Source: Lachnospiraceae bacterium (GTDB taxonomy: Bacteria > Bacillota > Clostridia > Lachnospirales > Lachnospiraceae). From it: a stretch of DNA of 48,579 nucleotides. Below the pieces are notes generated by a model. That model ran no database searches. It was not told where the DNA came from and saw nothing but the letters and a program-made list of their open reading frames with translations. The first letter of the stretch is position 1. Every line of letters begins with the position of its first letter. The position numbers and the translations under genes were made by a program. The stretch spans positions 1 to 48,579 of the forward strand of contig JAFSPF010000094.1 in NCBI GenBank assembly GCA_017443065.1, given 5' to 3'. Positions 1-48,579 of the stretch are shown here, in pieces.

Positions 1-2
1 CC

Positions 3-104
3 GGGAAAGCCCCCATACAGGGCGAAGTACTGATGAAGCAGGAACAGTTATATCGCGATCTCGGCGTTACACCATTACTGGCATCGCTGGAGTCGTCAAA
101 GTAG
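3..104 (+). CDS. C-terminal end of an unidentified protein (partial, cut by window edge)
   Basis: The reading frame starting at base 3 is open for 33 codons and stops at TAG 102-104. It ends with a charged, protein-like tail (GEVLMKQEQLYRDLGVTP, then LLASLESSK). The other two forward frames read less like protein: one has an early TGA and the other is arginine/serine-rich. The N-terminal part lies outside the window, so the family cannot be named. The next gene starts about 50 bases later on the same strand. Confidence 0.45.
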   Translation, partial: GKAPIQGEVLMKQEQLYRDLGVTPLLASLESSK

Positions 105-107
105 GGC

Positions 108-137
108 GGATTCCATAGTTATGTGTTTCGGGAATCC
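108..137. repeat. 7-bp inverted repeat before the sigma-factor gene
   Basis: GGATTCC at 108-114 is repeated inverted as GGAATCC at 131-137 around a 16-base loop. It lies directly after the stop codon of the partial upstream gene and 15 bases before the sigma-factor start. No T-run follows, so it is more likely an operator or a weak 3' hairpin than a normal terminator. Confidence 0.35.
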
Positions 138-152
138 AGGTTACAATAAGGC

Positions 153-710
153 ATGATTTATCTTCTGCTTTCCGCACTGCCGGAGGAACAGCATAGCTGG
201 GTGGAAAAGACCTTTCGGGAGGAAAGGGCTTATTTCTTTCGGATTGCGTATCAGATTCTTTCCGACAGGGACGCTGCGGAGGATGCCGTTTCCGCGGCAT
301 TTGAAAAAATAATAAGAAATATTGATAAAATCTGGCATATTCCCTGTCCCGAACGCGTCCCTTACTGCGTAAGTATTGTGAGGAGATGCGCGATAGATCT
401 GCAGCGGAAGAACCGGAAATACCTACTTTCGGAGCTTCCGGAGGAATTAGCGGAGGAGAGGGAGGAGCTTCCGGAGGATATTCTGCTGCGCAGGGATTTG
501 GGCGAGATGCTGCGAAAGAAGATCGAATCGCTGTCTTCGGAGGAACGCGCGTTATTGCAGCTGCGGTATGTGCGGATGTATTCCTTCGGGCAAATCGCAA
601 AGCTCCTGCATATTTCGGAGGAAAGTGCGAAAAAGCGCGGACAGCGTATTATAAGACGTTTAAGGGAGAGCCTTTCGGATGACGCAACAGGAAACAGAAA
701 TGACATTTAG
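153..710 (+). CDS. ECF-type RNA polymerase sigma factor
   Basis: This 185-residue protein has the two-domain layout of an extracytoplasmic-function sigma-70 factor. Region 2, about residues 20-85, binds core polymerase and the -10 element and includes FRIAYQILSDRDAAEDAV. Region 4, about residues 125-175, is a -35-binding helix-turn-helix containing LSSEERALLQLRYV and FGQIAKLLHISEESAKKR. There is no region 1 or 3, as expected for the class. The last 32 bases overlap the next gene, which encodes a membrane protein with an extracytoplasmic domain, the usual arrangement for a sigma factor and its controller. The ribosome site is weak (AAGG close to the ATG), so expression may be low. The target promoters cannot be read from this window. 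Confidence 0.85.
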   Translation: MIYLLLSALPEEQHSWVEKTFREERAYFFRIAYQILSDRDAAEDAVSAAFEKIIRNIDKIWHIPCPERVPYCVSIVRRCAIDLQRKNRKYLLSELPEELAEEREELPEDILLRRDLGEMLRKKIESLSSEERALLQLRYVRMYSFGQIAKLLHISEESAKKRGQRIIRRLRESLSDDATGNRNDI

Positions 711-1617
711 AAATATCCTTGCGGAAGCGGTACGCACGGGACATGAAAAAGAGATTCTTCTCCTGGAGGATGCGGCGTACACTTCCCCGAAGGAAACGGC
801 ACCTGGCGCAGAGCAGACGGAGATCCTCATCGAATGTGCAAAGGAGCTACCCGAAGATGCCAAAAACGCTTTCTGGGGTCTGTATTACTTCGGTCTCACA
901 CCGGAAGACGTCACGGAACTGTACGGTGTTTCGCACCCGGTCGGCACGGCACGATATTATACGCGCCTTTTATCAGATGTCATCGGCTTCGGGGCGTCAG
1001 AGGTGATCGACGCGGATAGCATGAAAGCGGTCAGCAAAAGCCTGCTGCAATCGTATGCGGATGAAGCGAAACAGCAACAGACGACAGACCGCAAACACGG
1101 GAAGCGCGTTCTGCGCAGGGTACTGCGTTATGCCGGCTTCGCGGCTGCCGTGCTGGTGTTGGGTTTTTCCGTCACAATGGTGGCAAGCGCAGAACTGCGT
1201 GCTGTCGTTCTTAAGTGGTTCTTCAGGGACCGCGTGGAGTACAGCGAATTCACGCCCGTGCTGGATCATGAACTCTCCGTGGAAGAAATGTATCTCTATG
1301 AGCCGACCTATATTCCGGAAGGATATATATTGGAGGGGCGGCATGAGGAGTCAACCCTGGTTGATTACGCATATCTGGACAAGGATGACTGGTATCTGAT
1401 GATTACAATCTCTCTTCCCGGCTATACCACCATGATTGATACGGAGAATGCGGAAATCATCAAGACCGAATTCCGCGGCGCGGAGGCGGCGATCATTCTG
1501 TCACCGGACGGGTATAATCATCTGATCTGTTCGATTGACGAGTATCCGGTGTATGTGAGCGGCAGATTTGAGACTGAAGAATTGATTAAAATCGCAGAAA
1601 GTATAAAAAAGAGATAA
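679..1617 (+). CDS. Membrane-anchored sigma-factor partner with sigma4-like HTH and DUF4367-type outer domain
   Basis: The 312-residue protein overlaps the sigma factor by 32 bases, so the two are probably translated together. Residues 56-104 (LPEDAKNAFWGLYYFG... EDVTELYGVSHPVGTARYY) look like a degenerate sigma region-4 helix-turn-helix rather than a classical zinc-type anti-sigma domain. A single transmembrane segment follows at about residues 145-171. The outer part, about residues 205-312, contains MYLYEPTYIPEGYILE and resembles the DUF4367 domain found on clostridial anti-sigma-like proteins. From family knowledge and position it probably senses an envelope signal and holds or releases the sigma factor. 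The role of the HTH-like segment is inference. Confidence 0.65.
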   Translation: MTQQETEMTFRNILAEAVRTGHEKEILLLEDAAYTSPKETAPGAEQTEILIECAKELPEDAKNAFWGLYYFGLTPEDVTELYGVSHPVGTARYYTRLLSDVIGFGASEVIDADSMKAVSKSLLQSYADEAKQQQTTDRKHGKRVLRRVLRYAGFAAAVLVLGFSVTMVASAELRAVVLKWFFRDRVEYSEFTPVLDHELSVEEMYLYEPTYIPEGYILEGRHEESTLVDYAYLDKDDWYLMITISLPGYTTMIDTENAEIIKTEFRGAEAAIILSPDGYNHLICSIDEYPVYVSGRFETEELIKIAESIKKR

Positions 1618-1681
1618 ATTCTGAGAAATACTGTCCCGAACAACTCTTCTTTGACGTTAATACTGTGTAGGCATAATCAAA

Positions 1682-1699
1682 CTCCTCAAAAGAGAGGAG
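1682..1699 (+). promoter_or_regulatory. Hairpin that could mask the ribosome site of the next gene
   Basis: CTCCTC (1682-1687) is fully complementary to GAGGAG (1694-1699) across a six-base AAAAGA loop. The right arm is the Shine-Dalgarno sequence for the TTG start at 1711. A possible promoter precedes it, with TTGACG at 1651-1656 and CATAAT at 1672-1677, although the 15-base spacing is short. If the transcript begins upstream of the hairpin, translation could be limited by this structure. Confidence 0.35.
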
Positions 1700-1710
1700 G
1701 GCACAGTAAA

Positions 1711-2160
1711 TTGAACAAGATAAGAGCAGTTGTAGGTATGATGGTTCTTTCAATGGTGTTGTCTGTTCCGATGACAGTTAACGCACAGGAAATCATACCG
1801 GCGGAGGCAGAGGAGTCTGCATTCACAGACAGAGGTATTGGGGAATCGCCGGCACTGCCGCAGTGGACTGGTACTAGTCAGGCGGATAGTCGATTGACGG
1901 TATCCGGAAGGACATTGAATGCCTCTGTTACGGTGCGTCCCAAAAACGGCACTCTGTCCACAAGCGGAACGCTCTACATTGAGCGGAGGGACGGAAACCG
2001 CTGGGTACAAGTGGCAAGTACCAGTGTTTCCGGAACGGGACGTGTGAGTGCCTCAAAGACTTACACCGGCACCTCGGGCAAGACCTATCGTGCCCGGTAC
2101 AGCGGAAAAACAGGATCGGATTCCGTCAGCAGCACATCAACTGAAGTCACAGTCAGGTAA
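1711..2160 (+). CDS. Small secreted beta-rich protein of unknown function
   Basis: The start is taken as TTG at 1711, because a strong GAGGAGGG ribosome site ends 9 bases before it and a clean signal peptide follows (NKIRAVVGMMVLSMVLSVPM, with cleavage near VNA-QE). The 149-residue product has an acidic spacer after the signal peptide. A Ser/Thr/Gly-rich C-terminal half follows, with alternating beta-strand patterns such as GTLYIERRDGNRWVQVAS and KTYRARYSG. It resembles the small secreted single-domain beta-sandwich proteins (DUF6147-like) common in Clostridia, but I cannot assign a function. An upstream in-frame ATG at 1651 would add a non-signal-like extension and is unlikely. The next gene follows after 19 bases. 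Confidence 0.6.
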   Translation: MNKIRAVVGMMVLSMVLSVPMTVNAQEIIPAEAEESAFTDRGIGESPALPQWTGTSQADSRLTVSGRTLNASVTVRPKNGTLSTSGTLYIERRDGNRWVQVASTSVSGTGRVSASKTYTGTSGKTYRARYSGKTGSDSVSSTSTEVTVR

Positions 2161-2179
2161 AGAAAAGGAGCAAGACTCA

Positions 2180-2596
2180 ATGAAGGCATGGGTGTTGTTT
2201 AGAAGTATTATGTGTGTTTTATTAAGTGTTTCGATTCTTACGTCAACTGTCGCCGTGGCGCACGCGTCTGAGCCGTTACCGATAGAGGCTGAGCGCGATG
2301 TTGAACCCCTTTCCCCAATCGACCACGGTAACAGACCTCCAGATGCAGAAATCCAGTCAGTTGGAGGAGTTCTTCTTTTTATCGCAGGTATTTTGGTTGG
2401 GTATATAATTGACGGAGTTATTATATATTTTTCCGGTCATAGCGCTGCAGAACTTGCGGCTGAACTAATCGCCAGAATCATTGCGTTTTTCAAAAAACTC
2501 AATAAAACAGGAGTAACGCGAATATATGTATCAAGCGATGGAACAATTACGTCCGGCGGAAGCAATACCTGTTCTTTTGGAGCGGTGTATGAATAA
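2180..2596 (+). CDS. Secreted protein with long hydrophobic core, bacteriocin-precursor-like
   Basis: The ATG at 2180 is preceded by AAAAGGAG and gives a 138-residue product with a signal peptide (cleavage near AHA-SE). An acidic, proline-rich stretch of about 35 residues follows. After it comes a very hydrophobic segment (VGGVLLFIAGILVGYIIDGV), an amphipathic helix ending in FFKKLNKTG, and a Ser/Gly/Thr-rich tail. The layout of leader, acidic spacer, and hydrophobic plus amphipathic peptide recalls secreted membrane-active peptides, but no family was recognised. The coding sequence is more AT-rich than the metabolic genes in the window, which may mean recent acquisition. It overlaps or adjoins the 22-codon ORF that follows. 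The membrane-activity idea is speculation. Confidence 0.5.
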   Translation: MKAWVLFRSIMCVLLSVSILTSTVAVAHASEPLPIEAERDVEPLSPIDHGNRPPDAEIQSVGGVLLFIAGILVGYIIDGVIIYFSGHSAAELAAELIARIIAFFKKLNKTGVTRIYVSSDGTITSGGSNTCSFGAVYE

Positions 2597-2609
2597 CGGG
2601 AGGAAGGCG

Positions 2610-2678
2610 ATGGTCATACTGGTGGCAGGCATTGTTTGCTATTTTGTGGCATCAGTTATTATTCATCTTTGTAAATGA
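2610..2678 (+). CDS. 22-residue hydrophobic peptide
   Basis: An ATG at 2610 lies 6 bases after a strong GGGAGG ribosome site (2598-2603). It opens a 22-codon frame, MVILVAGIVCYFVASVIIHL plus CK, ending in TGA. The peptide is almost entirely one membrane-spanning helix with a basic last residue. An in-frame ATG at 2589, overlapping the previous stop, would give 29 residues. Small single-helix peptides of this sort include type I toxins, immunity peptides and membrane-protein regulators. Here the neighbour is a secreted hydrophobic protein, so an accessory or immunity role is possible. There is no homology evidence, but the good ribosome site and operon position argue for translation. Confidence 0.45.
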   Translation: MVILVAGIVCYFVASVIIHLCK

Positions 2679-2717
2679 TGGCGAATGATATAGTGACAGA
2701 TGACGAGAAGTATTGAG

Positions 2718-2801
2718 ACAGTCTCGCACTCAGACCTTGCAGGACACGTGATACGTGTCCTGCAAGGATCGGTTTTGACAACAAAAAACTTGCGAGATTG
2801 T
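2718..2801. repeat. Nested inverted repeats around a terminator hairpin
   Basis: An outer inverted repeat (ACAGTCTCGCA at 2718-2728, TGCGAGATTGT at 2791-2801, 10 of 11 positions matching) encloses the perfect hairpin at 2736-2766. GTTTTGACAACAAAAAAC inside the right half can also fold on itself. The whole 84 bases lie between two genes on the same strand. Confidence 0.5.
2736..2776 (+). terminator. Strong hairpin, probable terminator of the small secreted-protein operon
   Basis: CTTGCAGGACACGT (2736-2749) pairs perfectly with ACGTGTCCTGCAAG (2753-2766) around a 3-base loop, giving a 14-bp stem. A short T-run (GGTTTTGAC) follows. It is placed after the 22-codon gene and before a gene with its own ribosome site. 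The T-run is shorter than in the other terminators here, so a different role is possible. Confidence 0.6.
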
Positions 2802-2888
2802 GGGTACCTGTAGACAGACTGACCTCTGGACGGAGGGTCATCAGCCGATTTTCAATGCAAAAGTCGCATCCGGAAAAGAGGGTTCATC

Positions 2889-4367
2889 ATGAGCAAATAC
2901 CAAACACAACGAACAAAAAAAGTCGCGATTCCCGCATATCTGCTTTTTCTTGTTTTCTGCCTGTTCTCCTGCGGCAAACAAACAGAGCAAAGGCAAGTTT
3001 CCCTTATCGGGCTTCCGATAACAACAATCAATGAAACATCTCTTGGCGCGGGGCGGGGGGTCAGCTATTCCTTCGAGGAAAACGTCAGCGAGGAGATGTG
3101 GGCATATCTTGAGGAATTAGAGGAAGAGGGGAGCCTGATTGATGCAATATACCGGCATCAGTATATCAGTGCATACAGCCCGGGTTTTCAATCCGTCATC
3201 AGTGCGGAAGGTGACGGGAACGCCTACAAAAATGATGCGGACAAACCTTACAGTGTGATTGTAGCGGCGATTACCGTTACGGAAGTCGTGGGAGAGACGG
3301 ATCTTGTCACCGAGATCGGTCAGCATATTACGACGAACATAAAAGCTGATGTTGATGAAGTGCTCGCCCTGCATCCGGGATATACGCCGAAGGAGAAAGC
3401 GACCATTACCATCGCTTTCGCGTCGGGTGCGGAGCGGGAGAGGATGGATATCCGTCCGGGGAAACGATATCTGATCTATGGTGAGAACTACACGGATTTT
3501 GAAGCGGAATTAAAAGTTCTCGTTGCGGACATAAAAAAATGTGACGCCAAAGATGTTGACCTAAGCGGGTATGCCGGACTGTCATATGAAGAGGATAAAC
3601 CAAGGGAATATTGTAATTATAATTCGTACAGTCCGGCATTATTGTATGGGAAAACAGATCATATTCATCTGAAAGACGGTACGCCGATGGAACTTCCTAT
3701 GCAGGAACGGGTTCTTGACGCCTTTCTGACGCCCTTGGAGCCGGATACGGATGTGGACGCATTTTTGGAATCTGCGGAAGGTGCCGTCTGGCGGACGGCA
3801 ATTCAGCAGTGCAATATTCAATTCAGTTGCATGATGGTCATCGGAACGGATTGTGTGGAGAGCGTGTATAATTTTCATCAATCGGAATCAGAACTGGTGG
3901 AGGGCCGGTTTTTCACGGCGGATGAATACGAAAAAGGAAAACAGGTCTGCCTGATTTCCGCAGAGAATGCCGCGAAGACCGGACTGTGCGTTGGTGACAG
4001 CCTGATGCTCGGATTTTACCGAGGTGCGGATGATCAGTTCCATATCCGTGATTATAATCTGGAACACCGCAATCTGCTCACGCAGCCGTTTTCCGCCAAA
4101 ATAGGATTTGAAGGAGAAAAAACGTACGAGATAGTGGGCATCTACAAACAGACAGACCTCTGGGCGCAGAAGAGTCAGCCGGCGTTCAAAGCAAATACCG
4201 TTTTTGTGCCGAATGCCTCCCTTGTCGGTATGGAGTGCTATACGGACAGAAGTGATCTTCTTTGCACTGTCGTGGTCGCGGATGGAAAAGGAGACGAGTT
4301 GTTCAACACCCTTGCGGAGAACGGATTCCCGCAGGATGCTTTATCTCTGTACGGGAAAGCGAAATAA
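2889..4367 (+). CDS. Large lipoprotein resembling the extracytoplasmic core of MacB/FtsX-type permeases
   Basis: This 492-residue protein begins with a basic stretch, a hydrophobic helix and a lipobox (YLLFLVFCLFSC), so it should be lipid-anchored outside the cell. Residues from about 300 to the end read like the MacB-type periplasmic core domain found between transmembrane helices of ABC permeases. Motifs there include ESELVEGRFFTADEYEKG, AKTGLCVGDSLML, YEIVGIYKQTDLW and NTVFVPNASL. No permease helices or ATPase gene accompany it, so it appears to be a stand-alone or degenerate outer domain. The ribosome site is GAAAAGAGGG before the ATG. The next gene starts 9 bases after the stop and probably belongs to the same transcript. 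The family assignment is by pattern only. Confidence 0.55.
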   Translation: MSKYQTQRTKKVAIPAYLLFLVFCLFSCGKQTEQRQVSLIGLPITTINETSLGAGRGVSYSFEENVSEEMWAYLEELEEEGSLIDAIYRHQYISAYSPGFQSVISAEGDGNAYKNDADKPYSVIVAAITVTEVVGETDLVTEIGQHITTNIKADVDEVLALHPGYTPKEKATITIAFASGAERERMDIRPGKRYLIYGENYTDFEAELKVLVADIKKCDAKDVDLSGYAGLSYEEDKPREYCNYNSYSPALLYGKTDHIHLKDGTPMELPMQERVLDAFLTPLEPDTDVDAFLESAEGAVWRTAIQQCNIQFSCMMVIGTDCVESVYNFHQSESELVEGRFFTADEYEKGKQVCLISAENAAKTGLCVGDSLMLGFYRGADDQFHIRDYNLEHRNLLTQPFSAKIGFEGEKTYEIVGIYKQTDLWAQKSQPAFKANTVFVPNASLVGMECYTDRSDLLCTVVVADGKGDELFNTLAENGFPQDALSLYGKAK

Positions 4368-4376
4368 ATCACTGAG

Positions 4377-4682
4377 ATGCTGCGGGAGCAGATTCCGGAA
4401 CAAAAAGAGAATACGAAGCGGGCAGACAGATGGTTATATATTGCTGTTGTCTGCCTGTTGGTCGCGGTGATCGTCATTGCCGTCCTTCGTTGCCGCAGCC
4501 TGATACAAGAGATCGGCGAAGACAGGACGGTTACAGGTTCCTATGTATGGGAGATGGAATTGCCGGCACAGAATGATTGGTTCTATCTGACATTTTTTAA
4601 GGATGATACCTTTGCATTCTATGGCCCCAAGAGGGGGGGTATCGGGAGGTCGGAAGCGGAACCTATGAATACGATGACATGA
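4377..4682 (+). CDS. N-terminal half of a split membrane-anchored protein (frame breaks at a 7-G run)
   Basis: The 101-codon frame encodes a basic N-terminus, one transmembrane helix (WLYIAVVCLLVAVIVIAVL) and the start of an outer beta domain (WFYLTFFKDDTFAFYGPKRG). It then reads a poor-looking tail (IGRSEAEPMNTMT) and stops. The sensible continuation, GYREVGSGTYEYDDMRNEL, lies in the -1 frame and runs straight into the next ORF. The switch point is the G-run at 4633-4639. One extra G, or two fewer, would join the halves into a protein of about 248 residues. This may be a real frameshift mutation, a phase-variable tract, a programmed -1 slip at G GGG GGT, or a sequencing error. The ATGA overlap with the next frame could also be genuine coupling. 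Confidence 0.55.
   Translation: MLREQIPEQKENTKRADRWLYIAVVCLLVAVIVIAVLRCRSLIQEIGEDRTVTGSYVWEMELPAQNDWFYLTFFKDDTFAFYGPKRGGIGRSEAEPMNTMT
4633..4639 (+). repeat. Run of seven G at the frame break
   Basis: Seven consecutive G residues follow AAGA. In the upstream frame the codons are AGG GGG GGT, and slipping back one base at G GGG GGT lets both glycine codons re-pair as GGG GGG. The downstream coding pattern begins immediately after the run, which marks it as the site of the frame change. Confidence 0.6.
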
Positions 4683-5122
4683 GAAATGAGCTGATCACAC
4701 ACATGATTGATTCCTACGAGGACGCGGACATCACGGGAATCCGACTGGTTTTCGCGGACGGAACGGAACGCAATGTGATTCATTTCGGCGACAGAATGTT
4801 TGTCGCAACGGACGGCGGAATTGTCAGTTTCAAGAAGTTCACAAGCACACCGACCGCATGGAGCATGGATGTGGAACCCCTTTCGTTGGAAGACTTACAG
4901 GAGATGTCCGCGGACGAATTATTTGATCTGTTTATCCGTAACGGATTGGTTATCAATGAGAGAATGGCGAACACGTTGTCAGAGGAGGTAATCAAGGAAA
5001 CGCTAAAATCCCAAATAGGCATTCTGGTAAAAGGCATTACGCCGTGTAATGATATTATGTATTGGGATTTTGCGGATAGCGTCAAAGAAACGTATGAGAA
5101 AATAAGCGGGGAAAGAGAATGA
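4679..5122 (+). CDS. C-terminal half of the split protein, with LSADELFDLFI domain
   Basis: The frame is open from the G-run onward. The first ATG, at 4679, overlaps the upstream stop as ATGA. Its early part (ITGIRLVFADGTERNVIHFG, then DRMFVATDGGIVSFKK) continues a lipocalin-like or small beta-barrel outer domain begun in the previous ORF. The second part has MSADELFDLFIRNGLVINER and WDFADSVKETYEKI. This is clearly paralogous to the lipoprotein at 5664-6008, which has the same residues in the same order. If translation starts only at 4679, the beta domain would lack its first strands, so the two ORFs are best read as one gene. The function is unknown. Confidence 0.55.
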   Translation: MRNELITHMIDSYEDADITGIRLVFADGTERNVIHFGDRMFVATDGGIVSFKKFTSTPTAWSMDVEPLSLEDLQEMSADELFDLFIRNGLVINERMANTLSEEVIKETLKSQIGILVKGITPCNDIMYWDFADSVKETYEKISGERE

Positions 5123-5229
5123 AACGCCTGCCATGTATAAACGCTCTTTTGCGCATAGTTGTGGATGGCAGAGCAGGAGATGGCTGCGGTAGAATTCAAA
5201 ATAGTAGCATTATGAGAATCGCGGGATAG

Positions 5230-5601
5230 ATGAAAATAAATCGGATTGTAGTATTCTGCATACTGGTTGTTGTGTGTGTTATTGTATTTTTATTAAAAAA
5301 TCACAATCCGTTCATCGGGCAGTACCATTCTGCTGAAATCATGAATGGCAATACTGGAGAAGTCTATCAGATAGAGCAGAGCCGTATGGAAGATTTTATC
5401 ACCGAATTATCCGAGCTGGACGCAAGGTTTTCGGGACTGCAACTATTATGGACAAGCGGCTATGAGTTTAGGATTATCCTGCATCGAAATAATGATGTAA
5501 AGGATGTATTTATCTATGGGGAACATGATCTTCAGAGCGGTCATATAAAATACCGCACAGAGCGTAATATTCTTCAGACAATAGACGCGTATCTTGACTG
5601 A
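5230..5601 (+). CDS. Small single-pass membrane-anchored protein, unknown function
   Basis: This 123-residue protein has a basic start, a transmembrane helix (IVVFCILVVVCVIVFLL, about residues 6-22) and an outer part of about 100 residues. The pattern NPFIGQYHSAEIMNGNTGE suggests a small beta-rich domain, as in its neighbours. The ribosome site is weak (GCGGGATAG next to the ATG), which leaves the start less certain. It sits between two copies of the LSADELFDLFI family and probably belongs to the same cluster of envelope proteins. No family was recognised. Confidence 0.5.
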   Translation: MKINRIVVFCILVVVCVIVFLLKNHNPFIGQYHSAEIMNGNTGEVYQIEQSRMEDFITELSELDARFSGLQLLWTSGYEFRIILHRNNDVKDVFIYGEHDLQSGHIKYRTERNILQTIDAYLD

Positions 5602-5663
5602 AACAGACAGAAAACAGCGGGAAACATAAAAACAATAAACGCAGTTAGTGGAGGAAAATGAAA

Positions 5664-6008
5664 ATGAAAAAAGGTATGCGGTTGCTGCTGATAAGCCTTT
5701 GTCTTTGCGGATTGTTAATGGGAGGCTGTGCTGTGAGAGAGCAATCAAAGGCAACAGAAGAAGATTCAAAGGTAACAAAAGAAGAGTTGAAGGATTTATC
5801 AGCGGATGAATTATTTGATTTGTTTATCGACAACGGTTTGATCATCAATGAACGTCTCGCGGAATGCTGGTCAGAGGAGGAAATCAAGGAAATGCTCAAA
5901 TCCGACTTTGACCTGCTGGTGCAAGGGATTACGGCGTATGGTGATCTCATGTATTTTGAATTTGCAGACAGTGTGAAAGAAACATATGAGAAAATTGTGA
6001 CGGAATGA
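5664..6008 (+). CDS. Lipoprotein with LSADELFDLFI domain
   Basis: The start is taken as the ATG at 5664, because GGAGG ends 9 bases upstream. The ATG at 5658 is only 3 bases from it. The product of about 114 residues has a lipoprotein signal (LLLISLCLCGLLMGGC). A short charged linker leads to one helical domain of about 75 residues (LSADELFDLFIDNGLIINER ... FEFADSVKETYEKI). The same domain ends the split gene at 4679-5122, so the two arose by duplication. The linker is rich in Lys, Glu and Thr, as in lipoproteins that need distance from the membrane. The function is unknown. No clear terminator follows. Confidence 0.6.
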   Translation: MKKGMRLLLISLCLCGLLMGGCAVREQSKATEEDSKVTKEELKDLSADELFDLFIDNGLIINERLAECWSEEEIKEMLKSDFDLLVQGITAYGDLMYFEFADSVKETYEKIVTE

Positions 6009-6158
6009 ATCGTAAGCGTAAAGCAGATAAACCGGAAAAGTGATCATAACGTATGATTGCAATGCTTATAGCGGAAGTGCTGTGACATTTTTTCAAAACC
6101 CCTCTTCAGTTTTCCGCATCTCCTGCCGATATAGGATAAAGAGAAATGCCTATTTGGC

Positions 6159-6176
6159 TTGATTTCGCGAAATCAA
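6159..6176. promoter_or_regulatory. 18-bp perfect palindrome upstream of the coiled protein gene
   Basis: TTGATTTCGCGAAATCAA is a perfect palindrome 21 bases before the start at 6198 and just before its ribosome site. Upstream, GCCGATAT at 6125-6132 matches the -10 element used by flagellar-type sigma-28/sigma-D factors, but no matching TAAA -35 element is at the right distance. The palindrome could be an operator or an mRNA hairpin. Confidence 0.4.
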
Positions 6177-6197
6177 TAACAAGGAGGTGATGTTCAA

Positions 6198-6800
6198 ATG
6201 GATGTGAACAGCGTATCAAGCGCAACAGCCACCTATGCGGCGTATTCCACAGGGGCGGCGAAGGAGGCGCAGAAGACGGAGGAGGCCAAGGAGAGCGCGT
6301 CTGCCGTCAAAGCGGAGGAAGCGGCCGTCTACGAGAAATCGGAAGAGGCCAAGGCCTACAAGCCGGACATGCAGAAGGTGCAGCAGATGCTGCAGGATTC
6401 CGAGGCGCGTGTCCAGCAGTTCCGCGACATGATCCAGAAGATGTTCGGCCAGCAGGCAAAGACCAACGACCTTGCGGAGGGCATCTGGCAGAAGCTTGCG
6501 AGCGGTGATTTCACCGTCGATGCCGCCACCAAGGCACAGGCGCAGGCCGATGTCTCCGAGGACGGGTACTGGGGCGTGAAACAGACGTCCGAGCGCATTC
6601 TGGATTTTGCCAAGACCCTGGCGGGCTCTGACCCGGAAAAGCTCGAAAAGATGCGTTCCGCGTTCGAAAAGGGCTACAAGATGGCGGAAAAGACCTGGGG
6701 CGGCGAGCTCCCGGAAATCTCCAAAAAGACCTATGACGCGGTCATGAAGGGCTTTGACGAACTGAAGGAAGGCGTGAAGGAAGGCGAAGTGGCAGCGTAA
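6198..6800 (+). CDS. Soluble helical protein of unknown function
   Basis: This 200-residue protein has no signal peptide. The first 60 residues are low-complexity, rich in Ala, Glu and Lys. A predicted helical region follows (VQQMLQDSEARVQQFRDMIQ, then KMFGQQAKTN). A more conserved-looking core (DGYWGVKQTSERILDFAKTL and KGYKMAEKTWGGELPEISKK) completes it. I believe similar proteins occur in Lachnospiraceae but know of no assigned role. The ribosome site is nearly ideal (AAGGAGGTGAT at 6181-6191), which suggests high expression. The gene stands alone with its own terminator and faces the next gene tail to tail. Confidence 0.6.
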   Translation: MDVNSVSSATATYAAYSTGAAKEAQKTEEAKESASAVKAEEAAVYEKSEEAKAYKPDMQKVQQMLQDSEARVQQFRDMIQKMFGQQAKTNDLAEGIWQKLASGDFTVDAATKAQAQADVSEDGYWGVKQTSERILDFAKTLAGSDPEKLEKMRSAFEKGYKMAEKTWGGELPEISKKTYDAVMKGFDELKEGVKEGEVAA

Positions 6801-6824
6801 CAAGCAGAAAACTCCGAAAAAAAA

Positions 6825-6856
6825 GGGCTCCGCGCATCGTGCGCGGGGCCTTTTTT
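6825..6856. terminator. Bidirectional terminator between convergent genes
   Basis: GGCTCCGCGCA (6826-6836) pairs with TGCGCGGGGCC (6840-6850) around TCG. TTTTTT follows on the plus strand and an A-run precedes it, so it can end transcripts from both sides. It lies between the stop codons of 6198-6800 and 6875-7339. Confidence 0.85.
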
Positions 6857-6874
6857 ACTTCCGGTAAAAAGCGC

Positions 6875-7339
6875 TTATTTGACCGGTCTGGCACCGGCCT
6901 TTTCCTGCATACGCTGTGTCCAGCGCGCAAAGCGTCCTTTTTTGGTCTGCTCCTGCGGTGCGATCGGGCCGTGCAGACCCTTTACGGAATTGACGTAGAT
7001 GCCGCTGAGGGAGGCCTTGACCTCCTTTTTCACCGGTACCTGGTCAAAGATGGCATTGTCACAGACGAGGTTCATGATCTGCGGACCGATCTTGACCTTT
7101 AAGACCGGAACCTTGGCCCTGCGCTGCAGGGCGGAGGCCTGTTCCATCACGGAATCCGGAAGCCCGGACTCCTTCAGCTTCATCATCTTCTTGTCGATGA
7201 TGAACATGGTGACCTGTTGCGCCGCGGCGGCTAGCTGTTCCTGAGAGCCTTCCTGTTTTTTCTGAAGACGTCTGCCGACGATATAAAGCACCAGCAGTAC
7301 GGCGGCAACTACGGCCAGAATAATCAAAAATACGGTCAA
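6875..7339 (-). CDS. Conserved membrane-anchored protein, unknown function
   Basis: The 154-residue protein begins with one transmembrane helix (FLIILAVVAAVLLVLYIVG) and basic residues that keep the rest in the cytoplasm. The soluble part has a conserved-looking core (VTMFIIDKKMMKLKESGLP, VPVLKVKIGPQIMNLVCD, VPVKKEVKASLSGIYV). This matches a small family I recall from Lachnospiraceae genomes that has no assigned function. The K-K-M-M-K-L-K pattern and the strand-rich middle suggest a small folded domain rather than a leader. It is transcribed alone, convergent with 6198-6800. Confidence 0.6.
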   Translation of the reverse strand: MTVFLIILAVVAAVLLVLYIVGRRLQKKQEGSQEQLAAAAQQVTMFIIDKKMMKLKESGLPDSVMEQASALQRRAKVPVLKVKIGPQIMNLVCDNAIFDQVPVKKEVKASLSGIYVNSVKGLHGPIAPQEQTKKGRFARWTQRMQEKAGARPVK

Positions 7340-7424
7340 AACGATAACCCCCCTTACCCGAGCTGTTCACTTTTCCTAAAGCATTCTAACACCTCGCCGC
7401 CCCCGCGTCAAAAGTTTTTCGCAG

Positions 7425-7454
7425 GTGACGAAAACGCCGTTTTGTGGTATCTTA
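7425..7454 (+). promoter_or_regulatory. Probable promoter of the trigger-factor-like lipoprotein gene
   Basis: GTGACG (7425-7430) and TATCTT (7449-7454) are spaced by 18 bases, with TGTGG just before the -10. It lies 43 bases upstream of the start. Each box matches the housekeeping consensus at 4 of 6 positions, so the call is moderate. Confidence 0.4.
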
Positions 7455-7497
7455 TATAAATCGGTAAAAAGGCACAGGAAAGCAGAGGGAAAATATT

Positions 7498-8751
7498 ATG
7501 AAAAAGAAAAATCCGGTACTTGCCGTGGTGATTGCGGCTTCGCTGATGCTCGCGTCCTGTTCTTCCAATGCGGCAGGTGAAGCGACATCCGAACAGGCCG
7601 CGTCAACGGCGCAGACGGGAGAAACGTCCACAAACGCCGTTTTGGGTGTTGCCGAAGGAAAGACATCACGGGAGGAAAGCATGCAGGCCGAAGAGCCGGG
7701 GCTGTTGTTCCCGGAGGATGAGGCCTATCTCATCGGCATCGATGTCTCGGAATATGTCTCCATCGGAGATTACAAGACGATCGACGTCCATATCACAAAG
7801 CATGAGATCACGGAGGAGGAAATTGACTCCCAGATGAAGCAGATGGCGGCATATTCGCTGTCGCCGGAGGAAGTGACGGACCGTGATGTCTCGGAGACCG
7901 GTGATATCGTCACCGTGGATTACAGCGGCCGCATCAAGGAAACCGGAGAGGTTTTTGACGGCGGCACCACGACGGACGCGCAGGTGGAGATCGGCGGCAT
8001 CGGTTACATTGAAGGCTTTGCGGAGGGCATGGCCGGACAGAAGGTCGGCGAGGAGTTTGAATTCGAGGTGACCTTCCCGGAGAGCTATCCGAACAATCCG
8101 GATCTGGAGAACGTGCCGGTCATCTTTACCTGCACGATCCACAAGATCAGCCGGATGCCGGAGCTGACGGATGACAACGTATCGGAGCTTGCGATCGACG
8201 GTGTGACCAACCTGAAGGAGTTCCGGGAATACACAAAGAAGTCCCTGGAGGAGCAGAACACCTATGCGGAGCAGACGGAGATCGAGGCGCAGGTGCCGGG
8301 GATCGTCATGGAAATGGCGGAGTTTAAGGAAGAGCTGCCGGTGCGCGCTCTGGAGTTTCATAACTTCCTGGTACAGCGCAACCTGGAGCAGCAGGCCTCT
8401 TACTATCAGATGTACGGCTACACGGACGTGACCGCGGAAAGCATCCTGGAACAGTCGATGCTGGCGGAGGGCTTTACGGGCAGCGCGGAGGAATACATTG
8501 AAGAACTCGCAAAGAGGCAGTTGAAGCAGGTGATGCTCTTCCAGCTGATTGCGGAAAAGGAAGGAAGCCTCTTGCCGGGAGAAGATACGGTGGACAATGA
8601 GGTGAACATGATGCTGACGCAGTCCGGCGTGACGGAGGAGGAGTTCGGGGAACAGAACGGCTTCCGCATCCGCCCGCTGATGTATCAGGAGATTGTCATG
8701 ACGAATGTGCTGGAGTTCCTGACGGCGCGCGCGTCCGTGATATATGACTAA
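7498..8751 (+). CDS. Trigger-factor-like lipoprotein with FKBP-type peptidyl-prolyl isomerase domain
   Basis: This 417-residue protein has a lipoprotein signal (VVIAASLMLASC, lipidated Cys at 21) and so works outside the membrane. A short N-terminal region resembles trigger-factor ribosome-side sequence (YKTIDVHITKHEITEEEIDS). It is followed at about residues 135-220 by an FKBP isomerase domain (GDIVTVDYSGRI, GEVFDGGT, GGIGYIEGFAEGMAGQKVGE). The C-terminal half is helical, like the trigger-factor C domain (ELPVRALEFHNFLVQRNLEQ). By family logic it is a secreted-protein folding helper, comparable in job to PrsA. The next gene, asnS, starts 19 bases later and may be co-transcribed, but the two have no functional link. 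Confidence 0.85.
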   Translation: MKKKNPVLAVVIAASLMLASCSSNAAGEATSEQAASTAQTGETSTNAVLGVAEGKTSREESMQAEEPGLLFPEDEAYLIGIDVSEYVSIGDYKTIDVHITKHEITEEEIDSQMKQMAAYSLSPEEVTDRDVSETGDIVTVDYSGRIKETGEVFDGGTTTDAQVEIGGIGYIEGFAEGMAGQKVGEEFEFEVTFPESYPNNPDLENVPVIFTCTIHKISRMPELTDDNVSELAIDGVTNLKEFREYTKKSLEEQNTYAEQTEIEAQVPGIVMEMAEFKEELPVRALEFHNFLVQRNLEQQASYYQMYGYTDVTAESILEQSMLAEGFTGSAEEYIEELAKRQLKQVMLFQLIAEKEGSLLPGEDTVDNEVNMMLTQSGVTEEEFGEQNGFRIRPLMYQEIVMTNVLEFLTARASVIYD

Positions 8752-8770
8752 ATGAAGGGATGAAATCAGG

Positions 8771-10165
8771 ATGGAAGTGTTGACGGAAGTAAAGGCATTA
8801 TACAAGGAACCGCAGTCTTTTGACGGCAGGGAGGTATCGGTCGGCGGCTGGGTCCGCTCCAACCGGGATTCGAAGTCGGTCGGGTTTCTGACGCTTTCGG
8901 ACGGGAGCTGCTTTCAGACGCTGCAGGTGGTTTACGCACAGGAAACACTTGCCGCCTTTGCGGAGGTGACGAAATACGGCGTCGGCAGCGCGGTGATCGC
9001 CAAAGGAAAGATTGTGCTGACACCGGAGGTGAAGCAGCCCTTTGAAATGCAGGCGGAGGAGATTCTTCTGGAGGGGCAGACGACACCGGATTATCCCCTG
9101 CAGAAAAAGGGACACAGCATGGAGTTCCTCAGGACCATGCCGCACCTGCGCGCCCGCACCAACACCTTCCAGGCGGTCTTCCGCGTGCGCAGCCTCATCG
9201 CCTTTGCCATCCACAAGTTCTTCACGGAAAAGGGCTTTGTCTATGTGCATACGCCCATCATCACGGCCTCGGATGCCGAGGGTGCCGGCGAGATGTTCCA
9301 GGTGACGACACTTCCGCTGGAGGACGTGCCGATGGCGGACGGACAGGTGGACTACGCGCAGGATTTCTTTGACAAGAAAACCTCCCTCACCGTCAGCGGC
9401 CAGCTGAACGGCGAGACCTTCGCGCTGGCCTTCCGCAACATCTATACCTTTGGACCGACCTTCCGCGCGGAAAACTCCAACACGACGCGGCATGCCGCGG
9501 AGTTCTGGATGATCGAGCCGGAGATGGCCTTCTGCGATCTGGCGGGGGACTGCGATATCGCGGAGGAAATGCTGAAATATATCATCAGTTATGTTTTAGA
9601 GGAAGCGCCGGAGGAGATGCAGTTCTTGAACCAGTTCGTGGATAAGGGGCTGATCGAGCGCCTGCGCCATGTGGCAGAGTCGGACTTTGCCCGCGTGACC
9701 TATACAGAAGCGGTTGATATTTTATCAAAGAATAACGATCGTTTTGAATATAAGGTCTCTTGGGGTTGCGACCTGCAGACGGAACACGAGCGTTATTTAA
9801 CGGAAGAGGTTTACAAGCGGCCGGTCTTTGTGACGGACTATCCGAAGGACATCAAGGCCTTCTACATGAAACTGAATGACGACGGCAAAACCGTTGCCGC
9901 GGCGGACCTTCTGGTGCCGGGCATCGGCGAAATCATCGGCGGGAGCCAGCGTGAGGATGATCTGGAAAAGCTCACGGCACGCATGAAGGAGCTGGGCATG
10001 GATCTGGAGGAATACGGCTTTTACCTGGATCTGCGCCGCTACGGCTCCGTCCGGCATGCGGGCTTCGGCCTGGGCTTCGAGCGCTGTGTCATGTACCTGA
10101 CGGGGATTGCCAACATCCGTGACGCCCTGCCCTTCCCGCGCACGGTGGGCCAGTGCCAGCTCTAA
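8771..10165 (+). CDS. asnS: Asparaginyl-tRNA synthetase
   Basis: This 464-residue class II aminoacyl-tRNA synthetase charges tRNA-Asn with asparagine in the cytoplasm. The N-terminal OB-fold anticodon domain ([20 protein letters not shown]) covers about the first 110 residues. The catalytic domain shows motif 2 ([20 protein letters not shown]) and motif 3 ([20 protein letters not shown]). The [11 protein letters not shown] segment and the length fit AsnS rather than AspS. The start at ATG 8771 follows a modest GGGATGAAATCAGG site. The following gene begins 56 bases after the stop, or could overlap it if an upstream GTG is used. Confidence 0.95.
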
Positions 10166-10221
10166 AGATATCAGACGTTATACCCGATAACATAATACAG
10201 GTATTTTTACGGGGCAGATGT

Positions 10222-12150
10222 ATGGAACTTGCAATTGCGTTCGATGCCGCTGCGTTTCTGCTGTGTGCTTTTTGTGCCTGGCACGAGCTGCGGAAGGGAT
10301 CGAAACGGAACAAACAGAATAAGGTCTTTTTTCTGATTACAGCGAACCTCATGCTGAGTGCGCTGGTGGCCGTGACCTCCAACGTGATCCAGCAGGTGGA
10401 CAGTCTGCGCACGGAGTCCAACCGCGGGCTGCTCTTCCTTGCGCTGATGCTCTATTTCCTGATTCACAATCTTCTGTCATCGATTTATGTGTATTATATC
10501 CGGACACTGATCGGTATGGACGCCAATACGACCTTTGTGAAGGAGGTTCGTTTCTTTTCGGTCGGCATCATCAATACCATACTGGTATTGGGAAATCTTG
10601 TCTTCGGCTGGATCTTCACGATTACCGCGGAGATGCGGTACGTGCGCGGAAGACTGGTGCCGCTGCTCTATGCCTGCAGCCTCTTTTATCTCTTCCTCGG
10701 CCTTTATTACATGGTGCGTTACCGCGATGCGCTGACGAAGAAGACCATGCAGGCGCTGTACGTGTACTACGGGATTATCATCACGGGTGTTGCGATCCAG
10801 TTCCTCATCCCGCAGTGGAAGGTGGAGCTGTTCTTTGAAACGATCTGTCTGGTCGGCTTCATGATGACCTTTGAGGAGGACGCGGCGCTTCATAACCCGG
10901 TGACGGGGCTTTACAACCGGCAGGCCTTCCGGCAGGATATCACAAGGCTTCTGACGACGCGGCAGCCCTTTTTCTGCATCAACATCAGCCTTTTGAATCT
11001 GCGTTTTTACACGCGCATCATGAACCTGGAAAGCTATAACGAGATGCTTTCGGGGGTGGGCGCATGGGTGCAGGCGCTGCGCGGACGCAGCCTCACCTAT
11101 TTCTTCGGGGACCATTTCACGCTCCTGCTTTTTGAAACCGATGAGGAGGAAGTGAAAAAACTGACGGAGGAAATCCGCTTTGTCATGGAAACGCCCTGGG
11201 TGAGCGGCGGGAGCGAGATCCAGTTCCAGTCTTTCATCAGCGTTTTCAAGGCACCGGAGGATGTCAACACGATCGATGACGTGCTGGATCTGATGGAATA
11301 TGAACCGGACAACAAGGGTGCGCATGTGACGGTGCAGTACCGGGAATCCCTCGCTTACGTGAAGCGGGAGGCGGCCGTGGAGCGGGCGCTCCGCAACGCT
11401 GTTTCCAACCGTTCCTTCCAGGTGTACTACCAGCCGATCTACAGCTGCGAGACCGGCACCATCACCTCGGCGGAGGCGCTGGTGCGACTGTTTGACGAGG
11501 AACTCGGTGCCGTGTCGCCGGGCGAGTTTATTCCGATCGCGGAAAAGAGTGCGCTGATCGTGGAAATCGGGAACATCGTGTTTGAAAAGGTCTGCCGCTT
11601 CCTGCAGGAGGCAAAACCGGAGCAGTACGGGATTGAGTATACGGAGGTGAACCTCTCCGTGGCGCAGTTCATGCAGAGCGATCTTGTGGAAACCTTCTCA
11701 CGGATCATTGAGGAATATGCCGTCAAGCCCTCACAGATCAACCTGGAAATCACGGAGTCCGTGGCCTCCGATTCCACGGAGCCCTTCATGCTGGCGGTCA
11801 GGCAGCTGGAAAACATGGGCTTTTCCTTCTCCATGGATGATTACGGCACGGGATATTCCAATATTGCCAGCATCTTGAATGTGAACTTCACAAATATTAA
11901 AATGGATAAGAGCTTTTTGGCGCGCGCCCTGGACAACGAACAGAGCGCCTCCATCCTGCGTGACACGACGCATCTGATCCGGCATCTGGGCAGGAATGTG
12001 CTGCAGGAGGGCGTGGAAACCAGGGACGAGCTGAACTTTGTGCAGGAGGCCGGCTGCAATCTGGTGCAGGGCTACTATTTCTCAAAGCCTTTGCCGGAGC
12101 AGGATTTCCTGTCCTTTGTCAAATCGTTTAACCGCCGGAAAAGCGCTTAA
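10222..12150 (+). CDS. Membrane c-di-GMP phosphodiesterase: sensor helices, degenerate GGDEF, intact EAL
   Basis: The preferred ATG at 10222 gives 642 residues; an in-frame GTG at 10153 would overlap asnS. About 200 N-terminal residues form several transmembrane helices, probably seven, acting as a membrane sensor. A GGDEF-like domain begins at NPVTGLYNRQAF (about residue 226), but the signature is FFGDHF near residue 294, so cyclase activity is unlikely. The EAL domain (about 395-640) keeps EALVR, the Asn in EVNLSVAQF, LEITES, DDYGTG, the Lys in IKMDKSF, and EGVET. These metal and catalytic residues suggest active breakdown of cyclic di-GMP. The neighbouring glycosyltransferase and secreted hydrolases hint at control of surface carbohydrate, which is inference. 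Confidence 0.9.
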   Translation: MELAIAFDAAAFLLCAFCAWHELRKGSKRNKQNKVFFLITANLMLSALVAVTSNVIQQVDSLRTESNRGLLFLALMLYFLIHNLLSSIYVYYIRTLIGMDANTTFVKEVRFFSVGIINTILVLGNLVFGWIFTITAEMRYVRGRLVPLLYACSLFYLFLGLYYMVRYRDALTKKTMQALYVYYGIIITGVAIQFLIPQWKVELFFETICLVGFMMTFEEDAALHNPVTGLYNRQAFRQDITRLLTTRQPFFCINISLLNLRFYTRIMNLESYNEMLSGVGAWVQALRGRSLTYFFGDHFTLLLFETDEEEVKKLTEEIRFVMETPWVSGGSEIQFQSFISVFKAPEDVNTIDDVLDLMEYEPDNKGAHVTVQYRESLAYVKREAAVERALRNAVSNRSFQVYYQPIYSCETGTITSAEALVRLFDEELGAVSPGEFIPIAEKSALIVEIGNIVFEKVCRFLQEAKPEQYGIEYTEVNLSVAQFMQSDLVETFSRIIEEYAVKPSQINLEITESVASDSTEPFMLAVRQLENMGFSFSMDDYGTGYSNIASILNVNFTNIKMDKSFLARALDNEQSASILRDTTHLIRHLGRNVLQEGVETRDELNFVQEAGCNLVQGYYFSKPLPEQDFLSFVKSFNRRKSA

Positions 12151-12182
12151 AAAGGGTTTTGTTGTTACAGGGGAGTTTTTTC

Positions 12183-13310
12183 ATGGGGCATCAGGTCATC
12201 GTCATACCTTCACTGAAGCCGGACGCGCGTCTGGCGGGTCTCGTCACGGACATCCGTGAGGAATTTGTGCGCTCCGGTGCGGATGCGCCGGAGGTTGTCA
12301 TTGTCAATGACGGCTCGGACGCCTCTTACGATCATTTCTTTGAAGATGCCGCCGCGAACGGCGCAACCGTGCTGACGCATGAGGTAAACCGCGGCAAGGG
12401 GGCCGCCCTGAAGACGGCCGTCCGTTATATCAGGGAGCATTACGGCACGGAATACGGCATGATCACCGCGGATGCCGACGGACAGCATCTGCCGAAGGAT
12501 ATCCTGCGCGTGGCTTTAGACATGGAGGCGCATCCGGAGGCGCTCGTCATGGGCAGCCGGGAGTTCGGGGAGGGGACGCCCTGGAAATCGCTCTTCGGCA
12601 ACCGCTGTACCTCTTTCTTTTTCCGCATCACCACGGGCAGAAGCTGCAGGGATACGCAGACCGGCCTGCGCGGGATTCCCGCATCATTGATGCAGCTGGC
12701 CGCAGAGGTGGAGGGTGACCGTTACGAATACGAAATGAATTTCCTGATGGATGCGGCACTGGTCGCACCGTTCCATACGACAACCATAGAGACCGTTTAT
12801 TTCGATGACAACAAGGGTTCGCACTTCCATCCCGTGCGGGACGCCGTCAGGGTGTACGGACGTTTTCTGCGCTTTCTTCTCGCCTCCACCGGGGGGTTTC
12901 TTGTGGACATCCTGATGTTCATGCTGTTTTTGCGGCTGTTTACCGCTTCCGGCGTTGCCGCAGAGGGCGCGATCGGCGGAAGCGACGGCCCGACGGCGCT
13001 GCTGTTCGGGATGTCACTGAAGTGGGAGAGCATCGTCATCATCCTGTCCACCGTGCTGGCGCGTATCTGCTCCGGCATCGTGAACTTTCTGCTGAACAAA
13101 CATTACGCCTTCCGCAGCAAACAGAAAGCAGCCGGGGAGGCCGGCCGCTACCTTGTACTGTTTATTGGACTGATGGCGGCAAGTGCGCTGTTCACGAGTG
13201 CCATCAGCAGCATCACACATCTGCCGACCCCGACAAAAATCGTGGTGGATGTGGTGCTCTTTCTTGCAAGCTACCGGATCCAGCGCGCCTGGGTGTTCCG
13301 GAAGACCTGA
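12183..13310 (+). CDS. Family 2 glycosyltransferase fused to a GtrA-like membrane domain
   Basis: The ATG at 12183 follows GGGGAG by 7 bases; an upstream TTG has no ribosome site. Residues 1-225 form a GT-A glycosyltransferase of the dolichyl-phosphate mannosyltransferase type. They include VVIVNDGSD, NRGKGAALKTAV, the metal-binding DADGQH near residue 98, and a conserved-type GSREF. From about residue 228 a GtrA-like domain with four transmembrane helices begins (FLRFLLASTGGFLVDILMF, NFLLNKHYAF, ending SYRIQRAWVF). Such fusions are thought to make a polyprenyl-phosphate-linked sugar and help move it across the membrane for wall or exopolysaccharide decoration. The gene follows the EAL gene by 32 bases and converges on the SGNH operon. 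Confidence 0.85.
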   Translation: MGHQVIVIPSLKPDARLAGLVTDIREEFVRSGADAPEVVIVNDGSDASYDHFFEDAAANGATVLTHEVNRGKGAALKTAVRYIREHYGTEYGMITADADGQHLPKDILRVALDMEAHPEALVMGSREFGEGTPWKSLFGNRCTSFFFRITTGRSCRDTQTGLRGIPASLMQLAAEVEGDRYEYEMNFLMDAALVAPFHTTTIETVYFDDNKGSHFHPVRDAVRVYGRFLRFLLASTGGFLVDILMFMLFLRLFTASGVAAEGAIGGSDGPTALLFGMSLKWESIVIILSTVLARICSGIVNFLLNKHYAFRSKQKAAGEAGRYLVLFIGLMAASALFTSAISSITHLPTPTKIVVDVVLFLASYRIQRAWVFRKT

Positions 13311-13331
13311 TCCCTGTATGCCACATGGAAA

Positions 13332-14456
13332 TCAGCGGTAGTTTGCGATCACGTAATTCGCCAGAAGCTCCGCCCCGGCCGCATTCGGATGGATGCGGTT
13401 CACGTTCGACAGCATGTAAACGCCGGAGTTGGCATCGGAAAAGCCCGCGCCCGCGGTGTCAATGACAAGCGCGCCGAAATCCGCAGCGATCCGGCGGATC
13501 TGTGTATTAAAGGCTTCAATCGTGTACCCGGACTTGTTATACATGGTTCTTCCGTCCGCCGTGTACTGCGGCAGACAGGTCAGACAGACGAGCTTCGCAT
13601 GCGGCAGCTTTGCTCTCAATTCCGAAAGGAGCCTGGTATAGGCGCCCGCAAAATTCCCGGTACCCGCGGAGGCGGGACCCTTGCCCGGCGTGTAGTTTCC
13701 GAGCGGCATGTTGTAGATAAAGTCATTTGCGCCCATCAGGATGAAGACGACATCGGGGGAGGCATTGACGACATCACTGATCCGTTTGTCCCCGCAACCG
13801 ACAATGCCGCTTTTGTCCGTGCTTTTGCCGGTCAGAAGAGAGCCGTTCCAGCTTGCGTTCACCGCGCAGGTCATCCCGAGTGCGGAAACCGTGCGCTTCC
13901 ACCAGGTCTTGTCCGCGGCGTTCAGGGAGCCGTGCGGATAATAAGCGGGATAGCCCGCAGGCTGCGTCCCGGAAAAACTGGAGATGGAGTCTCCGATAAA
14001 AGCGGCGCGGAGCGCCCGCGTGGGCGCGACGGGTGCGACGGGTGCGCCGTTGTAATACACATAGGCATTCCCCTTGTCATTCGGCGCCGCCTTCCGGTGT
14101 TCGTTCCGCCCGAAGCTGCGGTAATGATTCCAGAGCTTTGCCGCGTCCGTGCCGAGAGCCGCTTTGACATCCGGATTGGTGGCGGCGTAGTATGCAGGGT
14201 CAAAGGCAAGCGCGTCCGCACAGGGCTTGCGGTTTTCCCGTCGTCCGTAGTTGACATAATGCATCCAGAGCTTTTCGGCATCATAACCGAAAGCGGCTTT
14301 TAAGTCCGGATAGGTATCCGCATAGTACCTGGCGTCAAAGACCGTACCGTCCGCCTGCTCGACCGGTGCCGCCTGTGAAGCGAACGAAACAGGAACGGCC
14401 GCAAGAAGCAGGGCGACGAACAATAACAATAATCCTTTCTGCAGGTATTTTTTCAT
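13332..14456 (-). CDS. Secreted SGNH hydrolase with two YY-PD repeats (third gene of operon)
   Basis: This 374-residue protein has a signal peptide. Two repeats of about 39 residues follow at about 40-78 and 84-122 (FDARYYADTYPDLKAAFG and FDPAYYAATNPDVKAALG, each ending HY..(F/Y)GR.E.RK). The C-terminal SGNH/GDSL hydrolase domain has block I GDSIS (Ser157), the NASWNGS block, block III MGANDF, and a block V His in NRIHPNAAG. The residue three before the His is Asn353, whereas both paralogues have Asp there, so the catalytic triad is altered. By family it may remove acyl groups from surface polysaccharide. Its start lies only 13 bases after the stop of the preceding operon gene. Confidence 0.8.
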   Translation of the reverse strand: MKKYLQKGLLLLFVALLLAAVPVSFASQAAPVEQADGTVFDARYYADTYPDLKAAFGYDAEKLWMHYVNYGRRENRKPCADALAFDPAYYAATNPDVKAALGTDAAKLWNHYRSFGRNEHRKAAPNDKGNAYVYYNGAPVAPVAPTRALRAAFIGDSISSFSGTQPAGYPAYYPHGSLNAADKTWWKRTVSALGMTCAVNASWNGSLLTGKSTDKSGIVGCGDKRISDVVNASPDVVFILMGANDFIYNMPLGNYTPGKGPASAGTGNFAGAYTRLLSELRAKLPHAKLVCLTCLPQYTADGRTMYNKSGYTIEAFNTQIRRIAADFGALVIDTAGAGFSDANSGVYMLSNVNRIHPNAAGAELLANYVIANYR

Positions 14457-14469
14457 ACGCGACGGATCC

Positions 14470-15795
14470 TTATTTCTTTTTGATCTGCGGCATATGCGCC
14501 ATGATGAAGTTTGCCATCACGGCTGCGCCGGTTGCATTGGGATGTGTGCCGTCGATCATCATGTCGTTGGTGATGCCGCAGGCCCAGGTGTCGATCAGGA
14601 CACAGCCGCTGCGCAGCGCAACGGTGCGGATTTCGTTGTTGTAGGCATCGATCGTAACATCCTGTGCGTTATACCATTTGGAAAACACGGGGATGCAGGT
14701 GCTGCAGACGATGGTCGCGTTCGGCAGCACGGTACGCACCTGCGTCACAAGCGACTGGTAGGCATCCCGGAAAATGGCAAGGTTGATGGCGGCGTTAAAA
14801 TCATTTGTGCCGACCATGATAAAAACGATGTCCGGCTGTCCAGCCGCGACGGTATTGATGCGCGCATAAGAGCTGGCGACAAAACCGGTTTCGTCATTCC
14901 GGTTACCGACCACGCGGGAACGGCTGTAGCTCGCATTGACAACGGGAAGCAAGCCCTTGCCGACACAGACGCGATACCACCAGGTTTCGGCAAGATTCTC
15001 CAGCCCCTTCCAGGGATAGAAGGGTTCGTAGCCCGGCGGCAGCTGTCCGCCGAAGGTGGTGATGGAATCCCCGATAAAGGCGATGCGGGTGCCGTTTGAT
15101 TTGATGACAGGGATGGCAGGAGCAGGCGGCGTTGTGGCTGCCGTTGGCGCTGCCTTTGCCGGCGCACCCGGTATGGGGATTTCCCGGACATTTGCGGGCG
15201 CAGTCACCTTTGTTCCCGGAACATGATTCGCCGCGGCCTTGCGGCCTTCCTTTTCGCCGAACATCCGGTAGTGCAGCCAGAGCATGGCGGCATCCGAGCC
15301 GAACGCCTTCTTTATATCAGGATTGCTGTTGGAATAAAAAACAGGGTCGAAGGTGACGGCAGCGGCGGGCGTTTTTGCCGCGGGTGTTGTAGCGCCAGGT
15401 TTCGCGGTGGCCGGGTTAGCGGCTGGCGATGCGGCAGCCTGCTGTTTGAGAGCGGCTTCGGCCGTGGCCGTGACAGAGGCGATCTGTTCTGCAGTTACTT
15501 TTTTTCCCGCGGCGGGCGGTTTGGAAGCGGTGCCCGCTGCGACCCCTGCCCTGCCTTCCGCGCGTCCGAACTGGTAGTAGTGTAACCAGAGCTTTAAGGA
15601 ATCATTTCCGAAAGCTGCCTTGACTTCGGGATAGGCGTCCGCATAATATTCGGGATCAAAGACCGTCCCGTCCGGGAAGGTGACCGGCGCGGCCTGTACC
15701 CGCAGGGAGGCGGTCGGCACGGCAAACAGTTGCAATGCAAGAATCATTGCGGCAAGGACAAAAGAAATGATGTGAAACGCTTTTCTCTTTTTCAT
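14470..15795 (-). CDS. Secreted SGNH hydrolase with two YY-PD repeats (second gene of operon)
   Basis: The start is ATG 15795, which opens a proper signal peptide (KAFHIISFVLAAMILALQLF) after an AGGGGGT ribosome site. The upstream extension of the frame is not signal-like. The 441-residue product has repeat 1 at about 46-84 and repeat 2 at about 149-187. They are separated by a long Ala/Pro/Thr linker. The SGNH domain has GDSIT (Ser244), NASYSRS, MVGTNDF and a complete DGTHPNATG end block, so the Ser-His-Asp residues are all present. The linker is longer than in its two paralogues. The protein is probably exported and wall-associated through the repeats. The substrate is unknown. Confidence 0.85.
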   Translation of the reverse strand: MKKRKAFHIISFVLAAMILALQLFAVPTASLRVQAAPVTFPDGTVFDPEYYADAYPEVKAAFGNDSLKLWLHYYQFGRAEGRAGVAAGTASKPPAAGKKVTAEQIASVTATAEAALKQQAAASPAANPATAKPGATTPAAKTPAAAVTFDPVFYSNSNPDIKKAFGSDAAMLWLHYRMFGEKEGRKAAANHVPGTKVTAPANVREIPIPGAPAKAAPTAATTPPAPAIPVIKSNGTRIAFIGDSITTFGGQLPPGYEPFYPWKGLENLAETWWYRVCVGKGLLPVVNASYSRSRVVGNRNDETGFVASSYARINTVAAGQPDIVFIMVGTNDFNAAINLAIFRDAYQSLVTQVRTVLPNATIVCSTCIPVFSKWYNAQDVTIDAYNNEIRTVALRSGCVLIDTWACGITNDMMIDGTHPNATGAAVMANFIMAHMPQIKKK

Positions 15796-15829
15796 CCGGT
15801 AAGAATACCCCCTGTATTTTCTATGTGTT

Positions 15830-17056
15830 TTATTTGATCGGCGGCATGTGGGCAAGGATATAATTGGCCACCACCGTGGCACCGGTAGCGTTCGGATGGA
15901 CTTCATCGATCATCTGCGACCGGTTCAGTCCGCAGGTTGCGGTATCGATCAGATAGCAGCCATTTTCGCCGGCTGCACGGCGGATGACGCTGTTGTATTC
16001 TTCTATTGTATATCCGCCCTCGTTCTGCCAACTGAGGAACTGTGGAAAACAGGTGCAGCAGATGATGAGGGAATGCGGCAGATTGGTTCGAAACTGGCGG
16101 ATCATGGCATTATAGCATTCACGGAACTGCTCCGGATTTTTGCTCCAGCCGAAGTCATTGACGCCCATCGTGACAAAGACAATATTGGGCTGTGCCGCGA
16201 CCACCGTGCGGACCCGTCCCAGTCCGCTGCCGACGGCACCGCTGGTATCATTGCGGTCACCCGTCACACAGGAGCCGCTCCAGCTGGCATTGACGGCAAG
16301 CTGCATCCCACCCCCCATCATCACCTGATACCACCAGGTCTGGGGGAGCTGGTTCAGCCCTTCATGGGGATAATAAGTGGCATAGGTGGAAGGGATCTGG
16401 CCGGCATAGGTGGTGATGGAATCACCGACAAAGGCGACACGCTTTCCGCCCGGCTTGAAGACAGGTGCGGGGAGTGCCGCCGGCTGTGCCGCATTGGCAC
16501 CGGCCGTTTTCGGAATCGCAAGCTCCGCAACGCCCTTCGGCGCATCGACCTTGATGCCGGGGACATAATTCGCCGCAGCCTGACGCTTTTCCTTTTCGCC
16601 AAACATGCGGTAGTGCAACCAGAGCTTTGCAGCATCATTGCCGAAGGCTGCCCTGACATCGGGATAGCGGGCCGCATAGAATGCGGGGTCAAAGGTGACG
16701 GAAGACGGCACGGCAGCCGGCGCTGCGGCAGCAGGAGCGGTTGCGGTCTGTGCCGCGGAGGGCGTCGTTGCGGGGAGTGACGGCGTCGTACCCGGTGCGG
16801 CCCCTCTTCGTCCTTCCTTCATTCCAAAATGATAATAATGGAGCCACAGCTTTACGGCGTCATTACCGAACACCGCACGGACATCCGGATAGGTTTCCGC
16901 ATAATACTCCGGGTCAAAGACCGTCCCGTCCGGAAACGTGACGGGTGCGGCCTGCACGGGCAGAGCCGATGCCGGGACCAGCATAAGCTGAACGGCCAGT
17001 ATGGCCGAGGTGAGTGCGGTGATGCAGAATTTTCTGATTCTGTTTTTTGTATGCAT
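15830..17056 (-). CDS. Secreted SGNH hydrolase with two YY-PD repeats (first gene of operon)
   Basis: The 408-residue protein starts with a signal peptide (cleavage near VQA-AP) and then GTVFDPEYYAETYPDVRAVF, the first repeat (47-85). The second repeat lies at 122-160 after an Ala/Pro/Thr linker. The hydrolase domain has GDSITTYAG (Ser213), NASWSGS, MGVNDF and DEVHPNATG, so all catalytic positions are intact. An AGGGGGT ribosome site precedes the ATG. As the first gene it should lie closest to the operon promoter, which I could not place confidently in 17057-17170. The second operon gene begins 34 bases after its stop. Its repeats and end block resemble those of the second gene more than those of the third. 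Confidence 0.85.
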   Translation of the reverse strand: MHTKNRIRKFCITALTSAILAVQLMLVPASALPVQAAPVTFPDGTVFDPEYYAETYPDVRAVFGNDAVKLWLHYYHFGMKEGRRGAAPGTTPSLPATTPSAAQTATAPAAAAPAAVPSSVTFDPAFYAARYPDVRAAFGNDAAKLWLHYRMFGEKEKRQAAANYVPGIKVDAPKGVAELAIPKTAGANAAQPAALPAPVFKPGGKRVAFVGDSITTYAGQIPSTYATYYPHEGLNQLPQTWWYQVMMGGGMQLAVNASWSGSCVTGDRNDTSGAVGSGLGRVRTVVAAQPNIVFVTMGVNDFGWSKNPEQFRECYNAMIRQFRTNLPHSLIICCTCFPQFLSWQNEGGYTIEEYNSVIRRAAGENGCYLIDTATCGLNRSQMIDEVHPNATGATVVANYILAHMPPIK

Positions 17057-17170
17057 CCGAAATACCCCCTATACCATTGCTTTTTGATGATAACACACAT
17101 GTTTACGATCCGACACCCCCCGAATGGAGGGTTTCGTATAAAGGTTTTTCGGAGGATACGGGGAAAATCT

Positions 17171-17200
17171 TTAGACCTTTTTTCCGGTTCATGGTAAGAT
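17171..17200 (+). promoter_or_regulatory. Probable promoter of pgeF, very close to the start codon
   Basis: TTAGAC (17171-17176) and TAAGAT (17195-17200) are spaced 18 bases apart (or TAGACC with 17). Transcription would begin about 7 bases after the -10, at or next to the ATG at 17208. No Shine-Dalgarno sequence is visible between them, so the message may be leaderless. Confidence 0.45.
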
Positions 17201-17207
17201 ATCCTGT

Positions 17208-18128
17208 ATGAACAGAAATCCCTTTCCGGAAATCCGCCGCAAACGCGGCGTAAAAACCGCACTGGCCACCGTAACTTCGGATGCGGGCACGCCGTATCTG
17301 CGCTTTCCCTCCTTTGATGAAAGGGGAAAGGCAAGACATGCTTTTGCGACGCGTCTCGGCGGCGTCAGCACCGGGCAGTTTGCCACGATGAACTTAAGCT
17401 TTACGCGGGGAGACAATCCGGAGCATGTGACGGAAAACTACCGCCGGATGGGTGCCGTCCTCGGGATGCGGGCGGAAGACGTGGTCTGCACGCACCAGAC
17501 CCATACCGTCAATATCCGTGCGGTCGGCAGGGAAGACCGCGGCAGGGGCGTGACAAGGGAGCGCGGATATACGGATGTGGACGGTCTGGTAACGGATGAG
17601 GAGGGCGTGGTACTGGCCTGTTTCTGGGCGGACTGCGTGCCGCTCCTCTTTGCGGATCCCGTCCGCCGTGCGATCGGCGTGGCCCATGCAGGCTGGCGCG
17701 GCACGGTCTCGGGCATGGCGCGGAAGATGGTGCAGGAGCTGCAAAAACGCTACGGCTGCCGTCCTTCCGATCTGTACGCGGCCATCGGCCCTTCCGTCTG
17801 CGCGGACTGCTATGAGGTGAGTGAAGACGTGGCGGTGCGCGCCAGGGATGCACTCTGGAAGCTGCCCGCCAAGAAGGGCTTTGCGGATTTCGATGTGCCC
17901 GGGGAAGCGCATTCCGGCAGCATCCTGCGGCCGGGCAAAGAAGAGGGAAAGTATCTGCTGGATCTTCACGCGCTGAACCGTGAAATGCTGCTCGCATCAG
18001 GTATTCCGGAGCAACACATTTTCATCACGGATATTTGTACCTGCTGCAATCCGGAACTGCTCTTTTCCCATCGCGTGCAGGGGGAGCCGAGAGGGAATCT
18101 GGCGGCGTTTCTTTGTCTGGACGGCTGA
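17208..18128 (+). CDS. pgeF: PgeF/YfiH-family purine nucleoside phosphorylase (laccase-domain protein)
   Basis: This 306-residue protein belongs to the YfiH/LACC1/polyphenol-oxidase family. Its members are zinc enzymes that act on purine nucleosides such as adenosine and inosine and have been linked to peptidoglycan editing. Signature motifs are present: CTHQTHTVNIRAV with a metal-binding His, DGLVTDEEGVVLACFWADCV, the HAGWRGTVSGMARKMV motif, and AIGPSVCADCYEV. The C-terminus has CTCCNPELLFSHRVQGEPRG. The start at ATG 17208 lacks an obvious ribosome site, and the promoter lies immediately upstream. It is transcribed away from the SGNH operon. Confidence 0.85.
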   Translation: MNRNPFPEIRRKRGVKTALATVTSDAGTPYLRFPSFDERGKARHAFATRLGGVSTGQFATMNLSFTRGDNPEHVTENYRRMGAVLGMRAEDVVCTHQTHTVNIRAVGREDRGRGVTRERGYTDVDGLVTDEEGVVLACFWADCVPLLFADPVRRAIGVAHAGWRGTVSGMARKMVQELQKRYGCRPSDLYAAIGPSVCADCYEVSEDVAVRARDALWKLPAKKGFADFDVPGEAHSGSILRPGKEEGKYLLDLHALNREMLLASGIPEQHIFITDICTCCNPELLFSHRVQGEPRGNLAAFLCLDG

Positions 18129-18208
18129 AAAAGCGGAAGGCGGGGCGGAGGAAGAAGGAACGATTCCGCCTGTGTTGCATATATCACTTCATTTTTTAAA
18201 AATAGTGT

Positions 18209-18237
18209 TAGACTTTTCTTACTTCAACCTTTATAAT
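18209..18237 (+). promoter_or_regulatory. Promoter of the etfBA operon
   Basis: TAGACT (18209-18214) and a perfect TATAAT (18232-18237) are spaced 17 bases apart in an AT-rich stretch about 50 bases before etfB. The etfB ribosome site is a strong GAGGAGGGAG just before the ATG. Confidence 0.7.
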
Positions 18238-18287
18238 GGGAACACGGCAATTTTCATAATCATTACTATTTCACGAGGAGGGAGCAC

Positions 18288-19094
18288 ATGAACATCTTAG
18301 TATGCGTCAAACAGGTGCCGGACACCACCGAGATCAAGATTGATCCGGAAACAAATACGCTGATCCGGCAGGGCGTGCCTTCCATTCTGAATCCGTTTGA
18401 CGGATACGCGATGGAAGCGGCTGCCCGCATCAAGGACAAGGATCCGGAGACAAAGATCTATGTCATCTCCATGGGACCGGAGCAGGCCAAGGCCGTCGTC
18501 AAGGAATGTATTTCCTTAGGCGCGGACAAGGGCTATCTTGCATCCGGCAGGGAGTTCGGCGGATCCGACACACTTGCGACGAGTTATATTTTGAGCGAAT
18601 GCATCAAAAAACTCGAGGCGGACGAAGGCATCAAATTCGACATGATCTTCTGCGGCAAGCAGGCGATCGACGGTGACACGGCACAGGTCGGTCCGGAGAT
18701 TGCGGAGCAGCTGGGACTGCCGCAGGTGACCTATGGACTGGAGGCCTTTGTCGAAGGCGACGAGCTGCATGTCCATAAAGAAATCGAGGGCGGCAAGCAG
18801 GTGATCGGCATCAAGTTCCCCTGCCTCGTGACCTTTACAAAACCGTCCTTTGATCCGCGCTATCCGTCCATCAAATCCAAGATGGCGGCCAACAAAGCGG
18901 AGATCGGCGTCATCGCACCTGCGGATCTTTCGGACATTGACCAGACGCGGATCGGCCTGAAGGGCTCGCCCACGCATGTCAAGAGCACCTTCGTGCCGCA
19001 GCGCAAGACCGGCGGTGTCCTGATCAAGGAAGAGGATCCGGAAGAAGGCGCAAAGAAACTGTTCACGATGCTCAGCGATGCGCATGTGATTTAA
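18288..19094 (+). CDS. etfB: Electron transfer flavoprotein beta subunit
   Basis: The 268-residue protein starts with the typical MNILVCVKQVPDTTEIKID and has NPFDGYAMEAAARI and FCGKQAIDGDTAQVGPEIAE, all hallmarks of EtfB. The subunit binds AMP or the second flavin and pairs with EtfA to carry electrons, usually to or from an acyl-CoA dehydrogenase, in the cytoplasm. The alpha-subunit gene follows after 17 bases. No acyl-CoA dehydrogenase, thiolase or crotonase gene is next to the pair, so its redox partner must be encoded elsewhere. In anaerobes such ETFs may take part in flavin-based electron bifurcation, but that cannot be decided here. Confidence 0.93.
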   Translation: MNILVCVKQVPDTTEIKIDPETNTLIRQGVPSILNPFDGYAMEAAARIKDKDPETKIYVISMGPEQAKAVVKECISLGADKGYLASGREFGGSDTLATSYILSECIKKLEADEGIKFDMIFCGKQAIDGDTAQVGPEIAEQLGLPQVTYGLEAFVEGDELHVHKEIEGGKQVIGIKFPCLVTFTKPSFDPRYPSIKSKMAANKAEIGVIAPADLSDIDQTRIGLKGSPTHVKSTFVPQRKTGGVLIKEEDPEEGAKKLFTMLSDAHVI

Positions 19095-19111
19095 GAGAGG
19101 GGGAAAAGAAG

Positions 19112-20113
19112 ATGGAAGCAAAAACAAAGGATTTATGGGTGTTTGTGGAAACCAACGAAGACGGCTCCCCCAAAAACGTCGGCATTGAGCTGCTGACCCC
19201 CGGCCGCATGATGGCGGACAAGCAGGGCGGAAAGCTCGTGGCGGTCGTGATCGGCTCCGGTGTCGATGCGGCAGTGAAGGAAGCCTCCGTGCACGGCGCG
19301 GATCAGGTGATCGTTGTCGATAACGAAGTATTCAAAGAATATACGACAGATGCTTATGCAATCGCACTGGTGCAGCTCGTCGAAAAATACGGCCCGCTGT
19401 CGATGATGATCGGTGCAACGAACAACGGCCGTGATTTGGGACCCCGCGTCTCCAGCAGACTGCGGACCGGTCTGACCGCGGACTGTACGGCACTGGATAT
19501 CAATGATGACGGCAATGTGGCCTGGACACGTCCCGCCTTCGGCGGTAACCTCATGGCGACAATCCTCTGTCCCGACCACCGTCCGCAGATCGGCACGGTG
19601 CGTCCGGGTGTGTTCAAGAAATCGGAGCCCGGCGAGGACAAGGCCGAGGTCATTAAAGAAGACATCACGGTGGATCCTTCCGATATCCGTACGCGCATCA
19701 TTGAGATTATCAAGGATATGGACGCGGAAAATGTCGATCTGGAAGGCGCGGAGATCATCGTTTCCGGCGGCCGCGGTGTCGGCGGTCCCGAGGGTTTCGA
19801 ACCGGTGAAGGCGCTGGCAGAGGTACTGGGTGCGACGGTCGGCGCTTCCCGCGCGGCGGTGGATTCCGGCTGGATCTCCCATGCGCACCAGGTCGGCCAG
19901 ACCGGCAAGACCGTGGGTCCCAAGCTTTATATCGCCTGCGGTATCTCCGGCGCGATCCAGCATCTGGCGGGCATGTCCGGCTCCGATGTGATCGTGGCGA
20001 TCAATAAGGACGAGGACGCACCGATCTTCGGCGTGGCTGATTACGGCGTCGTCGGCGATCTCTTCAAGGTGCTGCCGGTGCTGACGGAGGAAGTGAAGAA
20101 GGCAAAGGGCTGA
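19112..20113 (+). CDS. etfA: Electron transfer flavoprotein alpha subunit
   Basis: This 333-residue protein has the EtfA N-terminal domain ([20 protein letters not shown] ... [20 protein letters not shown]) and the C-terminal FAD-binding domain. The latter includes [35 protein letters not shown], and [20 protein letters not shown], ending [20 protein letters not shown]. It forms a heterodimer with EtfB. A GAGAGGGGGAAAAGAAG ribosome region precedes the ATG, and a strong terminator follows, so etfB-etfA is a complete two-gene operon. The N-terminal extension is longer than in plain EtfA but has no ferredoxin-type cysteine cluster. Confidence 0.93.
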
Positions 20114-20143
20114 GACGGCGCGATCATTGTAACAGCAAAACAG

Positions 20144-20178
20144 CAACCCCGGCCGGAAATCATGGCCGGGGTTGTTTT
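20144..20178 (+). terminator. Terminator of etfBA
   Basis: CAACCCCGGCC (20144-20154) pairs perfectly with GGCCGGGGTTG (20164-20174) around a 9-base loop, followed by TTTT. It lies between etfA and the convergent lplA gene. Confidence 0.88.
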
Positions 20179-20195
20179 ACGGGCAGAAAACAGGC

Positions 20196-21179
20196 TCATG
20201 AAAAAATCGTCAGAAGGATTTCCTCTTCGGTGATGCTTCCGAAATATTCCTGCAGGGGGTAATTTCGCAGAATCTTTGCAAACGTCTCGCGATCAAAAGG
20301 AACACCTGTCAGGGAGCGCTCCGGCTCATCCATGGGGCGCCGGGAAAGATAGTCACCGTAAAAGGAGATGTGGCTCACATTTCCTTTATCAAGGGCAATA
20401 TCCGCTTCGAGGCATCCCCCGTCCCAATAACGTTTTACATGTATGTCACAGTGCGGGGAACGACCGTAGTTCCATTCCCTGGTATCATACTTTTCTGCTT
20501 TCAAAACGGAAACGGCCTTAAGCTCCGCATCACTCAGAGCGCCTTCTGTCATGTCCGTTTGCAGGAGGGACCGCTTCATAAAGTCCCAAAACGCGTCTGT
20601 TGTCATATCCGTTTTCAGCATTTCGCGGATATTTCCGACACGGCTGCCGACGGAACGGATTGCTTTGGAACGGAACTTCTCCGGATCCACCTGCAAGGCG
20701 CCTGTGATCATGGAAAAGTCAGAGTCAAACAGGAGGGTGCCGTGATGAAGAATGCGGTGATGCAAAATGCGTTGTGCGTTACCGGAGATCTTTTTTCCGT
20801 TTGCAAGAATGTCATTTCTTCCGGAGAGTTCCGCGGGAACACCGAGCGAGCGGAGCGATTGTATGACCGGCTCCAGAAAGAAACGGAAGGAACAGGCACT
20901 GTCGGACACATCGGTGATAAAGGAAAAATTCAGGTTGCCGAGATCGTGATATACCGCACCGCCGCCCGTCATTCTTCTGACAACGCGGATGTGATGCCTG
21001 TCGATAAAGGCCTGGTTGATCTCCGCGGCGGTAATCTGGTTTTGTCCGATGACAACCGTATTGTCATTTTGCCAGAGAATCAGAACATTCCCTTCTGTGC
21101 GGGTTTTCAGAACGATCTCTTCAAATGCGAGATTGTAAAAAGGATCGGTGGAATTCGTTTCCAGGTAAATGAGAGCCAT
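20196..21179 (-). CDS. lplA: Lipoate-protein ligase
   Basis: The 327-residue enzyme activates lipoic acid (or octanoate) with ATP and attaches it to lysines of lipoyl domains such as glycine-cleavage H protein or 2-oxoacid dehydrogenase E2. It shows the family N-terminus (ETNSTDPFYNLAFEEIVL), the RRMTGGGAVYHDLGNLNFSF signature and GRNDILANGKKISGNAQR with the catalytic Lys. The C-terminal accessory domain (about 245-327) is present, giving full length. The ribosome site is AAAGGAG on the minus strand. No target protein gene is nearby. It is divergent from the PhnD-like gene. Confidence 0.9.
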   Translation of the reverse strand: MALIYLETNSTDPFYNLAFEEIVLKTRTEGNVLILWQNDNTVVIGQNQITAAEINQAFIDRHHIRVVRRMTGGGAVYHDLGNLNFSFITDVSDSACSFRFFLEPVIQSLRSLGVPAELSGRNDILANGKKISGNAQRILHHRILHHGTLLFDSDFSMITGALQVDPEKFRSKAIRSVGSRVGNIREMLKTDMTTDAFWDFMKRSLLQTDMTEGALSDAELKAVSVLKAEKYDTREWNYGRSPHCDIHVKRYWDGGCLEADIALDKGNVSHISFYGDYLSRRPMDEPERSLTGVPFDRETFAKILRNYPLQEYFGSITEEEILLTIFS

Positions 21180-21224
21180 CCGCGCTCCTTTCCCAAAATG
21201 GCAGGTGACAATATCTTTTTATCT

Positions 21225-21233
21225 ATCATAGCA
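21225..21233 (-). promoter_or_regulatory. Extended -10 promoter of lplA
   Basis: On the minus strand TGCTATGAT forms an extended -10 element about 45 bases before the lplA start. No good -35 is seen, as often with TGN-type promoters. Confidence 0.45.
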
Positions 21234-21236
21234 CAC

Positions 21237-21259
21237 AAAAAAGTCCGGCATTCCCGAAC
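21237..21259 (-). terminator. Minus-strand terminator upstream of the lplA promoter
   Basis: Read on the minus strand, GTTCGG pairs with CCGGAC (with one G-U pair) around a 5-base loop and is followed by six T. The G-U pair and the T-run work only in the minus direction. It would stop antisense transcripts coming from the PhnD-like gene side before they reach lplA. Confidence 0.5.
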
Positions 21260-21306
21260 ATAGTAGTTTCTGTGCAATTTTCACAAAACTCATGCTTGTT
21301 TTTTGA

Positions 21307-21335
21307 TTTGCATCTCCTGTTGAAAGTGATAAAAT
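21307..21335 (+). promoter_or_regulatory. Promoter of the PhnD-type transporter operon
   Basis: TTTGCA (21307-21312) and TAAAAT (21330-21335) are spaced 17 bases apart, about 50 bases before the binding-protein start. A strong AAAGGGAGGGAG ribosome site follows. Confidence 0.5.
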
Positions 21336-21385
21336 GATCTGATGGGCAACTTTTCACTACACTCAAAGAAAGGGAGGGAGATATT

Positions 21386-22525
21386 ATGAAGCTCAAAAAA
21401 TTGGTGGCCGTCATGATGGCGGCGGCAATGCTGGCAGGCTGCACTTCTTCTGCGGGCAACACGGCAACGACGGCCGGCGGCGAAGCAAGCACCGCGACAG
21501 CGGAAGTATCCACCGCAGCAGCGGAGGTATCCACTGCGGAAGAGCCCGCAGGCGAAAACATCCATCTGGATTCCCTGCAGCTGGCCTTTGTTCCGTCGAG
21601 GCCTGCGGACGAAATCTACACGACGACCTCCGGCCTTCCGGATCTGCTGAAGGCGGAGCTTGCCAACCAGGGTTATGACGTGGACGAGATCACCATCACC
21701 GTGTCTGACAGCTTTGAGGTCGCCGGTGAGGCGCTGTCCTCCGGTGCGGTGGATCTGGCATGGCTGCCGTCCGGCACCTACATCGTTTACTCTGATGAGA
21801 CAGAAGTCATCCTGACCGCGACGCGTGCGGGCCTGTCCAATGATTCAGAGAATCCGGCAGACTGGAACGGCCTGGAGAACAAGACCGAGCGTGCCGGTGA
21901 GCAGGTCGCGTACTACAAGGGCCTGATCTACGCGGGACCGTCCGAAAAGGGACGCGCACTTGCGGAAAAAGTCAACAACGGCGAGGAGCTCACATGGGAA
22001 GAGCTGAGCGATGCGACATGGTGCGTGGGTGCGTCCGTGACATCCAACGCGGGCTATTCCTTCCCGTACAAGTGGCTCCTTGACAGATACGGCAAGACGA
22101 TCAACGATCTGCCGCACGTCGTACAGGGCAACTATGCGGAAGCGTTTGCACGCGCTGCGGCGGAGCAGGTGGACATCATTGTCTGCTACGCGGACGGCCG
22201 CACGGATTACGAGGAAGACTGGGAGACCCCGACCGATCAGGAAACCTCCAAGGGCGCGGGCTTCGGCAGGGAAGCGACCATCTGGGAAGAGTGCAACGTT
22301 ATCGGCGTGACGGACAACATTTACAACGACACGATCGCCATCACGAAGGCTAAGGAAGAAGTCTACAACGAAGACTTCATCAACGCGTTCTGCTCCGCGA
22401 TGGAAGCGATCTGCCAGACACAGGAAGGCCAGGACATCATCGCGATCTATACGCACGAAGGCTACCTCCGGGCATCCGATGCGGATTACGATGACATGAG
22501 AAAAGCACTGGAGGCAGTGCAGTAA
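21386..22525 (+). CDS. phnD: PhnD-type ABC transporter substrate-binding lipoprotein
   Basis: The 379-residue protein has a lipoprotein signal (VAVMMAAAMLAGC, Cys19). A Ser/Thr/Ala linker follows, then a type 2 periplasmic-binding fold of the phosphate/phosphite/phosphonate family. LQLAFVPSRPADEIYTTTSG, SSGAVDLAWLPSGTYIV and TWCVGASVTSNAGYSFPYKW match PhnD-like patterns. It should capture a phosphorus oxyanion or phosphonate outside the cell and pass it to the permeases downstream. The exact ligand is not readable from sequence, and no C-P lyase genes are in the window. A hairpin separates it from the ATPase gene. A divergent paralogue is encoded at 42295-43380. Confidence 0.85.
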   Translation: MKLKKLVAVMMAAAMLAGCTSSAGNTATTAGGEASTATAEVSTAAAEVSTAEEPAGENIHLDSLQLAFVPSRPADEIYTTTSGLPDLLKAELANQGYDVDEITITVSDSFEVAGEALSSGAVDLAWLPSGTYIVYSDETEVILTATRAGLSNDSENPADWNGLENKTERAGEQVAYYKGLIYAGPSEKGRALAEKVNNGEELTWEELSDATWCVGASVTSNAGYSFPYKWLLDRYGKTINDLPHVVQGNYAEAFARAAAEQVDIIVCYADGRTDYEEDWETPTDQETSKGAGFGREATIWEECNVIGVTDNIYNDTIAITKAKEEVYNEDFINAFCSAMEAICQTQEGQDIIAIYTHEGYLRASDADYDDMRKALEAVQ

Positions 22526-22551
22526 TGATTTACAGAAAGACCTGACGGAGC

Positions 22552-22583
22552 CGGGGGACGCTTCCCTGATGAATCGTCCCCCG
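22552..22583 (+). promoter_or_regulatory. Intercistronic hairpin between binding protein and ATPase genes
   Basis: CGGGGGACG (22552-22560) pairs perfectly with CGTCCCCCG (22575-22583) around a 14-base loop. No T-run follows. Such hairpins commonly protect the 3' end of the binding-protein message and lower expression of the membrane genes downstream. Confidence 0.6.
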
Positions 22584-22610
22584 CTTCTTCCAAAAAACGG
22601 GGCATTAGAC

Positions 22611-23402
22611 ATGATTGAATTCAAGGACGTTTCCAAGACCTACCCGAACGGCACGAAGGGCCTGAAGCATGTGAATCTGAAGATCGAGCAGGGGGAATTC
22701 CTTGCCATCATTGGTCTGTCCGGTGCGGGAAAAAGCACCCTCGTCCACACGATCAACCGCATGATTGACATTACGGAGGGTACGCTGACGGTGGACGGTG
22801 TGGATGTCATGAGCCTCAAGGGCAGGGAATTGCGCAGGTTCCGCCGCAAGATCGGCATGATCTTCCAGCATTTCAATCTGGTGACGCGCTCCACTGCCAT
22901 CAAAAACGTGCTGTCCGCCAACGTCCCCGACATGCCCTGGTACAAAACCCTTTTCGGCTATTATTCCAAAGAACAGAAGGTCCGGGCACTGGAGGCATTG
23001 GACAAGGTGCATATTTTGGACAAGGCCTACAGCCGCTGTGACGAACTCTCCGGCGGACAGAAGCAGCGCGTGGCGCTGGCCCGTACCCTGGACCAGAATC
23101 CGTCCATCATCCTGGCGGATGAGCCGGTGGCATCGCTCGACCCCATCATCGCCGATGTCGTCATGAGCGACTTCGCGAGGATCAACAAGGAAATGAACAT
23201 CACCATCTTCATCAACATCCATCACGTGGATCTCGCACTCAAATACGCGACGCGTGTGATCGGCATCCGTGCGGGTGAAATCGTTTATGACGGTCCGACA
23301 AAGGATGTCACGCAGGAAGTGTTAAACCTCGTTTACATGGGCAAGGAAGTGCCGGTAGCGGGAGAAAAGATCGAAATCGAAGGCATGGTGATCGAGCAAT
23401 GA
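22611..23402 (+). CDS. phnC: PhnC-type ABC transporter ATPase
   Basis: The ATG at 22611 is chosen because the earlier in-frame ATG at 22569 lies inside a hairpin and would add an atypical 14-residue leader. The 263-residue protein has Walker A GLSGAGKST, the Q-loop region IFQHFNL, the ABC signature LSGGQKQRVALARTLDQNP, Walker B IILADEPVASLD and the switch His in INIHHVDLAL. VTRSTAIKNVLSANVPDMPW is typical of PhnC. It powers import through the two permeases that follow. Its stop overlaps the first permease start as ATGA. Confidence 0.9.
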   Translation: MIEFKDVSKTYPNGTKGLKHVNLKIEQGEFLAIIGLSGAGKSTLVHTINRMIDITEGTLTVDGVDVMSLKGRELRRFRRKIGMIFQHFNLVTRSTAIKNVLSANVPDMPWYKTLFGYYSKEQKVRALEALDKVHILDKAYSRCDELSGGQKQRVALARTLDQNPSIILADEPVASLDPIIADVVMSDFARINKEMNITIFINIHHVDLALKYATRVIGIRAGEIVYDGPTKDVTQEVLNLVYMGKEVPVAGEKIEIEGMVIEQ

Positions 23403-24238
23403 TCAAAAACATTCTGGACCGCATCCTGCTCCGTCCGCAGGTCATCACGCTCGAAAACGGTCATGAGGTGACAAGACCGCGCAGCAAAGCACCGTATCTT
23501 TTGCTGCTTCTGGTGATCGGCGTCTATATCTCCGTGCGGACCACGGGCTTTGACATCGCCATGTTTGTCAGGCGCTTCAACCAGCTGCCGGTGATCCTCG
23601 GACGGATTTTCCAGCCCAATTTCGGTTTCTTTTCCACGGTCTGGCCGAGACTGGTCGAGACGATCAAAATGTCGATTGTCGGCACCGTGCTGGGCTGCAT
23701 CCTGGCGCTGCCGCTCTCGATTGTTTCCTCCAGCAATATCATGCGTCACCGTGTGGTGCTGTGGATCGTGCGGGTGCTGATTTCCATCACGAGATCGCTG
23801 CCGGCGGTGGTATACGCGTATCTGTTTTCCTTTGTCTTCGGCATGACGACCTTTGCGGGATCGCTGGCCATCGCGGTGTTCACCGTCGGTATCGTGGCGA
23901 AGATGATGTACGAAAACATCGAGACGATCGATCTGGGTGCCTTCGAAGCCATGCGGTCCTTTGGCGGGACAACGCTGCAGTCCTTCTGGACCGCCTGTAT
24001 GCCGCAGATTTTACCGCAATACCTGGACAACTGCCTCTACAGCTTTGAGCTCAACATCCGCCAGTCCGCCATCCTCGGCTACTGCGGTGTCGGCGGTTTG
24101 GGCGTGCTGATCCGCGCGCGCATCAGCGTGCGTGCGTATGAGGACGCGGGAATGATCTTCCTGCTGATCTTTGTGGTGGTGTTTGCGATTGACCTGATCA
24201 ACGACCGGATCCGTTCAAAGATCATCAGAGGACATTAA
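23399..24238 (+). CDS. phnE: PhnE-type ABC transporter permease (first)
   Basis: This 279-residue integral membrane protein has about six helices. Its binding-protein-dependent transport motif lies near FGGTTLQSFWTACMPQILPQ (the EAA-loop equivalent that docks on the ATPase). LVETIKMSIVGTVLGCILAL and ILGYCGVGGLGVLIRARISV match PhnE permeases. It overlaps the ATPase gene by 4 bases and is followed after 3 bases by a second permease, so the transporter probably uses a heterodimer. Confidence 0.88.
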   Translation: MIKNILDRILLRPQVITLENGHEVTRPRSKAPYLLLLLVIGVYISVRTTGFDIAMFVRRFNQLPVILGRIFQPNFGFFSTVWPRLVETIKMSIVGTVLGCILALPLSIVSSSNIMRHRVVLWIVRVLISITRSLPAVVYAYLFSFVFGMTTFAGSLAIAVFTVGIVAKMMYENIETIDLGAFEAMRSFGGTTLQSFWTACMPQILPQYLDNCLYSFELNIRQSAILGYCGVGGLGVLIRARISVRAYEDAGMIFLLIFVVVFAIDLINDRIRSKIIRGH

Positions 24239-24241
24239 GTT

Positions 24242-25066
24242 ATGGCAGAGATTCACGCACAGGAAAACATTCTGGAAAAACTCTACAGCGAGCCGAAGAA
24301 CCTCTGGAAGCGGCTGCTGATTCTCGCGGTGCTTCTGGTCATCGTGGGGTGGGGCGCCTACGGCTTTGAGATCGGCCTGGACGAAAACGGCGTCAACATG
24401 GCGAAGTCGATTTTCAACGGCCTGACGCATCCGGAAACGGAGCTGTTTAATCTGGGCCCCAAGGGGATTCCTTATCTGATCCTTGAGACCATTGCGATCG
24501 CCTTTTTATCGACGGTCATCGGCACGATCCTTGCCATCCCGGTGAGCTTTCTTTCTTCGACGAATATCGTGCCGCGTCCGGTGGCGCTGATCTTCCGCGC
24601 GATCGTGCTCTTCATCCGCACGATCCCCTCGCTCGTGTGGGCGCTGATCTGGGTGCGTGTGACATCGACCGGTCCCTTCTGCGGCGTGGTGACGCAGTCC
24701 GTCTGCTCCATCGGCATGATCTCCAAGATGAACGTGACGGCGATCGAAAACCTGGATACGGGCGTGTTGGAGGCGCTGGATGCCTGCGGCGCCAATACCT
24801 TCGAAAAGATCCGCGTGGGCGTGCTGCCGCAGCTTTCGGCCTCCTTTGTATCGACGGCGATCTACCGCTTTGATATCAACTTAAAGGACGCGACGCTGCT
24901 CGGTATTGTGGGCGCCGGCGGTATCGGTTCTCCTTTGAATGACGCCATCGGCAACATGCGCTGGAACCGTGTGGGTGCCTTCCTGATCGTGCTGATCGTG
25001 ATGGTGGTCATCATCGAATTTGTCTCCACCAGAATCCGCGCGAGGCTGGCGCAGGGGAGGAGATAA
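24242..25066 (+). CDS. phnE: PhnE-type ABC transporter permease (second)
   Basis: The 274-residue protein is a second PhnE-like permease. It keeps ETIAIAFLSTVIGTILAIPV, FIRTIPSLVWALIWVRV, an EAA-type loop (LDACGANTFEKIRVGVLPQL) and TLLGIVGAGGIGSPLNDAIG. It differs clearly from the first permease, so the pair is an old duplication acting as a heterodimer. It closes the four-gene operon and is followed by a terminator. Confidence 0.88.
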   Translation: MAEIHAQENILEKLYSEPKNLWKRLLILAVLLVIVGWGAYGFEIGLDENGVNMAKSIFNGLTHPETELFNLGPKGIPYLILETIAIAFLSTVIGTILAIPVSFLSSTNIVPRPVALIFRAIVLFIRTIPSLVWALIWVRVTSTGPFCGVVTQSVCSIGMISKMNVTAIENLDTGVLEALDACGANTFEKIRVGVLPQLSASFVSTAIYRFDINLKDATLLGIVGAGGIGSPLNDAIGNMRWNRVGAFLIVLIVMVVIIEFVSTRIRARLAQGRR

Positions 25067-25097
25067 GAGAGTCACACGGAAGTCTCATGACGGAAGG

Positions 25098-25122
25098 AAG
25101 GGCATTTTCGGATGCCCTTTTT
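25098..25122 (+). terminator. Terminator of the PhnD-type transporter operon
   Basis: AAGGGCAT (25098-25105) pairs with ATGCCCTT (25112-25119) around TTTCGG, with a run of five T at the end of the stem. It lies 32 bases after the second permease stop. Confidence 0.9.
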
Positions 25123-25162
25123 GTATTGCACAAAATTTTTTTGCAAAAAATCAAAAAACCCC

Positions 25163-25191
25163 TTGACAGCTCCAAAATGATGTGGTAAATT
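25163..25191 (+). promoter_or_regulatory. Promoter of nrdD
   Basis: A perfect TTGACA (25163-25168) and TAAATT (25186-25191) are spaced 17 bases apart. The predicted transcript would start near 25198 and carry a leader of about 150 bases before nrdD. Confidence 0.7.
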
Positions 25192-25216
25192 GGGTTCAGA
25201 CCACAAGATGTTGTGT
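25174..25216 (+). promoter_or_regulatory. Pair of NrdR-like boxes over the nrdD promoter
   Basis: AAAATGATGTG (ending 25184) sits between the -35 and -10. The similar AAGATGTTGTG (ending 25215), part of the near-palindrome CACAAGATGTTGTG, sits just after the expected transcription start. The two are offset by 31 bases, three helical turns, as reported for paired NrdR sites. NrdR is the usual repressor of ribonucleotide reductase genes. The match to the NrdR consensus is partial, especially for the first box. Confidence 0.45.
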
Positions 25217-25225
25217 TGACACCAG

Positions 25226-25282
25226 GGGTAAAAGCCAAGTGACGAACATGCGCGCATGGGGAGGCACTTGGCTTTATGACCC
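25226..25282 (+). ncRNA. Structured leader RNA of nrdD (candidate cis-regulatory element)
   Basis: AAAGCCAAGTG (25231-25241) pairs perfectly with CACTTGGCTTT (25265-25275). The stem can be extended by GGGT (25226-25229) and ACCC (25279-25282) across a small internal loop. Inside the loop, CATGCGCGCATG (25247-25258) is a perfect palindrome that can form its own hairpin or pair two transcripts. No T-run follows, so it is not a simple terminator. A second TATAAT at 25315-25320 lies downstream and could drive a leaderless version. It resembles no riboswitch class I can name. Confidence 0.5.
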
Positions 25283-25348
25283 GCAAAAGGTCTTCCACGG
25301 CATCGGAAATATGATATAATCTGTATTCCACAGGAGGAGGAGGAAAGT

Positions 25349-27520
25349 ATGAACATCATCAAACGAAGCGGGGAAGAAGTCACCTTTGACGGATCGAAGA
25401 TCGTGGCGGCCGTCGAAAAGGCCAATCATGAGGTGACGGATGACAAGAGACTGTCCGATGCGGAGATCGACGGGATCGAAGCGGGCGTCGAAAAGCAGTG
25501 CGAGGATTTGAACCGCGCGGCGAGCGTTGAGGAAATCCAGGACATGGTCGAAAACGGCATCATGGATTCCGGCAAGTTCGAGGTCGCGAGAAAATACATC
25601 ACCTACCGCTACAAGAGGGCACTGGTCCGCAAGGCCAACACGACGGACGAGAAGATCATGACCCTCATCGAGCTGAACAACGAAGAGGTCAAGCAGGAAA
25701 ACTCGAACAAGAACCCGACGGTCAACAGCGTGCAGCGCGATTACATGGCCGGAGAGGTCTCCAAGGACCTGACGAAGCGCTTCCTCCTGCCGGAGGACGT
25801 CGTGCGCGCCCACGAAGAAGGCATCATTCACTTCCATGACGCGGATTATTTCGCACAGCACATGCACAACTGCGATCTCGTCAACTTAGAGGACATGCTG
25901 CAGAACGGCACCGTGATCTCCGAGACGATGATCGAAAAGCCCAAGAGCTTTTCCACGGCCTGCAACATCGCGACGCAGGCGATCGCGCAGATCGCATCGA
26001 ATCAGTACGGCGGCCAGTCCATCACGCTCTCGCATCTGGTTCCCTTCGTGGACACCTCCCGGCAGAAGTTCCGCCAGATCGTCCGCGAGGAGTTTGAAGC
26101 GGCCGGCATGAAGGCGGATGAGGAACAGATCAACAAGGTGGCGGAGCTGCGCGTGAAAGAGGAAGTGCGCCGCGGCTGCCAGGTAATCCAGTATCAGGTG
26201 ATCACCCTCATGACGACAAACGGCCAGGCGCCCTTCATCACGGTCTTCATGTATCTGGATGAGGTGCCGGAGGGACAGACCAGGGATGACCTTGCGATGG
26301 TGATCGAGGAGATGCTGCACCAGCGCATCCAGGGCGTCAAAAACGAAAAGGGCGTCTACATCACACCGGCCTTCCCGAAGCTGATCTATGTGCTGGATGA
26401 GGATAATGTCACGAAGGACAGCAAGTATTATTACCTGACGGAGCTGGCGGCGAAGTGCACGGCGAAGCGCATGGTGCCGGATTACATCTCCGCCAAGAAG
26501 ATGAAGGAATACAAGCAGGGCGACATTTATCCCGCCATGGGCTGCCGTTCCTTCCTGACCCCGGATACCGAGGGCATGGGCGAAGGCGGCAAGCACAAAT
26601 ACTACGGCCGTTTCAACCAGGGCGTCGTCACGCTGAACCTGGTGGATGTGGCCTGCACCTCCGGCGGTGACGAGAAGAAGTTCTGGGAGCTGATGGAGGA
26701 GCGCACGGAGCTCTGCCACAGGGCACTGATGTGCAGGCATGAGCGTCTGAAGGGCACGCCTTCGGATGTCGCGCCCATCCTCTGGCAGTACGGCGCGCTG
26801 GCCCGCCTCGAAAAGGGCGAGGTGATCGACAAGCTGTTGTATAACAATTACTCGACGATTTCCCTGGGCTATGCGGGCTTAAGCGAATGCACGCATTACA
26901 TGAAGGGCGCCAGCCACACGGATCCCGAGGGCAAGGGCTTTGCGATCAAGGTCATGCAGTTCATGAACGACAAGTGCGCAAAGTGGAGAGCGGAGTCCAA
27001 CATCTCCTTCTCGCTCTACGGCACGCCCTTAGAGTCCACCACCTATAAATTCGCGCAGTGCCTGCAGCGCAGATTCGGCGTGATCAAGGGCGTGACGGAC
27101 AAGGGCTACATCACGAACAGCTATCACGTGCATGTCACGGAAGAGATCGATGCCTTCACGAAGCTCAAGTTTGAATCCGAGTTCCAGGCGCTTTCTCCCG
27201 GCGGTGCGATCTCCTACGTGGAGGTGCCGAACATGCAGAATAATATTGACGCGGTGCTGGCGCTGATGACGTACATTTATGACAACATCATGTACGCGGA
27301 GCTCAACACCAAGTCGGATTACTGCCAGTGCTGCGGCTTTGACGGCGAGATCGCGATCAACGAGGACGAGCAGGGCAAGCTCGTCTGGGAATGCCCGCAG
27401 TGCGGCAACCGTGACCAGTCCAAGATGAACGTCGCAAGGCGTACCTGCGGCTACATCGGCACCCAGTACTGGAACCAGGGACGCACACAGGAGATCAGGG
27501 ACAGGGTACTGCACGTGTAA
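25349..27520 (+). CDS. nrdD: Anaerobic (class III) ribonucleoside-triphosphate reductase
   Basis: The 723-residue glycyl-radical enzyme reduces ribonucleoside triphosphates to deoxynucleotides for DNA synthesis without oxygen. The N-terminal ATP-cone (IIKRSGEEVTFDGSKIVAAV) gives allosteric control. The core has HFHDADYFAQHMHNCDLVNL and the conserved FSTACNIATQAIAQIASNQYGGQ. Near the C-terminus two cysteine pairs (CQCC ... CPQC) bind zinc, and RTCGYIG carries the radical glycine. A repeated GGAGGAGGAGG ribosome site precedes the ATG. Its stop overlaps the nrdG start by one base, so enzyme and activase are translated together. The enzyme implies strict or facultative anaerobic growth. Confidence 0.96.
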   Translation: MNIIKRSGEEVTFDGSKIVAAVEKANHEVTDDKRLSDAEIDGIEAGVEKQCEDLNRAASVEEIQDMVENGIMDSGKFEVARKYITYRYKRALVRKANTTDEKIMTLIELNNEEVKQENSNKNPTVNSVQRDYMAGEVSKDLTKRFLLPEDVVRAHEEGIIHFHDADYFAQHMHNCDLVNLEDMLQNGTVISETMIEKPKSFSTACNIATQAIAQIASNQYGGQSITLSHLVPFVDTSRQKFRQIVREEFEAAGMKADEEQINKVAELRVKEEVRRGCQVIQYQVITLMTTNGQAPFITVFMYLDEVPEGQTRDDLAMVIEEMLHQRIQGVKNEKGVYITPAFPKLIYVLDEDNVTKDSKYYYLTELAAKCTAKRMVPDYISAKKMKEYKQGDIYPAMGCRSFLTPDTEGMGEGGKHKYYGRFNQGVVTLNLVDVACTSGGDEKKFWELMEERTELCHRALMCRHERLKGTPSDVAPILWQYGALARLEKGEVIDKLLYNNYSTISLGYAGLSECTHYMKGASHTDPEGKGFAIKVMQFMNDKCAKWRAESNISFSLYGTPLESTTYKFAQCLQRRFGVIKGVTDKGYITNSYHVHVTEEIDAFTKLKFESEFQALSPGGAISYVEVPNMQNNIDAVLALMTYIYDNIMYAELNTKSDYCQCCGFDGEIAINEDEQGKLVWECPQCGNRDQSKMNVARRTCGYIGTQYWNQGRTQEIRDRVLHV

Positions 27521-28089
27521 TGAACTATGGTGAAATAAAGAAAGTTGATATTGCGAACGGCCCGGGCGTGAGGGTTTCCCTCTTCGTCTCGGGCTGTACG
27601 CATCACTGCCCGGGCTGCTTCAACGCGGACACCTGGGACTTTGGCTTCGGGAAGGAATATACTGCCGGAACGCAGGAGGAGATCCTCGAAGCGCTGTCCC
27701 CTCCGCATATTGCGGGGCTTACCGTGCTCGGCGGAGAGCCCTTTGAGCCGGACAACCAGCGCGAACTTCTGCCGCTGATCCGCGAGGTGCGCAGCCGCTT
27801 CCCGGAAAAATCCGTCTGGATGTATTCCGGATATCTCTTTGACCGCGAAATCTTAAGCACACTGCCTGCGGGAGAGGTCCTGCCGGAGCCCCCGGTCTGG
27901 GTTCCCTACCGCAGCGCGCACTGCGAGGTGACGGACGAGCTGCTCTCTCTCATCGATGTGCTCGTCGACGGCAAATTCATTGCCGCCGAAAAGGATCTTT
28001 CCCTTCGCTTCCGCGGTTCCCGCAACCAGCGTCTGATCGACGTGCAGGCCTCACTTTCCGCCGGTACGGTCACGCTCTGGCAGGGGTGA
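27520..28089 (+). CDS. nrdG: Anaerobic ribonucleotide reductase activating enzyme (radical SAM)
   Basis: This 189-residue radical SAM protein makes the glycyl radical on NrdD. It has the CTHHCPGCFNADTW cluster motif (CX3CX2C) that holds the 4Fe-4S centre, and LTVLGGEPFEPDNQRELLPL, the SAM-binding GGEP region. The start ATG overlaps the nrdD stop as TAATG. The C-terminal part (DVLVDGKFIAAEKDLSLRFR, then GSRNQRLIDV) is typical of the family. It needs no separate promoter. Confidence 0.95.
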   Translation: MNYGEIKKVDIANGPGVRVSLFVSGCTHHCPGCFNADTWDFGFGKEYTAGTQEEILEALSPPHIAGLTVLGGEPFEPDNQRELLPLIREVRSRFPEKSVWMYSGYLFDREILSTLPAGEVLPEPPVWVPYRSAHCEVTDELLSLIDVLVDGKFIAAEKDLSLRFRGSRNQRLIDVQASLSAGTVTLWQG

Positions 28090-28115
28090 GGGGATGGCGG
28101 GACAGGAGTGGAGTG

Positions 28116-28124
28116 TGGTATACT
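28116..28124 (+). promoter_or_regulatory. Extended -10 promoter of the Uma2-family gene
   Basis: TGGTATACT is an extended -10 element 46 bases before the start codon. The 11-mer TGTGGTATACT occurs again at 32148-32158 before the thioesterase gene, so it seems to be a favoured local promoter form. Confidence 0.5.
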
Positions 28125-28170
28125 GAACAAATGAGAATGCGGAGAAGGTTTTACGCAGGCGGAGGTGATA

Positions 28171-28734
28171 ATGCCCTTACCGAAAACGAATTCTGAAATA
28201 ACAAGCGCATGGGAGGAGTATCTCGCGCTCCCGGAAACCATCATGGCGGAGTTCATCGACGGTGAGATCTATATGATGGCGTCACCGAACAGGAGACATC
28301 AGAAACTGGCTGGTGAATTGTTTTATGCAATCCAGTCCCGCATAAAGGAGAAGGGCGGATCCTGCGAGGTCTATCCCGCCCCCTTCGGCGTGAAGCTTTT
28401 TGAGGACAAAAATGATACCGTGGAGCCGGATATCAGCGTGATCTGCGATAAAAGCAAGTTGACGGATGCCGGTTGTGCCGGCGCGCCGGACTGGGTGATC
28501 GAGATCGTGAGCCCTTCCGACGCGAAACACGATTATGTGGACAAGTTAAAGCTTTATCTGGATGCGGGTGTTCCGGAGTACTGGATTGTGGATCCGACGG
28601 AAGAGATCGTCACCGCGTATCATCTGCAGGAGGAGCAGTTCCGCTTCGACCGTTACACCTTTGCGGACCAAATCCCCGCAGCGATGGATAAAAGCTTTTT
28701 CATCGACTTTCCGGAAATCAAAAAGACACTGTAA
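28171..28734 (+). CDS. Uma2-family (DUF820) PD-(D/E)XK nuclease-like protein
   Basis: The ATG at 28171 lies 5 bases after GGAGG. The 187-residue protein has the Uma2 pattern: AEFIDGEIYMMASPNRRHQK near the start, VEPDISVICDKSKL with the acidic residue, and PDWVIEIVSPSDAKHDYVDK. The last of these supplies the E-x-V/K part of a PD-(D/E)XK nuclease fold, followed by KLKLYLDAGVPEYWIVDPTE. The family is widespread and often amplified, and its physiological role is not settled. It stands alone after nrdG. Confidence 0.85.
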   Translation: MPLPKTNSEITSAWEEYLALPETIMAEFIDGEIYMMASPNRRHQKLAGELFYAIQSRIKEKGGSCEVYPAPFGVKLFEDKNDTVEPDISVICDKSKLTDAGCAGAPDWVIEIVSPSDAKHDYVDKLKLYLDAGVPEYWIVDPTEEIVTAYHLQEEQFRFDRYTFADQIPAAMDKSFFIDFPEIKKTL

Positions 28735-28735
28735 G

Positions 28736-28804
28736 CATAACGAAAAGAATACTACCGTTCTTCGGGAAATGATCATTTCCTGATTCCTCATAACGAAAAA
28801 AATA
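28736..28804. repeat. Two 16-bp direct repeats flanking a 16-bp palindrome
   Basis: CATAACGAAAAGAATA (28736-28751) recurs as CATAACGAAAAAAATA (28789-28804), with one difference in 16. Between them lies the perfect palindrome GGAAATGATCATTTCC (28765-28780). The block is upstream of the lipoprotein gene at 28902, which has a possible CATAAT -10 at 28850-28855. It looks like a regulatory region. Confidence 0.5.
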
Positions 28805-28901
28805 ACGATTTTTCAAAAAACATAAAACCTTTTCTGCCTTCTGATTGTCATAATAGTGTAACCCGCACATTCGAGGTTTTTTTGGCAATGAAGGAGGAGT
28901 C

Positions 28902-30035
28902 ATGAAGACAGGATCACAACACAAATCATTTTTTACAGCGTTACTGACGGGGGCACTTTGCCTGATCACGGCCTGTGGCGGAGGCAGCGGTAATTCCGCA
29001 ACGAATGCGGGCAGTACCGGCAAGGCTGCGGTAGCGGTATCTTCTGCGCCGGCTGCCGCTTCAACAAACGAGGCAGCGGACACAGCGGCGGCAGAGGACT
29101 CCGCGGCGGCTGCGGAGGAGAGGGCGGCCATGGAGCAGGAGGCTGCCAAAGCCAAGGAGGAAGAGGAGAGCGGTGCGCAGGGAGCGGCAGGAGGTGTTGC
29201 AGAAACACCGGATGATGCCTTTGCGGGGATCCGTGTGCAGGATAATGTGCTGTTCGACGAAGAGGGAATCAAAATCACCTTTGAAGGCTGCAGAGTGGAA
29301 AATGGCAATGTAAACTTTATATTCCAGCAGGAAAACAACCATCCGGACAACAAGAAAATGCAGTTCGGTCCGGTTTCGATCAATATCAACAGGCTGCATG
29401 TCGAGTCTTCCGGGAAGGGGCGTATCAGCCTCCGCTCGAGTCAGTCATCGGATGTCTATGAACTGGAAAGCGGAGAAAAAGTGAAGACGGAATCCTGGCC
29501 CGGATATGAGACAAGAAACTATCCCCGCCTGCTGGCACTACTCGGAACGGAGGTAAAAGATTTTCCGATCGAATGCATTTCCTTTGACTTCTTTGTGCAG
29601 ATCGGCAGCGACGGGAAAAGGGATTACCGTAGCGTTACATTGCAGACAGAAGCCTACAACGGTGATTCCTATATGCAGTTGTATGGTGAACACTGCGGGA
29701 CAACCCACATCAGCGGAATCGATGTATATGGAAGATATGACGAAACAGGCTACACGGTGGTGTTCCTTCCGACAGGAGAACGCGTCGAAAGCGAAAGTAT
29801 CGGCGCTTATAAACTGGCCGTCAACGGAAAAGAACTGGAGAAGAAAGAAACGACAGATATGACCATCCCGAGTGGTATGGGGACCGTGTATCCTTCCGGC
29901 GGAATCGTGCTACACACCTCGCAGACAGAGGATGAAATCAGAAAGAGCCTGGAGATCGGCAATGACGAGCCGCTGGAGTTTCAACTGCTTAACTACAATT
30001 TGCCGGGCGGTTTGATGACGCTTTTCACAAAGTAA
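28902..30035 (+). CDS. Lipoprotein with low-complexity linker and unknown outer domain
   Basis: This 377-residue protein has a lipobox (GALCLITAC, Cys25). An Ala/Ser/Glu-rich linker follows to about residue 105, including a charged helical piece (ERAAMEQEAAKAKEEEESG). A folded domain of about 270 residues ends the protein. Patterns such as GIKITFEGCRVENGNVNFIF and PIECISFDFFVQIGSDGKRD suggest beta strands like those in clostridial lipoproteins of unknown role. A strong GAAGGAGGAG ribosome site precedes the ATG. The HicB-like and sigma-fusion genes follow closely on the same strand, so it may be part of the same regulated unit. Confidence 0.6.
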   Translation: MKTGSQHKSFFTALLTGALCLITACGGGSGNSATNAGSTGKAAVAVSSAPAAASTNEAADTAAAEDSAAAAEERAAMEQEAAKAKEEEESGAQGAAGGVAETPDDAFAGIRVQDNVLFDEEGIKITFEGCRVENGNVNFIFQQENNHPDNKKMQFGPVSININRLHVESSGKGRISLRSSQSSDVYELESGEKVKTESWPGYETRNYPRLLALLGTEVKDFPIECISFDFFVQIGSDGKRDYRSVTLQTEAYNGDSYMQLYGEHCGTTHISGIDVYGRYDETGYTVVFLPTGERVESESIGAYKLAVNGKELEKKETTDMTIPSGMGTVYPSGGIVLHTSQTEDEIRKSLEIGNDEPLEFQLLNYNLPGGLMTLFTK

Positions 30036-30060
30036 AAACCCGGCGGAAGGGAGGCGGGCG

Positions 30061-30372
30061 ATGAAGGACAAAGAGATACAGTTCTTCCGCTATCTGGCAC
30101 TGCTGGACCGGGAGGACGGGACAACAAAAGTCATCAGAGAGGATGAAGGGGACGCCATGAAACCGACGGGCTATGAAGTGATCATCTGGTGGAGCGTGGA
30201 AGACAGGTGTTATATCGCAGAGGTACCGGAGCTTTCGGGCTGCCGTGCGGACGGAGGATCCCTGCCGGAGGTGGCCGTGGCAGTGGAAAAAAGCATTGAA
30301 CTCCGGATTTCCGAGATGAAGGCGCAGGGATTGAGCATCCCTGCGCCGCGCGGACGGCTCTTATATGCCTGA
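30061..30372 (+). CDS. Solitary HicB-like protein
   Basis: The 103-residue protein contains a HicB-type domain from about residue 38 (GYEVIIWWSVEDRCYIAEVP, ELSGCRADGGSLPEVAVAVE). This is the partial RNase-H-like fold of HicB antitoxins. The usual HicA toxin (a double-stranded-RNA-binding protein of about 60 residues) is not encoded next to it on either strand, and there is no C-terminal DNA-binding domain. The N-terminal 37 residues are extra. It lies 25 bases after the lipoprotein gene and 68 before the sigma-fusion gene. A regulatory rather than toxin-antitoxin role is possible. Confidence 0.7.
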   Translation: MKDKEIQFFRYLALLDREDGTTKVIREDEGDAMKPTGYEVIIWWSVEDRCYIAEVPELSGCRADGGSLPEVAVAVEKSIELRISEMKAQGLSIPAPRGRLLYA

Positions 30373-30440
30373 AACTGTGCTTGAAAAGGGAACAGAGAAA
30401 CGATAGGATAGAAGATATTTTTCGGGGAGGAATGACAGAT

Positions 30441-32108
30441 ATGGAACAACAGCAATACACGATGGAAAGCGCAGTTCTCGCTGCACAGCAGGACAAGGCG
30501 GACGCGTTTGCTTTCCTTTACGAAAATACCTGGGAGAGCAAATTCCGCGTTGCCAGACAGTATATGAAAAATGATGCCGACGCGGAGGATGTTCTGCAGG
30601 AAGCGTATCTGAGAGCCTGGAAGAGCCTGAAGACACTGAAGGACCCGGGGACGTTTTCTTCCTGGCTGACAACGATTGTGTCACGCACGGCATTGAATAC
30701 ACTGAAGAGAAAACAGCCGCTGCTGTTTTCCGAAATGGATGCGGAAAACGAGGATGGCGAGGCTTATACCTGGGAGCAGGAGGACTTCCGCACGGAGTAC
30801 CGTCCGGAGCAAGCCTATACGGAGCAGGAACGCAGGATCATCCTGCATGAAATGATCGATTCCCTCTCAGATGAGCAGAGGATGTGCGTACTGATGTATT
30901 ATGTCGACGAGCAGCCGGTGAAGGATATCGCGGAAGCCGCAGGCTGCCCGGAAAACACCGTCAAATCCCGCCTGAATTACGGGCGAAAAAAGTTAAAGGC
31001 GAAGGCGGAGGAACTGGAGAAGAAAGGATATCACCTCTACGGGCTCCCGGCAGCAGGCCTGTTGCGTTACCTGTTGAAGGATACGGAACTCTCAACGGAA
31101 GAAGCCGGTGTGATCCGCGAAGCGATGAGACGTTCGGCAGAAAAGGTTTTGCGGGAGAGTGGGTCAGCAGGCATGTATGCGGAGCTGGTCGCGGAGGGCG
31201 TGGCAGCGAAGTCCGCCGGTACGGCTGCAGTCGCTGCTTCCGGCCTGGGGATCAAAGTCGCTGCGGCGGTGATCGGTGTTGCGCTGATCGGCGGAATTTA
31301 CGGTGTTTCCCGCTTCGGCGGTGGGGCGGGTACGGAACAGGCATCCACGGCGGAGCTGACGGCGGAAAGTGAAGGAGATACGACCACGGGCGAAACATCG
31401 GATGCAGGCGTGACGAACGGCCCGGAAGAAGGCGGAAGCGGAGCAGGTGAAGCGGACAACCGCCCGGAGATTCCCGACAGTGGTTTTGTGGATGAAGAGA
31501 CAGCACGGGCGATACAGGAAACCCTGCCGACGGAGGCCAGGGCACGGATCGAACGAGATCTCGCAGGGCTTGAAGAAGGGGATGGCGTGCAGTGGCTTTA
31601 TTTTGATGATGATCCCTACCCCGAACTGCTGATCACGGACACGTCCACGGTGGAGGAGCAGGGCACCCCGACCTATTACATGTTTTACGGTGCAACGGGG
31701 GAACAGATCCGCATGAGGATGCGGGGACAGGAGGCTCCTTTCCAACTGCTCGGGTATCTCAACGGCGGACAATACTTTGTACCCGGTGAGGGGCTGATTC
31801 TGGATGAGCATTTTCAGGACGAAGGCAGGACCGGTGACATAAGCGAAATGGTGACAATGGTATTTCGTATGGAAGAGCCGGGTTTCATTGACTATCAGTA
31901 TATTTTGTCCCGTTCCAACTGGGAGGTGGATACTTCCGTTGACCCTGCGGTACGCAAACTGCTGCCGGAGGGGATTTACCGCTATCAGATGGCCGACGAA
32001 AACATGCAACCATCCGACATCACGGAGGAGGAATACATCCGCCTGCATTATTATGAAGACGCCAGGCATCTGTCCGGTACCGGCTGGCCAAACGGCTTTC
32101 CGGACTGA
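30441..32108 (+). CDS. ECF sigma factor fused to a transmembrane helix and extracytoplasmic domain
   Basis: The ATG at 30441 follows GGGGAGG by 10 bases and gives 555 residues. Residues 20-95 form sigma region 2 (ARQYMKNDADAEDVLQEAYL) and about 140-187 form region 4 (SDEQRMCVLMYYVDEQPVKD, then GCPENTVKSRLNYGRKKL). A helical linker follows, then one transmembrane helix at about 268-289 (IKVAAAVIGVALIGGIYGVS). A Thr/Gly/Glu-rich spacer and an outer domain of about 190 residues (LEEGDGVQWLYFDDDPYPEL ...) complete the chain. A sigma factor tied to the membrane would need release, perhaps by proteolysis, to reach most promoters. The frame is continuous, with no sign of an artefactual join. Confidence 0.85.
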   Translation: MEQQQYTMESAVLAAQQDKADAFAFLYENTWESKFRVARQYMKNDADAEDVLQEAYLRAWKSLKTLKDPGTFSSWLTTIVSRTALNTLKRKQPLLFSEMDAENEDGEAYTWEQEDFRTEYRPEQAYTEQERRIILHEMIDSLSDEQRMCVLMYYVDEQPVKDIAEAAGCPENTVKSRLNYGRKKLKAKAEELEKKGYHLYGLPAAGLLRYLLKDTELSTEEAGVIREAMRRSAEKVLRESGSAGMYAELVAEGVAAKSAGTAAVAASGLGIKVAAAVIGVALIGGIYGVSRFGGGAGTEQASTAELTAESEGDTTTGETSDAGVTNGPEEGGSGAGEADNRPEIPDSGFVDEETARAIQETLPTEARARIERDLAGLEEGDGVQWLYFDDDPYPELLITDTSTVEEQGTPTYYMFYGATGEQIRMRMRGQEAPFQLLGYLNGGQYFVPGEGLILDEHFQDEGRTGDISEMVTMVFRMEEPGFIDYQYILSRSNWEVDTSVDPAVRKLLPEGIYRYQMADENMQPSDITEEEYIRLHYYEDARHLSGTGWPNGFPD

Positions 32109-32128
32109 GCAGTAACATCAAGCCGCTT

Positions 32129-32158
32129 TTGACCGCGTTTTTCTGCCTGTGGTATACT
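32129..32158 (+). promoter_or_regulatory. Promoter of the acyl-ACP thioesterase gene
   Basis: TTGACC (32129-32134) and TATACT (32153-32158, in TGTGGTATACT) are spaced 18 bases apart. Transcription should begin within a few bases of the ATG at 32166, so the message may lack a leader. No Shine-Dalgarno sequence is present. Confidence 0.6.
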
Positions 32159-32174
32159 TGATTGCATGTATACC
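32151..32174. promoter_or_regulatory. Inverted repeat across the -10 and start codon
   Basis: GGTATAC (32151-32157) and GTATACC (32168-32174) form a perfect inverted repeat with a 10-base centre. It covers the -10 element and the first codons, an ideal place for a repressor. No known fatty-acid regulator site (FapR or FabT type) was recognised in it. Confidence 0.5.
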
Positions 32175-32945
32175 TATGATTCCCGCATTCGTTACAGTGA
32201 AACGGATACCGATTTACAACTGACGATCGAGGCGCTGATTAATTATTTTCAGGACGCCTCCACCTTTCAGACGCAGGATGCCGGCGCGGGCTGGCATTAT
32301 CTGCATGAGCAGGGTCTGGCCTGGGTGCTGGCCTACTGGCAGATTGATATCAGGAGGCTGCCGGCGCTGTATGAGCGCGTGCGGATCGGCACGGTGCCGT
32401 ATGCCCTGAAGGGCTTTTCCGGCCTGCGCAATTACTGCATGGATGCGCTGGATGAGGACGGAAGAGAAACCGGGGAGCGTCTTGCGGTGGCCAATTCCTT
32501 CTGGGCGCTGATGGACATGAAGGACATGGTGCCCGCGCGGATCTCGGAGGAGCACGCCTCGCACTATGCGCTGGAAGAGAAGCTCGAAATGGAATACCGT
32601 GACCGCAAGATCCGCCTGCCGAAGGAAGAGGGGGTGCAGGGTGTTCCCGTCACGGTGCATTCCCATCATCTGGATTCCAACGGCCATGTCAACAACGGAC
32701 AGTACGTGGCGATCGCGATGGAGGCACTGGCGGAGTCCGGAGATGAAATCGCCTCGCATTTCACAAGAGAACACGGTGCGAAGGTGAAACGTCTCCGTGC
32801 GGAATACAAAAAGCAGGCGCATTTGGGGGACGTGCTGCTGCCCTTCTTTTTTGAACAGGGAGAAGAAGAGAACGGCACAAGGGTCCTGATCGTGGATCTC
32901 AGGCTTTCGGGAGAGAGCTGTTGTGTGGTGGAGATCAGCGCTTAA
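32166..32945 (+). CDS. Acyl-ACP thioesterase
   Basis: The 259-residue protein is a double-hotdog acyl-acyl carrier protein thioesterase of the FatA/FatB type. It releases free fatty acids from the fatty-acid synthesis carrier. The first hotdog has YSETDTDLQLTIEALINYFQ and WVLAYWQIDIRRLPALYERV. The second has the active-site-type motif HHLDSNGHVNNGQYV. The start is the ATG at 32166, next to the promoter and with no ribosome site. The end overlaps the stop codon of the convergent macrodomain gene by 4 bases. Other fatty-acid genes are absent here, though bioY (biotin uptake for acetyl-CoA carboxylase) is close by. Confidence 0.88.
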   Translation: MYTYDSRIRYSETDTDLQLTIEALINYFQDASTFQTQDAGAGWHYLHEQGLAWVLAYWQIDIRRLPALYERVRIGTVPYALKGFSGLRNYCMDALDEDGRETGERLAVANSFWALMDMKDMVPARISEEHASHYALEEKLEMEYRDRKIRLPKEEGVQGVPVTVHSHHLDSNGHVNNGQYVAIAMEALAESGDEIASHFTREHGAKVKRLRAEYKKQAHLGDVLLPFFFEQGEEENGTRVLIVDLRLSGESCCVVEISA

Positions 32946-33469
32946 AGAAGGCCCATCGCCTGCCGGTAGACCTGAAGCATTTCTTCGTCAAAGCAGACCA
33001 CAATCACACGGATATCATAAGAGGGGTTTTCCTTTTGCCATGCGTCGATGGCTTTCACCGTGATCTGCGCGGCCTCCTCCGCGGGATAGCCGTAGGAGCC
33101 GGCGGAGATGGCGGGAAAGGCGATGCTGTGAAGATCGTTTTCCTTTGCAAGATTCAGGGAATTCCGGTAGCATTCCGCAAGGAGCAGGGGCTCTTCCTCC
33201 GCGCCGGTATAAACGGGGCCAACGGTGTGAATGATATGCTTTGCCGGCAGCGCGTGACCGCCGGTGATCTTTGCCTCACCGGTTTCACAGCCGTTCAGCG
33301 TCCAGCACTCCGTCTGAAGCCCGGGGCCTGCGGCGGAATGAATGGCAAGATCGACACCGCCGAGACCGGCGAGCAGCGTTTTATTGGCGGCATTGACAAT
33401 CGCGTCCACCGGAAGTGTCGTGATATCGCCGACAAGCAGTTCAATTTGGTATTCCTGAATTTGCGACAT
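32942..33469 (-). CDS. Macrodomain protein (ADP-ribose / O-acetyl-ADP-ribose hydrolase type)
   Basis: This 175-residue single-domain protein has the macrodomain signatures VDAIVNAANKTLLAGLGGVD, ITGGHALPAKHIIHTVGP, and IAFPAISAGSYGYPAEEAAQ. They match YmdB-type enzymes that hydrolyse O-acetyl-ADP-ribose or remove ADP-ribose. The usual GGGGVD loop is GLGGVD here, a mild change. A sirtuin, whose product is O-acetyl-ADP-ribose, is encoded 2.5 kb away at 35440-36156. The gene is convergent with the thioesterase and overlaps its end by 4 bases. Confidence 0.9.
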   Translation of the reverse strand: MSQIQEYQIELLVGDITTLPVDAIVNAANKTLLAGLGGVDLAIHSAAGPGLQTECWTLNGCETGEAKITGGHALPAKHIIHTVGPVYTGAEEEPLLLAECYRNSLNLAKENDLHSIAFPAISAGSYGYPAEEAAQITVKAIDAWQKENPSYDIRVIVVCFDEEMLQVYRQAMGLL

Positions 33470-33506
33470 AAAGGAATTGTAACAGAAAACGGCACTTTTG
33501 AAAACA

Positions 33507-33515
33507 TGGTATAAT
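33507..33515 (+). promoter_or_regulatory. Extended -10 promoter of bioY
   Basis: TGGTATAAT is an extended -10 with a perfect TATAAT (33510-33515), 40 bases before the bioY start. No clear -35 is seen. No BirA-type operator was recognised. Confidence 0.55.
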
Positions 33516-33555
33516 GAGGACGGAGCCGATTTTTTTCAACACGGAAGGAAATGAA

Positions 33556-34170
33556 ATGAACAAAGAGAACGGACAGGAAAGCAAGGCGGGAAACAGCATG
33601 ACCAGACAGATGACGATGACGGCGCTGATGTGTGCGCTGCTGTGCGTGCTCTGCCCCGTGAGCGTGCCGATCGGGCCGGTGCCGGTCTCCCTCGGTGTCT
33701 TTGCCGTGTATCTGGTCTCTTTTGTTCTGGAACCCCTGCAGGCGGCATTGGCCTGTCTGCTCTATCTGCTGCTCGGCGCAGCGGGCCTTCCGGTCTTCGC
33801 GGGCTATCAGGCGGGCGTCGCGCGTGTGCTGGGACCGACCGGCGGATACCTTATCGGCTATCTGCCGCTGGCGCTGATTGCGGCCCGGGGTGTGCGCATG
33901 TCCTGTCTGCGGACAACACAGGGCAGCAGGATCCTGCGCTACGGCCTGCAGACGGCGGCCATGCTCCTCGGCCTGCTCCTTCTTTATATCCTCGGCACGG
34001 CGTACTTTGTGGTCTCCATGGAAGGAATGACGGTCGGAAAAGCGCTTGGCATCTGCGTCTTTCCCTTCATCCCCTTTGATCTTCTGAAAATCGCCGCGGC
34101 CCTGGTGGCGGGCAATGCCCTCTATACCGCACTTGTGCGCGCGCATCTCCTTGCGCCCTCCGTGCGTTGA
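33556..34170 (+). CDS. bioY: BioY-family biotin transporter S component
   Basis: The ATG at 33556 follows GGAAGGA at good spacing. The 204-residue membrane protein has the BioY pattern of about six helices: ALLCVLCPVSVPIGPVPVSL, VYLVSFVLEPLQAALACLLY, LLGAAGLPVFAGYQAG and the GPTGGYLIGYLPLALI signature. It is the substrate-binding unit of an ECF-type biotin importer. The shared energizing module (EcfA, EcfA', EcfT) is not in this window. A short hydrophilic N-terminus precedes the first helix. A hairpin follows the gene. Confidence 0.92.
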   Translation: MNKENGQESKAGNSMTRQMTMTALMCALLCVLCPVSVPIGPVPVSLGVFAVYLVSFVLEPLQAALACLLYLLLGAAGLPVFAGYQAGVARVLGPTGGYLIGYLPLALIAARGVRMSCLRTTQGSRILRYGLQTAAMLLGLLLLYILGTAYFVVSMEGMTVGKALGICVFPFIPFDLLKIAAALVAGNALYTALVRAHLLAPSVR

Positions 34171-34172
34171 GG

Positions 34173-34206
34173 AATGCGCCAAAAAAAGCGCATTTATCGG
34201 TTTTTT
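34173..34206 (+). terminator. Probable terminator of bioY
   Basis: AATGCGC (34173-34179) pairs with GCGCATT (34188-34194) around an A-rich 8-base loop. TTTTTT follows six bases later. The gap between stem and T-run makes it less than ideal. Confidence 0.6.
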
Positions 34207-34230
34207 CTCTTCCAAAACATCCGCTGTTAA

Positions 34231-34239
34231 TGATATAAT
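34231..34239 (+). promoter_or_regulatory. Extended -10 promoter of the S1-domain gene
   Basis: TGATATAAT is an extended -10 with a perfect TATAAT (34234-34239), about 80 bases before the start codon. The leader it produces contains the hairpin at 34249-34272. Confidence 0.6.
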
Positions 34240-34248
34240 GGCTTGTGG

Positions 34249-34272
34249 GAAATACGGAGCAAGCCGTATTTC
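34249..34272 (+). promoter_or_regulatory. Leader hairpin of the S1-domain gene
   Basis: GAAATACGG (34249-34257) pairs perfectly with CCGTATTTC (34264-34272) around a 6-base loop, followed by TTTAT. GCTTG (34241-34245) can instead pair with CAAGC (34260-34264), which would break the first stem. Two exclusive folds just after the transcription start suggest attenuation or autoregulation. Confidence 0.5.
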
Positions 34273-34318
34273 TTTATAGTGAACAGTCATGACATTACCC
34301 GGGAGGAAGCAAAACAGT

Positions 34319-35440
34319 ATGGAAGACCAACAGATCAGGGAAGTAACACAGGAGGCGGTGGACACTGCGGCGCATGCCGTGGAGGAAAGCGCAAAGGCCG
34401 TCACGCAGGCGGTGGAAACGGCGGCGGAAAACAAGGAAGCGGTGAATGCGGCGGCGCATGCCGTGGAGGAAACCGCAAAGGCGGTCGGAAACGCCGTGGA
34501 AACCGCAAGTGAAAACGCAAGCGCCTTCCGTTCCAAAGAAAGCATGGATGATTACAAGGATGCCATCGATAATTCCATGCGCAAGATTGATGTGGGCGAC
34601 GTCGTGAAGGGAACCGTGATCTCGGTTTCGGAGGAAGAAGCGACGGTTGATCTTGCGCACTATGCCGCAGGCATCGTCCGCCGGCAGGATTTCAGCTTTA
34701 ACCCGAAGTTTAGTCTGCTGGATGATGTGCGGATCGGGGATGAGATCACCGCCGTCGTCAAGCGTGCGGATGACGGGCACGGCAACCTCCTGCTCTCCGT
34801 AAAGGATGCGGCGCAGAAGCTGTCCTGGGATATCTTAAAGGACGCGATGAAGGAAAAGAAGAACATTTCCGTGAAGGTCACCGAAGCCGTCAAGGCGGGT
34901 GTCCTTGCCTATCCGGAGGGGCTCAGGGCCTTTATCCCGGTGTCGAAGCTTTCCCTCTCCCGCGTGGAGGACAGCGAGCTTCCCTCCTTTGTCGGAAAGA
35001 CGATGGAGGTGCGCGTCGTCACCTGTGATCCGGAGGAGAAAAAACTCGTGCTTTCCGCAAAGGACATTTTGCGGGAAAAGGCGGATCAGGAACGCGCCGC
35101 GAAGATTTCAAACGTGAAGCCGGGTCTGGTAACGGAGGGAACGGTGGAGACGCTGACAGACTTCGGCGCCTTTGTGGACATCGGTGAGGGCTTAAGCGGC
35201 CTCGTGCATGTCTCCCGTATCTCTCACGAACGCGTGAAGCTGCCCTCGGATGTCTTAAAGGTCGGGGATAAGGTCAAGGTCAGGGTGATGCAGGTCAAGG
35301 ACGGCAAGATCTCCCTCTCCATGAAGGATGTGGAGGACGCACAGCCGGTGGAAAAGGTGGAGGAGGAGCATGTCGAATACAAATCCGGCGGGGAAGTGAC
35401 CACCTCCCTTGCGGATCTGATCAAACAGGCGGGATTCTGA
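34319..35440 (+). CDS. S1-domain RNA-binding protein (ribosomal protein S1-like)
   Basis: The ATG at 34319 lies 12 bases after GGGAGG and gives 373 residues. Residues 13-40 and 41-68 are a tandem 28-residue amphipathic repeat (AAHAVEE(S/T)AKAV core). Three S1 OB-fold domains follow at about 95-165, 180-255 and 270-340. The last is the most typical (GLVTEGTVETLTDFGAFVDI, LSGLVHVSRISHERVK). Firmicute S1-like proteins with fewer repeats than E. coli S1 help mRNA binding or stability. The stop overlaps the sirtuin start by one base. The N-terminal repeat is not a usual part of the family. Confidence 0.85.
   Translation: MEDQQIREVTQEAVDTAAHAVEESAKAVTQAVETAAENKEAVNAAAHAVEETAKAVGNAVETASENASAFRSKESMDDYKDAIDNSMRKIDVGDVVKGTVISVSEEEATVDLAHYAAGIVRRQDFSFNPKFSLLDDVRIGDEITAVVKRADDGHGNLLLSVKDAAQKLSWDILKDAMKEKKNISVKVTEAVKAGVLAYPEGLRAFIPVSKLSLSRVEDSELPSFVGKTMEVRVVTCDPEEKKLVLSAKDILREKADQERAAKISNVKPGLVTEGTVETLTDFGAFVDIGEGLSGLVHVSRISHERVKLPSDVLKVGDKVKVRVMQVKDGKISLSMKDVEDAQPVEKVEEEHVEYKSGGEVTTSLADLIKQAGF
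34355..34522 (+). repeat. In-frame 84-bp tandem duplication in the S1-domain gene
   Basis: Bases 34355-34438 and 34439-34522 encode two 28-residue copies (AVDTAAHAVEESAKAV... and AVNAAAHAVEETAKAV...). The DNA is also similar, for example GCGGCGCATGCCGTGGAGGA in both. Exact codon length and retained frame indicate a duplication kept by selection or recent in age. Confidence 0.75.
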
Positions 35441-36156
35441 TGACAGAAATCGAAAAGCTGAAGGAACTCATCGACGCGACGGACAACATCGTCTTTTTCG
35501 GCGGTGCGGGCGTCTCCACGGAAAGCGGCATCCCCGATTTCCGTTCCCAGGACGGCCTGTACGCGATGAAATACAAGTACCCGCCGGAGCAGATCGTCAG
35601 CCACTCCTTCTACGTGAGCCGTCCGGAGGAATTTTTCGAATTCTACCGTGACAAGATGCTGGCCCCGGACGCAAAGCCGAATGCAGCACACTGTAAGCTT
35701 GCGGAATGGGAGGCGCAGGGCAAGTGCCGCGCCGTCATCACGCAAAACATCGACGGCCTGCATCAGGCCGCCGGCTCGAAGAAGGTGCTGGAGCTGCATG
35801 GCAGCGTGCAGCGCAATTACTGCGAAAAGTGCGGCAAGTTCTTTGATATTCATTATATGCTGGAGGGCGAAGGGGTTCCGGTCTGTGACGCCTGCGGCGG
35901 ACGTGTCAAGCCGGACGTCGTCCTATATGAAGAGGGTCTGGACCAGAAGATCATCGCGGAATCGGTGGAGTTCATCCGCAACGCGGACGTGCTGATCATC
36001 GGCGGAACCTCGCTCGTGGTTTATCCGGCCGCGGGACTGATTGATTATTACCGCGGAGATAAACTTGTCGTCGTCAACAAATCACCGACCCCCCGGGACA
36101 AACAGGCGGATCTGCTTGTGCAGGGGGCGATCGGAGAGATTTTCTCGCAACTGTAG
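35440..36156 (+). CDS. cobB: Sirtuin NAD-dependent protein deacylase
   Basis: The 238-residue Sir2 enzyme removes acyl groups from lysines using NAD, producing O-acetyl-ADP-ribose and nicotinamide. It has FFGGAGVSTESGIPDFRSQD for NAD binding, the TQNIDGLHQAAG motif and the catalytic His in LELHGSVQRNYC. The four zinc cysteines are present (CEKC and CDAC), as are GGTSLVVYPAA and VNKSPTP. Length is normal. The start overlaps the stop of the S1 gene by one base. The hydroxyacid dehydrogenase gene follows after 22 bases. A macrodomain protein that could use its product is encoded nearby on the other strand. Confidence 0.93.
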   Translation: MTEIEKLKELIDATDNIVFFGGAGVSTESGIPDFRSQDGLYAMKYKYPPEQIVSHSFYVSRPEEFFEFYRDKMLAPDAKPNAAHCKLAEWEAQGKCRAVITQNIDGLHQAAGSKKVLELHGSVQRNYCEKCGKFFDIHYMLEGEGVPVCDACGGRVKPDVVLYEEGLDQKIIAESVEFIRNADVLIIGGTSLVVYPAAGLIDYYRGDKLVVVNKSPTPRDKQADLLVQGAIGEIFSQL

Positions 36157-36178
36157 CTTCACTTCGGGAGGGAACGTC

Positions 36179-37150
36179 ATGGCGGAAAAAAACATACTCA
36201 TCGCACTTTCCAGCGCACAGCAGAAGCATAAAGACCTGTATTCCTCGGTCGCGAACGGCAGCACGCACAGCTGCCGTTTGACCTGTAAGGCAACGGAGGA
36301 TGTCACAAAGGAGGATATGCAGGGCGTCAATGCCGTGATCGGCTATGTGCCGATGGACATCCTGAAGACCTCGGAGGCGCTCGAATGGGTGCATTTATCC
36401 TGGTCCGGCGTGGATGCCTTTATCGGTCCTGACGGCCTTTCCGAAAGCGTTACGGTCTGCAACGCCCGCGGGGCGCACGGTCTGGCCGTTTCGGAGCATA
36501 TGCTGGCGCTGACGATGGCGCTGGTGCGCAGGCTTCACCAGTACCGCGATAACCAGAACGAGGCCGTCTGGAAGCAGATGGGAAACACGATTTCCATCGA
36601 AGGCGCGACGATCGCGGTGCTCGGCATCGGCAACATCGGCGGAGATTACGCCCGCAAGGTCAAGGCGCTCGGGGCGCATGTCCTCGGTGTGCGCCGCACG
36701 AACGGCGAAAAGCCGGAGGGCGTGGACGAGCAGTTCCTGATCGGTGATCTGGACAAGGTGCTGGCGCGTGCGGACATCGTGGCGATGAACCTGCCGGGCG
36801 GCGAGGCCACAAACAACCTGATGAACGAAGAGACCCTGCGGAAGATGAAGAAGGGCGCCTTCCTCGTCAATGTCGGCCGCGGCACGTCGATTGACCAGGA
36901 GGCACTGGTGAAGGTATTGGAGGAAGAGCACCTGGGCGGCGCGGCCATCGACGTCTGTGTGCCGGAGCCGCTGCCTGCCGATCATCCGCTCTGGAAGGCG
37001 AAAAACCTCATCCTGACCCCCCATGTCGCCAGCAACTACCTCCTGGCGGAGACCTTTGAGCGCTTTGTGCGTATTTCCGCGGAGAATCTGAAGCGCTATG
37101 CGAACGGAGAGCCGCTGGAGAACGTGGTGGACCGCACGACAGGCTATTGA
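36179..37150 (+). CDS. D-2-hydroxyacid dehydrogenase family protein
   Basis: The ATG at 36179 lies 6 bases after GGGAGGG; the frame is open further upstream but that part overlaps the sirtuin. The 323-residue protein has the NAD-binding GxGxxG motif (TIAVLGIGNIGGDYARKV), the catalytic-type Arg region (GAFLVNVGRGTSIDQEALVK), the Glu in DVCVPEPLPADHPLW and the His in ILTPHVASNY. It should reduce a 2-keto acid or oxidise a D-2-hydroxy acid. The substrate is not clear. It probably shares a transcript with the S1 and sirtuin genes. A poor A-rich tract but no clear terminator follows. Confidence 0.85.
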   Translation: MAEKNILIALSSAQQKHKDLYSSVANGSTHSCRLTCKATEDVTKEDMQGVNAVIGYVPMDILKTSEALEWVHLSWSGVDAFIGPDGLSESVTVCNARGAHGLAVSEHMLALTMALVRRLHQYRDNQNEAVWKQMGNTISIEGATIAVLGIGNIGGDYARKVKALGAHVLGVRRTNGEKPEGVDEQFLIGDLDKVLARADIVAMNLPGGEATNNLMNEETLRKMKKGAFLVNVGRGTSIDQEALVKVLEEEHLGGAAIDVCVPEPLPADHPLWKAKNLILTPHVASNYLLAETFERFVRISAENLKRYANGEPLENVVDRTTGY

Positions 37151-37192
37151 GGAAACTTATAAAAAAAATATAAACTTATTTCCGGAAAACGC

Positions 37193-37221
37193 TTGCATCT
37201 TCTTTCCGGATATGCTATTGT
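37193..37221 (+). promoter_or_regulatory. Promoter of the rpsF-ssb-rpsR operon
   Basis: TTGCAT (37193-37198) and TATTGT (37216-37221) are spaced 17 bases apart. The TTTCCGGA sequence appears on both sides of the -35 (about 37179 and 37203) as a direct repeat. The transcript would carry a leader of about 65 bases. Confidence 0.6.
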
Positions 37222-37227
37222 GTATAA

Positions 37228-37290
37228 CCGTGATGATTGATCCTTGCTCCGGGCATGTTCCGGGGCCGCAGACCAAAAGGAGGAAACTGC
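37228..37290 (+). promoter_or_regulatory. rpsF leader, possible S6:S18 autoregulatory site
   Basis: The leader contains CTCCGGGCATGTTCCGGGGC, where CCGG can pair with CCGG around a small loop, and a CCG-rich segment before AAAAGGAGG. Many bacteria carry an S6:S18-binding RNA in this leader that mimics the rRNA site. The position is right, but I have not matched the full consensus. Confidence 0.35.
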
Positions 37291-37641
37291 ATGAACAAGT
37301 ATGAATTGGCCGTTGTGATCAGTGCAAAGGCAGAGGAAGACGCCCGTACGGGCGCACTCGAAAAGTGCAAGGCGCTGGTCGAGAGATTCGGGGGTCAGAT
37401 CGGCAAGGTCGATGAATGGGGCAAGAAACGCCTCGCCTATGAAATCGACAAAATGACCGAGGGCTTCTACTATTTTATCAAGTTCGAGGCGGAGCCGACG
37501 GCACCCGCAGAAATCGAATCCCGCGTCCGTATCGTGGACAATGTCATCCGCTATCTGCTTGTCAAGGATGATGACGACCTTGTCACCAATCAAACAGAAG
37601 ACGAAGAGATCGAAGAAGAAAGGGATGACTTGGATGAATAA
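37291..37641 (+). CDS. rpsF: 30S ribosomal protein S6
   Basis: The ATG at 37291 follows AAAAGGAGG. The 116-residue product has the S6 pattern YELAVVISAKAEEDARTGAL, IGKVDEWGKKRLAYEIDKMT and GFYYFIKFEAEP. It ends in the acidic tail common for S6 (TEDEEIEEERDDLDE). It binds the central domain of 16S rRNA as a dimer with S18, which is encoded two genes downstream. The stop overlaps the ssb start by 8 bases, which couples their translation. Confidence 0.96.
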   Translation: MNKYELAVVISAKAEEDARTGALEKCKALVERFGGQIGKVDEWGKKRLAYEIDKMTEGFYYFIKFEAEPTAPAEIESRVRIVDNVIRYLLVKDDDDLVTNQTEDEEIEEERDDLDE

Positions 37642-38098
37642 GGTTATACTTATGGGGCGTCTCACAAGAGACCCCGATGTCAGGTACTCGCAGGGGGAGA
37701 GCCCCTCTGCAATCGCGAGATACACGCTTGCGGTGGACAGAAGATTTGTCCGCAGAGACAACCCGGACGCACAGACAGCGGATTTTATCGGCTGTGTCGC
37801 GTTTGGTAAGGCGGGAGAATTTGCGGAACGTTACTTAAAGAAGGGCACAAAGATTTGCGTCACCGGACGGATCCAGACCGGCTCCTACACCAACAAGGAC
37901 GGCGTGAAGGTCTATACGACGGATGTCGTGGTGGAGGATCAGGAATTTGCGGAGTCCAAAAACGCGCAGGGAGGCGGAAATGCACCGTCGGGTGCACCGT
38001 CGTCCTATGACGCGCGGGATGCCGCGCCGGCAGCACCGGCGGATGACGGATTCATGAACATCCCGGAGGGGATTGAGGAAGAGTTGCCTTTCGCGTAA
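37634..38098 (+). CDS. ssb: Single-stranded DNA-binding protein
   Basis: The ATG at 37634 is the first after AAAGGG and matches the family N-terminus (MNKVILMGRLTRDPDVRYSQ). The 154-residue protein has an OB fold (AIARYTLAVDRRF, VAFGKAGEFAERYLKKGTKI, GRIQTGSYTNKDG). A glycine/proline/alanine-rich linker leads to the acidic tip (MNIPEGIEEELPFA), which recruits partner proteins. It coats single-stranded DNA in replication and repair. It sits between the S6 and S18 genes, the standard Firmicute order. Confidence 0.96.
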   Translation: MNKVILMGRLTRDPDVRYSQGESPSAIARYTLAVDRRFVRRDNPDAQTADFIGCVAFGKAGEFAERYLKKGTKICVTGRIQTGSYTNKDGVKVYTTDVVVEDQEFAESKNAQGGGNAPSGAPSSYDARDAAPAAPADDGFMNIPEGIEEELPFA

Positions 38099-38124
38099 GG
38101 AGATAATTTAAGGAGGATACAGGC

Positions 38125-38388
38125 ATGGCTTACAATAGAGGAGACAGGGCTTCAGGCGAGATGAGACGTAAAGGCGGCGTGCGCAGACGCAAAAAGGTCT
38201 GCGTGTTCTGCGGAGCGGATACCATCGTGAATTACAAGGATGCCGCCACACTGAGAAAGTATGTCAGTGAAAGCGGAAAGATCCTGCCCAGGCGTATTAC
38301 GGGCAACTGCGCCAAGCACCAGCGGGAGCTGACCGGCGCCATTAAACGGGCAAGACATCTGGCGATCATGCCCTATGAAGTCATCTAA
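38125..38388 (+). CDS. rpsR: 30S ribosomal protein S18
   Basis: This 87-residue basic protein has the S18 pattern [40 protein letters not shown] and [20 protein letters not shown]. The two Cys of CVFC and a further Cys are retained, so this may be the zinc-binding form. A strong AAGGAGG site precedes the ATG. The last 14 bases overlap the gdpP start. Confidence 0.96.
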
Positions 38389-40447
38389 TCTGACAAAAGA
38401 ATTCAAATTAAAGGGCAGAGTTCGTTTCCTGCCGATGGTGTTCCTGCTGCTTGGCGCACTGCTGATTGTGGTGGATGTATTTCTGTTCACCGGCTTTGGC
38501 TTCAGCGCGGGACTCCCGGTGGCGATCTTTGCCCTGATTTATTTTCTGGTACTGTTGCTGGTTCTGCTTTCGCTGCGTTCCCTGGTGCTTTCCGAAATGG
38601 TGAGCTTCGCCGCGGAGTACGGGCAGGTGCAGCGGATTCTTCTGCGCGAGCTGGACATCCCCTATGCGGTTCTGGATGCGGAGGGCGTCATTCTCTGGTG
38701 CAATACTGCGCTGGAGCGCCTGACCGAGACAAAGAAGGATGCCAGGGAGGCGCTCGTTTCTCTCTTTCCGGAGATCACCGCACAGATCTTTCCCGTCAGT
38801 GAGGGAGAGGACGTGGAGCTGCCGGTCCGGTACAAGGACTTTAATTACCGCGCGAAGCTGCGCCGGATCGAGCTGCAGCACATGGTATCCCACAGTGATC
38901 TGTTTGAGGTGGATGAGGAATACGGCGCGCTCTACGCCTTTTATCTTTATGATGAAACGGCCCTGCAGCTGGCCCTGCGGGAGGTCGATGACCAGTCCCT
39001 TGTGGCGGGTCTCATTTATATGGATAATTACGACGAGGCGATGGAAACCGTGGAGGAGGTCAGACGCTCGCTCTTAACGGCGCTGATCGACCGCAAGGTC
39101 AACCGCTACATCGCGTCCTGCGACGGCATCTGCCGCAAAATCGAAAAGGACAAATACTTTGTCATTATGACAAAGAAGGCCTGTCAGGGCCTGATCGAGA
39201 ACCGCTTCGATGTCCTGGAGGATGTCAAGACGGTCTCCATCGGCAATGAAATGGCGATGACGCTTTCGATCGGCATCGGCTACGGCGGGCTTTCCTACGC
39301 ACAGAATTATGAGTTCGCGCGCAACGCGATCGATCTGGCGCTCGGCCGCGGCGGGGATCAGGCCGTCGTGAAAACGCCGCAGGAGGTCGGTTATTACGGC
39401 GGAAAGAGCCAGAAGGCGGAGCGTAACACGCGCGTCAAGGCGCGCGTCAAGGCGCATGCGCTGCAGGAGATGATCACCGCCTCGGATACCGTCATCGTGA
39501 TGGGGCACCGCCTGGGTGACGTGGACAGCTTCGGCGCCTGCGTCGGTATTTACCGGATCACAAAGGCGCTCGGACGCAAATGCCACATCCTGATGAACGA
39601 TGTCACGACCTCCACAAGACCCCTGATCGAGCTGTTCCGGGACAACCCGGATTACGAGGCGGACATGATTCTGACCTCCCAGGAGGCATTGTCAAAAGTA
39701 ACAGACGCGACAACGGTCGTCGTCGTGGACGTGAACCGGCCTTCCATCACGGACTGTCCGGAGCTGCTGCATGAGACACGCAGCATTGTGGTGCTGGATC
39801 ACCACCGTGCGGGAACGGAGGTCATCGAAAACGCGACCTTGTCTTACGTGGAGCCGTACGCCTCCTCCACCTCCGAAATGGTTTCGGAGATCATGCAGTA
39901 CATCGGCGATACCGTGAAGATCCCGCCGCTGGAGGCCAACTGCCTCTATTCCGGCATCATGATCGATACAAACAACTTCGTGCAGAAGACCGGCGTGCGT
40001 ACCTTTGAGGCGGCGGCTTATCTCAGGCGGAGCGGTGCGGATGTGACCGTGGTACGTAAGCTCTTCCGCGAGGATGCGGATGAATACCGTGCCAAGGCGG
40101 ATGCCGTCTCCCAGGCGGAGATTTACCGCGGCTCCTTTGCCATTTCCGCCTGTCAGGGTGAGGGTATCACCTCACCGACCATTGTCGGCGCGCAGGCGGC
40201 CAACGAACTGCTGAACATCAAGGGCGTCAAGGCGAGCTTTATCTGTACGGAGTTCCAGAACAAGATCTTCGTGAGCGCGCGTTCCATCGATGAGGTCAAC
40301 GTGCAGATCATCATGGAAAAGCTGGGCGGCGGCGGACATCTCAATATCGCCGGCTGCCAGATGGAGAACATTTCCGTGACGGAGGCTATTGCCGTCATCA
40401 AACGCACTTTGGATGAAATGATTGAGAATGGGGAGTTGGAAGCGTAG
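38375..40447 (+). CDS. gdpP: c-di-AMP phosphodiesterase GdpP
   Basis: The 690-residue protein degrades cyclic di-AMP, an essential second messenger controlling osmolyte and wall balance. Two transmembrane helices lie within about 15-65. A PAS-like sensor follows at about 85-180, then a GGDEF-like domain whose signature is lost (IEKDKYF). The DHH phosphoesterase ([40 protein letters not shown]) and DHHA1 ([15 protein letters not shown]) domains contain the metal-binding residues. The start overlaps rpsR by 14 bases, so it is coupled to the ribosomal protein genes. The position before rplI and dnaB is conserved in Firmicutes. Confidence 0.95.
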
Positions 40448-40482
40448 ACGGTGATGAATGATCGCGACCGAAGGGGGCCATC

Positions 40483-40932
40483 ATGAAAGTGATACTATTG
40501 GAAGATGTCAAACCGCACGGGAAAAAGGGAGATGTCGTTGATGTTTCGGACGGCTATGCCAAGAATTTCCTGATTCCGAAAAAGAAGGGTGTGCAGGCAA
40601 ATGACAGCAATCTGAAGAACCTCGCGCATCAGAAGAAAAAAGAAGAGGAAAACGCCGCGGCCGCATTGGAAGAGGCAAAGGCGCTGAAGGAGCGTATCGA
40701 AGCCAAAAAAGTCACCGTGCATATGAAAAAGGGCGAGGGCGACAGGGCTTTCGGCAGCATCTCCTCCAAGGAAATCGCGCAGGCGCTGCAGGAGCAGCAC
40801 GGCATTGAGGTGGATAAAAAGAAGATTGTGCTGCCGGAGGTTCTGAAAACCTTCGGGGAGCATGAAGTGACGGTCAAGCTGCATGCACAGGTGCCGGCAG
40901 TGATTCATCTGGTCGTGGAAGAGAGTAAATAA
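40483..40932 (+). CDS. rplI: 50S ribosomal protein L9
   Basis: The 149-residue protein has the L9 N-domain (MKVILLEDVKPHGKKGDVVD, VSDGYAKNFLIPKKKGVQA), the long connecting helix rich in Glu, Lys and Ala, and the C-domain (GDRAFGSISSKEIAQALQEQ). It binds 23S rRNA near the L1 stalk. It starts 35 bases after gdpP and ends 4 bases before dnaB. Confidence 0.96.
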   Translation: MKVILLEDVKPHGKKGDVVDVSDGYAKNFLIPKKKGVQANDSNLKNLAHQKKKEEENAAAALEEAKALKERIEAKKVTVHMKKGEGDRAFGSISSKEIAQALQEQHGIEVDKKKIVLPEVLKTFGEHEVTVKLHAQVPAVIHLVVEESK

Positions 40933-40936
40933 TCAT

Positions 40937-42283
40937 ATGGCCGAGGAACTCATCACAACCCGTACACCGCCGCACGCACCGGATGCGGAGCGAAGCGTCA
41001 TCGGCGCCATGCTCTTTGATCCGGATGCGATCGAGACCGCCTGCGAATACATCACGGGTGAGGATTTTTATAACCGCCAGCTCGGCGTGTATTTTGACAC
41101 GATCGTGGAGCTGCATCATGCGGGCCGCCAGGCGGATCCCGTCACGCTGCAGGAACGGCTGAAGGGAAAGAACCTTCCGTCGGAATACACAAAGGCGGAG
41201 TATATCAACAGCCTGATCGCGGGCGTCATCACCTCCGCCAACATCAAATCCTATGCGCTGGATGTGCAGGACAATGCCATCCGCAGAAAGCTCATCCGTG
41301 TGTGCGACACACTGGCGGCGGATTGCTTTGCCGGCGGCAAGGACATTGAGACCTTACTGGACACGGCGGAAAAGAACATCTTTGATGTCACGCAGCGCTT
41401 CAACCGCGGTGACCATGTGCCGATCCTGGAAATCGTCGTGGCGGGTCTGAACAGGATCTCCGAAGCCGCGAAGATCAAGGGGTATGTCACGGGTCTCGCG
41501 ACGGGCTTTCCGGATCTGGATTATGCAACGGCGGGATTCCAGCCCTCGGATCTGATCCTTCTCGCGGCGCGCCCTTCCATGGGGAAGACCGCCCTTGCGC
41601 TGTCCCTCACGGGACACATGGCCTTCCGTGAAAAGAAGAACGTGGCGATTTTCTCCCTGGAAATGTCCAAGGAGCAGCTGATCAACCGTATGTTTTCCAT
41701 GGAGGCGGGCGTGGATCTGGCAAAGCTCAGGAGCGGCAAGCTGAGTGACCAGGAATGGCCGCGGCTGATGGAGGGCTCGGATATCATCGCGGACTCGAAC
41801 CTGATCATTGATGATACCCCCGGTATTTCCGTCTCGGAGCTGCGCAGCAAGTGCCGCAGATACAAGGCGGATCAGGGTCTGGATATTATCTTCATTGACT
41901 ATCTGCAGCTGATGAGTCCCGGACGCGGCACAAGGTCCTCAGATTCCAGGCAGCAGGAGATCTCTGAAATCTCACGTTCCCTGAAGGGGCTGGCGCGTGA
42001 GCTGAACATCCCGGTCGTGGCGCTTTCGCAGCTCTCCCGCGCCGTGGAGAGCCGCACGGATCACCGGCCGATGCTTTCGGACTTAAGGGAATCCGGCGCG
42101 ATCGAGCAGGACGCGGACGTCGTCATGTTCATCTATCGTGAGGATTATTACAACAAGGATACGGAACGCAAGGGCATCACCGAACTCATCATCGCAAAAC
42201 AGCGTAACGGCCCGCTTGGCACGCAGGAGCTTCTTTTCCTGCCGGAAAACGCGCGTTTTGTGAGTCTGGAAAAACAGCGTTGA
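40937..42283 (+). CDS. dnaB: Replicative DNA helicase DnaB
   Basis: This 448-residue hexameric helicase (called DnaC in Bacillus) unwinds DNA at the fork. The N-terminal domain begins PHAPDAERSVIGAMLFDPDA. The RecA-like core has Walker A ARPSMGKTALALSL, FSLEMSKEQLINRMF, Walker B DIIFIDYLQLM and the arginine-rich motif region ending LSQLSRAVESRTDHRPMLSD LRESGAIEQDAD. No intein is present and the length is standard. It closes the conserved rpsF-dnaB cluster. The orphan binding-protein gene begins 11 bases later, possibly in the same transcript. Confidence 0.96.
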   Translation: MAEELITTRTPPHAPDAERSVIGAMLFDPDAIETACEYITGEDFYNRQLGVYFDTIVELHHAGRQADPVTLQERLKGKNLPSEYTKAEYINSLIAGVITSANIKSYALDVQDNAIRRKLIRVCDTLAADCFAGGKDIETLLDTAEKNIFDVTQRFNRGDHVPILEIVVAGLNRISEAAKIKGYVTGLATGFPDLDYATAGFQPSDLILLAARPSMGKTALALSLTGHMAFREKKNVAIFSLEMSKEQLINRMFSMEAGVDLAKLRSGKLSDQEWPRLMEGSDIIADSNLIIDDTPGISVSELRSKCRRYKADQGLDIIFIDYLQLMSPGRGTRSSDSRQQEISEISRSLKGLARELNIPVVALSQLSRAVESRTDHRPMLSDLRESGAIEQDADVVMFIYREDYYNKDTERKGITELIIAKQRNGPLGTQELLFLPENARFVSLEKQR

Positions 42284-42294
42284 GAAAAGAGTTT

Positions 42295-43380
42295 ATGAGA
42301 AACCGGATCCGCAGGCTGTTTGTGCTGCTGTCGGCAGCCTGCCTTCTTTTGCTGTCCGCGTGCACGTCTGCGGGCGGCAGCGGATATTCCGTTGTCACAT
42401 CTGATCTGTCGACGGGAGGAGACGGCGCAGGAGGAAACGGCGCGGTCTTTCCGCTTGCGGCGGGAGAGATCGTTGTGGCGCTTTCCCCCTCACGGGCGGT
42501 CGGGGTGACGGAGGAGGAATTATCCGCGCTGGAAGCGTTGCTGATTGCTTCCGCAGCATCGCGGGACATTGTGATATCCGGCATTACCTGGCGGACAGCG
42601 GTTCCGGAAAAGGAGCTGAAGGAACAGCTTGCAGACGGGACGATCGACGCGGTCCTTCTTCCGGAGGAACGGTACCGGCAAACGGAGGAGAATCTGTTCC
42701 CGGTGGCACTGTCGACCGCGAACGGCATCCGCATTGATCCTGCGGATTCCGCCACCTGGAACAAGGGAAAGGGTCACGCGGGACAGGCGGACAATGCGGC
42801 GGTGACGGCACATACACTGATCCTTGCGGGTCCCTCGGAAACCGGAAGGGCACTGGCGGAAAAGGTGCTGGACGGTCAGCCTTTGACGGCGGAGGAGCTG
42901 GAGGAGGCCGACTGGTGTGTCCTTGCCGAGGACAGTGTCTTCGGGTACGTGATGGCGGACGAATGGCTGAACGAGAACTACGGTCTGCGCGTGGAGCTGC
43001 TGCCGGAGCTGACCCGGGCGGACAGTTATCTGCAGGCCTTTCAGCTGCTGGCGGAAGAGAAAGCGGACATCATCGCCGTTCCCTGCGATCTGCGCATGGA
43101 ATTTGCGCAGCGCTGGGAGAGCAGCCAGTATTATGAAGATATGGCAAGGGACGGATCCGTCTATGAAGAGACAACGGTCATCGGCGTGACAAAGGGAAGA
43201 CGCTTTGACGCGGTGGCGGTTTCCAAAAAGGGCGTCTTCGGCACGGCCGCGGAAAGAGAACCGGAAGCGCTGAGGGATGCGCTCCTGCAGGTGCTGCAGG
43301 ACCTTGCCGGTTCGGAAGAAGGACGCGCGCTGATGGAGCGGGCAGGTCATAGCGGCTATGTCCTGCCGGAAACGGAATAA
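42295..43380 (+). CDS. Divergent orphan PhnD-like binding lipoprotein
   Basis: The ATG at 42295 gives a 361-residue lipoprotein (LFVLLSAACLLLLSAC); an in-frame TTG at 42280 overlaps the dnaB stop. The C-terminal two-thirds is paralogous to the PhnD-like protein at 21386-22525. They share LAGPSETGRALAEKV against YAGPSEKGRALAEKV, EADWCVLAEDSVFGY against ATWCVGASVTSNAGY, and YEETTVIGVTKG against WEECNVIGVTDN. The N-terminal lobe is much changed and the serine/threonine-rich ligand loops are different. No ATPase or permease is adjacent. It may supply the other transporter with a second ligand or act as a sensor; that is inference. Confidence 0.75.
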   Translation: MRNRIRRLFVLLSAACLLLLSACTSAGGSGYSVVTSDLSTGGDGAGGNGAVFPLAAGEIVVALSPSRAVGVTEEELSALEALLIASAASRDIVISGITWRTAVPEKELKEQLADGTIDAVLLPEERYRQTEENLFPVALSTANGIRIDPADSATWNKGKGHAGQADNAAVTAHTLILAGPSETGRALAEKVLDGQPLTAEELEEADWCVLAEDSVFGYVMADEWLNENYGLRVELLPELTRADSYLQAFQLLAEEKADIIAVPCDLRMEFAQRWESSQYYEDMARDGSVYEETTVIGVTKGRRFDAVAVSKKGVFGTAAEREPEALRDALLQVLQDLAGSEEGRALMERAGHSGYVLPETE

Positions 43381-43393
43381 GGCTTCTTATTCC
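43374..43393. terminator. Palindrome spanning the two facing stop codons
   Basis: GGAATAAG (43374-43381) pairs with CTTATTCC (43386-43393) around GCTT. It contains the TAA stop of the plus-strand binding-protein gene and the stop of the minus-strand phosphatase gene. It lacks T-runs, so it may act as a shared 3'-end hairpin or weak terminator. Confidence 0.45.
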
Positions 43394-44160
43394 AGATAAA
43401 GGGCGCGAAGCGCTTCCGCGTCGATATCATATTCTTCGCGCATCAGCACATCCGGATCCGGATAGCGCGTAAAGATTTCGTTCATGACCATTTCCCCGAC
43501 CTTAGGCGAGACCCCCAGGCGCATGGTGATCAGCTCTTCGAGCTCCGGATGCGATTTGATTTTTTCCGCATCCTGCCGCAATCCTTCCTGCAGCATCTCC
43601 GCGAAGTATTCCCTGCTCAGAAGATAATCCTTCAGCACCGTATCGCGGTCGACGCCGAGCGCGAGCAATAAGAGGATGGCAAAGGCGCCGGTCCGGTCCT
43701 TGCCCGTGGCGCAGTGAAAGACGAGCGGTACATGCTCCTGCATCAGCTCCGCAAAAAGGATGCGGAAGGCCTCGTTGTCAAAGGGGAGCGTGCGGTAGTA
43801 AAAGTGCAGTTTCTTCAGCTGCTCCTCCCCCTCGGCACCGATTTTGGACATCCCGGCCGGGGAAAAGTCGATCTCCTTTGCGGTGGGGAATTCGAGACCT
43901 GAGTGCTGCAGGTACGTGATGCCGTCCAGAACGGGATCCGGCTGCGCGTCAGCCTCCGCGCGGGTTCTTAAGTCCATCACATAGCGCACGCCAAGCGTCC
44001 GGAAGAAGGCAAGCTCTTCCTCATTCATAAAGTAAAGACCGCCGCTCCGGTACAGGAGCCCGGGTTTGATTCTTCTTCCGTCCGCGCCGGTGTAGGCGCC
44101 GAGGTCACGGAAGTTGATGTTTTTGCGAAAATGGCGGTCCAGTTCTGTCTGTGTGTGCAT
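43387..44160 (-). CDS. Tyrosine-protein phosphatase (Y_phosphatase3 type)
   Basis: This 257-residue protein opens with NFRDLGAYTGADGRRIKPGL, the family N-terminal motif. It has YVMDLRTRAEADAQPDP (with the Asp-Leu-Arg) and the catalytic P-loop FHCATGKDRTGAFAILLL, in which Cys attacks phosphate and Arg binds it. The family dephosphorylates tyrosine and other phosphate monoesters. No signal peptide is present. It is divergent from the nucleotidase-like gene and ends 6 bases from the convergent binding-protein gene. Confidence 0.9.
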   Translation of the reverse strand: MHTQTELDRHFRKNINFRDLGAYTGADGRRIKPGLLYRSGGLYFMNEEELAFFRTLGVRYVMDLRTRAEADAQPDPVLDGITYLQHSGLEFPTAKEIDFSPAGMSKIGAEGEEQLKKLHFYYRTLPFDNEAFRILFAELMQEHVPLVFHCATGKDRTGAFAILLLLALGVDRDTVLKDYLLSREYFAEMLQEGLRQDAEKIKSHPELEELITMRLGVSPKVGEMVMNEIFTRYPDPDVLMREEYDIDAEALRALYLE

Positions 44161-44182
44161 TTGTCGTCCCCCCTTGATCTAC

Positions 44183-44211
44183 TTGACAGCCGCAGGCTGA
44201 TCGGATACTAT
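44183..44211 (+). promoter_or_regulatory. Promoter of the nucleotidase/P-loop/psuG operon
   Basis: A perfect TTGACA (44183-44188) and TACTAT (44206-44211) are spaced 17 bases apart, about 40 bases before the start at 44250. Three genes follow with small gaps or overlaps. Confidence 0.6.
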
Positions 44212-44249
44212 GATAAGTTATTTGATTCAATCAGGCAAGGGGCAGGCAC

Positions 44250-45776
44250 ATGAAACACCGAATTCGTATTCTATGTACATCTGATATTCACGGCGCCTTA
44301 TTTCCGCACAGCTATGCGGACGGTACACCTCAGAACAAGGGACTGGCGCGACTCAAAACCCTGATCGATTCCCTGCGCGACGAGAATACGATCCTGATCG
44401 AAAACGGAGACACGATCGAAGGAAGTCCCCTGACGCTCTATCATTATATGCATCACAAACAGGAACCCTGTCCGCTGTCAACGGGCATGCAAAGGATGCG
44501 GTATGACTACATCAATGTCGGCAATCATGACTTCAACGAGGGCCAGGAGGCGCTGTTTACGCATCTGAGGGAAACGGGCGCGACCTGCATCACGCATAAC
44601 TTTATCTACAGGGGAGAGCCGATGGGTCCGCAGTACATCATCCATGAGGCCGCCGGGAAAAAGGTCGCGGTCTTCGGCTTAACCACACAGCACATTCCCC
44701 ACTGGGAAAGCGAATCCAATTTACGCGGTGCCCGGTTCACGGATGCATATGAGACCGCAAAGGAGACACTGGAGATCCTGCGCTCGCTTCCGGATCCGGA
44801 ACGCCCGGATTATGTGGTTTGTGTCTATCACGGCGGCTTCGAACGGGATCCCGAAACGGGTGAGTTCATACAGGCGGATACCGGTGAAAACGAAGGCTAC
44901 CGGATGATCTGTAATCTGCGCGGCATCGATGTGCTCTTAACGGGCCATCAGCACAGGGTCTTTTGCGGCACGCGCTACGGGACGGCTTACACACAGCCCG
45001 GCGCACATGGTGAATATATCGCCAAGGTGGATATTGATCTTTATACGGGGGAAATCCTGCCGGAGGTGATTTCGGTGGAAGCACCGCCCGATGAGGAGAT
45101 TCTTGCGATCGGGCAGGCGGAGGAAGAAGCCTGTCAGAAGTGGCTGGACAAGGTGATCGGCCGGACAAAGATCGATCTGCGTATCCGGGATGAGGATGAG
45201 GCAAGACTCAACAAATCCCAGCTGGTCACGTTTCTCAACATGGTACAGATGGAAACCACGGGTGCGGACATCTCCGGCGCAGCGCTATTCATCGGCGCGA
45301 GCGGCTTCGGCGAGGAAATCACGATGCGGGATCTCGTCAGCACCTATTCCTTCCCGAACACGCTTACCGTCAAGGAGATCACGGGGGCGGTGCTGCGTGC
45401 CTATCTGGAAAAATGTGCGGAGTTCTGGGCAGTCCGGGACGGCGCGATCACGGTTAATCCGCGTTATGATTTCCCGACGCCCGGGCATTATAATTACGAT
45501 ATGCTGGACGGCGTGGAATATACGATCAAGGCCTCCAATCCGGAGGGCGCAAGGATTGTTTCCCTGACGCGGAACGGGGAAGAAGTAAAGGATGATGATA
45601 TCTTTTCCCTTGTCGTCAACAACTACCGTGCGGCCGGCGGAGGTGATTTTGACATGATCCGCGAGGCGCCGACGGTGACGGAGCACCAGACCGGGATGGT
45701 GGAGGTCATCGCGGACTATCTGAGAAAGCATCCGGTGATTGATTTTGAGCCGGTGCACAACGTCAGGGTCATTTAG
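44250..45776 (+). CDS. 5'-nucleotidase / UshA-family metallophosphoesterase without signal peptide
   Basis: The 508-residue protein has the dimetal phosphoesterase motifs CTSDIHGALFPHSYADG, IENGDTIEGSPLTLY, NVGNHDFNEGQE and LLTGHQHRVFCG. The C-terminal nucleotide-specificity domain follows (about 330-508, ending VVNNYRAAGGGDFDMIR). It hydrolyses 5'-nucleotides or 2',3'-cyclic nucleotides by family. Unlike UshA it has no export signal, so it should act inside the cell. The uncharacterised P-loop gene begins 12 bases later and psuG after that, which suggests a shared nucleotide-salvage role. Confidence 0.85.
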   Translation: MKHRIRILCTSDIHGALFPHSYADGTPQNKGLARLKTLIDSLRDENTILIENGDTIEGSPLTLYHYMHHKQEPCPLSTGMQRMRYDYINVGNHDFNEGQEALFTHLRETGATCITHNFIYRGEPMGPQYIIHEAAGKKVAVFGLTTQHIPHWESESNLRGARFTDAYETAKETLEILRSLPDPERPDYVVCVYHGGFERDPETGEFIQADTGENEGYRMICNLRGIDVLLTGHQHRVFCGTRYGTAYTQPGAHGEYIAKVDIDLYTGEILPEVISVEAPPDEEILAIGQAEEEACQKWLDKVIGRTKIDLRIRDEDEARLNKSQLVTFLNMVQMETTGADISGAALFIGASGFGEEITMRDLVSTYSFPNTLTVKEITGAVLRAYLEKCAEFWAVRDGAITVNPRYDFPTPGHYNYDMLDGVEYTIKASNPEGARIVSLTRNGEEVKDDDIFSLVVNNYRAAGGGDFDMIREAPTVTEHQTGMVEVIADYLRKHPVIDFEPVHNVRVI

Positions 45777-45788
45777 GAGGAAAACCAC

Positions 45789-46769
45789 ATGAACATTTTC
45801 AAAACCGTTCTGCTTGTTGCCCTGCCCGCAAGCGGCAAATCAGAGGTACGCAACTTCATGGCGCAGATCGAGAAGGAGCGCCTGGAGAAGGAATTTCATA
45901 TCGGTGAAAACCTGCAGCTGGACGATTTCCCCTATGTGCATCTGATGCGCAGGATCGATGCGGAGCTGTTAAAGCTCGGAGGGGAGCCGCAGTTTTATCA
46001 CGCGGTCGAAAGACCGTTTTCGCACGATCCTGACTGGGGCACGCTGATTCAGCTCCTGAATGAGGATTACCGGAACCTGAAAAACCGCGTGAGGATCAGC
46101 CCCTGCTCGGAGGCCCTGTATCTCTTCGACCGCATTGACGCCGCCTCCGTTGCCGTGGGGTTAAATCCGCGTCTGGCGCTGCTTTCCGCGGACGTCCGCG
46201 AAAAACTGGCGGCGGCACTGGAGCAGGAAGCCGGGGATCACAGGAAACTGCTGGAAGCACAGTATCCGGAGACCTTTGAGGACAAGACCATTGTCATCGA
46301 ATGCGCGCGCGGCGGAACGGACGGTTCGCCTCTGCCGCTGAAGGGCGCCTTCGGTTATCAGTATTCGTTGCCGCAGTTCAGTCCGGAGATCCTTTCCGAG
46401 GCGGTCATCCTCTACATGTGGGTGACGCCGGAGGAATCGCGCCGCAAGAACAACGAACGCGCTCATCCGGATGATCCCGGCTCCAATCTCTTCCACGGTG
46501 TGCCGATGGAGGTGATGCTGCATGATTACGGCGTGGATGACATGCCTTATTTAAGGGAACACAGCGAGGTGCCCGGCACGATCACCGTCAAGGCGCACGG
46601 AAGCATCTGGCATCTGCCGATCGGCGTCTTTGACAACCGCGTGGACAAGACCACCTTCCTGCGCGCGGACAAAAAGGACTGGGACGAAGAGAAGATAAAG
46701 GAAGTAACCGCCGCCATCCGCGAAGCGACGGATGTGATGTGGGAGAAACAGGGGGAAAAATCATGTTAG
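45789..46769 (+). CDS. Uncharacterised P-loop protein, possible kinase
   Basis: The 326-residue cytoplasmic protein starts with a Walker A motif at residues 11-18 (ALPASGKS), typical of small-molecule kinases and other P-loop phosphotransferases. Other conserved-looking parts are LQLDDFPYVHLMRRIDAELL, KTIVIECARGGTDGSPLPLK, a Walker-B-like hydrophobic strand (AVILYMWVTPEESRRKNNER) with a basic lid-like segment, and HLPIGVFDNRVDKTTFLR. No named family was recognised. It follows the nucleotidase-like gene by 12 bases and overlaps psuG by 7. No PfkB-type pseudouridine kinase is present here, so it may supply the phosphorylation step or regulate it. That role is inference. Confidence 0.65.
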   Translation: MNIFKTVLLVALPASGKSEVRNFMAQIEKERLEKEFHIGENLQLDDFPYVHLMRRIDAELLKLGGEPQFYHAVERPFSHDPDWGTLIQLLNEDYRNLKNRVRISPCSEALYLFDRIDAASVAVGLNPRLALLSADVREKLAAALEQEAGDHRKLLEAQYPETFEDKTIVIECARGGTDGSPLPLKGAFGYQYSLPQFSPEILSEAVILYMWVTPEESRRKNNERAHPDDPGSNLFHGVPMEVMLHDYGVDDMPYLREHSEVPGTITVKAHGSIWHLPIGVFDNRVDKTTFLRADKKDWDEEKIKEVTAAIREATDVMWEKQGEKSC

Positions 46770-47659
46770 ATATTCATCCCGAAGTAAAGGAAGCACTGGA
46801 TGCCGGCAAACCCGTGGTGGCACTGGAATCCACGATCATCTCCCACGGCATGCCTTATCCGCAGAACGTGGAGACGGCGCTGCAGGTGGAACAGATCATC
46901 CGTGAGGAGGGCGCGGTTCCCGCCACGATCGCCATGATCGGCGGACGCTGCAAGGCGGGTCTTTCCAAAGAGGAAATCGAATACTTCGGAAAAAAGGGAA
47001 CGGCGATCGCCAAGGCCTCCAGAAGGGACCTCGGCGTTCTGGCCGCGCGCGGCGAAGACGGTGCGACCACCGTCACGACGACGATGATCATCGCCCATAT
47101 GGCGGGGATCCGGGTCTTTGCGACCGGCGGGATCGGCGGTGTGCATCGCGGCGCGGAGACGAGCTTTGATATTTCCGCGGATCTGGAGGAGCTGGCACAG
47201 ACGCCGGTCTGTGTGGTCTGTGCGGGCGCAAAGGCCATCCTGGATCTGGCGCTGACACTGGAATATCTGGAAACGCACGGCGTGCCGGTGATCGGCTACG
47301 GTACGGAGGAGCTGCCGGCCTTTTATTCGAGGCACTCCGGCCTCAGGGTGGATTACCGCATGGATACGCCGCAGGAGATTGCGAAGGCCTTTGCCATGCA
47401 GCAGACCCTGGGTTTTCGGGGCGGGATGCTCGTGACAAACCCGATCCCGGAGGAATACGCGATGGACGGCAAGGGGATTGATGCGGCCATCGAACAGGCC
47501 TTACAGGAAGCGGAGGAGAAGGGGATCAAGGGAAAGGAAACCACGCCCTTTCTCCTTGCAAAGATCAAGGACATCACCGGCGGTGATTCGCTGGATTCCA
47601 ATATCCGCCTGGTGTATAACAACGCACGCCTCGCGGCAGGGATCGCAAAGGCGCTGTAA
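46763..47659 (+). CDS. psuG: Pseudouridine-5'-phosphate glycosidase
   Basis: The ATG at 46763 overlaps the previous stop by 7 bases and follows AGGGGGAAAA. The 298-residue enzyme splits pseudouridine 5'-phosphate into uracil and ribose 5-phosphate, letting cells recycle modified RNA nucleosides. It has VALESTIISHGMPYPQNVET, GGRCKAGLSKEEIEYF, TTVTTTMIIAHMAGIRVFATGG split across the core, and CAGAKAILD with the catalytic Lys. PTS-free NARLAAGIAKAL closes the protein. In other bacteria it is paired with the kinase PsuK, which is missing here. A strong hairpin follows. Confidence 0.93.
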   Translation: MLDIHPEVKEALDAGKPVVALESTIISHGMPYPQNVETALQVEQIIREEGAVPATIAMIGGRCKAGLSKEEIEYFGKKGTAIAKASRRDLGVLAARGEDGATTVTTTMIIAHMAGIRVFATGGIGGVHRGAETSFDISADLEELAQTPVCVVCAGAKAILDLALTLEYLETHGVPVIGYGTEELPAFYSRHSGLRVDYRMDTPQEIAKAFAMQQTLGFRGGMLVTNPIPEEYAMDGKGIDAAIEQALQEAEEKGIKGKETTPFLLAKIKDITGGDSLDSNIRLVYNNARLAAGIAKAL

Positions 47660-47687
47660 ATCCGCGCTGCGAATGATAAACAAAAAA

Positions 47688-47720
47688 AGTGTGTCAGGAG
47701 AATCGTCCTCCTGACACACT
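47688..47720. terminator. Bidirectional terminator between psuG and the ferredoxin gene
   Basis: AGTGTGTCAGGAG (47688-47700) pairs perfectly with CTCCTGACACACT (47708-47720) around a 7-base loop. On the minus strand seven T follow, a strong end for the ferredoxin gene. On the plus strand ATTATTTT follows, a weaker end for psuG. Confidence 0.88.
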
Positions 47721-47742
47721 ATTATTTTGTGTTTCTGACTTC

Positions 47743-47913
47743 TTAGCCTTGGGAAATGGCCTGTACCGGGCAGACACCCGCGCAGGTGCCGCAGTCGATG
47801 CAGGTGTTGGCATCGATCTCGTGCTGCGTGTCTCCCTGGGAGATCGCCTGTACCGGGCACTCCGGCAGGCAGGTTCCGCAATTGATGCAGGCATCACTGA
47901 TTACATACGTCAT
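47743..47913 (-). CDS. 2[4Fe-4S] ferredoxin
   Basis: This 56-residue protein carries two cysteine motifs of the clostridial ferredoxin type: CINCGTCLPECP and CIDCGTCAGVCP. Each set of four cysteines is shared between two 4Fe-4S clusters. It starts MTYVISDACINCGTCLPECP and ends VQAISQG. It is a low-potential electron carrier for hydrogenase, pyruvate oxidoreductase and similar enzymes, possibly including the ETF encoded at 18-20 kb. An AAAGGAGG ribosome site precedes the ATG on the minus strand. It is monocistronic. Confidence 0.95.
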   Translation of the reverse strand: MTYVISDACINCGTCLPECPVQAISQGDTQHEIDANTCIDCGTCAGVCPVQAISQG

Positions 47914-47976
47914 GTGAGGTTCCTCCTTTCATTAAAGCAATTTCTTCATCGGAGGTCACCGGACCTTCCACAACCC

Positions 47977-48005
47977 ATTATCGTATGTTTTTTTCCAAAA
48001 ATCAA
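47977..48005 (-). promoter_or_regulatory. Promoter of the ferredoxin gene
   Basis: On the minus strand TTGATT (48000-48005) and GATAAT (47977-47982) are spaced 17 bases apart, with an A-rich spacer. It lies about 65 bases before the ferredoxin start. Confidence 0.65.
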
Positions 48006-48049
48006 GGGTTTTTAAAAATTTTATTTTGCGCAATGAAGTTTGATAGTCC

Positions 48050-48111
48050 TAACTATTGTTGCGTCCCTGTAACTACTGTTATACGCATGTAACCGCGCTT
48101 TTACGAGCATG
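48050..48111. repeat. Three direct repeats with 20-bp period
   Basis: TAACTATTGTTGCGTCCCTG (48050-48069), TAACTACTGTTATACGCATG (48070-48089) and a weaker TAACCGCGCTTTTACGAGCATG unit follow head to tail. The first two share 10 of their first 11 bases. Two-turn spacing suits binding of a regulator to one DNA face. They lie about 50-110 bases before the promoter at 48162. Confidence 0.5.
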
Positions 48112-48161
48112 ATTATGGGGGATAGAATAATCTGTCATAAAATCATATTAAGGAATTATAC

Positions 48162-48191
48162 TTGAAAAGCCGATAAACAGTATGATATTAT
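48162..48191 (+). promoter_or_regulatory. Promoter of the small secreted protein gene
   Basis: TTGAAA (48162-48167) and TATTAT (48186-48191) are spaced 18 bases apart. The leader of about 65 bases ends in ACAGGGATGTC before the ATG at 48262. Confidence 0.6.
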
Positions 48192-48261
48192 GTTGCAGGG
48201 TGTTTTTTGGTAAAGGGATTGCTCCGGAAGGAACCGGATCGACGGAAAGGACAGGGATGTC

Positions 48262-48474
48262 ATGGGAAAAGGGCTGTTGTTTTTGAATACACGTTTATTT
48301 AAGGTTGCTTACAGTGTCGTATGTTCGGTCTGCCTGATCGTAAGCGGATTGGCAGCGTGGGATTATATTGCGTTATCGACCGCACACGCATCGGCCATCA
48401 CGGTGATGGCGGAAAGCCAGTCCCTGCCTGCATTTGAGGGGGGAGACCGTCCGAAAACTAAGCTGAGTTTCTGA
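48262..48474 (+). CDS. Small secreted protein, unknown function
   Basis: The 70-residue product has a long signal-peptide-like N-terminus (FKVAYSVVCSVCLIVSGLAA) with likely cleavage after AHA near residue 43. A mature tail of only about 27 residues ends EGGDRPKTKLSF. The short, charged tail after a signal peptide would fit a peptide signal, a processed peptide, or the first gene of an exported-protein operon that continues beyond the window. The ribosome site is modest (AGGGA). The layout resembles that of the small secreted proteins near 1.7-2.6 kb, but the sequences are not clearly related. Confidence 0.5.
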   Translation: MGKGLLFLNTRLFKVAYSVVCSVCLIVSGLAAWDYIALSTAHASAITVMAESQSLPAFEGGDRPKTKLSF

Positions 48475-48579
48475 TGGGATGTTGCATCAAAACGATGTTA
48501 CAGATAAAGAAAAGTGTACATTGACAATCGAATAAAAACCATAACCGAGAGCGATAAAGAATGCGCAAGAACCGCAGAA

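Follow-up and report, generated by a model that had tools for sequence, protein, structure and literature searches.

ECF signalling usually divides its work between two proteins, an anti-sigma sensor in the membrane and a soluble sigma factor. In IutY of Pseudomonas putida (ECF243), a sigma factor and a membrane anti-sigma part occupy one chain, and experiments have shown that a signal from outside leads to intramembrane cleavage, which frees the sigma factor (PMC8999054). ECF52 (SCO4117 of Streptomyces), ECF48 and ECF53 likewise join a sigma factor, a helix and an outer region in one chain, with a zinc-finger domain before the helix; these groups are described as actinobacterial, and release by cleavage has been proposed for them (PMC5826349, PMC8999054). 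In addition, many C-terminally extended factors are spread over the groups of the 2021 ECF re-classification (PMC8103513).

Here we analysed a 48,579-nt stretch of DNA from a Lachnospiraceae bacterium (GCA_017443065.1, contig JAFSPF010000094.1), hereafter the window, which encodes a one-piece ECF sigma factor with a predicted membrane helix. The initial annotation set this gene apart from most ECF factors as a fusion of sensor and sigma factor; such a fusion is not unique, as the one-chain IutY, ECF48, ECF52 and ECF53 are known (PMC8999054). On balance, and with modest confidence, we favor the reading that the gene encodes a single-pass membrane ECF factor with an outer sensor, which would be autoinhibited, freed on signal, and able to activate its own operon.

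Domain organization of the one-piece factor

The gene (Table 1) is an open frame uninterrupted from ATG to stop, with a GGAGG-type ribosome site, read by eye, 5′ of the ATG. As the initial annotation had stated, the frame continues from sigma regions 2 and 4 through one hydrophobic segment to an outer domain. Pfam finds regions 2 and 4 and no region 3, the layout of ECF (group 4) factors, and the NCBIfam sigma70-ECF model matches the protein at 9.3e-32. The closest relatives of solved structure are ECF factors, the best being SigW over residues 16–189. A domain search of the whole chain returned the sigma regions only, leaving the outer part without a Pfam match. Specifically, Pfam recognized no anti-sigma domain in the 555 residues and no SnoaL or TPR extension of the ECF41/ECF42 type; factors of that type have no membrane helix, and one is predicted here.

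Table 1. Features of the one-piece sigma factor gene and of the region upstream
Feature	Position	Strand	Basis
ECF-type promoter motif AAAACCTTTT-N12-TGTCATA, proposed self-activated operon promoter	28824..28852	+	window and genome motif scans
Lipoprotein gene, first of proposed operon	28902..30035	+	N-terminal lipobox
Small-peptide segment (type A microprotein), start of HicB-like frame	30061..30156	+	HMM match, E=8.3e-8
Weakly HicB-like part	30157..30372	+	UPF0150 and HicB_lk, below curated cut-offs
Possible housekeeping-type promoter before sigma gene	30381..30409	+	TTGAAA-17-TAGGAT, 9/12; weak
One-piece ECF sigma factor gene, 555 aa	30441..32108	+	open frame, Pfam, NCBIfam
Sigma region 2, residues 36–92	30546..30716	+	Pfam PF04542 Sigma70_r2, 60.3 bits, 1.6e-16, over cut-off
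Sigma region 4, residues 134–185	30840..30995	+	Pfam PF08281 Sigma70_r4_2, 52.7 bits, 3.4e-14, over cut-off
Hydrophobic stretch directly after region 4, residues 196–213	31026..31079	+	column conservation, 73 proteins
Predicted transmembrane helix, residues about 268–290	31242..31310	+	hydropathy scan; K272, G284 conserved
Acidic low-complexity spacer, residues 293–345	31317..31475	+	12 D/E vs 1 K/R in 53 residues
Outer domain as searched, residues 343–555, about 210 residues, unnamed fold	31467..32105	+	blastp grouping; profile search

The commonest family residues of the stretch that follows region 4 read G-x-K-L-Y-S-L-A-P-x-P-F-L-L-L-L-L, and the window's copy deviates at several positions. 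The helix was called by a simple hydropathy scan with a threshold, which found a single hydrophobic segment in the protein, with a mean hydropathy of 2.08 over 19 residues (268–286). About 265 residues lie C-terminal of it; the earlier estimate of about 190 for the outer domain is close for the folded part and too low for the whole, which includes the 53-residue spacer. The outer domain as searched has no Pfam match, and a named fold was discarded for it, the best match to a PDB sequence reaching only E=0.3. No Rfam RNA element exceeded threshold in 28000–33000.

A phage origin was considered and rejected: in 50,697 phage records there were 11 matches, none of which spans 80% of the query, and the five of these 11 that were listed all match in the sigma part. 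Two viral-contig scans gave no relative. One 6,179-base record labeled Bacteriophage sp. (MT837799.1:1986-2513) contains a sigma part with 50% identity over residues 27–202, and is possibly bacterial DNA under a phage label.

A conserved one-chain layout with exchanged outer domains

The own genome contains four one-piece genes, namely the window gene and the paralogues C78, C27 and C7. A profile search at the genus level matched 27 of 79 genomes; at least one intact one-piece protein is present in 14 of the 79, the own genome included, and in the other 13 matched genomes the matches are all of soluble length or fragmentary. At the family level, 41 of 397 genomes matched, the own genome included, giving 52 matches, three of them from that genome. 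A protein was scored as one-piece if it had at least 340 residues and a helix beyond residue 225, both cut-offs having been chosen after inspection of the data, and 47 of the 49 family matches outside the own genome are one chain with a helix. The two exceptions are G194, whose sequence starts at the end of a contig and whose helix is at 208–226, and G254, a broken copy without most of region 4 and the linker. The union of a putative sensor and a sigma factor in one molecule, noted by the initial annotation for this gene, is thus the conserved state of a family. A class-level search matched 11 of 291 genomes, the own genome included; two of the matches, G545 and G700 (the latter containing two stops), have the length of soluble factors. 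In addition, 80 named loci were fetched and 14 translated, six of which have the one-piece layout (L039 to L043 and L046); among the loci listed, these six are labeled Clostridia, Defluviitaleaceae, Erysipelotrichales or Erysipelotrichaceae.

A query made of the sigma part alone (192 residues, 200 genomes) is free of linker bias and gave 43 matches. Frames of 447 residues or longer hold 22 of the 23 best, four of them from the own genome, and the lone short frame is the broken copy G254; the 20 weaker matches comprise 10 long and 10 soluble-length frames. Homologues split at the linker, which the initial annotation had named as evidence against its reading, were sought with a profile of linker plus helix in 299 genomes. 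None of its 37 matches, eight of which are the profile's own rows, lies in a short separate gene, and all are in frames of 448 to 1146 residues. Thirty are known one-piece genes. Five of the seven new matches were inspected, and four have sigma part, linker and helix; the fifth, the weak match G193, has a diverged sigma-like start and stays below the hydropathy threshold for a helix. The other two also had sigma matches in the sigma-only query. The linker profile does not recover every known one-piece gene, so that a split gene that has diverged strongly could escape it.

These data bear on whether the layout is an artefact or a product of decay, either a frameshift that joined two genes or a pseudogene. 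Broken copies do exist, in G254 and on contig C61 of G086, where the frame is broken directly after the helix and the outer part is in another frame, but 73 proteins share the layout, the family matches span 38 genera, and no split homologue was found, so that this explanation is largely refuted and hardly tenable. Because the layout is conserved across relatives, we reject a chance fusion or a frameshift; judged by these comparisons, the one-piece layout is a conserved family state.

The layout was aligned over 73 proteins, four of them from the own genome. The set was cleared of fragments and duplicates (G069x, G070x, G089c, G075, G254) and of contig-end pieces (G086b, G086d, G086e). The cut-offs for length (340 residues) and helix position (beyond residue 225) excluded G086c, G194 and the soluble proteins, and 85 residues were trimmed from the overlong start of C78. 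G239 and G494, cut at the locus end, were omitted from one protein set and counted as one-piece in the family tally. In the alignment, the stretch after region 4 has G196 in 66 of 73 proteins and L199 in 65, and the helix has K272 in 53 and G284 in 54, with poor conservation between the two elements.

In a tree of the sigma part (181 columns), one branch with a support of 97 splits 72 one-piece from 38 soluble proteins; the tree was built by a quick method, and its soluble rows are our own choice (11 genus rows, 8 own-genome rows and 19 of the 80 named loci). It was computed without G027, G072, G101, G086b, G086c, G194 and the fragments of the alignment set (G069x, G070x, G089c, G075, G254). 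The window also holds a conventional pair, a soluble ECF sigma factor (153–710) followed by a DUF4367 protein (679–1617) that we take to be a likely anti-sigma factor. The soluble sigma factor of this pair falls outside the one-piece group in the tree.

By contrast with this single group of sigma parts, the 73 outer parts fall into 46 groups (blastp, 1e-4 over 60 residues). Among the 25 of 40 Pfam families listed for 71 members, WG repeats occur in six proteins, YARHG in one, SH3_3 in one and InlK_D3 in two; WG, YARHG and SH3_3 domains are typical of exported proteins. Zn_Ribbon_1 occurs in seven of the 71 one-piece proteins, again among the families listed. Paralogue C7 (L031:3392-5863) has an N-terminal zinc ribbon, and zinc-ribbon-like proteins are also found among the neighbors of the family. 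The window's own outer domain recurs only in paralogue C78 and in G086a by blastp grouping, and its profile matched, in 200 family genomes, the own genome only, plus a marginal match in G213 at 5.7e-4. On sequence grounds, the chain is demonstrably intact, its layout conserved, the sigma parts a single group in the tree, and the outer domains exchanged.

The 60 residues after the helix average 26% D/E and 7% K/R across the family. An excess of K/R lies before the helix in 37 proteins and after it in 21 (p=0.048), a weak positive-inside signal.

Other designs were encountered as well. A separate kind of fusion is seen in L078, L113 and L114: their ECF sigma factors, 432–478 residues in length, have a long C-terminal part in which no membrane helix is predicted. 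In the own genome, the 256-residue frame L009:1384-2154 joins region 4 alone, without region 2, to a membrane helix and DUF4367, and may represent either a decayed gene or a further one-piece design.

Promoter motif, lipoprotein and small peptide upstream of the sigma gene

The ECF-type motif ends 49 bases before the lipoprotein gene and is the window's sole match at up to two mismatches (0.07 expected). Across the 2.83 Mb genome, the longer motif matches exactly only twice, here and before the one-piece paralogue C27. A wider regulon in the own genome was rejected, as a shorter pattern with one mismatch gave 10 sites vs 14 in the reversed control; we therefore limit our claim to the two exact sites. 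No copy of the motif was found at C78, whose sigma part is 59% identical to the window's, or at its relative G086a; a match with three mismatches lies elsewhere in L029, and none in L149.

Within the sigma clade of the window gene, a word-pair search found AAAAC + 17 bases + TGTC in 7 of 19 upstream regions, vs at most four in ten shuffles; over all 75 upstream regions the count was 13, vs at most 11 in shuffles. Fixed motifs were then scanned in 89 upstream regions, which include 42 of the 49 rows of the "other" group. AAAAC-N17-TGTC[AT] is present in 10 of 20 members of the window clade and in none of the 69 other regions, while ATAAA-N17/18-GGTAC marks another sigma clade (8 of 15 members, none of 74 others), with no match to either motif in the reverse-strand and in-gene controls; the promoter pattern and the clade lists were drawn partly from the same loci that they are meant to explain. 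Looser patterns are less specific: relaxing the first motif brings in 5 of 12 members of a third clade, one variant of the second matches once inside a gene, and a generic ECF pattern matches 14 upstream regions, three reverse strands and one gene. Half of the window clade has no clear copy of the motif; in G425 this is because the contig starts there. In G254 (L189), small peptide and promoter motif are kept though the sigma gene is broken.

The motif heads the proposed operon, its sole other exact match precedes a paralogue, and another clade has a different motif; for these reasons the sigma factor likely activates its own operon from this site. A change of motif from clade to clade is expected under self-recognition.

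The same sites bear on an explanation in which the factor is never cut and, while anchored, recruits RNA polymerase to membrane-near DNA in the manner of ToxR-kind regulators. According to PMC10269533, which mentions neither sigma nor ECF, transcription regulators that work while in the membrane are widespread. Both exact sites front one-piece operons, so that a factor still anchored could act on the locus that encodes it. Against this, IutY, named as the sole such factor characterized experimentally, depends on cleavage for its activation, and a truncated form needs no signal to be active (PMC8999054); furthermore, the distance from site to sigma gene is 244 nt in C27 and 1617 nt in the window, so the geometry would differ. 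We consider this explanation unlikely, and keep to a factor that is freed on signal.

The lipoprotein and HicB-like genes, which the initial annotation had put forward as possible partners or targets, probably belong to the sigma gene's operon, since both sit between the ECF-type motif and the sigma gene. The lipoprotein has no Pfam match. A paralogue of it is encoded near C78 (39% over residues 16–377) and a relative adjoins G086a, so that lipoprotein and sigma factor seem to be kept together as a pair. In G137 and G453a the motif likewise precedes a lipoprotein-like gene, with a lipobox seen by eye and not flagged by the script. A self-type promoter and the membership of these genes in its operon are well supported by sequence. 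Housekeeping-type promoter sites number six in the region, vs 2.6 expected. The downstream thioesterase gene has a promoter-like site of its own (32129–32158, 10/12), and for this reason we set it apart from the operon.

Exported products are moderately enriched among adjacent same-strand genes in the loci studied, with 26 of 52 upstream and 25 of 46 downstream vs a background of 38 of 127 in the same loci; in the window, 15 of 44 genes are exported. No protease gene was seen among the adjacent genes examined. A conserved plasmid backbone was considered and dropped, as one neighbor gene gave no plasmid match. In L029, an opposite-strand frame (6168–7175), which looks to us like a transposase-like nuclease, separates the lipoprotein gene from the one-piece gene of C78. 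Upstream of the operon in the window lies a gene for a putative Uma2-family nuclease (28165–28734, 127.4 bits).

The likeness to HicB of the frame (30061–30372) between the lipoprotein and sigma genes is below threshold (UPF0150, 20.6 bits against a cut-off of 27.3; HicB_lk, 19.3 against 27.0). The start of this frame, 31 residues, is instead a member of a family of small type A peptides, about 40 residues long, that accompany related sigma genes. Such a peptide precedes the sigma gene in 14 of 20 clade members, among them G254 and G086b, where that gene is broken or cut by the contig end; 11 of the 14, the window's own sequence among them, are HMM seeds picked by eye, and three were found by the profile. 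The HMM gave no match with E<0.01 in a reversed-DNA control. As in the window, the peptide of G086a is fused to a HicB-like part. Another sigma clade has a different peptide, of 45–60 residues, ahead of seven of its genes (blastp).

These peptides raise the possibility that the small upstream peptide is the real anti-sigma factor and that the membrane part merely localizes or adapts the complex. The recurrence of type A peptides, 12 of the 14 at −30 to 78 nt from the sigma frame, and the presence of a distinct peptide in the other clade would fit such a role. Codon patterns suggest that small peptides are translated in some cases: between C78 and G086a, differences by codon position number 2, 2 and 7, with five silent and five changing codons, and the FFRYLVFRER stretch common to C27 and G086b has four silent and no changing codons. 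Other comparisons are less clear, with 7 silent and 12 changing codons for C27/G086b over 27 codons, 3 and 13 for G137/G453a, and 6 and 13 for G404/G390. In addition, a scan of seven small peptides gave no Pfam match over cut-off, the type A HMM finds no peptide in 6 of 20 clade members or, at E<0.01, in other clades, most type A members are the eye-chosen seeds, and the window's peptide is fused to another domain. We regard a peptide acting as the main lock as distinctly unlikely; in the autoinhibited membrane factor that we favor, it may have an accessory part.

Proposed mechanism and relation to known systems

We infer the topology, signal sensing, autoinhibition and cleavage release as follows. 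Regions 2 and 4 would be cytoplasmic and the C-terminal domain outside, an orientation suggested by the nature of the two halves and by the acidic, polar spacer. The outer domain would read an envelope signal, probably together with the co-transcribed lipoprotein. Until then, the linker would hold the sigma part inactive at the membrane, perhaps via the hydrophobic stretch that follows region 4, the small upstream peptide, or both; anchoring alone is a further candidate silencer. On signal, two-step proteolysis within or close to the membrane helix would most likely free the sigma part. By analogy, release by cleavage is the likeliest route, as it has been shown for IutY and is expected for ECF48, ECF52 and ECF53. 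The free sigma factor would then direct RNA polymerase to the AAAAC-YTTTT-N12-TGTC promoter of its own operon, in the order lipoprotein, small peptide/HicB-like frame, sigma factor.

A Clostridia family that merges sensor and sigma factor would amount to a one-gene system with a swappable sensor and a readable promoter. The small peptides are of interest in themselves, being short, recurring beside related sigma genes, and, in the seven scanned, without Pfam match. More tentatively, and as an unlikely extension, the family could be an undescribed Clostridia class with a fixed sigma-linker-helix core, dozens of unrelated outer sensors, and clade-specific self-promoters and small peptides, in which the peptide is an anti-sigma lock until a lipoprotein-assisted signal arrives. 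We found no title or abstract describing such a Clostridia group in the literature searched on membrane-bound or fused sigma factors; the group may already be numbered in the 2021 ECF re-classification (Casas-Pastor et al.).

The proposed logic of outer sensor, helix and sigma factor inside is that of the two-gene pairs of ECF sigma factor and membrane anti-sigma factor, which consist of two proteins instead of one. ToxR-like regulators likewise have a DNA-directed part inside and a sensor outside in one chain, but that part is a DNA-binding regulator and not a subunit of RNA polymerase. The outer part of IutY is of the FecR type. The window factor resembles IutY in uniting a sigma factor and a membrane part in one chain; it differs in that IutY serves iron cell-surface signaling and the relatives of the window factor are Clostridia, and no FecR-like outer part was found, Pfam giving no match over cut-off beyond the sigma regions. 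ECF52 and the window factor both have a spacer and a sensor-like outer part. However, the HxxxCxxC zinc-finger motif is present in none of the 73 linkers, and no zinc-finger anti-sigma family appears among the 25 of 40 Pfam families listed for one-piece proteins. The window family thus differs from ECF52, ECF48 and ECF53 in lacking the zinc finger, in its other outer domains, and in relatives that belong to Clostridia and Erysipelotrichales. Membrane-fused sigma factors are a known kind, from whose ECF52 type the window factor is set apart by its lack of the zinc finger and by lineage.
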